A stretch of DNA of 64,000 nt from Prochlorococcus sp. AG-363-P06 (GTDB lineage: Bacteria > Cyanobacteriota > Cyanobacteriia > PCC-6307 > Cyanobiaceae), in assembly GCA_003280025.1 (NCBI GenBank), contig QCGD01000001.1, forward strand, positions 124,001-188,000, in the 5' to 3' direction. A program made the position numbers and the translations under genes. Under the pieces are notes generated by a model. That model saw only the letters and a program-made list of their open reading frames with translations, was not told the DNA's origin and did not search any database. Every line of letters starts with the position of its first letter. Positions within the stretch are counted from its first letter, which is position 1. Below are positions 1 to 64,000 of the stretch, one piece after another.

Positions 1-789
<789 letters not shown>

Positions 790-833
790 ATCACCCATTG
801 AAATTAAATAATCTATAAACCTAAAAAAAAATT

Positions 834-1547
834 TTGGATTCTCAGACTCAAATGAAGCAAATAGTTGCTGATGCAGCTATTAAAGAAGTTGAAAGTGAAA
901 TGATACTTGGCTTAGGATCTGGATCAACTGCTGCACTTATGATAAAAAGTCTTGCGGATGAAATTCACTCAGGCAAATTGAAACAAATAAGAGGAGTTGC
1001 GACCTCCTTTCAATCAGAAGTCCTCGCACTAGAACTTGAAATACCTCTTATTGACTTGGCATCGGTTTCTCGAATTGATTTAGCTATTGATGGGGCAGAT
1101 GAAGTAGACCCAGCCTTCCAATTAATTAAAGGAGGAGGAGCTTGCCATGTTAGAGAAAAGTTAGTGGCATCTAAAGCTGAGAAATTGTTAATTGTTGTTG
1201 ATGAATCCAAGATGGTACAAAATTTAAATAAAAGTTTTCCGCTCCCTGTAGAGGTCCTGCCAAATGCCTGGAAGCAGGTTAAGGATATGATTGCAGAAAT
1301 GGATGGAAGTTCTACTCTAAGGATGGCCAAAAAAAAAGCAGGACCTGTTGTTACTGATCAGGGTAACTTAATACTGGACGTATTTTTTAATGATGGGATT
1401 AAGAATCCCAAAGATATAGAAATGAGTATAAATAATATTCCAGGTGTCTTGGAAAATGGATTATTTGTTGATATTACAGATAAAGTTTTAGTAGGCAAAA
1501 TTGAGAACAATATGCCAGTAGTTTCCTCACCATCAAAAGTTGGCTAA
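834..1547 (+). CDS. rpiA: Ribose-5-phosphate isomerase A
   Basis: [13 protein letters not shown] and KGGGAC motifs; TTG start or ATG at 852. Confidence 0.95.
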
Positions 1548-2830
1548 TCTTCAAATCTTATTTGAACAGAATTAGCATGACTTTGAAGACCTTCACTTAG
1601 AGCGAGATTTATAATATCTAAACTATGAACTTTTAAACTTTCTTCGTTAAATTCTATTATTGAAGTATTTTTCATGAAAGTCTCAACTCCCAAAGAACCA
1701 CTGAATCTTGAATTCCCTGAAGTTGGTAAAGTGTGATTTGGCCCAGCCAGATAATCTCCAACAGCTTCAGGTGTCCATTTACCTAAAAATATCGCTCCTG
1801 CATTCTCAATACCTTTAATAATTTCTCTTGGATCATAAGTAATAATTTCTAAGTGTTCTGGCGCGAATTTATTGCTTAGTTCAATACATGATTCATAATT
1901 TTCGCAAATAACTATTAATCCCCAATTGTTGATGGATTGCATACAAATTTCTTTTCTTGGGTGATCCTCCATTGTTTTATATACCTCATCAAAAACCTCT
2001 TCAGCCTTCGCTTGTGATGTAGTAAGAAGTATTGAGGAAGCTAAAGGATCATGTTCTGCCTGAGCTAGTAAATCAGATGCTATTTGCGAGCTTTTAGCAG
2101 TATCATCTGCAATGATTAATATTTCACTTGGACCAGCTAGGGAATCAATTCCGGTAGATCCATAAATTAGCTTTTTTGCATTGGTTACATAGATGTTCCC
2201 TGGTCCTGAGATTACATCAACTTTTTTGATTTGCTTAGTGCCAAAGGCTAATGCGCCAATTGCTTGGGCTCCCCCAATTCTAAAAACTTTATCAACGCCG
2301 CACAAGTGAGCTGCTGCTAAAACAGTTTTATTTATCATCCCTTCTTTATTCCCAGGAGAAACCATTGTTATTTCTTCTACTCCTGCTACTTTTGCTGGTA
2401 TTGCATTCATCAAAACTGTACTGGGATAAGCAGCTCTACCTCCAGGTATATATATGCCTGCATTTTTTACTGGTTTCCATCTCCTTTGCACCAAGTCACC
2501 ATGTTCACCTTTAATAGTGAAAGATCTTGGAATCTCTTTTTCATGAAATGTTTTAATTCTTTTATAGGCAACTTCTAATGAACTTTTTAAATTGCTGTCA
2601 ATTTCATTCCATGAATCCTTTAAATCATTCGTGCAAACTTGCATAGGATCAGGATTGAAACCATCAAATTTTTGGGTATAGTTTTTTACGGCTTGATCTC
2701 CATGATTTTTTACTTCTTGAAGAATTTCCTCAACAATTGAATTTATCTTTTTATTGTTTTCTGACGTGGTTCTAGCAGAAATTCTATTTAATTCTTGAAT
2801 AGCATTCTGTTTATTATTTATGATCTTCAT
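1544..2830 (-). CDS. hisD: Histidinol dehydrogenase
   Basis: Full-length HisD with [16 protein letters not shown] and AGPSEILI motifs. Confidence 0.96.
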
Positions 2831-2952
2831 ATTCTTATTTTTTGCAAATTGTAAGCCTAAAGAATTAATTTAATGACCTTTCAAATTATATATTATTGAT
2901 TAGTAGTCTACTTATTTGTTATGATAATTTTCTACTATAAAAATTACTCTCT

Positions 2953-3246
2953 GTGGCCAATAACAAATCAGCGAAAAAGAGAATTCAAATTGCCGAAAGA
3001 AATCGTTTAATCAATAAGTCTTATAAATCAACGGTTAGAACTTTGACAAAAAAAACGTTAGAAAATTGTGAAAAATATAAAAAAGAACCAAATGCTGAGA
3101 ACAAAAACTTGGTTCAATCAAGCCTTAGTATTGCTTTTAGTTTAATTGATAAAGCAGTTAAAAAGAATGTTCTTCATAAGAATAATGGTGCTAACAAAAA
3201 ATCTAGAATTAATAAAATAGTAAAAACTACTCTTACAACAAATTAA
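2953..3246 (+). CDS. rpsT: 30S ribosomal protein S20
   Basis: ANNKSAKKRIQIAERNRLINKS start typical of S20; non-ATG start. Confidence 0.95.
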   Translation: MANNKSAKKRIQIAERNRLINKSYKSTVRTLTKKTLENCEKYKKEPNAENKNLVQSSLSIAFSLIDKAVKKNVLHKNNGANKKSRINKIVKTTLTTN

Positions 3247-3262
3247 ATAGCAAAATTATAAT

Positions 3263-4069
3263 ATGAGGGATATTGAACTCATAGACTCACACTGTCATTT
3301 AATATTTGAAAATTTTGCACAAGACCTTGAAGATGTTGTCTCAAGATGGCGATCTAGAGGTGTAAAGAAACTGCTTCATGCTTGTTGTGAATTATCAGAA
3401 ATTCCTAAATTAAAAAAAATTTCCCAAGAATTTGATGAAATTTATTATTCCGTAGGTTTACATCCTCTTGAAGCAAATAAATGGGAAAGAAACTACAAAT
3501 CTATATTACATAATGCAGTTCAAGCAGATAACAGAGTTGTTGCTATTGGAGAGTTAGGCCTAGATTTTTTTAAAAGCGAAAATAAAAAAAGGCAGATTGA
3601 TGCACTTATGCCGCAAATGGAGTTGGCATTTGAACTCGACTTACCTGTAATTATTCATTGCAGAGATGCAGCAAATGTAATGATTAATATATGTAGTGAC
3701 CTAAATAAAAAAGGAAGATGCCCAAGAGGAGTACTTCATTGTTGGACAGGAACTCCTAATGAAATGAAGCAATTTTTGGATCTTGGTTTTTATATAAGTT
3801 TTAGTGGAATAGTTACATTTCCCAAAGCACATGAAATTCATGAGTGCGCAAAAATAGTCCCTTCTGATAGATACTTGATTGAAACTGATTCACCCTTTTT
3901 AGCTCCTGTACCTCATAGAGGTAAAAGAAATGAGCCGGCTTTTGTAGAAAACGTAGCTAATTTTCTTTCGAAATTACGATCAACTGAATTAGTTAATATT
4001 GCCGCAGAGTCATCTAGGAATGCTGAAGATTTGTTTAAATTTGACTTGTTAAATAGGCTGAAGGGGTGA
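3263..4069 (+). CDS. tatD: TatD-family metal-dependent hydrolase
   Basis: DSHCHL, GELGLDF, HCRDA and ETDSPFLAP motifs. Confidence 0.92.
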   Translation: MRDIELIDSHCHLIFENFAQDLEDVVSRWRSRGVKKLLHACCELSEIPKLKKISQEFDEIYYSVGLHPLEANKWERNYKSILHNAVQADNRVVAIGELGLDFFKSENKKRQIDALMPQMELAFELDLPVIIHCRDAANVMINICSDLNKKGRCPRGVLHCWTGTPNEMKQFLDLGFYISFSGIVTFPKAHEIHECAKIVPSDRYLIETDSPFLAPVPHRGKRNEPAFVENVANFLSKLRSTELVNIAAESSRNAEDLFKFDLLNRLKG

Positions 4070-4295
4070 TAGAATTTGGAATTACTGGAAATTTTCTTAA
4101 TTATTTAGTATTTGATCTCTTAAAGATGGTTAATAACCATTATATCTAGAAATTAAATTTTACGTTTATTTTTTGGGTATATATCAAAAACAAGAATAAA
4201 TCTTGGTTTCATAATCTAAGAGTTCAATTACAAATTAATAAATTAAGTACAATTATAGTAAACAGTAAATCTTACATAAAAATGGGTTTTATTGG

Positions 4296-7200
4296 ATGAG
4301 CAGTAGCGCTTTACAGGTAGCAAAAACAGGTACTTATCTACCGGATTTAGTTGAGGTACAGAGAGCAAGTTTTAAATGGTTTTTAGAGAAAGGTTTAATT
4401 GAAGAATTACAAAATTTTTCTCCAATTTCTGACTATACAGGTAAATTAGAACTACATTTTATTGGCGAAGAATATAGGTTAAAGAGACCTAGGCATGATG
4501 TAGAGGAAGCTAAAAGGCGTGATGCTACTTTTGCTTCTCAAATGTATGTTACATGTAGATTAATAAACAAAGAAACAGGTGAAATTAAAGAGCAAGAAGT
4601 ATTTATAGGTGAGTTACCATTGATGACAGAAAGAGGTACTTTCATCATTAATGGAGCAGAAAGAGTAATAGTTAATCAAATTGTTAGAAGTCCAGGAGTT
4701 TATTTCAAAGATGAACAGGATAAAAATGGTCGAAGGACATATAACGCAAGCGTTATTCCTAATAGAGGTGCATGGTTAAAATTCGAGACAGATAAAAACA
4801 ACTTACTTTATGTGAGGGTTGATAAAACTAGAAAAATTAATGCTCATGTTCTTATGAGAGCTATGGGACTATCAGATAATGATGTAGTAGATAAACTTAG
4901 GCACCCGGAGTTTTATCAACAATCAATTGATTCAGCAAATGATGAAGGTATAAATTCAGAAGATCAGGCCTTATTAGAGCTTTATAAGAAATTACGCCCC
5001 GGTGAGCCACCTTCAGTCTCTGGTGGTCAACAACTTTTATACAGTAGATTCTTTGATCCCAAAAGATATGATTTGGGAAGGGTTGGTAGATATAAAATTA
5101 ACAAGAAATTAAGGTTAACTGTTCCAGATGATGTTAGAACACTTACCCATGAAGACGTTCTCTCTACTATAGATTATCTCATAAACTTAGAGCTTGATAT
5201 AGGTGGTGCGACTTTAGATGATATTGATCACCTTGGTAATAGAAGAGTTAGGTCCGTTGGCGAACTTCTGCAAAACCAAGTTAGGGTGGGACTTAATCGT
5301 TTAGAAAGAATCATTAAAGAAAGAATGACTGTAGGAGAGACAGATTCTCTTACTCCCGCTCAGTTAGTAAATCCAAAACCTTTAGTTGCGGCTATTAAAG
5401 AGTTCTTTGGGTCAAGCCAATTAAGTCAATTTATGGATCAAACGAATCCATTGGCGGAATTAACCCATAAAAGAAGAATCTCAGCATTAGGTCCTGGTGG
5501 TTTGACAAGAGAAAGAGCAGGATTTGCTGTAAGAGATATTCATCCTTCACACTACGGAAGGTTATGTCCTATTGAGACTCCTGAAGGTCCAAATGCAGGA
5601 CTTATTAATTCACTTGCCACCCATGCGAGAGTAAATGAATATGGCTTTATAGAAACTCCTTTTTGGGAAGTAGATAAAGGTAGAGTTCTGAAAGAAGGTA
5701 ATCCTATTTATTTATCTGCTGATTTAGAGGATGAGTGTAGGGTCGCCCCAGGAGATGTAGCTACCGACAAAGACGGAACGATACTTGCAAATTTAATACC
5801 AGTTAGATATAGACAGGATTTTGAAAAAGTACCTCCTCAACAAGTTGATTACGTTCAACTTTCTCCTGTTCAAGTTATTTCAGTTGCCACTTCACTAATC
5901 CCCTTTTTGGAGCATGACGATGCAAATAGGGCACTTATGGGATCTAACATGCAACGCCAAGCTGTTCCATTGCTTAGACCAGAGCGTCCGTTAGTTGGTA
6001 CAGGCTTAGAATCTCAAGTTGCAAGAGACTCAGGGATGGTACCCATAACAAAAGTAAATGGAACCATTTCCTATGTTGATTCTAATGAGATTGTTGTTAA
6101 AGATGAAGATGGTAATGAACATTATCATTATCTGCAAAAATATCAGAGATCCAATCAAGATACTTGCCTTAATCAAAGACCAATTGTAAACATTGGAGAT
6201 CAAGTCATATCAGGACAAGTTCTTGCTGATGGATCCGCATGTGAAGGAGGGGAGATAGCTTTAGGACAGAATGTCTTAATTGCTTACATGCCATGGGAAG
6301 GTTACAACTATGAAGATGCAATTCTTGTTAGTGAAAGAATGGTTACTGATGATTTATATACATCGGTACATATCGAAAAGTATGAAATAGAAGCTAGACA
6401 AACAAAGTTAGGTCCTGAAGAAATTACAAGAGAGATTCCTAATATTTCGGAAGAAAGTCTGAATAATCTTGATGAAATGGGAATAATCAGAATAGGAGCT
6501 TTTGTAGAAAGTGGAGATATTCTCGTGGGGAAAGTCACTCCAAAAGGAGAATCAGATCAACCACCTGAAGAAAAACTTTTAAGAGCTATATTTGGTGAAA
6601 AAGCACGAGATGTAAGGGATAACTCCCTTAGAGTTCCTAAAACAGAAAAAGGAAGAGTTTTAGATGTTCGTATCTACACTAGAGAACAAGGTGATGAGTT
6701 ACCTCCTGGGGCAAATATGGTTGTTAGAGTGTATGTTGCACAGCGGAGAAAAATTCAAGTTGGTGATAAGATGGCTGGAAGGCACGGAAACAAGGGCATA
6801 ATTAGTAGAATTTTACCTAGAGAGGATATGCCCTATTTGCCTGATGGAACTCCTGTTGATATAGTGCTTAACCCTCTTGGCGTTCCAAGTAGAATGAATG
6901 TAGGCCAAGTCTTTGAATTGTTGATGGGCTGGGCTGCTTCGAACTTGAATTGCAGGGTTAAGGTTGTACCATTTGATGAAATGTATGGTCCTGAAAAATC
7001 ACATCAAACTGTTCAAGCATTTTTAGAAGAGGCCGCTAAACAACCTGGGAAAGCTTGGGTTTATAATCCTGATGATCCTGGAAAGTTATTACTAAAAGAT
7101 GGCAGAACTGGTGAACCTTTTGATCAGCCTGTTGCCGTTGGATATTCTCATTTCCTTAAGTTAGTTCATTTAGTCGATGATAAAATTCATGCTAGATCTA

Positions 7201-7589
7201 CTGGTCCTTACTCTCTTGTTACACAACAACCCTTAGGAGGTAAAGCTCAACAAGGTGGTCAAAGGCTAGGTGAAATGGAAGTATGGGCTCTTGAAGCCTA
7301 TGGTGCGGCTTATACTCTTCAAGAACTTTTAACAGTTAAATCAGATGATATGCAAGGAAGGAATGAAGCCTTAAACGCTATTGTAAAAGGTAAGCCTATC
7401 CCTAGACCCGGGACTCCTGAATCATTTAAAGTTCTTATGAGAGAATTGCAATCTTTAGGTTTAGATATTGGTGTATATACGGATGAAGGTAAAGAGGTCG
7501 ATTTAATGCAAGATATTAATCCAAGGAGGAATACTCCCTCAAGACCAACATATGAATCTCTTGGAACCTCTGAATATGAGGAAGATTAA
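4296..7589 (+). CDS. rpoB: RNA polymerase beta subunit
   Basis: 1097 aa; [41 protein letters not shown]. Confidence 0.99.
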
Positions 7590-7601
7590 ATACTTTATTA
7601 A

Positions 7602-9533
<1,932 letters not shown>

Positions 9534-9562
9534 TTGTAAAAACCTCACTATTCAATTATTAA

Positions 9563-13669
<4,107 letters not shown>

Positions 13670-13714
13670 AAACCATTATTATTTGCATATACTAGAATAT
13701 ATTTTTACTTTTAG

Positions 13715-13870
<156 letters not shown>

Positions 13871-13888
13871 AAGTAGGATCTAATCTAA

Positions 13889-14947
<1,059 letters not shown>

Positions 14948-15015
14948 TCATCTTTAAAATTATTTTTTAAATTCATCTTAAACACGTTATTATTAATTTA
15001 ATTAGATTTTGATTA

Positions 15016-15141
15016 TTGGGTTTTCTTAAAACAAAAGTTTTACCTTTTGCAATTGTTAGCCTTTTTGGGATTGCATTTATTGCAGTGAGTGCAAGAATTT
15101 GGTTACCAGGAGATATGATTTCACCTGCTCCAATTAATTAA
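15016..15141 (+). CDS. Small single-span membrane protein, 41 aa
   Basis: Read directly with TTG start: MGFLKTKVLPFAIVSLFGIAFIAVSARIWLPGDMISPAPIN; one hydrophobic segment between rlmN and the HEAT gene. Confidence 0.6.
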   Translation: MGFLKTKVLPFAIVSLFGIAFIAVSARIWLPGDMISPAPIN

Positions 15142-15165
15142 TATTTATTAATACTTGTAAGTTAA

Positions 15166-15936
15166 ATGACAAACAATAGTGATCCCAAAAAAGAAAGTTT
15201 AGCAGAAATAGCAATTGATCCTGAAGTTCTAGCTAAAGAATTAGCTTTAGAACTTGAAATAGATCCTTTAGAACAAATAGATTCAGAAAATTTCTCAAAA
15301 GGTAATTTAAATATAATTTCAGAATGCAATGAGGCCCTTAATTTACTTAAGGGCAATAGAGAACAAAGAATACAAGGATTAAGAATATTTTGTGAATATA
15401 GAGATAAAAGATCTTTTCCCTTTTTACTACCTCTACTTGATCAACCCTGCCCTGTGGAAAGAATGAGTGCAGTATATGCTTTAGGTAGAAATCCTTGCCC
15501 TAGTGCAGTTCAAAAACTAGTTAATCTTTTAGAAACAGATGACAATGCTTATGTAAGAAGAGCTACCGCTTGGAGTTTAGCTAACTATGATAATCAAATT
15601 GTTTTAAAGCCATTAATAAATGCATTGAAGAATGATGTAGCTGCTGTTAGATTATGGTCTTCTAGCTCTTTAGCGGAAATTGGAAGTATCTCTTCAGAAA
15701 ATGCTCAATTAGCGGCAGAACAACTTCTGATAAGTTTAAAGATAGATAATGAGACAGGAGTTAGAAGCAATTGTATATGGTCTTTGTCTAGGTTATTTGA
15801 AAAGTTAAACGAAACATTTCAAGAGAGGTTTGTTGATGAATGTACTAAGATAGCTCTATTTGATAAAGAACCCTCAGTCATGGAAGAAGCAAAAACTGCT
15901 CTAGATTCCATGGGAATGCAAAGTTTTTATAATTAG
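15166..15936 (+). CDS. HEAT-repeat protein (PBS-lyase/CpcE-like repeats)
   Basis: Repeated AVYALG, ATAWSLANY and SSSLAEIG helical repeat signatures. Confidence 0.8.
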   Translation: MTNNSDPKKESLAEIAIDPEVLAKELALELEIDPLEQIDSENFSKGNLNIISECNEALNLLKGNREQRIQGLRIFCEYRDKRSFPFLLPLLDQPCPVERMSAVYALGRNPCPSAVQKLVNLLETDDNAYVRRATAWSLANYDNQIVLKPLINALKNDVAAVRLWSSSSLAEIGSISSENAQLAAEQLLISLKIDNETGVRSNCIWSLSRLFEKLNETFQERFVDECTKIALFDKEPSVMEEAKTALDSMGMQSFYN

Positions 15937-16063
15937 ACCTGCAATCATTGATAAGATAATAGTATTTATTCGACAATCCATATAAAAATAAAAAAAATAT
16001 TAATTTGTACCAACCGAAACCAACATTTTTCGTTATTCTATATAAAGTGTAAATACTAATTAC

Positions 16064-16288
16064 TTGAATTTAATGCCTCAAAGAACATTAAGATTCAAAA
16101 TTCACCAAGATGGCAGAGTTGAGGAAACTGTCGAAGGTTTTATAGGAAAGGCATGTAACGATGCCACAAAAAATCTTGAAAATTCTCTTGGTGAAGTAAA
16201 GGTTAAAAATCAATCATTAGATGCATTTATGACCAACCAAGTTAAAAATTCAAGTAAAGTTAACAACGAATCTAATGTCACATTTTAG
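16064..16288 (+). CDS. DUF2997-family small protein
   Basis: RTLRFKIHQDGRVEETVEGFIGKAC, typical of the family next to ycf35. Confidence 0.8.
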   Translation: MNLMPQRTLRFKIHQDGRVEETVEGFIGKACNDATKNLENSLGEVKVKNQSLDAFMTNQVKNSSKVNNESNVTF

Positions 16289-16667
16289 TACTATTAAAAC
16301 TGAGCTTAAGGAAGTAAAACCCTTAATTAAAGCTTTAAATCAACTTGGTTATTCTATTAATCAAGAGAAAAAATATGTTAAGGGCTATAAAGGTCAAGTT
16401 ACAGATGTAGACATAAGTATGGAATTACAAGGTAATACTATGGTTGGATTTAAATTTAATAAAAATTCTAACTCTTATGAGTTAGTTACGGATGTAGATC
16501 TTTGGAATTTAGATGTGCCTGTGGAAAGGTTTATTTCTAAAGTGACACAAATGTATGCATATAATACAATTATTTCAAAAACAGAAGAGGATGGTTACCA
16601 AGTTGTTGAGCAACAGAACAAAAATGATGGATCGATTGAATTGGTTTTAACCAAATGGGAAAATTAA
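16275..16667 (+). CDS. ycf35: DUF1257 / Ycf35 protein
   Basis: MSHFSTIKTELKEVKPLIKALNQLGY and YAYNTI; overlaps the previous gene by 14 nt. Confidence 0.88.
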   Translation: MSHFSTIKTELKEVKPLIKALNQLGYSINQEKKYVKGYKGQVTDVDISMELQGNTMVGFKFNKNSNSYELVTDVDLWNLDVPVERFISKVTQMYAYNTIISKTEEDGYQVVEQQNKNDGSIELVLTKWEN

Positions 16668-16670
16668 TAT

Positions 16671-17036
16671 TTGGGCTATAATCTGACTAAAACTATAGAT
16701 AACTTTGAACAGAATAATGAGATTACTGGTTTTGAACCTGTCTTGGGAGGGACCTTATGTGAAAAAGCAGTTTGGGTTGATGAAAGTGCATGCATAGGTT
16801 GTAGATACTGTGCACATGTTGCTACTAATACTTTCATAGTTGATTCAGAATATGGAAGAAGTAGAGCAATTAGGCAAGATGGTGATAGCTTTGAAATCTT
16901 GCAAGAAGCTATAGATACATGTCCTGTAGATTGTATCCACTGGGTTAAATTTGAAGAATTGGAAAATTTAGAAAATAGTCTTGATAGAGATATGTTTCAA
17001 TCATTAGGAAAACTACCAAGAATAAACAAGCATTAA
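16671..17036 (+). CDS. 4Fe-4S ferredoxin-like protein
   Basis: CIGCRYCAHVATNTF and TCPVDCIHWV; TTG start. Confidence 0.85.
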   Translation: MGYNLTKTIDNFEQNNEITGFEPVLGGTLCEKAVWVDESACIGCRYCAHVATNTFIVDSEYGRSRAIRQDGDSFEILQEAIDTCPVDCIHWVKFEELENLENSLDRDMFQSLGKLPRINKH

Positions 17037-17042
17037 TTTTTA

Positions 17043-18242
17043 ATGAATTTGCCTAACCGTAGATTTGGGAGGACAAATTTACAGATACCCGTTTTATCAT
17101 TAGGGGGTATGAGATTTCAAAAAAGTTGGGAGCAATTAGATCTTTCTGAAATTTCATTTAAGGAACAAAATAAAGTGGAAAACATTTTAAATCTTGCAGA
17201 TAAATATGGCTTAAGTCATGTAGAGACTGCAAAGGATTATGGTACTTCAGAAGTTCAGCTGGGAATGTGTTTTAAGAACATAAGAAAAACACCAAGAATA
17301 ATTCAAACAAAAATCCCGCCTAATCGTGATCCGAAAATCTTTGAAAAAGATGTTTTTAGAAGCTTTGAAAAATTACAAGTAAAGAAAATTGATTTATTAG
17401 CTATACATGGAATAAATTTACCTGAACATCTTGATCAGGCTGTGAGAGATGGAGGCTGTGTTGAAGTTTTAAGAAAATTGCAAAAAGCAAATTTAATTGG
17501 TTCTATCGGTTTTTCAACCCATGGAGAATTATCACTTATAGAAAAGGCAATATCAACGAATTTATTTGATTATGTTAATTTGCACTGGTATTACATCAAC
17601 CAGTCGAATTCAAAAGTAATTGAATTAGCGCATAAATATGATCTTGGAGTTTTTATAATCAGTCCTACTGATAAAGGAGGTCATCTTCATACACCTTCAA
17701 CCAAAATGTTGGAACTTTGTAGACCTCTTCATCCTATAGTTTTTAATGATCTTTTTTGCTTAAGGAATAAAAATATACATACAATAAGCGTTGGTATTGC
17801 GAAGGAGAGTGATTTTGATTTGCATTTAAGCGCAGTTTCTTTGATTCCAGAATCTGAAAAATATATTCCAAAGATAATACATAGATTAAGAGAAGAATCA
17901 ATAAAAAGTTTAGGTCTTGAGTGGTATAAATGTTGGAATAAAAATTTGCCAAGTTGGCAAAATACACCAGGTGAGATTAATATACCTGTTCTTCTCTGGC
18001 TTTCTAATTTAATAGATTGGTTAGATTTGGAGGGATTTGCAAGGTCAAGATATCAATTACTTGGTAATGGAAGCCACTGGTTTCAAGGTAATAATGCAAA
18101 TTCATTAGATGTCAATGTTTCAGAAAGTCAATTATTAAATGTTTTGGAAGGCCATATAAATCCAACGAAGGTTTTAAAAAAATTGAGAATCTTAAAAGAT
18201 AAGTTTGGACAAAAATCAATACAAAGATTGTCAAAAAATTAG
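17043..18242 (+). CDS. Aldo/keto reductase family protein
   Basis: NRRFGRTNLQIPVLSLGGMRFQ; DYGTSE; KIDLLAIHG. Confidence 0.88.
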   Translation: MNLPNRRFGRTNLQIPVLSLGGMRFQKSWEQLDLSEISFKEQNKVENILNLADKYGLSHVETAKDYGTSEVQLGMCFKNIRKTPRIIQTKIPPNRDPKIFEKDVFRSFEKLQVKKIDLLAIHGINLPEHLDQAVRDGGCVEVLRKLQKANLIGSIGFSTHGELSLIEKAISTNLFDYVNLHWYYINQSNSKVIELAHKYDLGVFIISPTDKGGHLHTPSTKMLELCRPLHPIVFNDLFCLRNKNIHTISVGIAKESDFDLHLSAVSLIPESEKYIPKIIHRLREESIKSLGLEWYKCWNKNLPSWQNTPGEINIPVLLWLSNLIDWLDLEGFARSRYQLLGNGSHWFQGNNANSLDVNVSESQLLNVLEGHINPTKVLKKLRILKDKFGQKSIQRLSKN

Positions 18243-18958
18243 CGTGATAATGGTTTTTTTTCTGGTTTACCAACGCTTCTTGGATAAGTTTCTGGACAAG
18301 CTCTGATTGGCTGAATACAAATAATATTTCTAGTACCTTTATTTCTTGGTAATAAAATTTTTCTTCTTTCTTTAATTTCTCCTCCAAGTATTTTTAAGGT
18401 TTTTTCTAAACTTTTTTCATCTTCCTTACTCCATTTGCCGCAATATAAAACTCCTAATCCATTTCTCTTTAATATAGGTAATATATATTCTGAAACTGTT
18501 GAAGGAATACTTACAGCTCTTGTAGTCGCAATATTAAAGCTGTTTCTAAATGAAGATTGATGTGCGATATTTTCAACTCGGTCGTTGATTACAAATATAT
18601 TATTTTTGAAGTTAATAATTTTAATTATGCTTTTTAATGCATCTGTTTTTTTCTTGGATGAATCAATTAAGTATATTTCTGAATCAGGATGTGTTATTGC
18701 GTAAGCAAACCCTGGGAAACCACAGCCGCATCCAATATCTAAAAATTTTTTATTATTGAAATTGTAGTTTGGAATAAATTTAAATGGCCAGATGCTATCA
18801 AAAACTTGTGATATCCAGTAATCATTTCCTTCAATCAATCGTGTGAGGTTGGTTCTCTTATTTAATTCTCGTAGTCTTATTTGCAATTCTTTAAACATCA
18901 TTATTTCTTCTTCAGTTATTAATTCAACCAGTTCAAAAGGTATGCTTTCTTTTCTCAT
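18239..18958 (-). CDS. rsmG: 16S rRNA (guanine527-N7)-methyltransferase
   Basis: NRTNLT-like motif; FLDIGCGCGFPGFAYAI. Confidence 0.9.
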   Translation of the reverse strand: MRKESIPFELVELITEEEIMMFKELQIRLRELNKRTNLTRLIEGNDYWISQVFDSIWPFKFIPNYNFNNKKFLDIGCGCGFPGFAYAITHPDSEIYLIDSSKKKTDALKSIIKIINFKNNIFVINDRVENIAHQSSFRNSFNIATTRAVSIPSTVSEYILPILKRNGLGVLYCGKWSKEDEKSLEKTLKILGGEIKERRKILLPRNKGTRNIICIQPIRACPETYPRSVGKPEKKPLSR

Positions 18959-19047
18959 TGCGTTTTTAATATTTTCTTTTTGATTGAACTAAAAACATTC
19001 TATTTCATTAAAATTGATTAGAATATTTTTAAAAATAAAAAAATATT

Positions 19048-19494
19048 TTGAAAGCAGATATATCCTACTATAAGATTTTAGGGGTTAATGAAAATGCCTC
19101 TAATAATGAATTAAGAAAGGCATTTTGTAGACTTTCTATTGAATTACACCCAGATACAACTTCTTTAGATTTAGAAGAAGCTAAAAATAAATTTCAAAAA
19201 GTATTAGAGGCTTATGAAAATCTAAATAATAGTAGGTTAAGAAAAATATATGATGACAAATTAAAAGAGAAATCTAAAAATGCGAATGAAAAGAAAACAA
19301 ATGTTTTTAATTCTTTTCTAATAGATTCTAGTAATCAAAATTTAGTAGGCAATAGGAGACCTTTTTCCAATGGAGAGATTTTTTCATTATTTCTCTTGAT
19401 ACTTATTATTTTTATATGTTTAGTATGCTCTATTTTAATAGCTTCTTTGACTGGTAAAGAATTAGATACTATACCTATTTGGCTTGTAAAATGA
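19048..19494 (+). CDS. DnaJ-domain protein with C-terminal membrane segment
   Basis: YYKILGVNENASNNELRKAFCRLSIELHPD J domain with HPD; C-terminal hydrophobic helix. Confidence 0.88.
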   Translation: MKADISYYKILGVNENASNNELRKAFCRLSIELHPDTTSLDLEEAKNKFQKVLEAYENLNNSRLRKIYDDKLKEKSKNANEKKTNVFNSFLIDSSNQNLVGNRRPFSNGEIFSLFLLILIIFICLVCSILIASLTGKELDTIPIWLVK

Positions 19495-19513
19495 TTATTG
19501 ATAAGAAAGTTTT

Positions 19514-19771
19514 GTGAATTCTCCTAATACTCCAATCAACCAACATTCGCTAAAATCATTAGAATTATGGCTTAATGATTTAGGTGCAAAAAAGGATAAT
19601 AATAATCCCTCTAAATGGTATTTATTATTATCTAACTGGAAAGCTACTATTTGTTTTGAACAGGAGGATTTAAGTGTCGTCTGGCAGAGTGAAGGGGAAG
19701 AAACTAAAAGGCTATTTTCATATTGTATTAATAGAGAGGATGTAGAAAATGCAATTTTACAAGGCCCTTAA
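19514..19771 (+). CDS. DUF3143-family protein
   Basis: LELWLNDLGAKKDNNNPSKWYLLLSNWKATICFEQEDLSVVW; immediately follows the DnaJ gene. Confidence 0.75.
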   Translation: MNSPNTPINQHSLKSLELWLNDLGAKKDNNNPSKWYLLLSNWKATICFEQEDLSVVWQSEGEETKRLFSYCINREDVENAILQGP

Positions 19772-19779
19772 ATTTATCT

Positions 19780-21072
19780 CTATAGATCATTCAAAGTTTG
19801 CCATATTATCTGATAACTTTTCTCTAATTGATCATCTGTTATACAAATTGGTGGCAAAAGATAAACCACATTCCCAAGTGGCCTAATAAATAAGCCTTTT
19901 TTCATTGATAAGCTCTTTATCTTTTTCCCAATATCATTTAAGTAACCAACCTTATTCCCAAGTTCTAAATCAAAAGCAGCTATAGTTCCAGTGATCCTAA
20001 TTTTTTTTATGAATGGCAATTTCCGAAATTTAACTAGATGATCAAAATGCTTTTTCTCTAATGACATATATTTCAGTGGTTCCTTTTCTAATAAATCAAG
20101 GCTTGCATTAGCTGCTGCGCAACCTAATGGATTAGCAGTAAAACTATGACCATGCCAAAAAGTTTTTCTAGGGGACTCATCTATAAAGGATTGAAAAATT
20201 TTTTCTTTAGTTAGAGTTATTCCCATGGGTAAGAATCCACCTGTTAAACCTTTTGAAATACTAATTAAATCAGGAATTATGTTAGCTCTTTTAAATGCAA
20301 AAAGGCTTCCACATCTTCCAAAACCAGTCAATACTTCATCGGCAATTAATAACGAATTATTATTTTTTACTACTTCTGAAACTTTTTGAATAAATTCAGG
20401 CCTAACCATATTCATCCCTCCAGCACCTTGTACAAGTGGTTCAAGTATAACTGCCACAGTTGGAACCTTAAGAAGAGTAATTAATTTTTGGATTGCTTCA
20501 TTCTCTTTTCTTTCCACGTCGTCATCGTTGATCCAGGTAGAAGGCCATGGAGCTCTTTTTACTGGGAACATTAGATTATCGAAATTCTCATTAAAAATAT
20601 TTCTTTCGCCTAAAGCCATTGCTCCAAATGTGTCTCCATGATATGCCCCTTCAAAAGCAATAATTTGGGATCTTGTTTCTCCTTGATTTTGCCAGGATTG
20701 GTAAGCAATTTTTAAAGCTACTTCTACAGCCGTAGATCCATTATCCGAAAAAAATAGTCGCTCTAATTGTGTTAACTTGCTGAGCCTTTCTGCTAACTTT
20801 TTAGCCTGTGGGTGTAAGAAATCGGCGAATATAACTTGCTCAAGACTTTTAGCTTGATTAAAAATAGCATTTGCAATGTATTCATTACTATGGCCATGAA
20901 GAGTTACCCACCAACTACTTATTCCATCGATAAGTTCTTGTTGAGGATCTTTAGTAAATAGAAGTGCATCTTTTCCATGAGAAACTTCTTGTTGAGGTTT
21001 ACTGTTGGTGATCTGGGTAAAAGGCGGCCATATATTAGGGTGCCAATCTTGATTTTGAGTTTTTGAAACCAC
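19780..21072 (-). CDS. bioA: Adenosylmethionine-8-amino-7-oxononanoate aminotransferase
   Basis: HIWPPFTQ-like start, EGAYHGDT, ADEVLTGFGRCG, SKGLTGG. Confidence 0.95.
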   Translation of the reverse strand: MVSKTQNQDWHPNIWPPFTQITNSKPQQEVSHGKDALLFTKDPQQELIDGISSWWVTLHGHSNEYIANAIFNQAKSLEQVIFADFLHPQAKKLAERLSKLTQLERLFFSDNGSTAVEVALKIAYQSWQNQGETRSQIIAFEGAYHGDTFGAMALGERNIFNENFDNLMFPVKRAPWPSTWINDDDVERKENEAIQKLITLLKVPTVAVILEPLVQGAGGMNMVRPEFIQKVSEVVKNNNSLLIADEVLTGFGRCGSLFAFKRANIIPDLISISKGLTGGFLPMGITLTKEKIFQSFIDESPRKTFWHGHSFTANPLGCAAANASLDLLEKEPLKYMSLEKKHFDHLVKFRKLPFIKKIRITGTIAAFDLELGNKVGYLNDIGKKIKSLSMKKGLFIRPLGNVVYLLPPICITDDQLEKSYQIIWQTLNDL

Positions 21073-21081
21073 AGATTTAAT

Positions 21082-21780
21082 TTAGATTGCTTTTGAATTT
21101 AAGATTGAGACTAATTTGTTTTTAATATTAAGTTCTTTCCATAGTATATCTAAATTATTTGAGTCAACTTTGGGGAGATAAGGAAATTCAGCAATAACTG
21201 GTAAACGACTAAATTCAACTAATGTTTTGGGATTATCCAAGTGTTTTTCTCCATTGACAACTAGACCTAAAATATTAATATTTCTTTTTTGTAAGGCTTC
21301 AATACTTAGTAGAGTGTGGTTTAGAGTACCAAGTGAGCTCTTACATACAAGTATTACAGGCAGACCCCATTTCTTAATTTGATCTATCTGTAAGAAATTC
21401 CGTGTGAGCGGGACCATTAATCCACCTGCTGTTTCTACTATTAATGAGTCATTAACTGTTGGTAATTGCAAAAAATTGAAATCAATAGTTTTTTGATCTA
21501 TTTCTGCAGCCCAGTGAGGCGATAAAGGTTTCGTAAAGACATATGCTTCATTTATAATTTTTTCTTTATTTATTCTTGCAAGTTTTTCTATAGTTTGACT
21601 ATCAGTTGCACTCTCAATACCGCTTTGAATAGGCTTCCAGTAAAAAGCATTTAATCCTCTAACGAAAAAAGAGCTGATTAATGTCTTCCCAATATCAGTA
21701 TCTGTTCCGCATATTACAAATTGGAATTTGTTATTAATATTGCTCATAATTTTCTTATTATTTGAATCGTAATTTCCCAA
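21082..21780 (-). CDS. bioD: Dethiobiotin synthetase
   Basis: FVICGTDTDIGKT P-loop; ETAGGLMVPL. Likely start ATG at 21747, overlapping the bioC stop. Confidence 0.93.
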   Translation of the reverse strand: MGNYDSNNKKIMSNINNKFQFVICGTDTDIGKTLISSFFVRGLNAFYWKPIQSGIESATDSQTIEKLARINKEKIINEAYVFTKPLSPHWAAEIDQKTIDFNFLQLPTVNDSLIVETAGGLMVPLTRNFLQIDQIKKWGLPVILVCKSSLGTLNHTLLSIEALQKRNINILGLVVNGEKHLDNPKTLVEFSRLPVIAEFPYLPKVDSNNLDILWKELNIKNKLVSILNSKAI

Positions 21781-22502
21781 GAGAGATTAACTGTATTATT
21801 GAAATTCTTAGGCCAAAACTTTTGCATTGCTTTTAACTCTTTAACTGTTTTACGTTTAGACTTTGTGGATTGAGCACCAACATTAACTATACTTCTAAAA
21901 AGCTTATAAACATCAGGAAATTGTTCTAAATAAGTGTATTTTTTTGAATAATATATCTCATTAGAGTTGAAATTTTTTGATAATTCTTCTGCGTTAAGAA
22001 AGCGAAGTCCACTATATTCACTATCTATTGTTCTACAAGTTTTTTTCCATTCAGGGAAAGACTCTTTTGTAGGATATGAAATTATTAAAAAACCTCCAGA
22101 TCTTAATTTACCAAACCAATTTTTTATTACTTTCCCTGGGTTATCCAACCAGTGTATACAAAAATTAGATGTTATTAGAGCACAGTTTTTGATTGAGGGA
22201 GGTAAATCATTATTTAAATCCCACAATATTTTTTTACTAGATGATTTATTTTGAAGAAGCATTTTTTTGCTGAAATCAATTCTGGAAACTTTTTGTGTAG
22301 AGAATTCTTTTTCTATCTCATCAGCTAATAATCCTGTCCCTGAACCAAGATCTATCCATTCACCATTTTTAGTATTTAATTCTTTTAGATATAAAACAAT
22401 TTTTTCCGCAAAAACTCTCTGGATGTTTGAAGAATCTAAATAATTGATCGCTGCATTGTCGAAATTATTTCTTATTTTGTCAGCCCACTCTTGATTATGC
22501 AT
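21744..22502 (-). CDS. bioC: Malonyl-ACP O-methyltransferase
   Basis: WIDLGSGTGLLADEIE SAM motif within the bio cluster. Confidence 0.88.
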   Translation of the reverse strand: MHNQEWADKIRNNFDNAAINYLDSSNIQRVFAEKIVLYLKELNTKNGEWIDLGSGTGLLADEIEKEFSTQKVSRIDFSKKMLLQNKSSSKKILWDLNNDLPPSIKNCALITSNFCIHWLDNPGKVIKNWFGKLRSGGFLIISYPTKESFPEWKKTCRTIDSEYSGLRFLNAEELSKNFNSNEIYYSKKYTYLEQFPDVYKLFRSIVNVGAQSTKSKRKTVKELKAMQKFWPKNFNNTVNLSWEITIQIIRKL

Positions 22503-22503
22503 T

Positions 22504-23208
22504 TCAATAATCCAAAGTATTATTTATTATTTCGTACAAATTCAAATTAGTTAAGCAATGGCCTTGATTTGATAATTCAATTAATTTTGGCTTTTTATTA
22601 AGTGTTTGACTTAATAACTCAAAAAAGTTTTTGTTTGCATCTTCATCAAGAATTAAATCATTTTCTGATTTTATAAAAATAGTGTTGCAATTTTTATTTA
22701 AGAATTCTGGGAAATCTTTATCATTAGAGAGTTCTTTTAAATCTTTCAAAAGGAGTGAATTGTTTGCATTATTTAGATTTTTATAGAATATTTTTTTGAA
22801 ATCAATATTTATATTATTCGGCATAAATGATCTATCTATGAATTCTTTCAACATATCCTTTGTTTGATAGTTCATTATTTTCTTTTCCATTCTTTTGAGA
22901 GATCTTAAAATTAAATTTCTTTTATTGCTTAAGGGCAGGAAATTATTAAATGAATTTATGAATACTATATGAGTAGCTTCTTGTAAAAGTCTTTTTGGGA
23001 TTAAATTAAAACCAAAAGAATGACATAAAACCATTTTAATTTTTTGAATCGATAAATTTTTAATCCATTTTGATTGTTTGGCATTTTTGGAAAAATATCC
23101 TCTTTCATTATCTTGCCAATACCAATTATTTTTCTGAAATTCAACTTTATAAATATCCCAAAAACTTTGATCTAAACCCCATCCATGTTGAGTAATAATT
23201 TGTTTCAT
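22504..23208 (-). CDS. bioK: BioK-type alpha/beta hydrolase (pimeloyl-ACP methyl ester esterase analogue)
   Basis: CHSFG nucleophile-elbow-like motif, position between bioF and bioC, C-terminal NQGHCL catalytic His context. Confidence 0.72.
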   Translation of the reverse strand: MKQIITQHGWGLDQSFWDIYKVEFQKNNWYWQDNERGYFSKNAKQSKWIKNLSIQKIKMVLCHSFGFNLIPKRLLQEATHIVFINSFNNFLPLSNKRNLILRSLKRMEKKIMNYQTKDMLKEFIDRSFMPNNINIDFKKIFYKNLNNANNSLLLKDLKELSNDKDFPEFLNKNCNTIFIKSENDLILDEDANKNFFELLSQTLNKKPKLIELSNQGHCLTNLNLYEIINNTLDY

Positions 23209-24344
23209 TTGAAATTTTTTAAAACAGATATAAATTTTTTCATTATGTTTAGATCTAAATTTTTTCTAATTGTTATTCGAATTCTTGATTCGCCAACTGG
23301 AACCGTTGGAGGTCTTATCGCAACGGCTAAAAATCCATGTTCTTCAAGATATCTTTGGAGATGCATTGCCTTTTCTTCTTGCCCAACAATGATAGATAAA
23401 ATGTGAGATTCTCCTCGAACAGAGTAACTAAAATTTTTAAGAATTTCAGCTTTCCATTTTTGCGCAGCGTTCAACAAATCAGCACCCCATTCTTTATTAT
23501 TTTTAATTTTTTGAAGAGCTGTTAATGCACCTGCACTTAAAGCTGGCGAAAGAGCAGTTGTGTATCTAAATGCTCCACTTGTTTGGATAAGATGTTCACC
23601 AATTTTTGAGTTGCAAGCGATAAAAGCCCCTCCGCTTCCAAATGCTTTACCAAATGTTCCTGTAATAAGAGTGATGTAATCAGAAAAATTAAAACTCAGA
23701 CCTTTGCCTTCAGGTCCTAAAATACCGATAGCATGAGCTTCATCCACTAATAATTCAACATTATATTTTTGACCAATTTTCGTTATTTCTTGTATAGGAG
23801 CAACAGAACCCTCCATGCTGTAAAGAGATTCAACAACTATAAGAATAGAGTTGTGAGTTGTCTTGAATTTACGAATTTTATCTTCTAAATCTTTTAAATT
23901 ATTGTGAGCAAATCTCACTAGTTTTGATTGGGAAGCTTTTACCCCAACCAACAAAGAGTTATGAATAAATTTATCAGCTATTACAATGCTATTCCTATTA
24001 GCTAAAGCTTGAATGGCAGCAATATTAGCTTGGAAACCGCTAGGAAATAGGAGAACTTTTTCTTGATTAAGCCATTCTGCAAGTTGTGATTCTAATAACT
24101 TATGTATTGGCCTTGAACCAGTTATAAATCTTGAGCTACCTGAACCTAATCCTTGCAATAAGCTTATTTCGTATGAAGCTTGTATTAAATCTTTATCTCT
24201 ACTTAATCCAAAATAATCATTACTAGATAAGTCTATGAGGGTTTTATTATACGAATTTAGATTTTGAAGTTCATATGGTTTTTTACCCAATGTAAAAGTT
24301 TTTAATTTACGAATTCTATTTTTCGGGATGTTAATTTTATTCAT
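23205..24344 (-). CDS. bioF: 8-amino-7-oxononanoate synthase
   Basis: DLSSNDYFGLSRD, GSGSSRFITG, DEAHAIG, GTFGKAFGSGGAF. Confidence 0.95.
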   Translation of the reverse strand: MNKINIPKNRIRKLKTFTLGKKPYELQNLNSYNKTLIDLSSNDYFGLSRDKDLIQASYEISLLQGLGSGSSRFITGSRPIHKLLESQLAEWLNQEKVLLFPSGFQANIAAIQALANRNSIVIADKFIHNSLLVGVKASQSKLVRFAHNNLKDLEDKIRKFKTTHNSILIVVESLYSMEGSVAPIQEITKIGQKYNVELLVDEAHAIGILGPEGKGLSFNFSDYITLITGTFGKAFGSGGAFIACNSKIGEHLIQTSGAFRYTTALSPALSAGALTALQKIKNNKEWGADLLNAAQKWKAEILKNFSYSVRGESHILSIIVGQEEKAMHLQRYLEEHGFLAVAIRPPTVPVGESRIRITIRKNLDLNIMKKFISVLKNFK

Positions 24345-24485
24345 TTTTATGTAATTAAAAATAAATGGATTTAATTTTTAAAGATCTAGATTTACTTTTA
24401 AAGTTTGCAAGGTATTTATTGTTTATTAATATCTATATAGATCATATCTTAAGAAGTTAACTCATCCTCTCTTCAATCACAATTA

Positions 24486-27212
24486 TTGCTTAATTTAGAG
24501 GAATTTTTCCCTTTCCCTCTAGATGATTTCCAAATAGAGGCAATAAAAGCTATAAATAGCGGTAATTCTCTTGTTTTAACTGCTCCAACTGGTTCAGGTA
24601 AAACATTAATTGGTGAATTTGCTATTCATAGAGGTTTATCTCATGGAAGTAGGGTGTTTTATACAACGCCTTTGAAAGCCCTATCAAATCAAAAATTTAG
24701 GGATTTTGCTAATCAATTTGGTGAAAATTCAGTTGGCCTTTTAACAGGAGATATTAATATCAATAGAGATGCACCGATCTTGGTTATGACAACTGAGATT
24801 TTTAGGAACATGCTATATGGAGAATTTGATCAATTTGATGACCCATTATTGAATTTAGAATCTGTAATTCTTGATGAATGCCATTATATGAATGATCCAC
24901 AAAGAGGAACAGTTTGGGAAGAGACTATAATTCATTGTCCTACTAGAACTCAAATAATAGCTTTATCAGCGACAATATCGAATGCAGATCAACTTCAAAA
25001 TTGGATAGAAAAAGTCCATGGTCCTACAGTCCTTGTTAATAGTGATACAAGACCAGTTCCTCTAGAATTTAATTTCTGTAGTGCAAAGGGTCTTCACCCA
25101 CTGTTAAATAATAAGGGTAATGGAATTCATCCAAACTGCAAGATTTGGAGATCTCCAAAAGGACAGAAAAAGAGAGGTAAACAAGGAAGAATAACTCAAC
25201 CAAAATCTCCAACAATTGCCTTTGTTATTTCTAAACTGGCAGAGAGAAATATGTTGCCAGGAATATATTTCATTTTTAGTAGAAGAGGATGTGATAAGGC
25301 TGTTGAAAATATAAAAGATTTATCTTTAGTAAGTTATGCAGAAGCAAACCTTATTTCTCAAAGGTTAGATATTTATCTTGAAAATAATAAAGAAGGAATT
25401 AAAGATAAATCTCATTGCGAGGCCTTAAGAAGGGGAATAGCTTCTCATCATGCGGGTTTGCTTCCAGCATGGAAAGAATTAGTTGAAGAACTATTTCAGA
25501 AAGGATTGATAAAAGTTGTTTTTGCAACTGAAACTTTGGCAGCAGGTATTAACATGCCTGCCAGAACTACAATTATTTCATCCTTATCCAAACGTACTGA
25601 GGATGGGCATAGATTATTATTCAGTAGTGAATTCTTACAGATGTCAGGAAGAGCTGGACGAAGAGGAAAGGATTCTCAGGGATATGTTGTGACATTACAA
25701 ACTAGATTTGAGGGAGCAAAAGAGGCTAGTGCTCTAGCCATTAGCAAGCCAAATCCACTACAAAGTCAATTCACTCCAAGCTATGGTATGGTCCTTAATC
25801 TTTTGCAAAACTATAGTTTAGATAAGTCTAAAGAATTAATCAAAAGAAGTTTTGGTAGCTTTTTATATTTAGGAGAATCTTCAGCGGAAAAGATTATTCT
25901 TAATAATTTAGATAAGGATTTAGCAGAACTAAAAAAAATTACATCTAATATTTCATGGCAAGATTTTGATAACTACGAAAAGTTAAAGAACCGTTTAAAA
26001 GAAGAAAGAAGATTGTTAAAAATATTGGAAAAACAAGCATCAGAAAAATTATCAGAAGAGATAACTAATGCACTTCCTTTTATAAAAGATGGCAGTTTAA
26101 TTTCTATCAAAGCACCTCAACTCAATATGAAGGTAGTACCAGCTTTGATTTGCAAGAAAATATATGATGGGAAAAAAATTAAAAGTTTGCTCTGCTTAAC
26201 AATTGATAATTTATTTATTCTTATAAAGCCATCTTATTTGGTCAATATTTTCCCTGATTTAGAAGTGGTAGATGTTTTAAACCTTCAGGAACCAAAGATG
26301 CATTTTTCAGAAGAACTTGTAAGAGGTGATAATCAATCACAGATCATTGTAAAGAGATTATTGGAAGTTTCTGAAAAAAATGATTTGATTACTCCTCAAT
26401 ATGATTTAACAACTGAAGTTTTGGAACAAAAGAGACTAATTTATAATTTAGAAACAACAATAAATAATCACCCTGCTCATAGATTTGGAGACACTAGAAG
26501 ACTAAAGAAATATAGGAAAAAGATTATTGAGGTGGAGCAAGAAATAATTTCTAGAACTAATATTCTTGAAGATAAAGAAAATCATAACTGGAGAATATTT
26601 ACTGATTTAATAAAGATCTTGAATCATTTTGGATGTTTAAATGATTTAGACCTAACTGAAGTAGGACAATCAGTTAGCGCAATAAGAAGTGAAAATGAAC
26701 TGTGGGTGGGACTTGTTTTAATTAGTGGTTATTTAGATGATTTAGATCCACCTGATTTGGCATCAATTATTCAAGCAATCTGTGTTGATGTTAGAAGACC
26801 AAATCTTTGGTGTAATTTTAAACCTTCCTTAAAGGTTATAGACGTTTTTAATGAGTTGGAGGGCTTGAGAAAATTAGTTTTATCTAAACAAAATAAGTTC
26901 CATATTGATACTCCAATTTTTTTAGACATAGAGTTAACCGGAATTATTTCAGAGTGGGCAAGGGGTAAAAAATGGCAGGACCTGATATTTAATACTTCTT
27001 TAGATGAAGGAGATGTTGTACGGATTTTAAGAAGATCTATAGATGTTCTTTCTCAAATCCAATACTGTGTAGGAGTTAGCAATAAATTAAAAAACAAAGC
27101 AAAGCAAGCCTTAAAAGCTATTAATAGATTTCCTGTCTCCGAATCTGATGATCTGCTAAAAGTTTCTGATAATACTAATCCTGCAACCAAAAGGATTGAT
27201 AATAGTTCTTAA
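24486..27212 (+). CDS. Ski2/Mtr4-like DEAD/DExH-box RNA helicase
   Basis: APTGSGKT, DECH, SATISN, QMSGRAGRRG; C-terminal DSHCT-like region. Confidence 0.9.
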   Translation: MLNLEEFFPFPLDDFQIEAIKAINSGNSLVLTAPTGSGKTLIGEFAIHRGLSHGSRVFYTTPLKALSNQKFRDFANQFGENSVGLLTGDININRDAPILVMTTEIFRNMLYGEFDQFDDPLLNLESVILDECHYMNDPQRGTVWEETIIHCPTRTQIIALSATISNADQLQNWIEKVHGPTVLVNSDTRPVPLEFNFCSAKGLHPLLNNKGNGIHPNCKIWRSPKGQKKRGKQGRITQPKSPTIAFVISKLAERNMLPGIYFIFSRRGCDKAVENIKDLSLVSYAEANLISQRLDIYLENNKEGIKDKSHCEALRRGIASHHAGLLPAWKELVEELFQKGLIKVVFATETLAAGINMPARTTIISSLSKRTEDGHRLLFSSEFLQMSGRAGRRGKDSQGYVVTLQTRFEGAKEASALAISKPNPLQSQFTPSYGMVLNLLQNYSLDKSKELIKRSFGSFLYLGESSAEKIILNNLDKDLAELKKITSNISWQDFDNYEKLKNRLKEERRLLKILEKQASEKLSEEITNALPFIKDGSLISIKAPQLNMKVVPALICKKIYDGKKIKSLLCLTIDNLFILIKPSYLVNIFPDLEVVDVLNLQEPKMHFSEELVRGDNQSQIIVKRLLEVSEKNDLITPQYDLTTEVLEQKRLIYNLETTINNHPAHRFGDTRRLKKYRKKIIEVEQEIISRTNILEDKENHNWRIFTDLIKILNHFGCLNDLDLTEVGQSVSAIRSENELWVGLVLISGYLDDLDPPDLASIIQAICVDVRRPNLWCNFKPSLKVIDVFNELEGLRKLVLSKQNKFHIDTPIFLDIELTGIISEWARGKKWQDLIFNTSLDEGDVVRILRRSIDVLSQIQYCVGVSNKLKNKAKQALKAINRFPVSESDDLLKVSDNTNPATKRIDNSS

Positions 27213-27222
27213 AAGTTTTCAA

Positions 27223-28605
27223 TTAAATCATTGAATCAGTATTCATTAGTTCATCAAATTGATATTCATTTAAATAACCTAACTTAACAGTTGCCTCTTT
27301 TAATTTTATTGATTCATTGAAGGCTAGATTTGCAATCTCAGCGGCTTTTTCATACCCTATTTTGGGTACTAAAGCGGTAATTAGCATGAGAGAATTTTCT
27401 AGATTAGAATTTATTGTTTGATAGTTTGGCTCCATTCCATCAACTAACTTAACCCTAAAGTTATTAATTGCATTTTTAATCAATTTTAAACTTGTAAGAA
27501 TATTAAATCCAATTAGTGGCTTATATTCATTCATCTGTAAAGTGCCGCTGGAATTAGCAATTGAAACCGCATATTCAAAACCCATTATTTGAGTACATAC
27601 CATTGATAATGCTTCACATTGAGTTGGGTTCACTTTGCCTGGCATAATAGAACTACCTGGCTCATTTTGAGGAATGATTAACTCATAAATACCTGCCCTA
27701 GGACCTGAAGATAATATTTTAATATCATTTGAAATTTTAAATAATGCACCTGCTAAAATCTTTATTTGGCTCATAACTTGTGCTAATCGATCATGTGCTG
27801 CCATCCGAGAAAAGTGATTCTTTGATTCATAGAAATGAATATTAGTATCGGCTGAAATTGATTTAATAGATTCTTTTGAAAATTCTTTTGGACAATTAAT
27901 TCCTGTGCCTACAGCAGTTCCACCCAAAGGTAAGAAATATAATTCGTCAAGACTCATTACGAGAGAATCTTCAGCATCTTTGATCTGTTGAGACCATGCA
28001 GATATTTCTTGGCCAAGAGTTATTGGTACAGCATCTTGAAAATGCGTTCTACCTATTTTTATAATATTTTCCCATTCAGCACTTTTTTTATCTAGAGAAT
28101 TGGTAAGTTCTTTTATTGATGGGACTAATTTATTTAGTATTTCAGTTACTACAGAGATTTGAATAGCTGCTGGGAAAGTATCATTTGTAGATTGTGATTT
28201 ATTAACATCATCATTAGGATGAAGCGGATAATGACTACCTAGTTCTGAATTTGTTTTTAAAGAGGCAATATTTGAAATTACCTCATTTATATTCATATTC
28301 GTTTGTGTACCACTACCTGTTTGCCAAATTTTTAAAGGAAACTGTGAATCATGCATTCCATCAAGTATTTCATTAGAGGCCTTTATAATCAGTTCTTTTT
28401 TTTCTTTATTTAATAAACCTAAATTGAAATTGGCTATTGCAGAAGCTTTTTTAATCAATGTAAGTGAATAAACCAATTCAATTGGGATTAACTCTTCGCC
28501 AATCGAAAAATTGATAAGCGATCTCTGAGTTTGAGCCCCCCATAGAGCTCTTTTAGGAACTTGAATTGTTCCCATACTATCTTTTTCAAGCCTAAAGTTT
28601 TCCAT
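27223..28605 (-). CDS. fumC: Class II fumarate hydratase
   Basis: GSGTQTNMNINEV, GSSIMPGKVNPTQCEA. Confidence 0.97.
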   Translation of the reverse strand: MENFRLEKDSMGTIQVPKRALWGAQTQRSLINFSIGEELIPIELVYSLTLIKKASAIANFNLGLLNKEKKELIIKASNEILDGMHDSQFPLKIWQTGSGTQTNMNINEVISNIASLKTNSELGSHYPLHPNDDVNKSQSTNDTFPAAIQISVVTEILNKLVPSIKELTNSLDKKSAEWENIIKIGRTHFQDAVPITLGQEISAWSQQIKDAEDSLVMSLDELYFLPLGGTAVGTGINCPKEFSKESIKSISADTNIHFYESKNHFSRMAAHDRLAQVMSQIKILAGALFKISNDIKILSSGPRAGIYELIIPQNEPGSSIMPGKVNPTQCEALSMVCTQIMGFEYAVSIANSSGTLQMNEYKPLIGFNILTSLKLIKNAINNFRVKLVDGMEPNYQTINSNLENSLMLITALVPKIGYEKAAEIANLAFNESIKLKEATVKLGYLNEYQFDELMNTDSMI

Positions 28606-28657
28606 CGTTATTTGTTTTAAAAACTGTCGTTAAACTTAAAATAAGAATTTGGAACAT

Positions 28658-29953
28658 CTAAATACTTAGCTTTTCCCATATTACATTTAAATTGTTTAGA
28701 TGAATGGAGGGGTCAAAACATTCTCTTAAATCATTCTCATTTACTAATTCCATAATCTCAGGGTCCTGCTCAATATTTTGTTTGAAATTTCCATTCTCAT
28801 TATTCCAAGCTTGATGAGCATTTTTTTGGACTAAACTATAAGCCTTTTCTCTTGATAAACCTTTTTCTACGAGTAAAAGCAAAACTTTTTGACTAAAGAT
28901 AACACCCCCATATATATTTAAATTCTTGAGCATATTTTCAGGATAAACTTTCAAGTTACTTATAATTTCTTTCATCTCCCTAAGCATAAAATGCAAACAT
29001 ATAGATACATCAGGTAACATGATGCGTTCATTAGAACTATGGCTAATATCTCTTTCGTGCCAGAGTGCTACATTTTCAAGAGCTGTTAAAACATAACTCC
29101 TCAAAATTCTTGATAAACCGCTTACCCTTTCACTACGTATAGGATTCCTTTTATGTGGCATAGCCGAGCTACCTTTTTGTCCTTTTGAAAATCCCTCTTC
29201 AACCTCTAAAACATCTGTTCTCTGAAGATTCCTTATTTCAGTTGCGAATCTATCAAGCGAAGCGCCCACTAGTGAAATAGTCTGAACATATTCTGCATGC
29301 CTATCTCTTGATATAACCTGAGTACTTGCTGTATCTGGTTTTAAACCTAACAAATCACAAGTAATTTTTTCTACTTCTGGATTTGTATTGGCATAAGTTC
29401 CCATGGCTCCACTTATTTGTCCAATGGCAACAGAATCTTTAAGTGTTAATAATCTTTTTTTATCTCTGATAATTTCTGCTAACCATCCAGCCAATTTAAA
29501 CCCAAACGAAATCGGCTCTCCGTGAATTGCGTGTGATCTCCCAATCATTAAAGTATTTTTGTGTTGTCTAGCTAATAATCGAACTTCGTTTTCTAGCTTT
29601 TCTATTTCCTCTAATAACAATTCACATGAATCTTTTAGCTGTAGAGATAAGCCAGTATCAAGTACATCACTACTTGTCATCCCAACATGAATATATCTTC
29701 CAGAGTCTCCAACAAATTCATTAATATTGGTAAGAAAGGCTATTACATCATGTTTAACTTCTTTCTCAATTTCTTTTATCCTGGATTCTTCAAATTTTGC
29801 CTTTAAGCGAATCTCTGTTAAAGCCTCTTTAGGAATTTTCCCTAGAGAGCAGTTTGCTTGACATGCAGCAATCTCAACTTTAAGCCAACTCTGGAATTTT
29901 GCATTTTCAGTCCAGATTTTACCCATTTCGGGTAATGTGTAACGTTCAATCAC
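28658..29953 (-). CDS. purB: Adenylosuccinate lyase
   Basis: SSAMPHKRNPIRSE, TSSDVLDT. Confidence 0.97.
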   Translation of the reverse strand: MIERYTLPEMGKIWTENAKFQSWLKVEIAACQANCSLGKIPKEALTEIRLKAKFEESRIKEIEKEVKHDVIAFLTNINEFVGDSGRYIHVGMTSSDVLDTGLSLQLKDSCELLLEEIEKLENEVRLLARQHKNTLMIGRSHAIHGEPISFGFKLAGWLAEIIRDKKRLLTLKDSVAIGQISGAMGTYANTNPEVEKITCDLLGLKPDTASTQVISRDRHAEYVQTISLVGASLDRFATEIRNLQRTDVLEVEEGFSKGQKGSSAMPHKRNPIRSERVSGLSRILRSYVLTALENVALWHERDISHSSNERIMLPDVSICLHFMLREMKEIISNLKVYPENMLKNLNIYGGVIFSQKVLLLLVEKGLSREKAYSLVQKNAHQAWNNENGNFKQNIEQDPEIMELVNENDLRECFDPSIHLNNLNVIWEKLSI

Positions 29954-30237
29954 AACTTTTATACATCTTCAATTTAAACTTTATAACTAAAATCCCATAA
30001 TTGCTTTATGCTTTTAATATCTACTTGCCATTGAAGATATTTGACTCAGATTATTTTGTTATGTAACAAATTTTTTGCATATAAAAACTCTTACAAATTC
30101 CAAATGTTGGCATTGAGTTATCTTTGTGAATAATATTTCTTTTCTTTGTACTTAAAATCTAAAATTAGAATATGTTTAAAAGTTTTGAGCTCATTTAATT
30201 AGTAGTTTTTAAACTAAACAATTTTTTTGATGTATAG

Positions 30238-31050
30238 ATGATTAAAAAAAGTAGATTAGATCTTTATCTTCTTAATAAAGGTTTATGTGAAACTCGTCAG
30301 AAGGCTCAAGGGATTATTCTCGCAGGGAAAGTTAAAGATATAAATGGCAAGATTTACGATAAGCCTGGACAGCAAGTGATAATTGGATCTGAATTTTTTA
30401 TTGAGTCTGAACCTCAATTTGTATCAAGGGGAGGAGAAAAATTATTAGAGGCCTTTAAAAAGCTCGAAATTCATGTAAAAGATAAAGTTTGTATAGATGC
30501 TGGTATCTCAACTGGTGGTTTTACAGATTGCTTATTACAAAAAGGGGCAAAGTTGGTTTATGGGATAGATGTGGGTTATGGGCAAACGGCATGGAAGATT
30601 AGAAATAATCCAAAAGTAATACTTCTGGAAAGAACAAATATTCGTAATTTAAAGCCTGATGATTTTTTGTCTAAAGATAATTTATTACCCAATTTCGTTG
30701 TAGCTGATTTGTCTTTTATTTCATTAACGTTAGTTTTTCAATCTATTAACAATTTATTATCTGGAGATTGTATAGAGGGAGTATTTCTTATTAAACCGCA
30801 ATTTGAAGTAGGAAAAGGTCGGGTAAGCAAAGGTGGCGTTGTTAGAAAACCTGAGTATCACGTAGAGGCGATACATTCAGTTATTAATGCTGCTAAAGAA
30901 TTTCAATGGAATATTAAGGGTTTGATAGCTTCTCCATTAGTAGGACCTGCAGGAAATCATGAATACCTAGCTTGGATGTGTAAAAGAGATATCTCAGATT
31001 CAATTATAAATAAAAAATATATTGAAAATTTAGTAAAAGATACGCTTTAG
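30238..31050 (+). CDS. TlyA-family rRNA 2'-O-methyltransferase (S4 domain)
   Basis: RLDLYLLNKGLCETRQKAQGIILAGKV S4 domain; DAGISTGGFTDCLLQ SAM motif. Confidence 0.92.
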   Translation: MIKKSRLDLYLLNKGLCETRQKAQGIILAGKVKDINGKIYDKPGQQVIIGSEFFIESEPQFVSRGGEKLLEAFKKLEIHVKDKVCIDAGISTGGFTDCLLQKGAKLVYGIDVGYGQTAWKIRNNPKVILLERTNIRNLKPDDFLSKDNLLPNFVVADLSFISLTLVFQSINNLLSGDCIEGVFLIKPQFEVGKGRVSKGGVVRKPEYHVEAIHSVINAAKEFQWNIKGLIASPLVGPAGNHEYLAWMCKRDISDSIINKKYIENLVKDTL

Positions 31051-31398
<348 letters not shown>

Positions 31399-31413
31399 TT
31401 AAACGTTTTAATA

Positions 31414-31659
31414 TTAATTGTTTTTTTGAAAAACATCCACCTTTGAAATTTCAGAAATTGATTTAATATTTAGACCAGCACTAGTTGCATCTTCAATTAA
31501 TAATTTAGAGTTTTCTTGAGAAATTAATACTGAATTGTTTGATAATGCTTCCCACTGATCATTTTCAAAATGTGTTTGAAGCCATAACATCCCATGAATA
31601 CTTGTAGGTTGAATAGACTTGGTTGAGTTGTTATTAATATTTATCAAACAAATGTCCAT
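31414..31659 (-). CDS. Hypothetical protein, 81 aa, immediately upstream of glnB
   Basis: Intact ORF co-directional with glnB, 24 nt gap. Confidence 0.7.
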   Translation of the reverse strand: MDICLININNNSTKSIQPTSIHGMLWLQTHFENDQWEALSNNSVLISQENSKLLIEDATSAGLNIKSISEISKVDVFQKNN

Positions 31660-31710
31660 TAATTTTTTTTTAACTAAACATATATAAACCTTTTAAATAT
31701 CAATATTAAT

Positions 31711-31724
31711 GTTACTGTTGATAC
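31711..31724 (-). promoter_or_regulatory. Candidate NtcA-like site (GTA-N8-AAC on minus strand)
   Basis: Minus strand reads GTATCAACAGTAAC, one base from GTA-N8-TAC, about 52 nt upstream of the ORF preceding glnB. Confidence 0.35.
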
Positions 31725-31835
31725 AAAATAAAGATTTTATATTTTATTTTTAGTTATTTGCAATAGTTTTTGAGGTTTTAATTTTTGCGGATTCTTATCT
31801 TTTTATATAGTTTTAGTAAATAAGTTTTTGCAAAA

Positions 31836-32246
31836 ATGAGTTCAACTAATTTAAATGATTCAACTGAAAGGCCCTTGTACGGAGAAAGATTAATTGAAGA
31901 ATCAAAAATAATTTGTTTTGAGAATCCCAATAAGAAAAGAATTTATGAAGTTTCTATTGAGTTACCTGAATTTACATGTAAATGCCCATTCTCTGGCTAT
32001 CCAGATTTTGCAAAAATAAATATTTTTTACCAACCCAAGATGAAAGTCTATGAGTTGAAATCCTTAAAACTTTATATTAATAATTTTAGAGATATGAAAA
32101 TATCCCATGAAGAAGTTGTTAACAGAATAATGGATGATCTAGTGAATGCAGGCTCTCCACATTGGATACATTTAAATGCAGAATTTAATCCTAGAGGGAA
32201 TGTGTCTATGAAGTTAGATATTTTTAGTGGACAGAAAAAAAACTAA
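31836..32246 (+). CDS. queF: NADPH-dependent 7-cyano-7-deazaguanine reductase
   Basis: [30 protein letters not shown]. Confidence 0.96.
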
Positions 32247-33529
32247 AACTTTTGCATTTCCTCTGATAATTTAAAAAATTCTTTTTTAAAACCAAGTAGA
32301 TTTCTATTACTAAGACCACCAATTAATAATTTTTTAGATTCTTTATTAAATAAAACCCATAATTGATTTGTTGGTATAAGACTTAATATCGTTCCAAAGA
32401 TTATCAAAATAAAAGAGAAGTAAATAAATGGGATTGAAGGATCATTTTTAATTATCAAACCGCTACTAGAGACTATCTTTTTTAAAGATAATTCAGACGA
32501 ATTAATTTTTAGTGAATCACCATTTAAATAAAGTTTTTTTTCAGCAAAATTTTCAAGATTAGAGATTTTAATAGGACCATTTTCATTATCTATTGTCAAG
32601 AGAAAATTTTTTTTTGTTTCTTCTCCTAATTCAAGCAATATGCCCCAAATTTGATTACCTATTTCAGGTATTGGTTTGAGTTGAAGCTGATACAGAATCT
32701 TATCTATTTCAATAACTACATTTGAGACTGCCCAATCCGCTTGATAAATAGTTAATCCTTTAAATCTAATTGGGTGATTAACTTTGGTTGTTTTGATTTT
32801 ATTTAATTTGGGATCTTCGGAAACAAAATCTAGCCTTGAAATAAATTGTTTTGGTATGCCATCACTTTCGCGTTCTATTACGAAATTGTCTAGTTTTATT
32901 GTTGCTTTGGAATTTGTACTCTCATTTATCAAGTCTAAGCTTTCTCCTGGAATCAAATATTGTTCTTTCGATTCGCTAGTGAAACTTCCGTAAGCTGAAC
33001 CTATAAGTAAAACTATTAGTCCGATATGGACAATAATAGGACCTATTTTTCCAATTAACCCTTTTCTAGCAGAAAGGCGATTTTCAAATCTGGAAGTGTT
33101 CCAACCATTTTTCTTAAGAAATAAATTAGTCTTTGATATATAGTCTCCATCATACTTTATTTGGTAATTGGATATTAATTCCAATCTTTCGAACCTTTTT
33201 TCATTTTTGTATTCAGTCCATTGTAAAGATGCTTTTAACGCAGGAATTTGTCTTCTAAAACTACACGCTGCGAGGGAAATGCAAAGAAGTATTAATGCTA
33301 ATAAAAACCAAAAACTTGTATATATATGATCTAATTGAAGTTTTAAGACTTTTTCACCATCTAAAAATCCAAAAATTGGTGATTCATCGAATAAATCAAT
33401 ATAAGTCTGTTTATTATTCCCTTGAGGGATAAAAGTGCCAATACCACTTGAAATGGCAATAAAAATTATTAATGAGATTGCGAACCTTAAACTTGATATC
33501 TTTAAAATAAAATTTTGAAAACTAATCAT
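32243..33529 (-). CDS. ccs1: Cytochrome c biogenesis protein Ccs1/CcsB (ResB-like)
   Basis: [23 protein letters not shown] start; GLTIYQADW. Confidence 0.92.
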
Positions 33530-34252
33530 TTAAATCCAATTTGACAGTAAATTTAAACCTCCGAGGGAAACTAAAAATACTCCACTTAATTTAGGAATCA
33601 CTTGACTATATTTTCTAAGTTCTAAAAATTGTTTTAGATTTTCTGTTGTAGCCCCTGCAATTATTATTGGTGTCACTTGTCCCAAACCAAAGAAAAAGAG
33701 AAAGAGAATTGAGATAGTGGGGTTATTAGCTTGTGATACCCAAGCTAACAGGCTAGCTAATACTGGGGTAATACAAGGTGAAGAGGCAAGTCCAAAAGTA
33801 GTTCCTAGTGCAAAAGGTGTTAGGAAGGAGGGTATTTTATCTTCAATCAATTTTAAATCGGGTCCATTGGGTAACTGGAATTTTATAAATCCTAATAAAT
33901 TACAACCCATGATTATTGCTATTAAGGCAACGATAGAGGTGTAATAGTGAGGAATTTGTCCGTATATTTTGCCTAAAAATCCACTTAATGCTCCTAATGA
34001 AACAAGAGCACATACAACCCCTCCTGAAAAACTAAAAAGTTTATATTGTTTTTTTTCTGTTCCTCCGATATAAGCAATAGTTACAGGTAGTAAGGATAAT
34101 GAACATGGACCTAGGCTTGTTAAGAGGCCTGCACTGAACACTAAAAACACTGTAAAAGGACCAGGATGATTAAGTCCTTGCTGCATTAGTAAATTGCCCT
34201 TTTGAGATAATTCAGAAATAACTAAATTAATTGATACGATAACAAGACTCAA
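33530..34252 (-). CDS. ccdA: Cytochrome c biogenesis protein CcdA
   Basis: SAGLLTSLGPCSLSLLPVTIAYIGG; ASSPCITPVLASLL. Confidence 0.93.
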   Translation of the reverse strand: MSLVIVSINLVISELSQKGNLLMQQGLNHPGPFTVFLVFSAGLLTSLGPCSLSLLPVTIAYIGGTEKKQYKLFSFSGGVVCALVSLGALSGFLGKIYGQIPHYYTSIVALIAIIMGCNLLGFIKFQLPNGPDLKLIEDKIPSFLTPFALGTTFGLASSPCITPVLASLLAWVSQANNPTISILFLFFFGLGQVTPIIIAGATTENLKQFLELRKYSQVIPKLSGVFLVSLGGLNLLSNWI

Positions 34253-34268
34253 ATCTCTTTAATTCTAA

Positions 34269-35504
34269 CTAATTATGAGTCTTTCTTGCACTAAGAATTC
34301 CAATAAAGCCTGTTGATTCTAATGAACATCTTAATAACATCCCAGCAATAAAAAATGATGCAATTAATGAATTTCCTCCATAACTTATAAATGGTAATGG
34401 TAAGCCTGTAGTAGGCATTGACCCTGTCGCTACTGCTATATGCATTATTGATTGACCTATTAATAAAGTTCCAGATCCAATAGCAATTAATTTTGTGTAG
34501 TTATTTCTGCACTTCAAGGCAATGCGTAAACTGATGTATGAGAAAACCACCAAAAATGCTAAGAATAAAGTAGATCCCAATAATCCAAATTCTTCTGCAA
34601 AGATTGCAAAAATAAAATCTGTATACATAAAAGGTAAATATTGTAATTTCTGTATAGAGAGACCAAAACCTTGTCCAAAAAGACCGCCTGAACCTATTGC
34701 TAATAAACTCTGAACTAATTGAAATCCTGAATCTTGCTGGTCTTTCCAAGGATCAATAAATGATATAACTCTTAGCTTTTGATATTCATTATTAAGGATA
34801 CTTATGTATCCAGTAAAGAATCCTAATGAGGCAATAGAGCCAAGTGAACTAAGTTTTACTCCTCCGCATAAACCCATAATCCAAAAAAGAATTCCGGTTA
34901 ATGCTGCAGTACTTAAATTTGGTTGTTTAAGTATCAACAAAATTAATAAGCCAAAAGTGATTATTGTAATTAATTTTTTATGGTTTTTCACTAAATTCCA
35001 ATGAGCAAAAAGGTTAGATGCCTCTAAAATTAAGAAAGGTTTAATTAATTCAGAAGGTTGAAGACTGAAATCTCCAAGTATTAACCATCTTGAAGACCCA
35101 TTAACTGTAAGACCATTAATGTTTGTGAGGAATATTAAAAAGAATAATAAGTAGAAAATAAGTTTTGAAAATTTTAAAAGATTTCTGATATTTGTATTAA
35201 GGACTAAATAAAACACACACAAACCTGGAATAGACCAAATAATTTGTTTTTTTAAATAGTAAGCCCAATGTCCCATTTCCTTACTAGCTACCCACCAACT
35301 TGATGATCCAAGGATAAACAAACCTAAGATTGACCAAATTCCAATACACATCATAAGGATTTTCGCTTCATAGGGCCAAATTTTCCAAGGCAAAGGAAAT
35401 ATATAATCACTTATATCTTTGGGATTATTTTTAGTACTAGAATTAAAAGATTTTTTTCTTTTAAAAATTCTTCTATATTTTATTTTTTCTTGACTTATCT
35501 CCAA
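34269..35504 (-). CDS. ftsW: FtsW/RodA/SpoVE-family peptidoglycan polymerase
   Basis: Multi-span protein; GSSRWL, QPSELIKP, PTTGLPLPFISYGG. Confidence 0.93.
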   Translation of the reverse strand: MEISQEKIKYRRIFKRKKSFNSSTKNNPKDISDYIFPLPWKIWPYEAKILMMCIGIWSILGLFILGSSSWWVASKEMGHWAYYLKKQIIWSIPGLCVFYLVLNTNIRNLLKFSKLIFYLLFFLIFLTNINGLTVNGSSRWLILGDFSLQPSELIKPFLILEASNLFAHWNLVKNHKKLITIITFGLLILLILKQPNLSTAALTGILFWIMGLCGGVKLSSLGSIASLGFFTGYISILNNEYQKLRVISFIDPWKDQQDSGFQLVQSLLAIGSGGLFGQGFGLSIQKLQYLPFMYTDFIFAIFAEEFGLLGSTLFLAFLVVFSYISLRIALKCRNNYTKLIAIGSGTLLIGQSIMHIAVATGSMPTTGLPLPFISYGGNSLIASFFIAGMLLRCSLESTGFIGILSARKTHN

Positions 35505-35776
35505 TTTTCGAGTTGTAGATATACTATTGAGACGTTAAATTCAGCCTTTGCCAAGTCTTTTAGCAATGTTTTTATGTGTTTTCATATTAAATCAAATTAA
35601 GCGGTTTATAAGATTTAATTCCTTTGATATAAACCTAAAAATCGACAATTCATTCACAACAAATCTTAAGAATTTACCATTTATAAAAAAAACCCTAGCT
35701 AAAAGGTCCCTATCCATGATAGATTCCGTGAGTTTATATACTTACTTATAACCATCTAGTGGGGGCTTTCTAAGTT

Positions 35777-36253
35777 ATGTTCACATCAGTGGACTCAAAT
35801 AGAAAAACAGTTGAACATCTTTCTAACGAGAATGTTCAAAGCCATCAATTCCTAGATAATTCATGCATCAAAGAAAGTGAATCCGTTTTGGCTAGTCAAT
35901 TCGATAAATTACTTTCTAAAAATGATGACTATACAAAATTGCAATTAACAATTTTTGGTATAACTTTTATCGTTTCTATCATCATTGCATCTATAACAGG
36001 AATTATTCTTGGATTTACTTTTGGTTTGAGTGTTTTTATAGGCTCCCTTGCTGGTATTTTTTACTTACGTTTGCTCGCTAAAAGTGTAGGAAAGATAGGT
36101 AAAGAATCTACAGGTGTATCAAAATTGCAACTTTTGATTCCAGTTTGCCTCTTTATTTTTGCAAGTAAGCTAGGATCTATTGAAATTTTGCCAGCAATGA
36201 TAGGCTTTTTCATCTATAAGCCTTCTCTCATATTTTATTTTTCACGTTCCTAA
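35777..36253 (+). CDS. ATP synthase I-like assembly protein (Atp1)
   Basis: Four predicted spans; first gene of the ATP synthase operon. Confidence 0.8.
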   Translation: MFTSVDSNRKTVEHLSNENVQSHQFLDNSCIKESESVLASQFDKLLSKNDDYTKLQLTIFGITFIVSIIIASITGIILGFTFGLSVFIGSLAGIFYLRLLAKSVGKIGKESTGVSKLQLLIPVCLFIFASKLGSIEILPAMIGFFIYKPSLIFYFSRS

Positions 36254-36297
36254 GTAAATTTTGTTCAATCAAAATTTAATAATCTTTTTTAAAATCA

Positions 36298-37023
36298 ATG
36301 TTCTTTAATTCCTTGCTAACAAATTTTGCAGCATTAGAAGTTGGTCAACATCTTTATTGGCAAATCGGAAATATAAGAATTCATGGACAAGTTTTTTTAA
36401 CATCTTGGATTCTATTGGGTGCATTATTAGTTTTTATTTCCTTAGGAACTAAAAAAATGGAAAATGATCCGAAAGGATTACAAAATTTACTTGAGTTTTT
36501 ATGGGATTACATAAGAGATCTTGCTAGGACACAAATAGGAGAGAAAGTTTATAGAGATTGGATGCCTTTTATAGGAACTTTATTCTTATTTGTATTCGTA
36601 AGTAATTGGGGAGGTGCTTTAATCCCTTGGAGATTGATAAAGTTACCAAGTGGTGAATTAGGCGCCCCAACAGCAGATATTAATACAACTATTGCACTAG
36701 CACTTTTGGTCTCATTATCTTATTTTTATGCTGGTTTAAGTAACAAGGGTTGGAGATATTTTGAATATTATGTGCATCCAACACCCATTATGCTTCCATT
36801 TAAAATTTTAGAAGATTTTACTAAACCATTATCACTATCTTTCAGGTTATTTGGAAATATTTTGGCTGATGAACTTGTTGTAGGTGTTTTAGTTTTTCTA
36901 GTTCCTCTAATTTTACCAATACCTGTGATGTTTCTAGGTTTGTTTACAAGTGCAATTCAGGCGTTGATTTTTGCTACCCTCGCTGCCTATTACATTGGAG
37001 AAGCTGTTGAGGAACATCATTAG
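36298..37023 (+). CDS. atpB: F0F1 ATP synthase subunit a
   Basis: [32 protein letters not shown]. Confidence 0.97.
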
Positions 37024-37043
37024 CTTTCTCTAATCTATTCATT

Positions 37044-37128
37044 CCCTTTTACAAAGGGTCGGTAATCTGGCAAAATATCTAATCGCGTAGGTCTGACAAT
37101 ATCAGACCCATTCTTAAATCAAAGAATG
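37044..37128 (+). promoter_or_regulatory. Intercistronic hairpin array between a- and c-subunit genes
   Basis: CCCTTT-tac-AAAGGG (37044-37058); GGTCTGA-caata-TCAGACC (37090-37108); CATTCTT-aaatca-AAGAATG (37109-37128). Confidence 0.65.
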
Positions 37129-37170
37129 TCCAAGCGTGTATGACAAAAAAAGATTTATCACAAGTATTAA

Positions 37171-37434
<264 letters not shown>

Positions 37435-37440
37435 AAGTTA

Positions 37441-37469
37441 ATATTGCTTCTATTTCTTATTAGCAATAT
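37441..37469 (+). promoter_or_regulatory. Hairpin 3' of the c-subunit gene
   Basis: ATATTGCT-13 nt-AGCAATAT, perfect 8-bp stem 7 nt after the stop. Confidence 0.5.
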
Positions 37470-37503
37470 ATAAATTTAAATTTTTTAATTTTAACTGAAT
37501 CAT

Positions 37504-37965
37504 ATGTTGGCCTTTGATTTTTTTGGTACTACTGAAGGTGGATTATTTGATATAAATGCCACTTTGCCATTAATGGCAATACAAGTAGTTGCCCTTACTT
37601 ACATTTTAAATGCTCTCTTTTTTAAGCCAGTAGGCAATGTTGTCGAAAAAAGGGAAAAATTTGTAAGTAATAATATTATTGAGGCCAAAAATAAACTTTC
37701 AGAAGTTGAAAAATTGGAGGCTGATCTACTAAGTCAGCTTCAAAGTGCTCGTTCTGAAGCTCAACGAATTGTGAGTGACGCTGAGAATGAATCTGACAAG
37801 CTTTATAAAGAAGCACTAGAACTTGCAAATAATGAAGCAAATGCTTCAAAAGAAAAAGCAAGGCTAGAAATTGAAAGTCAGACATCCGCGGCCCGTGAAC
37901 AACTTGCTAAGCAAGCTGGAGATTTGAGCGAACTTATTGTTAATAGATTGATTCTAGAAAAATGA
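37504..37965 (+). CDS. F0F1 ATP synthase subunit b'
   Basis: Membrane anchor plus long coiled coil; position in atp operon. Confidence 0.93.
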
Positions 37966-38474
37966 ATTTACCTCTTTTAGCTACAGAAGGTTTTGGATTA
38001 AATCTGAATTTATTCGAAACTAATATTCTTAATTGGGCTGTAGTGATTTTTGGCCTTTATAAGTTTTTGCCTGGTTTCCTAGGTAAAATGCTTCAAAAAA
38101 GAAGAGAGGGGATCCTTCTTGAATTAAAAGATGCAGAAGATCGACTTTTGAAGGCTACAAATGCTTTGAAAAAAGCGAAGACTGATTTATCTCTAGCAGA
38201 AGAAAAGGCTAGTCAAATAAAGTCAGATTCTCTTAAAAGATCTGAATCAATCAGGATGGAAAGCGAGAAAAAAGCTATTGAAGAGATGGCACGAATTAAA
38301 CAAAGTGCAATTTCTGATGAAAGTTCAGAAGCTTCTAGGGCAATATCTCAACTTCGAAAAGAAGCTGTGGAACTTGCAATAAAAAAAGCTTTAGATTCTC
38401 TGCCAAATAGACTTGATAAAACAACTCAGGAAAATTTGGTTACTCAATCCATTAATAATATTGAGGTTAAATAA
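37962..38474 (+). CDS. atpF: F0F1 ATP synthase subunit b
   Basis: N-terminal membrane helix and [17 protein letters not shown] coiled coil. Confidence 0.94.
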
Positions 38475-39016
38475 TGCCACTTTTAAATTCAGTTACCACA
38501 CCATATGCAGAAGCATTACTTCAGGTTGTAAATGAGAATGACCAAACTGAAGAGATGGTCTCAGAAGTTAAACAGCTTTTAGCATTAATAAACGATGCAC
38601 CTGAATTGGGAAAGGCATTCTCCTCCCCAGTTTTAGAGACAGAGGCTAAGAAAAAAATCATTATTGAACTTTTTTCAGATAAGATTAACCCCTCCTTATT
38701 TAATTTCTTGAAATTATTGGCCGATAGGCAAAGAATTGGAATTCTTACTTCGATTCTCAATAGATTTTTAGAGATTTACAGAGAAAATAGTAATATTGCT
38801 TTGGCAACTGTTACTTCTGCTGTCAAGCTCACTGCTAAACAGAAAGGTTTAATTACCAAAAAGATCATCAATCTTGCTGGAACCGAAAAATTAGAACTTG
38901 TAACTAAAACTGATCCATCTCTTATTGGTGGTTTCGTCGCGAGTGTAGGATCTAAAGTAATTGATGCTAGTCTTGCCTCACAAATCAGAAAACTTGGTTT
39001 ATCACTTTCCAAGTAA
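38474..39016 (+). CDS. atpH: F0F1 ATP synthase subunit delta
   Basis: PYAEALLQV; LLADRQRIGIL; LIGGFVASVGSKVID. Confidence 0.95.
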   Translation: MPLLNSVTTPYAEALLQVVNENDQTEEMVSEVKQLLALINDAPELGKAFSSPVLETEAKKKIIIELFSDKINPSLFNFLKLLADRQRIGILTSILNRFLEIYRENSNIALATVTSAVKLTAKQKGLITKKIINLAGTEKLELVTKTDPSLIGGFVASVGSKVIDASLASQIRKLGLSLSK

Positions 39017-39034
39017 ATTTTAAATCAACCTTAA

Positions 39035-40564
<1,530 letters not shown>

Positions 40565-40583
40565 ATTTATTTAAGGAAATATT

Positions 40584-41534
40584 ATGGCAAATCTTAAAGA
40601 AATTAGGGATCGAATTGTTTCTGTTAAAAATACTCGAAAAATTACAGAAGCTATGAGATTAGTTGCAGCTGCAAAAGTTAGGAGGGCACAAGATCAAGTT
40701 CTAAAAAGTAGACCTTTTGCTGATAAACTTGCTCGTGTTTTGGAGAATATTCAATCCAGAGTTCAGTTTGAAGCGGTAGATTCTCCTCTTTTATCTAAAA
40801 GAGATGTAAAAACAATTTCTTTGGTATGCATAACTGCTGATAGAGGATTATGTGGGGGATACAATACCAACATAATAAAGAAGGTAGAAATTAGGTATGC
40901 AGAGTTGATTAAACAAGGTTATGAACCTAATTTGATTTTAGTTGGTAAAAAGGCAATAGGTTACTTCCAAAATAGGAAAGATAGATACATAATAAAAAGT
41001 ACATTCAAAGAGCTAGAACAGGTACCAACAGTAAAAGATTCGGAAGGTATAACCGGTGAAGTCTTAGCTGAATTTTTATCAGAAAGTGCTGATAGGGTAG
41101 AGATTATTTATACTAAATTTATTACCCTTGTAAGTTGTGCTCCAGTAGTTCAAACATTGTTGCCACTAGATCCTCAAGGTATTGCAGATGACAATGATGA
41201 GATTTTTAGGTTAACAACTAAAAATAGTAAGTTACTTGTTGAAAAATCAAACATTGAAAAAAGTGATTCAGAGAAATTACCATCAGATATTGTTTTTGAG
41301 CAAAGTCCAGATCAATTGTTAGATTCTTTATTGCCACTGTATTTGCAAAATCAAGTCCTCCGAGCTCTTCAAGAGTCAGCGGCTTCAGAACTTGCTTGTA
41401 GGATGACTGCTATGAATAATGCAAGTGATAATGCTAAAGAATTAGCCAGTACTTTAAATCTTACTTATAATAAAGCCAGACAGGCTGCTATTACTCAGGA
41501 GATTTTAGAAGTTGTTGGAGGTTCGGCTGTTTAG
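40584..41534 (+). CDS. F0F1 ATP synthase subunit gamma
   Basis: MANLKEIRDRIVSVKNTRKITEAMRLVAAAKVRRAQ; C-terminal NKARQAAITQEILEVVGG. Confidence 0.98.
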   Translation: MANLKEIRDRIVSVKNTRKITEAMRLVAAAKVRRAQDQVLKSRPFADKLARVLENIQSRVQFEAVDSPLLSKRDVKTISLVCITADRGLCGGYNTNIIKKVEIRYAELIKQGYEPNLILVGKKAIGYFQNRKDRYIIKSTFKELEQVPTVKDSEGITGEVLAEFLSESADRVEIIYTKFITLVSCAPVVQTLLPLDPQGIADDNDEIFRLTTKNSKLLVEKSNIEKSDSEKLPSDIVFEQSPDQLLDSLLPLYLQNQVLRALQESAASELACRMTAMNNASDNAKELASTLNLTYNKARQAAITQEILEVVGGSAV

Positions 41535-41547
41535 TTAAATTTTAAAA

Positions 41548-41874
41548 ATGTCTGAATTTAATATCAAAGTTCAATTTGGTGAGAAAACCTATAATTTTTC
41601 ATGTCCTGAAGATCAAGATATTATTTCAGCTGCTAAAGCTAATGGAATCGAGTTGCCCAGCAGTTGTTGTTCAGGAGTTTGTACAAGTTGTGCATCAATG
41701 GTGGTGGATGGATCCATTGATCAAGAAGATGCTATGGGATTAAACGAAGATTTAAGGGAAAAAGGTTTCGCCCTCTTATGCGTGGCGTATCCAAAGTCAG
41801 ATTTACATATTCTTATCGGTGATGAAGTTGAAGATAATTTATATAATGATCAGTTTGGTAAGTATCAAAAATGA
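41548..41874 (+). CDS. 2Fe-2S plant-type ferredoxin
   Basis: LPSSCCSGVCTSCASMV ... LLCVAYP. Confidence 0.93.
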   Translation: MSEFNIKVQFGEKTYNFSCPEDQDIISAAKANGIELPSSCCSGVCTSCASMVVDGSIDQEDAMGLNEDLREKGFALLCVAYPKSDLHILIGDEVEDNLYNDQFGKYQK

Positions 41875-42062
41875 AATTAATTAAGGTTGATTTTTGTTTG
41901 GATTGGCCAGGTTCAATAGAAGTTATAAATTTAAGGAAATATGTGATCAGTCATTTGATAAAAAAAGGCGAAGTAATTCGATGGTCAATTATAGATATAG
42001 AAAATTCAAAGGACTCTTACGATATAAAAAAACTAAGGATTAATGCTGTTTTAGCCAATTGA
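41871..42062 (+). CDS. Small conserved-looking protein, 63 aa
   Basis: ATGA overlap with ferredoxin stop; intact ORF in operon. Confidence 0.6.
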   Translation: MKLIKVDFCLDWPGSIEVINLRKYVISHLIKKGEVIRWSIIDIENSKDSYDIKKLRINAVLAN

Positions 42063-42063
42063 A

Positions 42064-43140
42064 TTGCTATATAAAAATGAAATAGTTTTACTAATGGAAA
42101 AATCACCCACAATATTCATTGTCCCAACTGGGATTGGTTGCGAGATAGGAGGATTTGCAGGAGATGCACTCCCAACTGCAAAATTATTAGCATCTGCAAG
42201 TGGATGTTTAATTACGCATCCAAATGTAATGAATGGAGGAGCTCTTTCTGAAAAAGATAAAAATATATTTTATGTAGAGGGTTACAGTTTAGATCGATTT
42301 GCTAGAGGAGAGATTGGCCTTAAGAGTGTAAAACAACAGAAAATCGGAATAATTTTTGATTCAAGCATTGAACATAAAATATTAATAAGACATTTACAAG
42401 TTGCTGATGCTTGTGTTGCTACTTTAGGTATTAATGTTCATTCTTATGTAATAACTAAAAACCCTTTAAGTATAATTATTGACTCTGACACTTCAAAAAT
42501 AAGTGGAGGAACCATTGAGAATCCTGATACTTTAATTGAAGCTGGCAAAACTTTAATAGAAAAAGGAGTCACGGCAATAGCAATAGTGGCTAAATTCCCT
42601 GATGATTCAGGATCCGAAGACACAAATTCCTACAGAGAGGGCAAAGGAGTTGATCCTATTTCTGGAGTTGAGGCTGTCATTAGTCACTTGATAAGCAAAT
42701 TTCTAAAAGTTCCATGTGCGCATGCACCAGCATTACCACCACTTGATTTGAATGAAAGATTAGATCCTCGTACTGCTTCAGAAGAGATAGGATACACATT
42801 TTTGCCATCAGTATTGATTGGCTTAAGCAATGCTCCAGATCTTATTGAATTACCGAACAACGAATTGATTACTTTACACCCTAATCAACTTGAATCCATA
42901 GTCGTTCCAAATGGTGCTCTTGGTGGGGAATCAGTATTAGCTTGTGTTGAAAGAGGGTTAAATATTATTTCTGTAAAAAATCAAAATACACTAACAGTTA
43001 CTAATCAATTTTTAAATTATCCTAATTTTATTGAAGTAAATAATTATCTAGAGGCTGCTGGCATAATTCTCTCCATAAAAAAAGGGATTAATCTCACTTC
43101 CATTCAAAGGCCTTTAAAAAGAGTCCAAGAAATATACTGA
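42064..43140 (+). CDS. DUF3326-family protein (likely start ATG at 42094)
   Basis: IFIVPTGIGCEIGGFAGDALPTAKLLAS; HPNVMNGGA; CAHAPALPPL. Confidence 0.85.
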   Translation: MLYKNEIVLLMEKSPTIFIVPTGIGCEIGGFAGDALPTAKLLASASGCLITHPNVMNGGALSEKDKNIFYVEGYSLDRFARGEIGLKSVKQQKIGIIFDSSIEHKILIRHLQVADACVATLGINVHSYVITKNPLSIIIDSDTSKISGGTIENPDTLIEAGKTLIEKGVTAIAIVAKFPDDSGSEDTNSYREGKGVDPISGVEAVISHLISKFLKVPCAHAPALPPLDLNERLDPRTASEEIGYTFLPSVLIGLSNAPDLIELPNNELITLHPNQLESIVVPNGALGGESVLACVERGLNIISVKNQNTLTVTNQFLNYPNFIEVNNYLEAAGIILSIKKGINLTSIQRPLKRVQEIY

Positions 43141-43145
43141 AATGA

Positions 43146-44843
43146 TTAATATGAAATTGCGATTGGGACTCTCCAATCAGTACCTAATGATTGACTGCTT
43201 AATTTGAGAATAGGAGGAGCTTGTTTTCTTTTGAATTCAGCTTTTTTAATAAGTGAGATTATTTGCAAAATTAGTTCTTTTTTATGACCCTCTTTTATAA
43301 GTAGCTTGAAATCTTTTTTCTCTTCAATAATGCTTTTAAGAATATTGTCCAATATGGAATAAGGAGGGAGAGAATCAGTGTCTAATTGGTTAGGACCTAA
43401 TTCGGCGCTTGGAGCCTTTAAACGAATATTATCCCCAATTATTTTAATATTTTTATTTAACTTATGCAGTTTTCTATGATTCTCTGAATCATCACTATCA
43501 AGCCAATCACATAATTTAAAAACATTAGTTTTATATAAATCCCCAATTACTGATAAGCCTCCGTTCATATCCCCATATAGTGTGCAATATCCAACTGCTA
43601 GTTCTGATTTATTGCCAGTGGAGAGTAATAAATGCTTTTCTTGATTCGCTAAAGCCATCAGAAGCGTTCCTCTGATCCTTGATTGAATATTTTGATTTGT
43701 TATTCCTTCTACCTTCAAATTTAAGCTTTTTATAAATGATTCTTCAAAAGAGGTCATAACATTCTCAATTGAGATGGTATTGAAATTTATCTTTAGTCTT
43801 CCTGCTAGATCTTTTGCATCACTTTTGGAATGATCTGAACTCCATTTTGAGGGCATTGAAACGCAATATACATTTTCACTTCCAAGAGCAGCTGTTGCGA
43901 TTACTGAGACAAGCGCAGAATCAATTCCACCACTTAGTCCAATTAAAGCTGTTTTAAATCCACATTTTTTAGCATAATCTCTTACTCCTAAAACTAAGGC
44001 ATCAAAAATAGATGATATTTCATCGTATTGAAATTCATCTATTGTTTTCTTTTGTTGGTCAATTTCCCAACTAGAAAAATCTTCTGAAAAAGATTTTAAT
44101 TGCTTTATTTTAGATCCATTCTTATCAACAATAAAACTATTACCATCAAAGATTAAATTATCATTTGCACCAACTTGGTTAATGTAAATTAAAGGAACTT
44201 GAAGGTATTTAGCAGCAAAACTTGAAACTTTAGATCTAAGCTCTAATTTTTTGAATGTATATGGTGAAGCAGATAAATTCAATAAAATATTAATATCTTT
44301 GCTCTTCAAATCAGAAATAGGATTTTTTTTGTGAATCCCTCTACCTTCTATATCGTTATTAACCCATAAATCTTCGCATATAGTAATCCCGAGTTTAAAA
44401 GTTTTATTTCTAACTTTTTTGGTTAATACGGATACTTTCTGCTCTGATCTAAAATATCTCTTCTCATCAAATACTTCATAAGTGGGAAGAATAATTTTTC
44501 GTGCAATTACTTTCCATTTTCCACCCTCAATTAACGCAATAGAATTATAAAGATTCGGGAAAAAAGAATCTTTTATAATTTCTGCTATCCCAACAGCTAT
44601 ACTCAACTCGTCATGTTTTTTCTTAATTTCAAAAGCTAATTGGTCAAGTATTTCATATTGATTTTCGACTAAGTTTCTTTTTAGCAGTAAATCTTTAGCT
44701 GGATATCCCCATAGTGATAATTCCGGTGTAAGAATTAAATCAGCAGAATTTAAGTCAGCCTGAGCTGCAATAGTAAGTATTTTTTGTGCATTGCCCTCTA
44801 AATCGCCAACAATTGGATTGATTTGAGCAAGAAAAAATTTCAT
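43146..44843 (-). CDS. nadE: Glutamine-dependent NAD+ synthetase
   Basis: Nitrilase-like N-terminal half plus LIGLSGGIDSALV synthetase half. Confidence 0.96.
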   Translation of the reverse strand: MKFFLAQINPIVGDLEGNAQKILTIAAQADLNSADLILTPELSLWGYPAKDLLLKRNLVENQYEILDQLAFEIKKKHDELSIAVGIAEIIKDSFFPNLYNSIALIEGGKWKVIARKIILPTYEVFDEKRYFRSEQKVSVLTKKVRNKTFKLGITICEDLWVNNDIEGRGIHKKNPISDLKSKDINILLNLSASPYTFKKLELRSKVSSFAAKYLQVPLIYINQVGANDNLIFDGNSFIVDKNGSKIKQLKSFSEDFSSWEIDQQKKTIDEFQYDEISSIFDALVLGVRDYAKKCGFKTALIGLSGGIDSALVSVIATAALGSENVYCVSMPSKWSSDHSKSDAKDLAGRLKINFNTISIENVMTSFEESFIKSLNLKVEGITNQNIQSRIRGTLLMALANQEKHLLLSTGNKSELAVGYCTLYGDMNGGLSVIGDLYKTNVFKLCDWLDSDDSENHRKLHKLNKNIKIIGDNIRLKAPSAELGPNQLDTDSLPPYSILDNILKSIIEEKKDFKLLIKEGHKKELILQIISLIKKAEFKRKQAPPILKLSSQSLGTDWRVPIAISY

Positions 44844-45430
44844 TCAACTAATTTTGTCGATACATATAAATTCTTCTTCTTCACAATATCTATTAAACAT
44901 TTTGGTAAATTAGAATAATTGGTATTTACTCTAACCATAGAACTTGAAATATTTGGAATATTTAATGAAGAAATTTCAAAGTTAACTTTATAATTTTTCA
45001 ACATTTGCATGGTTTTTGATTTAATAGGATATCCTTCTCTTTTAATTATAAAAAAACTTACTTCCTTAATAATTTTATCAAAATTTTTCCAAGAGAAAAT
45101 ATCTTCAATTAAATCACTTCCTATTACAAAATCTAATTTATTTGATTCATAAATATTTTTACACGTTTTGATAGATTGGATTGCCCATTGACTACTAATT
45201 GTTTGATTAAATACAATTTTTGGATTTTTTAAATCTTCAATTAAAGTTTTTAATAAAAGACTTCGAATTGAGATATCTTCTTTATGTTTTTTATTTGGAT
45301 TATTGCTTGCATAAGTAATAGTAAAGGAATAAATTGTGGATAATTCTTCGAGAATTTTTTTATGGCCAATAGTTGGTGGATCTGCACTAGTGCCGAAAAT
45401 GGCAATGCGTTCCTTTTTACTAAGTTTCAA
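44840..45430 (-). CDS. nadD: Nicotinate-nucleotide adenylyltransferase
   Basis: IAIFGTSADPPTIGHKKIL; SSSMVRVN. Confidence 0.9.
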   Translation of the reverse strand: MKLSKKERIAIFGTSADPPTIGHKKILEELSTIYSFTITYASNNPNKKHKEDISIRSLLLKTLIEDLKNPKIVFNQTISSQWAIQSIKTCKNIYESNKLDFVIGSDLIEDIFSWKNFDKIIKEVSFFIIKREGYPIKSKTMQMLKNYKVNFEISSLNIPNISSSMVRVNTNYSNLPKCLIDIVKKKNLYVSTKLVE

Positions 45431-46668
45431 GGTAGAAAAATTGCAGAATTTTTATTTAAATTCCTATTAGATAAATAGATTTTTATGTGATTAAAAATAT
45501 CGGGTTCTTTAAGCATTATCTTGTGGATTATAAAAGAAGGTTCTAAACGAGATACTTTGCTTCTTATGAATATTTCTTTAGCTGCTAACTTCCCTAAAAT
45601 TTTTGTTGAGCGCACTGCAATTGCTGCTTGAATGATAGCGATTGGTCCATATGGTAATAACGAAAACCCGTTAGTGAAAGGAGCTATTAATAATATTACT
45701 TTACGAATTAAATTAAAAGATGTATTGATACCAATTTGTGTAGCTCCTAAACAGAAATTATTAATAGAAATATTTTTGATTATTTTTCTTGCCGAGTGAC
45801 CCTTGAGACTTAATCCATAAACCTTACTTAGCTCGCTAATTAATGCTGTATCTAATGCAAAACTTCCCGCTATATCAAACACAATCAAAGGATTAAGTGC
45901 AACTGTTGATGCCTTTATGGTGGCGAATTTACCAATAATTGCTTGGGCTTTCTTCTGTCTTTTTTTTAATCGTTGCTCTTTTATTTTTAGATATAATTTA
46001 TCAGCTAATTGAAGAGAATTTAATGTTAATAAAATTTCTCCATATCTATCTATAGCTTCTTTTATATAGTGTTTAATTTTATTCCCTGAATTCACTATTA
46101 CGGGAATCTTTAAATCTTTGGGAAGCTTTGACTTTATATTTTTTATAATTTCTTTTAATTCATTTTTGTTCCAAATATCAATTTTGTTTAAAACAATTAT
46201 AATTTTTTTCCCATCCTTAATAAAGGAATTAATTTTGATTACTTCATTTCTATTAAGATCTCCTGCAACTGCAAATAAAACAAGTTCTGAATTATTTATT
46301 TGTGAGTAAATATCATCTGGAAAATTAATATTGCACAAATCAAATCCTGGTGAATCTAGTAATTCAATACTTTTTAGTGTTTGATGTTTCAAGTTCCATT
46401 CTTGCGTCTCAATTTCTTTGGTAGAACCGTTAATAATATCTGTCTTGAATACTTTTTGATTTAATAAGAAATTTAAAATATGAGATTTACCTACACCTGA
46501 TTTACCATATATGCCTATTCTTATTTTCTTCTCTTTAAGCCTAAAAAGTTGCTGGTTAAAAGATATAATTTCTTTATTAAAAAGATTTTTTTCATAGTTT
46601 GTGAGATCTATAGTGTCCCACCAATGTTTTAAAAGTAAATAATTTTTATTGATTTGTATCTGTTCCAT
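45427..46668 (-). CDS. P-loop GTPase with C-terminal membrane-associated domain
   Basis: GIYGKSGVGKSHILN P-loop, DSPGFD switch II, NKID; hydrophobic C-terminal half. Confidence 0.85.
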   Translation of the reverse strand: MEQIQINKNYLLLKHWWDTIDLTNYEKNLFNKEIISFNQQLFRLKEKKIRIGIYGKSGVGKSHILNFLLNQKVFKTDIINGSTKEIETQEWNLKHQTLKSIELLDSPGFDLCNINFPDDIYSQINNSELVLFAVAGDLNRNEVIKINSFIKDGKKIIIVLNKIDIWNKNELKEIIKNIKSKLPKDLKIPVIVNSGNKIKHYIKEAIDRYGEILLTLNSLQLADKLYLKIKEQRLKKRQKKAQAIIGKFATIKASTVALNPLIVFDIAGSFALDTALISELSKVYGLSLKGHSARKIIKNISINNFCLGATQIGINTSFNLIRKVILLIAPFTNGFSLLPYGPIAIIQAAIAVRSTKILGKLAAKEIFIRSKVSRLEPSFIIHKIMLKEPDIFNHIKIYLSNRNLNKNSAIFLP

Positions 46669-46671
46669 ACT

Positions 46672-47649
46672 TTATTTTTTCCACCAACCAGCTAATACAG
46701 ATAACACGGCTTCTGCCCCAATAATTCCCACGAATCCTCCAAACTCATCTACTACTACTTTTACTCCTTTATGATCTTTGTCAAATCTTGTTAATAATTG
46801 ATCAGCTCTTATCATTTCTGGGATGTATTCCACAGGATCGCATAATTCTGACAGTAATTGTTTCTTTTTACCCTGAATAATCTGAGTTAGCAATTTTTCA
46901 CGTTTAACTAATCCTTGTATTTTGTCTACTTTGTCTCCTAAAACAACCCACCAGGGTGAAGTGTCTGCAATGATAAGTTTTGAAATTTCTTCAAGATTTG
47001 AAGACCCATCAAGACAAGGTGCTGATACCCTTGGAATCATTAAATCTTTTGCTTTTAAATCATTTAATTGAAAAACTTTAAAGATCATTGCTGCCTCATC
47101 GGCTTCTATAAAACCTTTCTGACTCCCAATTTTTGCCATTTGTCTAATTTCTTCTTCATCTGTTGAGATTTCACTTTCTGCAGTAATAACTGGAAATATC
47201 TGTTCTATTAAAATTAAAAATGGTCGCATTATGTTATTTAATATTATCAAAATAGGAACCGATAATAATGCTATTTGCAATGAAAATCTTGTGCCAAGAG
47301 CTTTAGGGAGAACTTCTCCAAATAAAAGAACTAAAACATAGAAAGAAATTGAAAAGAATGTTAACCCAAAATTCGTATTGATTACCAATGCTCCATATAC
47401 ACCCAAAATAAGACTTCCAATTATGTTAAATCCATTATTAGTTATAGTAATTACAGTTAATGTTCTCCCAAGATGTTTTCTAAGTTTAAGTAATTGATTT
47501 GCAGAACTTCTAGGTTTCTGTTTTGATGCTAATTCTAAAATTCTTATCGAATTTACAGCTAAAAAAGATGCTTCTACTCCTGAACAACATGCTGACCCAA
47601 CTAAAATAATTATTATCAGTAAAATTAGAACGTAGACATTTGGTTCCAT
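46672..47649 (-). CDS. DUF21/CBS-domain (CorC/HlyC-like) membrane protein
   Basis: Hydrophobic N-terminal DUF21; LFGEVLPKALGTRFS; two CBS-like segments. Confidence 0.87.
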   Translation of the reverse strand: MEPNVYVLILLIIIILVGSACCSGVEASFLAVNSIRILELASKQKPRSSANQLLKLRKHLGRTLTVITITNNGFNIIGSLILGVYGALVINTNFGLTFFSISFYVLVLLFGEVLPKALGTRFSLQIALLSVPILIILNNIMRPFLILIEQIFPVITAESEISTDEEEIRQMAKIGSQKGFIEADEAAMIFKVFQLNDLKAKDLMIPRVSAPCLDGSSNLEEISKLIIADTSPWWVVLGDKVDKIQGLVKREKLLTQIIQGKKKQLLSELCDPVEYIPEMIRADQLLTRFDKDHKGVKVVVDEFGGFVGIIGAEAVLSVLAGWWKK

Positions 47650-47720
47650 TAAAATAGATTAGTTTGAAATCTGGTTAATTCATTCTTCCATTTTTTATAA
47701 AAATCGCCAACAAAAAATGT

Positions 47721-49046
47721 ATGTTTAATCTTAATAATAAAATTTTTGAGAAAAGAAGAGAAACTTTCTTAAATAAATTAGAAGGTAAAGCTGCTATTAT
47801 ACCTGCTTCTAGCCTGGTAAAACATCATGCAGATTGTGAATATCCTTTCAGGCAAGATAGTAATTTTTGGTATCTGACTGGTTTTGATGAGCCGGATGCA
47901 ATCGCTCTTTTCTTATCGCATAAACCAAAGGGAGAGAGATTTATTTTGTTTGTTTCTCCTAAAGATGTTGTTAGTGAAGTTTGGCATGGCTTCAGATGGG
48001 GTATAGATGGAGCTGAAAAAGAGTTTAAAGCTGATAAGGCTCATTCAATTAATGATATAAACGATTTATTGCCAATTTATATTGAGGGTTCTGACGAAAT
48101 TGTTTTTTCAATTGGTAAACATCCAAGAATTGAGAAAGTAGTCTTGGAAATATTTGCTAAACAACTTGAAAATCGCTCAAGATTAGGGATTGGCGCAAAT
48201 TCTATACAATCTCCTGAAAGGTTTTTAAATGAGATGAGATTAATTAAAAGTGAATTTGAAATTAATAGAATGAGAGAAGCTATTCAAATTTCAGCGGAGG
48301 CACATGAATTAGTTAGAGAATCTATTTTACTAAAGAACAATGAAAGACAGATTCAAGGACTAATAGAAGGATTCTTTCTTGAAAAAGGTGCAAGAGGACC
48401 TGCCTATAATTCTATTGTTGCTTCAGGAGATAATGCATGTGTTTTGCATTACACATCAAACAACTCACCCTTAAATAAGAGAGATTTATTATTAGTTGAT
48501 GCAGGTTGCTCATTAACTGATTATTACAATGGAGACATAACAAGAACTATTCCTATTGGAGGAAAATTTTCTAAAGAGCAAAAATTTATTTATGAAATTG
48601 TTTTAGATGCTCAGAAAAATGCCATTGAAAGTGCTGTAACAGGATCTACCTCTAGTAATGTACATAATGTTGCTTTGAAAATTCTTGTAGAGGGATTAAA
48701 AGAAATTGGCTTGCTTAGAGGTAGTACTGAAGAGATTATTGACAATGGATTATATAAACATCTCTATATGCATAGAACTGGACATTGGCTTGGTTTAGAT
48801 GTTCATGATGTTGGGGCGTACAGAATGGGTGACTATGAAGTTCCCCTACAGCATGGCATGATTCTTACTGTTGAACCCGGTATTTATATAAGTGATAGAA
48901 TCCCTGTCCCTGATGGCCAGCCTACTATTGATGAGAAATGGAAAGGTATTGGGATAAGAATTGAAGATGATATTTTGGTAACAGATAAAGAACCAGAAAT
49001 TTTAAGTATTGCTGCACTTAAAGAAATTGCTGATTTAGAATTTTAA
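47721..49046 (+). CDS. pepP: Xaa-Pro aminopeptidase P
   Basis: FRQDSNFWYLTGFDEPDA; HRTGHWLGLDVHDVG; VEPGIYI. Confidence 0.95.
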   Translation: MFNLNNKIFEKRRETFLNKLEGKAAIIPASSLVKHHADCEYPFRQDSNFWYLTGFDEPDAIALFLSHKPKGERFILFVSPKDVVSEVWHGFRWGIDGAEKEFKADKAHSINDINDLLPIYIEGSDEIVFSIGKHPRIEKVVLEIFAKQLENRSRLGIGANSIQSPERFLNEMRLIKSEFEINRMREAIQISAEAHELVRESILLKNNERQIQGLIEGFFLEKGARGPAYNSIVASGDNACVLHYTSNNSPLNKRDLLLVDAGCSLTDYYNGDITRTIPIGGKFSKEQKFIYEIVLDAQKNAIESAVTGSTSSNVHNVALKILVEGLKEIGLLRGSTEEIIDNGLYKHLYMHRTGHWLGLDVHDVGAYRMGDYEVPLQHGMILTVEPGIYISDRIPVPDGQPTIDEKWKGIGIRIEDDILVTDKEPEILSIAALKEIADLEF

Positions 49047-49103
49047 ATGATTGACTTATTAAGCTAATAGATTTATTTTTTCAATATCACTAAAAGTTTT
49101 AAA

Positions 49104-49262
49104 ATGGAAAAAAAAGATTCATATGATTCAAAACTCTCTCAAGCAAGAGGTTTGGCGAGCCAACTTGGTATGTTCGCAGAAGAAAATGATATTCCTAAAG
49201 ATCTTTGGGATAAATTAGAAGCAACAATTTATGATTTTTATCAAATAAGTAATGATAGATAA
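49104..49262 (+). CDS. Small acidic protein, 52 aa
   Basis: Read directly: MEKKDSYDSKLSQARGLASQLGMFAEENDIPKDLWDKLEATIYDFYQISNDR. Confidence 0.55.
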   Translation: MEKKDSYDSKLSQARGLASQLGMFAEENDIPKDLWDKLEATIYDFYQISNDR

Positions 49263-49370
49263 AATCTTCAACTTAATTGTTCTCCATAAACAAAATCAAG
49301 AATTTTTGAATAAATTGCTCAAAAAGTGACCATAAACTGATAAATTGTTAACTAAATATAAAAATAGTGA

Positions 49371-49847
49371 ATGACTTCATCAGATAAGGAAAATCAGAAT
49401 TCAACTAAACAGCAGGAACAAAAAAGCGATCTTCAAACATCAAAAACTCCATCCCCAAATGCAGGGATGATGGGTGCATCAGCAGTACTGGCTAATGCAA
49501 AGATAGATGAAGATGGAGTACCATCTGGTTATACACCTAAACCTGATGAAGGAAGGTTCATTATTAAAATATTGTGGTTACCTGATAATGTTGCATTGGC
49601 TGTAGACCAAATTGTGGGTGGAGGTGCTAGTCCTCTTACTGCTTATTATTTTTGGCCAAGGGATGATGCATGGGAAAAATTAAAAAGCGAACTTGAAAAT
49701 AAAGGTTGGATTACAGATAATGAGAGGGTTGAAATATTAAATAAGGCTACTGAAGTAATAAATTATTGGCAAGAAGAAGGTAAAACTAAAAATTTAGAAG
49801 AGGCAAAGTTAAAATTTCCTGAAGTTACTTTTTGTGGAACTGCCTAA
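49371..49847 (+). CDS. ycf65: Plastid-specific ribosomal protein 3-like (Ycf65/PSRP-3)
   Basis: [42 protein letters not shown] ... INYWQEEG. Confidence 0.88.
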
Positions 49848-49850
49848 AAT

Positions 49851-50255
49851 TTAATTTTTTGCAGCTTGAATCCTCGCCTCAGCCTTTGACACTTCGTTAA
49901 GAGCTTTAATTTTTTCTGGACTTTTTTCAGTTTCAGAAAATTTACTAATTGCTAGTTTTGCCTCTGTGAGATCTTTCTCAGCATCTTGAACATTAATGTT
50001 AGAGCCAATTTCAGCATTATTGACTAAAACAATGACTTCATCTGATTCAATTTCGGCGAAGCCGCCCATTAACGCTATAGACTTCCATTGAGAATTCATT
50101 CTTAATCTTAGAACACCAATATCAATAGCCGTAACTAATGAAATATGCCCTGGAAGTACACCAATTTGACCTGTTGTACTGGGAAGAATTACCTCTTCAG
50201 CTTCTCCTTCGTAAACATTTTGATTAGGAGCTAAAACCTTAAGTGAAATTGCCAT
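49851..50255 (-). CDS. F0F1 ATP synthase subunit epsilon
   Basis: [28 protein letters not shown]. Confidence 0.97.
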
Positions 50256-50294
50256 TAATTTGTGTTTTTGAGAGTGGAATTATATATTTATAAT

Positions 50295-51776
<1,482 letters not shown>

Positions 51777-51842
51777 TTAGCTGATTTAAGAACAGCTCAT
51801 AATGCGAAATACTACCACCTTATGGGTATATTTGTTAAATCG

Positions 51843-51858
51843 GTTCGGCCAACCGCAC
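51843..51858 (+). promoter_or_regulatory. K-box motif upstream of groESL
   Basis: GTTCGG-CCAA-CCGCAC, exact match to GTTCGG-NNAN-CCNNAC; no CIRCE (TTAGCACTC-N9-GAGTGCTAA) seen in this intergenic region. Confidence 0.8.
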
Positions 51859-51976
51859 AGTTAAAATGTGTTTAATTGCTGCTCCGCCGATTATCTTGTT
51901 GAAGATAAGGTCTGAGTAATTCTCTTTCCAAAAATATATGACGCGAAGCGTCTCAATTATGACCCTCCATTAATCT

Positions 51977-52288
51977 ATGGCAGCTGTTTCACTTACAGTC
52001 TCTACAGTTAAACCACTGGGAGATAGAATTTTTATCAAAGTTTCCGCATCTGAGGAAAAAACTGCTGGAGGCATTCTTTTGCCTGATACAGCTAAAGAAA
52101 AACCACAGGTAGGAGAAGTTGCTCAGGTAGGACCTGGGAAACTTAATGACGATGGTTCTCGACAAACTCCTGAAGTGAGTATTGGCGATAAAGTCTTGTA
52201 CAGCAAATATGCTGGAACAGACATTAAATTGGGAGGAGATGAGTACGTCTTACTTTCAGAAAAGGATATTTTAGCTGTCGTAGGCTAA
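51977..52288 (+). CDS. groES: Co-chaperonin GroES
   Basis: [33 protein letters not shown]. Confidence 0.99.
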
Positions 52289-52325
52289 ATTATTTGTTTC
52301 AAAAATTATTAAAACTTATTATTAA

Positions 52326-53978
<1,653 letters not shown>

Positions 53979-54007
53979 ATAAATAATTTTTTAATAATTA
54001 AATTTAT

Positions 54008-54037
54008 AAAAGGGGTTATTATAATAACCCCTTTTTT
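54008..54037 (+). terminator. Bidirectional intrinsic terminator between groEL and secG
   Basis: AAAAGGGGTTATTA/TAATAACCCCTTTT, perfect 28-nt palindrome between two converging genes, T-tract on both strands. Confidence 0.9.
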
Positions 54038-54048
54038 ATAATTAGATT

Positions 54049-54276
54049 CTAGGAAATCCAACCAGCACTTAGAATAATTGCAAGAGATAAAAATATGATC
54101 AATATAGTCCAAGTTATTTTATTTAGTGATGCTTCGGCACTACTTGCGCTAGTAAACATTGAACTTCCACTAGCTGCTATCCCTCCCATCCCGTCACCTT
54201 TTGGGCTATGGAGTAAAACTAAAAGTATCAGGAGAATTCCAGAAAATACCCATATCCAACTTAAAATTTGACTCAT
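54049..54276 (-). CDS. secG: Preprotein translocase subunit SecG
   Basis: LLVLLHSPKGDGMGGI; two membrane spans. Confidence 0.9.
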   Translation of the reverse strand: MSQILSWIWVFSGILLILLVLLHSPKGDGMGGIAASGSSMFTSASSAEASLNKITWTILIIFLSLAIILSAGWIS

Positions 54277-54297
54277 TGTCTATTGTTTTTATTGATT

Positions 54298-55920
54298 TTA
54301 AATATGTTGTACAACTTTATTATAGCCTTTAAATTCGATTTCTTTAATAAGAGATTCCCCAGTCATTTCTTTTGGAATAGGGAGATTTAATAATTGCAAT
54401 AATGTAGGTGCAATATCTGCTAAACCAGCATTATCTCTTAAAAGAATTTCATTCCCCATATTCGGGATTTTTCTCTTTTCACCTTCGATAAAGATTAATG
54501 GAACTTTATTTATAGTGTGGGCAGTCCAAGGTTCTCCTGAAGGACCTTTCATAACTTCTGCGTTTCCATGATCAGCTGTTATAAGCATACTACCTCCCAT
54601 TTCTCCCGTAGCATTTACTATCTTACCTATACATCTATCAACAGTTTCAATCGCTTTGATTGTGGCATTCATGTTACCTGTATGACCAACCATATCAGGG
54701 TTAGCAAAATTTATTACAACAAAAGCATACTCTCCACTTTTAATTGCTTGAGCGCAACTCATTGTTAATTCTTCAGCAGACATTTCGGGTTCCATGTCAT
54801 AAGTCGCGACTCTTGGAGAAGGAATTAAGTTTCTATCTTCTCCTGGCAAGGGGATTTCTATTCCTCCGTTAAAAAAATAAGTAACGTGAGGATATTTTTC
54901 TGTTTCTGCAGTTCTATACTGTTTTAGACCATTTTCTGAAACTATTTGGCCAATAAAATTATTTAGAGATTCAGGAGGAAATGCTACCTTAACGGGTAAA
55001 TTTGCCTCATATTGAGTGAACGTAACTATATCTAAATTAGGAACACTGTTTCTTTTGAATTCTGAGAATTGTTTTTCTGAAAGTGATTTAATTATTTGTC
55101 TGGCTCTATCTGGACGGAAATTAAAGCAAATTAAACTATCTCCATCTTTCAAAAAATTATTAGAAATTCGTATGGGTTCTAAAAATTCATCAGTGATTTT
55201 TTTGTTATAACTTTTACTTAAGTAATCTTTTGGGGAAATATTGCTTACTTTGACATTAGGATCAGTTAAATTTCTAAATGCTCTTTCTGTTCTATCCCAT
55301 AAAAGATTTCTATCCATTATCCAATACCTGCCGCATATAGATACTATTTCACCTGTTTTATATTTTTTTATACATTCTTCTATTTGGGTTAAATATTTTG
55401 AGGCACTTTTGGCTGGGGTATCTCTACCATCAGTAATAATATGAATAGCAACTTTTTGTATTCCATTCTCAGATGCCCATTTTATTAATCCTAATAAATG
55501 ATCAATATGACTATGAACCCCACCATCGGAACACAATCCAGTAATATGCAAAGTTGAATTATTTTTCTTTAATGAATCAGCTAGACTTTTTAACTCATTA
55601 ACTTGATTTAATTGATTATTTTTTACAGTATTTGTAATCCTTACCAATTCTTGTTGAATGATTCTTCCGGATCCAATAGTAAGGTGACCTACTTCTGAAT
55701 TACCCATTTGTCCATTTGGAAGACCTACATCAGCGCCACTAGCACTTATCAGAGTATGAGGATAAGCACTCCATAATGAATCCATAATAGGAGTATTCGC
55801 AGTTTGTATGGCATTATCTGATATTTCTTCTCTATATCCCCAGCCATCTAGTATCGCAAGTACTACTGGACTTTCAGGGGCGCTTAATTTATTTATATTT
55901 TTGCTCCTAATCTTTGACAT
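54298..55920 (-). CDS. gpmI: 2,3-bisphosphoglycerate-independent phosphoglycerate mutase
   Basis: [33 protein letters not shown]. Confidence 0.97.
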
Positions 55921-56058
55921 ATTTAGATCAAAATCCCCTTTCTAACTGATCCAATATTAAATTTAGCTTTAAAAGCTACTCTTTAACAATTTATATTTAC
56001 TATAGTTAGCTTTTGCTAATTTATAAAGATATTGAACAAATTTTATTTTAAATAAATC

Positions 56059-56595
56059 ATGTCCAATAAAGATAAAAGAATTGTCATACTTAATGAAGCT
56101 GAGCTAGGTAAAACCCTCTCACGCTTAACTTCTGAAATTATTGAGAAAGTAACAAACTTAAATGACCTTCTTTTGGTTGGTATTCCCACCCGAGGCGTTC
56201 ATCTTGCTGAAGTTTTAGAAAAAGAAATTTATTCTAAACTAGGTTTAAAAATCAGCAAAGGAACTATAGATCCAACTTTTTATAGAGATGATCAAGATAG
56301 GGTTGAGACTCGTTTACTAAAAGCAACTGATATCCCAACTCCTATTGAGAAAAAAATAATTATTTTAATAGATGATGTTATTTACACTGGGCGGACAATT
56401 AGAGCAGCAATGGATTCGCTTTACTCATGGGGTAGACCTAAAAGAGTGATGTTATTAGTTATGGTAGATAGAGGTCATAGAGAGTTGCCAATACAGCCAG
56501 ATTTTTGTGGAAGGAAAGTTCCAACAAGAAAAAATGAGAGTATAAATTTGCGTCTTAAAAATGTTGATGGTGAAGAGGGTGTTTTCCTTGAATAG
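56059..56595 (+). CDS. pyrR: Bifunctional PyrR regulator/uracil phosphoribosyltransferase
   Basis: IPTRGVHLA; IILIDDVIYTGRTIRAAMD PRPP loop; HRELPIQPDFCGRKVPT. Confidence 0.94.
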   Translation: MSNKDKRIVILNEAELGKTLSRLTSEIIEKVTNLNDLLLVGIPTRGVHLAEVLEKEIYSKLGLKISKGTIDPTFYRDDQDRVETRLLKATDIPTPIEKKIIILIDDVIYTGRTIRAAMDSLYSWGRPKRVMLLVMVDRGHRELPIQPDFCGRKVPTRKNESINLRLKNVDGEEGVFLE

Positions 56596-56602
56596 TCTGA
56601 TT

Positions 56603-58168
56603 TTAAAAAATATTTCCTAATTTAAATTCTCCTAATAATTTCTTCTCAAGATCAAAACATTTGATATATAAATCACCTTTGTCAGTGATTCTGAAGAAGA
56701 TTTCTAAGCAGTCCTCACCAAGTTGACATTTATTTTTCAGGGCTATTTTTAGTGGTTTTTTCTGCCATGTAATAATTTCTTCTTCACTTTGAACTTCTGC
56801 TAATTTTGGTAAACCATTTTCAAAGATAACATCATACTCTTTTTCCAGTTTGGTTTCACCTATTATTATCTCAAATGTGTTTTGACCATTTTTACTAGCT
56901 TGAAGTATTAATTTAAACGGTTTTTCTGTTGGCCAGGTTTGCCCTCTGCAGAAAATAGGATACCAGAAATGTTTTTTTTCTCTCCTATTAAATAACCTTA
57001 TAGATATTCCCTTATTTAAGATATCTTTAATTTTAACTCCGGGTGTCATAGCCAAAGCACCTAATGCTATTGATTCGATAGGGGGAGGTGACTTGATTGG
57101 GATGTCAGCAATTTTTTTTGCTAGCCATTCTTTAATTAATGGAATTTGTGTCCCACCCCCAACCAAAATAATGGAATTCAAATCATTTACATTACAAAAC
57201 TTTCCTCTCGCTTCATTCAATAGGTCTTTAAGTAAGGAGTTTAAATGATTCAGTAGATTATTTTGTATTAGAATTCTTTCAAATATTTCTTTACTTAGAA
57301 GAAATTCTTTTTCTTTATATCCTTCAATATAAAAATTTACGCGGTGTTTTTTTTCATATTTGATTTCAGGAGAGCTGAGTTTACATTTTATGTCTTCTGC
57401 TATTAATAAATTCCTTGTATCTTGATTAGCAGGGAGAAAATAATTGACAATCCATTGATCTAAATCTTTGCCACCAATTTTAGAACCTGTTTTGCTTATT
57501 ATTTCAGCACATCTTAATTTTTGTTTTGAAATTGCGCTAACATCATTTCCTTGAAACTTTAAAAGTTCTGCTATTGGTCCAGATTTCCCCTCTCCACCTT
57601 CTATTTGGATTATGTTCATATCTATTGTGCTCCCACCAATATCTATAGTCATAAGTTTGGATCCAAAAGGGACTTTAATTCCTAAACTCGCTGCAGTAGG
57701 CTCATCTACTAGGGCTATTTCATCTACGGTTAATTCTCCACAGAGACTTAGTAACCATTCTCTGTAACCTTTGTATGTATCTATTGGAGCTGTTAAAACA
57801 AGCCTTTTGATGTCATATTCTTCAGGAATGTTTTTCCATAAAACCTCGAAAAACTTTGCACCAGATTCAGTAGGAGTTAACACTTTATGGTTATTCTTTT
57901 CAAAAGGATTTCCAATTAATCGTTTGAAATTTGAATGAAAGAATAAATCTGAATTGACTTTGTTTTTCATCTTTAAGGCACTCTCGCCAATTTTTGTTAT
58001 TTCTGATCCTTCTTCGAACCACACAACTGTAGGTATAACTCCTGGCTTAGAAGTAATATTGGGAATCTCTATTAGGTTGGCATTTATATCTTTTTCATCT
58101 TGAAAAGCAATGACAGTATTCGTGTTTCCTAAATCAACAGCAAGTGTTCCTGATAAAATATTTTTCAT
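56603..58168 (-). CDS. Hsp70/DnaK-like protein (divergent)
   Basis: LAVDLGNTNTVIAF, DEPTAASLG, DIGGSTIDMNI, LVGGGTQIP. Confidence 0.88.
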   Translation of the reverse strand: MKNILSGTLAVDLGNTNTVIAFQDEKDINANLIEIPNITSKPGVIPTVVWFEEGSEITKIGESALKMKNKVNSDLFFHSNFKRLIGNPFEKNNHKVLTPTESGAKFFEVLWKNIPEEYDIKRLVLTAPIDTYKGYREWLLSLCGELTVDEIALVDEPTAASLGIKVPFGSKLMTIDIGGSTIDMNIIQIEGGEGKSGPIAELLKFQGNDVSAISKQKLRCAEIISKTGSKIGGKDLDQWIVNYFLPANQDTRNLLIAEDIKCKLSSPEIKYEKKHRVNFYIEGYKEKEFLLSKEIFERILIQNNLLNHLNSLLKDLLNEARGKFCNVNDLNSIILVGGGTQIPLIKEWLAKKIADIPIKSPPPIESIALGALAMTPGVKIKDILNKGISIRLFNRREKKHFWYPIFCRGQTWPTEKPFKLILQASKNGQNTFEIIIGETKLEKEYDVIFENGLPKLAEVQSEEEIITWQKKPLKIALKNKCQLGEDCLEIFFRITDKGDLYIKCFDLEKKLLGEFKLGNIF

Positions 58169-58271
58169 AATTTACTTTGTTATTAATCAATTAAGTTCGT
58201 TTGGTGATTTTATTGTTTGACAGGATCAAATAACTTGTAAACTTTATTGTATAATTGAAGAAAAAGTTTTT

Positions 58272-58508
58272 ATGAACATATCAAATAATTCTGTTGTTGA
58301 TTCTAATGATCTTGCCAAGAGAGGTGAGAGTTTAATAAGAAAATCAACTAATAGATATTTAACTACGGTAAGAATTGCGTTCAGAGCTAAACAAAGACGC
58401 TTTGATGATTTTGATGGTTTGTTGGAGGAATCTTCTATTAAACCAGTTCAAAGATCAATTATTGAACTAAGTGATGAACAAGACCAGCCAGATTTACTTC
58501 CTGGATAA
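58272..58508 (+). CDS. rpoZ: RNA polymerase omega subunit
   Basis: [36 protein letters not shown]. Confidence 0.88.
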
Positions 58509-58510
58509 TT

Positions 58511-58882
58511 TTGTTAAGAGAGCAAAAGAATTGGAGATTAAGTAAAGATTTAAAAAAAGGTAAATTTTGTTTTTTAATTGGTGCAAATAATTGGGCTATT
58601 GAGTTACAAAAAAGCGAATTTAATTTACTTTATCTTTTACTTATAAGACTTAATGAACAATTATCAGATATTGCAAATCAATTGATGGATGAAGAATTAA
58701 TTTCTTTAGAGATAGAACAATCACCTTGGTATATTGAATTGGAAGGAAAAAAGAATGAATGGAATTTAAGGTTAGTTTTTGAAAGTCAAGAGCATACACG
58801 ATCTTTTGAAATGTATTGGCCTATACCAATAGCGCAAAATTTATTTGATGAAATAAAAAAAATGTGGGAATCAATGGATTGA
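58511..58882 (+). CDS. DUF1818-family protein
   Basis: WRLSKDLKKGKFCFLIGANNWAIELQKSEF ... WYIELEGKKNEWNLRLVFES. Confidence 0.75.
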   Translation: MLREQKNWRLSKDLKKGKFCFLIGANNWAIELQKSEFNLLYLLLIRLNEQLSDIANQLMDEELISLEIEQSPWYIELEGKKNEWNLRLVFESQEHTRSFEMYWPIPIAQNLFDEIKKMWESMD

Positions 58883-58945
58883 AAAATTAATTAAATTGGA
58901 AATTTTTTTAAAACATTCCCCGCTTAAGAATTTATTTTTAACATC

Positions 58946-58998
58946 TTTTCCACAACAATTTTTTGATAATTATTTAAAGAACTAAAAGATGTGGAAAA
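58946..58998. promoter_or_regulatory. Pair of inverted DnaA-box-like 9-mers
   Basis: TTTTCCACA at 58946-58954 (+) and TGTGGAAAA at 58990-58998 (-) in an AT-rich intergenic gap. Confidence 0.45.
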
Positions 58999-59161
58999 CT
59001 TCTATTTATATACAATTTTTAATATTTATCTAAGATTTATTAACCTAAATTTAATTTCTTTAAGAAACCTTTTCCTTAAATGATTCTCGTCATTCTAATA
59101 CCTGAGACTCTTTTGTAATATTTATTGTTGACGATTTAGCGTTTTTAAAGAAAACTGGAAC

Positions 59162-59443
59162 TTGTCTGTATATTTTTCGATTAATTTGAAGATGCAAAAT
59201 TTAAATTGTGATTTAAATCCTAGATCTGCAAGTAATAAAGATGAAATAATTAGTTTCACATGTGAACTTCACGAGAATCTTCAACATGCTTTGAATGAAT
59301 TTGTTGAGGATCATCCTAATTGGGATCAATACAGAATATTGCAAGCAGCTATTGCAGGATTCTTGATGCAGAAAGGTTTTCAAAATAGGGATCTTACAAG
59401 ACTTTATATTGGGAATATGTTTTCAATAAACTTTGAGAATTAA
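59162..59443 (+). CDS. DUF2811-family small protein (likely start ATG at 59192)
   Basis: ISFTCELHENLQHALNEFVEDHPNWDQYRILQAAIAGFLMQKG. Confidence 0.75.
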   Translation: MSVYFSINLKMQNLNCDLNPRSASNKDEIISFTCELHENLQHALNEFVEDHPNWDQYRILQAAIAGFLMQKGFQNRDLTRLYIGNMFSINFEN

Positions 59444-59449
59444 ATAGGT

Positions 59450-59911
59450 TTATTTAATTTTTTCTAAAAGTATTTTAGCTATATTATTTTTTATGGGTAA
59501 AATAGATAATCTATTGCCTTTCTTAACTACTAATAACTCATCTTGATTAAATAAAATTTTTAAATCAGGTAAACTTAATTTTTTATTTGATTTGAATAGA
59601 TATTTTACTTTCACGCAGTCCCATCTTGGATTGTCAGGTTTCGACTTCGGGTCAAAATACTTTGATTCTTTGTCAAATTGAGAAGGATCAATAATATTTA
59701 AATCAATTACCTCCATTAGGCCTACAATTCCAGGTGGTTTGCAGTTTGAATGATAAAAGAATACTTTATCTCCTATATTCATTTTTCTCATGAAATTACG
59801 AGCTTGATAGTTTCTAATCCCATCCCATAAGGTAACTCCATCATTCTTTAGGTTGTCTATGCTGTAAGCATCAGGCTCACTCTTCATTAGCCAGTAGTTA
59901 ACATCAGTCAT
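59450..59911 (-). CDS. EVE-domain protein
   Basis: YWLMKSEPDAYSIDNL; LWDGIRNYQARNFMRKM; GDKVFFYHSNC. Confidence 0.93.
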   Translation of the reverse strand: MTDVNYWLMKSEPDAYSIDNLKNDGVTLWDGIRNYQARNFMRKMNIGDKVFFYHSNCKPPGIVGLMEVIDLNIIDPSQFDKESKYFDPKSKPDNPRWDCVKVKYLFKSNKKLSLPDLKILFNQDELLVVKKGNRLSILPIKNNIAKILLEKIK

Positions 59912-60011
59912 ATCAAGGGATCTCAGCGAATTTTAAAGCTTGAAACAAGGTTTACTCAAACTTTTTTGGGTATAAATTCATTATCCATCAAACTACCTAT
60001 TTAGGAAAGTG

Positions 60012-60060
60012 ATGGGTGATATGGGGTTATCTTAGTGGCTGTTCACCTATGTAAACCCCG
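60012..60060. other. H-type pseudoknot-capable intergenic element
   Basis: ATGGGTGA(60012-60019) pairs TCACCTAT(60043-60050) with one G-U; interleaved GGGGTT(60023-60028) pairs AACCCC(60054-60059). Confidence 0.4.
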
Positions 60061-60087
60061 ATAGAGATTTATAATATTTTTTTTAAT

Positions 60088-60117
60088 TTATAGCGGTGCA
60101 AGTAGTAAGCGTTTCAT
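60088..60117 (-). pseudogene. Degenerate signal-peptide gene start (MKRLLLAPL*)
   Basis: ATGAAACGCTTACTACTTGCACCGCTATAA. Confidence 0.4.
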
Positions 60118-60124
60118 TAATTGC

Positions 60125-60165
60125 ATAAAAAATGAGATTGACTCCATTCCTGAATCAATCTCATT
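60125..60165 (-). terminator. Intrinsic terminator on minus strand
   Basis: AATGAGATTGA-13 nt-TCAATCTCATT followed on the minus strand by a T-run; perfect 11-bp stem. Confidence 0.75.
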
Positions 60166-60209
60166 AACTTATTTCAATTGCTAGTAATTTTTTTCTAATG
60201 GCTGTTTGT

Positions 60210-60248
60210 TTATACCAATGTTAATTTCTCTGGTGGACTATCAATCAT
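60210..60248 (-). CDS. Candidate 12-aa micropeptide MIDSPPEKLTLV
   Basis: GGAGGA Shine-Dalgarno 7 nt before ATG; intrinsic terminator about 45 nt downstream. Confidence 0.45.
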   Translation of the reverse strand: MIDSPPEKLTLV

Positions 60249-60311
60249 TTCTGATTCCTCCATGCGGTTAATTAAATATTAGTCAATCTTATTTATGTTG
60301 TATATCCGTAG

Positions 60312-60371
60312 TTATGCTGATTTTTTATGGACTTTCCTAATAGCTACTAGTGGGAGTAGTAAGCGTTTTAT
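60312..60371 (-). pseudogene. Second degenerate signal-peptide start (IKRLLLPLVAIRKVHKKSA*)
   Basis: ATAAAACGCTTACTACTCCCACTAGTAGCT..., ATA where a start ATG would be; shares AAACGCTTACTACT with the copy at 60088-60117. Confidence 0.4.
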
Positions 60372-60461
60372 TTAATTACAGATAATGTTTGGAAATCCCA
60401 TCAAGATTTGTTTTTGTACTTGTTATTACAGCTGTAGAATTTTATCAAAGTTATTAATTAA

Positions 60462-60518
60462 TTAAGCATAACCCGTTCCAAGGTTTCCTGCTAGGTCTCG
60501 TGGTCTTACCTTCTTCAT
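60462..60518 (-). CDS. Candidate 18-aa micropeptide MKKVRPRDLAGNLGTGYA
   Basis: AGAGG 8 nt upstream of ATG; start codon in the loop of a hairpin. Confidence 0.4.
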   Translation of the reverse strand: MKKVRPRDLAGNLGTGYA

Positions 60519-60541
60519 GTAAAAGACCTCTTTTAATTTTT
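60502..60541 (+). terminator. Candidate plus-strand terminator (same DNA forms a start-site hairpin on the minus strand)
   Basis: GGTCTTAC-loop-GTaaAAGACC followed by TCTTTTAATTTTT. Confidence 0.45.
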
Positions 60542-60789
60542 GGTTTTACTGGCTTAAAGGAAACTCATCATGCAATAGAAAAAAAAGATTGTCTAACATT
60601 GATTTACACAGAAGATTTGCACCTTTACCTAGTGTTCTCAAAACAGAGGGACCGATCAAGATATAACTAGCATCTCACGTTATAGCAAAGGATCCGGAGC
60701 AAAGCTTTAGGAGTGTTAGCGAAGAAGCGTCTTCTTACTTTAGTTATATTTCTCTATTGCTATCTCCCTTGATATTGTTAGGTTGGTAC

Positions 60790-60996
60790 ATGAAAAATCC
60801 TTTTAATAAACTAAATCTTTTCAAATCCAAAGAAAAGAATAGTCTCCATAACATTGCTGAGCAGAGAGAGCTAGAAATTCAGAAAGAAAAAATTGAAAAA
60901 GAAAAAGAGTTTAGAGCTTATGTGTCAGCAATAAATCAAAGATATGACAAGATGACTAATACAAAGAGAAAGAATTTTTTTAGAAACGCTGCATAA
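60790..60996 (+). CDS. Hypothetical charged coiled-coil-like protein, 68 aa
   Basis: MKNPFNKLNLFKSKEKNSLHNIAEQRELEIQKEKIEKEKEFRAYVSAINQRYDKM...; followed by a terminator; ATG at 60790 preferred over TTG at 60757. Confidence 0.65.
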   Translation: MKNPFNKLNLFKSKEKNSLHNIAEQRELEIQKEKIEKEKEFRAYVSAINQRYDKMTNTKRKNFFRNAA

Positions 60997-61018
60997 TATT
61001 TGTCAGTCGATCTAACAT

Positions 61019-61041
61019 AGAGGGATAAAACCCTCTTTTTT
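61019..61041 (+). terminator. Intrinsic terminator
   Basis: AGAGGG-ATAAAA-CCCTCT-TTTTT. Confidence 0.8.
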
Positions 61042-61043
61042 GT

Positions 61044-61676
61044 ATGGAACTAATTGGGAAATATAAGAATTCAGGATTCGAGGCGGTAGCTGATGGTGTT
61101 ATTTCTTTCTTTGATCGCCGTAAAGACTTACATACTAATGGTATAGCTTTTGGTCAAAACATCTCTTTGAATTCTGATCCTTACAAAGTTTCCACTGATA
61201 TTAGTCTTGTTTCTATAGATCGTTCAGATCCAGAAGCCTTTGCAATCTCTGAAGTTATAATTAGAGGAGTTAATGCTGCACTAAAAAAATATCTAGAAGA
61301 TCGGCCACTAGTGAAGGAATGCTGCCCAGAACAATCTTTATTTGTTAACCCAATATTTAATTTACAACGATATGCGCCGGGAGAAGGGTTTAAGAAATGG
61401 CATTGCGATTGGACTATTAGTAATGAATCTACAGAACCTGTACACCGAGTATTAGCTTGGATTCTTTATTGTAATGATGTCACTTCTGGCGGAACTGAAT
61501 TTCGTTGGCAGCAGCATCATGAAGAAGCTGAAAGAGGAAAACTTATTATCTTTCCCGCAGGAATTTCTCATATTCATCGTGGGAGAGTCAATAATACTGA
61601 TTTTAAAACTATCGCAACCGGTTGGATAAATGCAGGTAATCTTGAAAACTATATTTCGCGATTAGCGAACTCCTAA
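61044..61676 (+). CDS. 2OG-Fe(II) oxygenase (prolyl-4-hydroxylase-like)
   Basis: HxD as WHCDW, distal H in ISHIHRGRV, NLQRYAPGEGFKKWH; similar in form to cyanophage 2OG oxygenases. Confidence 0.85.
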   Translation: MELIGKYKNSGFEAVADGVISFFDRRKDLHTNGIAFGQNISLNSDPYKVSTDISLVSIDRSDPEAFAISEVIIRGVNAALKKYLEDRPLVKECCPEQSLFVNPIFNLQRYAPGEGFKKWHCDWTISNESTEPVHRVLAWILYCNDVTSGGTEFRWQQHHEEAERGKLIIFPAGISHIHRGRVNNTDFKTIATGWINAGNLENYISRLANS

Positions 61677-61702
61677 ACTTTAAAGAGTGATAACTTTAAA
61701 GT
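61677..61702 (+). terminator. Candidate terminator hairpin immediately after the oxygenase stop
   Basis: ACTTTAAAG-AGTGATAA-CTTTAAAGT, 9-bp stem starting 1 nt after the stop; AT-rich and without a clean T-tract. Confidence 0.4.
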
Positions 61703-61895
61703 AGAAAAAATATTGATTAGAGTTATTAGATTTGTTATATGAACTTTGTACGGGTTAAGGAACGAAGATGTTCGGGAGAAGGTGCGTATAATTACTTAGT
61801 GAATAATTAAGACTTCCTAGAGTAATTGCATGTTTGTCATGAGACTGCCGCGGAAGCTGTAGAAATCAACCATAATTTTTATATAAGGAACAAAT

Positions 61896-62045
61896 ATGAC
61901 CGACCCAATTCTCTATCTTTCAATGATTTTAGGACTTACTGGAGTCTATGTTTTAATCTCATCTTTTAGCGATGATGACGATGATAGCAATGATGATGGT
62001 GAAAGATATATCTACAAATTTGAATACGTAAAGATTGGGGAATAG
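61896..62045 (+). CDS. Small membrane protein with Asp-rich linker, 49 aa
   Basis: MTDPILYLSMILGLTGVYVLISSFSDDDDDSNDDGERYIYKFEYVKIGE; AAGGAA upstream of ATG. Confidence 0.6.
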   Translation: MTDPILYLSMILGLTGVYVLISSFSDDDDDSNDDGERYIYKFEYVKIGE

Positions 62046-62129
62046 CTAGTACAGAATCAAATAATTCCCAAAAAAAATAAAAAAAAATTATTTCATATAC
62101 AATAAAACTAAACCTTCTAACTAAGAAAT

Positions 62130-62258
62130 ATGCTCTTCTCACAAACTGGACAAGGTGTTGATATTTTTTCTCCACTAGGGATTTTGATTCTTGTTATTGG
62201 AGTTGTTTTTACTGTTGGGATCCCTGTCGCAATGATTAAGTTCGGAAGAGAGAGCTGA
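62130..62258 (+). CDS. Small single-span membrane protein, 42 aa
   Basis: MLFSQTGQGVDIFSPLGILILVIGVVFTVGIPVAMIKFGRES. Confidence 0.6.
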   Translation: MLFSQTGQGVDIFSPLGILILVIGVVFTVGIPVAMIKFGRES

Positions 62259-62305
62259 ATTAGGAAATAGATGTCTGAAGGGGTTTAAATAGGCAATTAT
62301 ATTTC

Positions 62306-62476
62306 TTAGTGAATATGTTCTGCTTCATTATGATTATGACGATTGTGTGCATGAGCAATTCCTAATTCATGCATTCTTGCATGCTCTTGAATTGTGTCTC
62401 TTAACTTATAAGATGATGGTCCAACTGTTGTATAAATTCCATAACCTATTGAGCCAAATAGTAAAAGCTGAAGAAT
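62306..62476 (-). CDS. PsbN-like small membrane protein with His-rich tail; start codon unclear
   Basis: ...ILQLLLFGSIGYGIYTTVGPSSYKLRDTIQEHARMHELGIAHAHNRHNHNEAEHIH*; PsbN-type pattern GxGxxTxxGPxxxKLxD. No ATG/GTG/TTG in frame before TAG at 62507-62509. Confidence 0.5.
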   Translation of the reverse strand: MLQLLLFGSIGYGIYTTVGPSSYKLRDTIQEHARMHELGIAHAHNRHNHNEAEHIH

Positions 62477-62583
62477 ATAGAGAACTTTCGAAGCTAAGAC
62501 AAAAAGCTACTGAAAATTCTACATTTACAATTATGGAAGGTTTAGATGAGGCTGCGAAGCTAAGAAAAGCAATGGGTATGTAA
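62457..62583 (+). CDS. Short charged helical protein (IVKAEEYRELSKLRQKATENSTFTIMEGLDEAAKLRKAMGM); approximate 5' end, start unclear
   Basis: Protein-like composition from about 62457 to the stop; the ORF track's upstream extension overlaps the PsbN-like ORF antisense and is probably not coding. Confidence 0.4.
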
Positions 62584-62716
62584 GACATATCAAATTATTG
62601 ATTCTTATTAAATAGCTAATCAAGAGTTAGGATAAGAACAATGGAAGCATTTGATTGGAGATAACTTCACTAGTCCAAAGCAACTATTTTTACATTCACT
62701 AAAAGATTTTAACGAA

Positions 62717-63001
62717 ATGACTATTTTTATTGGAAATTTATCTTGGGAAACTGAAGTTGAAGATCTTGAACAACTTTTTAGTAATTATGGAGTAGTAAAG
62801 AAATGTTATTTACCTCTTGATAGAGAAACAGGAAGAAAAAGAGGTTTTGCTTTTGTAGATTTAAATGATCAAAATTCCGAGAAAAAAGCGATTGATGATC
62901 TTCAAGATGTTGAATGGATGGGAAGAGAGATAAGGGTTAATGAGGGTGAAAAAAGAAACGGACCAAATAATAAAAAACGCAATAAGTATGATAAAAATTA
63001 A
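62717..63001 (+). CDS. RRM-type RNA-binding protein (Rbp-like)
   Basis: RNP2 IFIGNL and RNP1 KRGFAFVDL; likely ATG at 62717 rather than 62651. Confidence 0.9.
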   Translation: MTIFIGNLSWETEVEDLEQLFSNYGVVKKCYLPLDRETGRKRGFAFVDLNDQNSEKKAIDDLQDVEWMGREIRVNEGEKRNGPNNKKRNKYDKN

Positions 63002-63187
63002 ATGGCTAATCCAGATCAAAAAACAATATTGCTCGAGCAAGCTTATGACGAAATTAAAGTCATTTGCACCAAGTTCCAAGAAGAATCTGGAGCTAAAGAT
63101 ATGGAAGTAAAAACTCTACTAAGAGAACTTGCTAGGGTTTGGGAAAAAGATATTGATGAAGATTACGATATAGATTGGGAAGTCTAG
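63002..63187 (+). CDS. Small acidic protein, 61 aa
   Basis: ATG directly follows the RRM gene stop; intact ORF. Confidence 0.65.
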   Translation: MANPDQKTILLEQAYDEIKVICTKFQEESGAKDMEVKTLLRELARVWEKDIDEDYDIDWEV

Positions 63188-63338
63188 TTTCTTTCTAGGC
63201 GATTATTTTGGGTAATCCAAAAGATAGATTATTATCTAGCGTAAGTAATTATTAGAGATATACGGTGTATAAGCAGAAATCAATTAATAATAAAGTTAAT
63301 ACGATAATTAATAGCTATAAATAAACTAAAGGTTATTA

Positions 63339-63497
63339 ATGGATATAGAAATTAAAATTAATTCTTTAGAAAAATATTTAGCTAATTTAGTAAATGAGAT
63401 TGAATATAAAAGGATTACAGACAAATTAAAAGAGTATGATTTAATGGCGGATGTAGACGATCAAAGTGCTCATCATTTTTGTTCTTTTTCTAAATAA
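63339..63497 (+). CDS. Hypothetical protein, 52 aa
   Basis: Read directly: MDIEIKINSLEKYLANLVNEIEYKRITDKLKEYDLMADVDDQSAHHFCSFSK. Confidence 0.5.
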   Translation: MDIEIKINSLEKYLANLVNEIEYKRITDKLKEYDLMADVDDQSAHHFCSFSK

Positions 63498-63525
63498 ATT
63501 AAGTATTAATAGTTCTGGATATTAA

Positions 63526-63702
63526 TTAGAAATTCTTAGATGAGCCAATAATTAAATTCTTTGATGAGAGTTTATAGAATTTCTCATGAACTGATTCAGT
63601 AAATTCAGTCTCATTGAAATAATTAACTAAATCTAATGGGTCGATATTTTCATCAAACCATTCATCGTAATTTATATAATTTGGCTCGGCATAATAAGTC
63701 AT
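63526..63702 (-). CDS. Hypothetical acidic protein, 58 aa
   Basis: Read directly: MTYYAEPNYINYDEWFDENIDPLDLVNYFNETEFTESVHEKFYKLSSKNLIIGSSKNF; AAGGA before ATG. Confidence 0.5.
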   Translation of the reverse strand: MTYYAEPNYINYDEWFDENIDPLDLVNYFNETEFTESVHEKFYKLSSKNLIIGSSKNF

Positions 63703-63848
63703 TCCTTATTGGTAGCAATAGGATTTCTAATAAAAGGTACAAATACTACAAAAATGATTATTTAACTAGATAATTGGTTGACTAGCGGAACTTTACTACC
63801 TACTGAAGAGCTCCCAGAATAATAGTAATCAAGTTTTGAGAGAATATA

Positions 63849-63947
63849 TTATTTATTTTTTTCTAATTTTGACTTAATCATTTTATCCATTTTCAAATTT
63901 AATTGTTGGTCCTCTATCCGTATATTTTTGTACTTCAAACCGTACAT
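63849..63947 (-). CDS. Possible 32-aa basic peptide
   Basis: MYGLKYKNIRIEDQQLNLKMDKMIKSKLEKNK; short and no supporting context. Confidence 0.2.
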   Translation of the reverse strand: MYGLKYKNIRIEDQQLNLKMDKMIKSKLEKNK

Positions 63948-64000
63948 TCTTAAACCTCGATTGCTTAATTTGCTTAGTTAGAAAGTAGTTCCAGAAGTAA

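Follow-up and report, generated by a model that had tools for sequence, protein, structure and literature searches.

Yfr11, an RNA published as ORF-less, reads here as a free-standing micro-mRNA, and we consider it reasonably probable that its translation yields a peptide whose head, MIDSPPE, acts in trans. The same MIDSPPE start is present in Yfr11 and in three related RNA families, and therefore these RNAs are probably miniature mRNAs; judged from their sequences, they read as paralogous micro-mRNAs that would encode a conserved seven-residue head with a free tail. The window analysed is a 64,000-nt stretch of a Prochlorococcus genome. Steglich et al. 2008 (PMC2518516) detected Yfr11 and Yfr16 in MED4 by microarray and determined their sizes with Northern blots and 5'RACE. 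In that study an ncRNA was defined by having no ORF, and Yfr11 was accordingly classed as ORF-less, with RNAz support; the new ORFs given there were 33-130 aa long. The MED4 matches to the Rfam family RF02363, at 358606-358754 and 657391-657529, correspond within one base to the published Yfr11 and Yfr16 (657392-657529). The window unit is the same RNA end to end, with the same promoter region, terminator and lineage, but it reads as an ORF where Yfr11 and Yfr16 were published without one, and it has a 3-nt in-frame tail deletion, one codon being lost (KLT-LV versus KLTRLV). No paper containing MIDSPPE was found in the literature searched, and the coding nature of Yfr11 appears to be unreported, the sRNA itself being already known.

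The window unit matches RF02363 (Yfr11) by cmscan over the whole model (1-144 of 144) with 77.3 bits, above the gathering score of 44 (E 9e-11), and thus belongs to the family. Its features are listed below; the transcript start site was placed by aligning to the MED4 5'RACE end.

60127-60269, minus strand: Yfr11 transcript, Rfam RF02363 match, 5' end (60269) inferred
60261-60256, minus strand: Shine-Dalgarno (SD) sequence GGAGGA; GGAGG retained in four of four paralogous groups
60248-60210, minus strand: ORF translating to MIDSPPEKLTLV and a stop; MIDSPPE head conserved across paralogous groups
60243-60256, minus strand: start-codon hairpin flanking the AUG, AAUC (60256-60253) pairing with GAUU (60246-60243)
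60126-60165, minus strand: intrinsic terminator, a 14-pair stem and then a T-run; stem changes compensatory among copies
60276-60281, minus strand: -10 box TAATAT, at -12 to -7 of the inferred start site
60300-60321, minus strand: upstream inverted repeat ATCAGCATAACTACGGATATAC, consensus ATCRG-N8-CYGATWTAC, centre near -43
MED4 1086192-1086213: Yfr19 promoter copy of the inverted repeat

The SD sequence stands 7 nt before the ATG at 60248, and the terminator stem (60165-60131), whose outer 11 bp are perfect, lies 44 nt past the ORF stop and runs into TTTTTT. A sequence-only reading had described GGAGGA, the 7-nt spacing, a 12-aa ORF, a gap of about 45 nt and an 11-bp stem with a T-run, and all of them are where it put them; its proposal that the minus strand carries an independent unit, made up of a micropeptide ORF and a terminator, is well supported. 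It had also called such a unit hard to get by chance, which holds in part: this is the single unit within the 64-kb window that combines an SD sequence, an ATG, an ORF of 7-40 codons and a strong terminator, but first-order Markov shuffles give a mean of 0.2 such units per window, so that chance occurrence is not impossible. The window pattern is therefore suggestive by itself, not decisive, and the significance of the unit rests on conservation rather than on local pattern. An in-frame upstream ATG at 60263 (MEESE-MIDSPPE...) is ACG or AAG in sister copies and the frame is shifted in a third family; since it is not retained in relatives, the ORF start is placed at 60248. Direct 40-nt repeats with 73% identity (60079-60118 and 60333-60372) flank the unit, and the mobile-element footprint that they might represent was rejected, as the core word is no consistent neighbour of other Yfr11 copies. 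The Rfam ATPC RNA motif (RF01067) is located at 37048-37138 of the window (95 bits).

Copies of Yfr11 were gathered blind to the ORF, by the promoter-only pattern TCNGCATWWNTACSSATATAC (reversed control, 0), which gave 47 distinct copies. The SD sequence, the ATG and an ORF starting MI[DEN][SC]PP are present in 42 of them. In one copy the ATG has become ACG, and the same copy reads PSDT where others have PPEK; four more are without SD or without ORF. Loss of the reading frame in relatives that keep only the terminator, named beforehand as evidence against the ORF, is thus seen in a minority. Two of the four copies lacking SD or ORF have a common alternative ORF-less body, which is also found in MED4 at 1347613; this body, ATCTTGATCTAACGGATCTAAGC, together with the Yfr11 promoter and terminator, constitutes a conserved ORF-less sRNA candidate.

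Among 266 genomes of the genus, 227 contain a match to a degenerate MIDSPPE pattern (reversed control, 0), and three groups beyond Yfr11 emerged from this pattern and DNA search. First, Yfr8 contains ATG ATT GAT AGT CCG CCT GAA ATT TAG, that is MIDSPPEI and a stop, beginning 22 nt inside the published RNA (339952). Yfr8, which with Yfr9 forms RF02360, is about 75% identical to Yfr11 over about 108 nt and has promoter, leader and MIDSPPE head in common with it, but it differs in its 8-aa ORF, its longer RNA and its antisense partner Yfr9; the ORF published for Yfr8/Yfr9 is a 44-aa frame on Yfr9. Second, an unannotated Yfr11-like (third) family, scored by RF02363 almost solely below threshold, has ATG ATT GAC AGT CCA CCA GAG and encodes MIDSPPEELNYKI and variants. 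The last group (fourth family), located using the Yfr8 leader as DNA query, reads ATG ATC GAT AGC CTG CCT GAA ATT TCG GAA TAA (MIDSLPEISE). In MED4 (979878-980141) a conserved ORF of about 29 aa (MSKLPSSASFRCPIRNKLNSRVFAPVKNN), its end frame-shifted in this strain, follows about 45 nt on; it has no Rfam or Pfam match, and the transcript of the fourth family is probably dicistronic. Each group is represented once in the window's genome, at C1 (the window copy), C4, C11 and C7. The SD-plus-ORF pattern was found in one of the 59 genera of the family sample, and the MIDSPPE micro-mRNA paralogues read as confined to one genus. A cyanophage origin was considered and rejected: the motif occurs in six viral contigs, where most occurrences open longer unrelated ORFs and one is truncated at the contig end, and none of the six carries the Yfr11 leader.

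The coding signal is found in the comparison of families. Among the four family consensuses all six codons after the ATG vary at the third base, always synonymously (ATY GAY AGY CCR CCW GAR), and between families the head has a single non-synonymous change, the fourth family reading Leu for Pro5. Column permutation for amino-acid identity, in a test where 15 codons or fewer are close to the limit and where some of the bases are also under RNA-level constraint from the start-codon hairpin, gives p = 3e-4 for the four consensuses and p = 0.001 for 27 alleles, with p > 0.95 in frames +1 and +2. When each family is taken by itself, codon positions give a weak signal (p 0.05-0.48). The within-family counts of the third family are also biased, since many of its loci were collected by a pattern requiring most of the peptide; this bias weighs far less on the comparison between families and on the copies gathered by promoter. 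No coding signal was detected in the tail (p 0.17 and 0.70). In three of the four groups divergence is lowest over codons 1-7, the head (0.014-0.047 versus 0.13-0.17 in the tails). The conserved ORF with a coding signature expected of a dual-function sRNA is present, with its signal lying between families and weak within them.

The same data bear on the possibility that Yfr11 is a base-pairing sRNA only, with GGAGGGAUC...AUGAUYGAYAGUCCACCAGAG acting as RNA seed and hairpin and the ORF incidental. Its published classification as an RNAz-supported ncRNA, the conserved hairpin around the AUG and the transcripts that the same promoter drives without an ORF (from 4 of 47 Yfr11-type promoters, and Yfr19) agree with such a role. 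However, a pairing seed would not favour the change of CCACCAGAG to CCGCCTGAA in Yfr8, by which the peptide is retained, and neither the synonymous divergence at all six codons after the ATG nor the retention of GGAGG and ATG at functional spacing fits it, and we regard a role in base-pairing alone as unlikely.

The start of the RNA is under structural selection as well, and because of this a base-pairing or cis-regulatory role stays a candidate. In each of the 25 distinct SD-ATG contexts the spacer between SD and AUG pairs with GAUY of the first two codons over 4 bp or more, whereas spacer-shuffled controls form this helix in 18-50%; the hairpin around the AUG is common to the families, and RNAalifold places both-side changes mostly in the terminator stem. 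Translation could also matter in cis, if ribosomes on the SPPE codons, perhaps pausing in an EF-P-dependent way, determined how stable or accessible the sRNA is, the peptide itself having no target. The invariant Pro-Pro head with its free tail and variable stop position, the hairpin in the initiation region and the half-lives of 4.8 min for Yfr11 versus >20 min for Yfr16 are consistent with this. The MIDSLPE family, however, lacks Pro-Pro, and no obvious cis target lies between stop and terminator; we judge this explanation improbable, though a little less so than base-pairing alone.

Two roles for the peptide that had been suggested from the sequence, leader and toxin, lost ground; a third suggestion, a dual-function sRNA, stays a candidate. 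An attenuator leader peptide controlling the gene behind it would account for a short ORF followed by a terminator, for the conserved prolyl-iminopeptidase-like gene (named by sequence resemblance only) behind Yfr8 and for the second small ORF behind that of the fourth family. The neighbours of the Yfr11 copies, however, differ and are often convergent, so that no consistent co-directional gene follows, and no alternative antiterminator is evident; this role is very improbable. A type I toxin, more doubtful still, would likewise be encoded by a small ORF, and for Yfr8 and its antisense RNA Yfr9 a toxin-antitoxin pair was proposed by the authors who described them, but MIDSPPEKLTLV is short, acidic and Pro-rich, by inspection without a hydrophobic membrane segment, and the window copy has no evident antisense unit.

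The promoter region, too, has a recurring element. Three of the four families have a clear copy of the inverted repeat ATCRG-N8-CYGATWTAC near -43, and the fourth has a degenerate form. MED4 contains six copies with up to two mismatches (reversed-pattern control, 0-1 per genome), preceding Yfr8, Yfr11, Yfr16, Yfr19, a unit that resembles Yfr11 but has no ORF, and a gene for a small protein. The latter, which is conserved and encodes about 50 aa (MKSLMNWLSKMLESMANAFIHP...RRRFN; MED4 1326700 and orthologues), has the repeat with one mismatch, recurring in five of five genomes tested, and no Pfam match. In MED4, Yfr11 and Yfr19 go down in light and up with DCMU, and Yfr16 does likewise, less strongly (PMC2518516). 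Yfr19, which is without an ORF, has both the motif and the expression of Yfr11, and this supports a common regulator; the repeat is a probable activator site.

For Yfr11 as a micro-mRNA, we propose that a light/redox-responsive promoter (the repeat near -43 and the TAATAT -10 box) would drive an RNA of about 143 nt ending at the intrinsic terminator, on which ribosomes would load at GGAGG and start at the AUG on the edge of the small hairpin. The predicted product is a soluble acidic peptide of 12-13 aa, of which the first seven residues are the conserved part. Because the paralogous RNAs encode the same head, the cell would make it from several promoters, by way of Yfr16, Yfr8, the Yfr11-like family and, as MIDSLPE, the fourth family. 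In the dark, or when electron flow is low, the head may bind a protein partner in trans as a small ligand; a second role, exerted by the RNA itself, may be contributed by its 3' part and the variable tail. In combining a small ORF, putatively translated, with an intrinsic terminator, Yfr11 resembles the dual-function sRNAs SgrS/SgrT, RNAIII and VcdRP, but known peptides of this kind are longer (VcdP, 29 aa; PMC8672173).

What, then, would these RNAs mean for high-light Prochlorococcus? More tentatively, it is possible that its multi-copy 'non-coding' sRNAs are mRNAs which, from promoters with a common redox-responsive motif, supply one MIDSPPE head as a redundantly encoded micropeptide signal specific to the lineage. 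If this is true, Yfr8, Yfr11 and Yfr16 of a dominant ocean phototroph would have to be counted as mRNAs for peptides of 8-13 residues, few genes with comparative support for selection would be shorter, and together with Yfr19 these three would be tied to one light/redox regulator.
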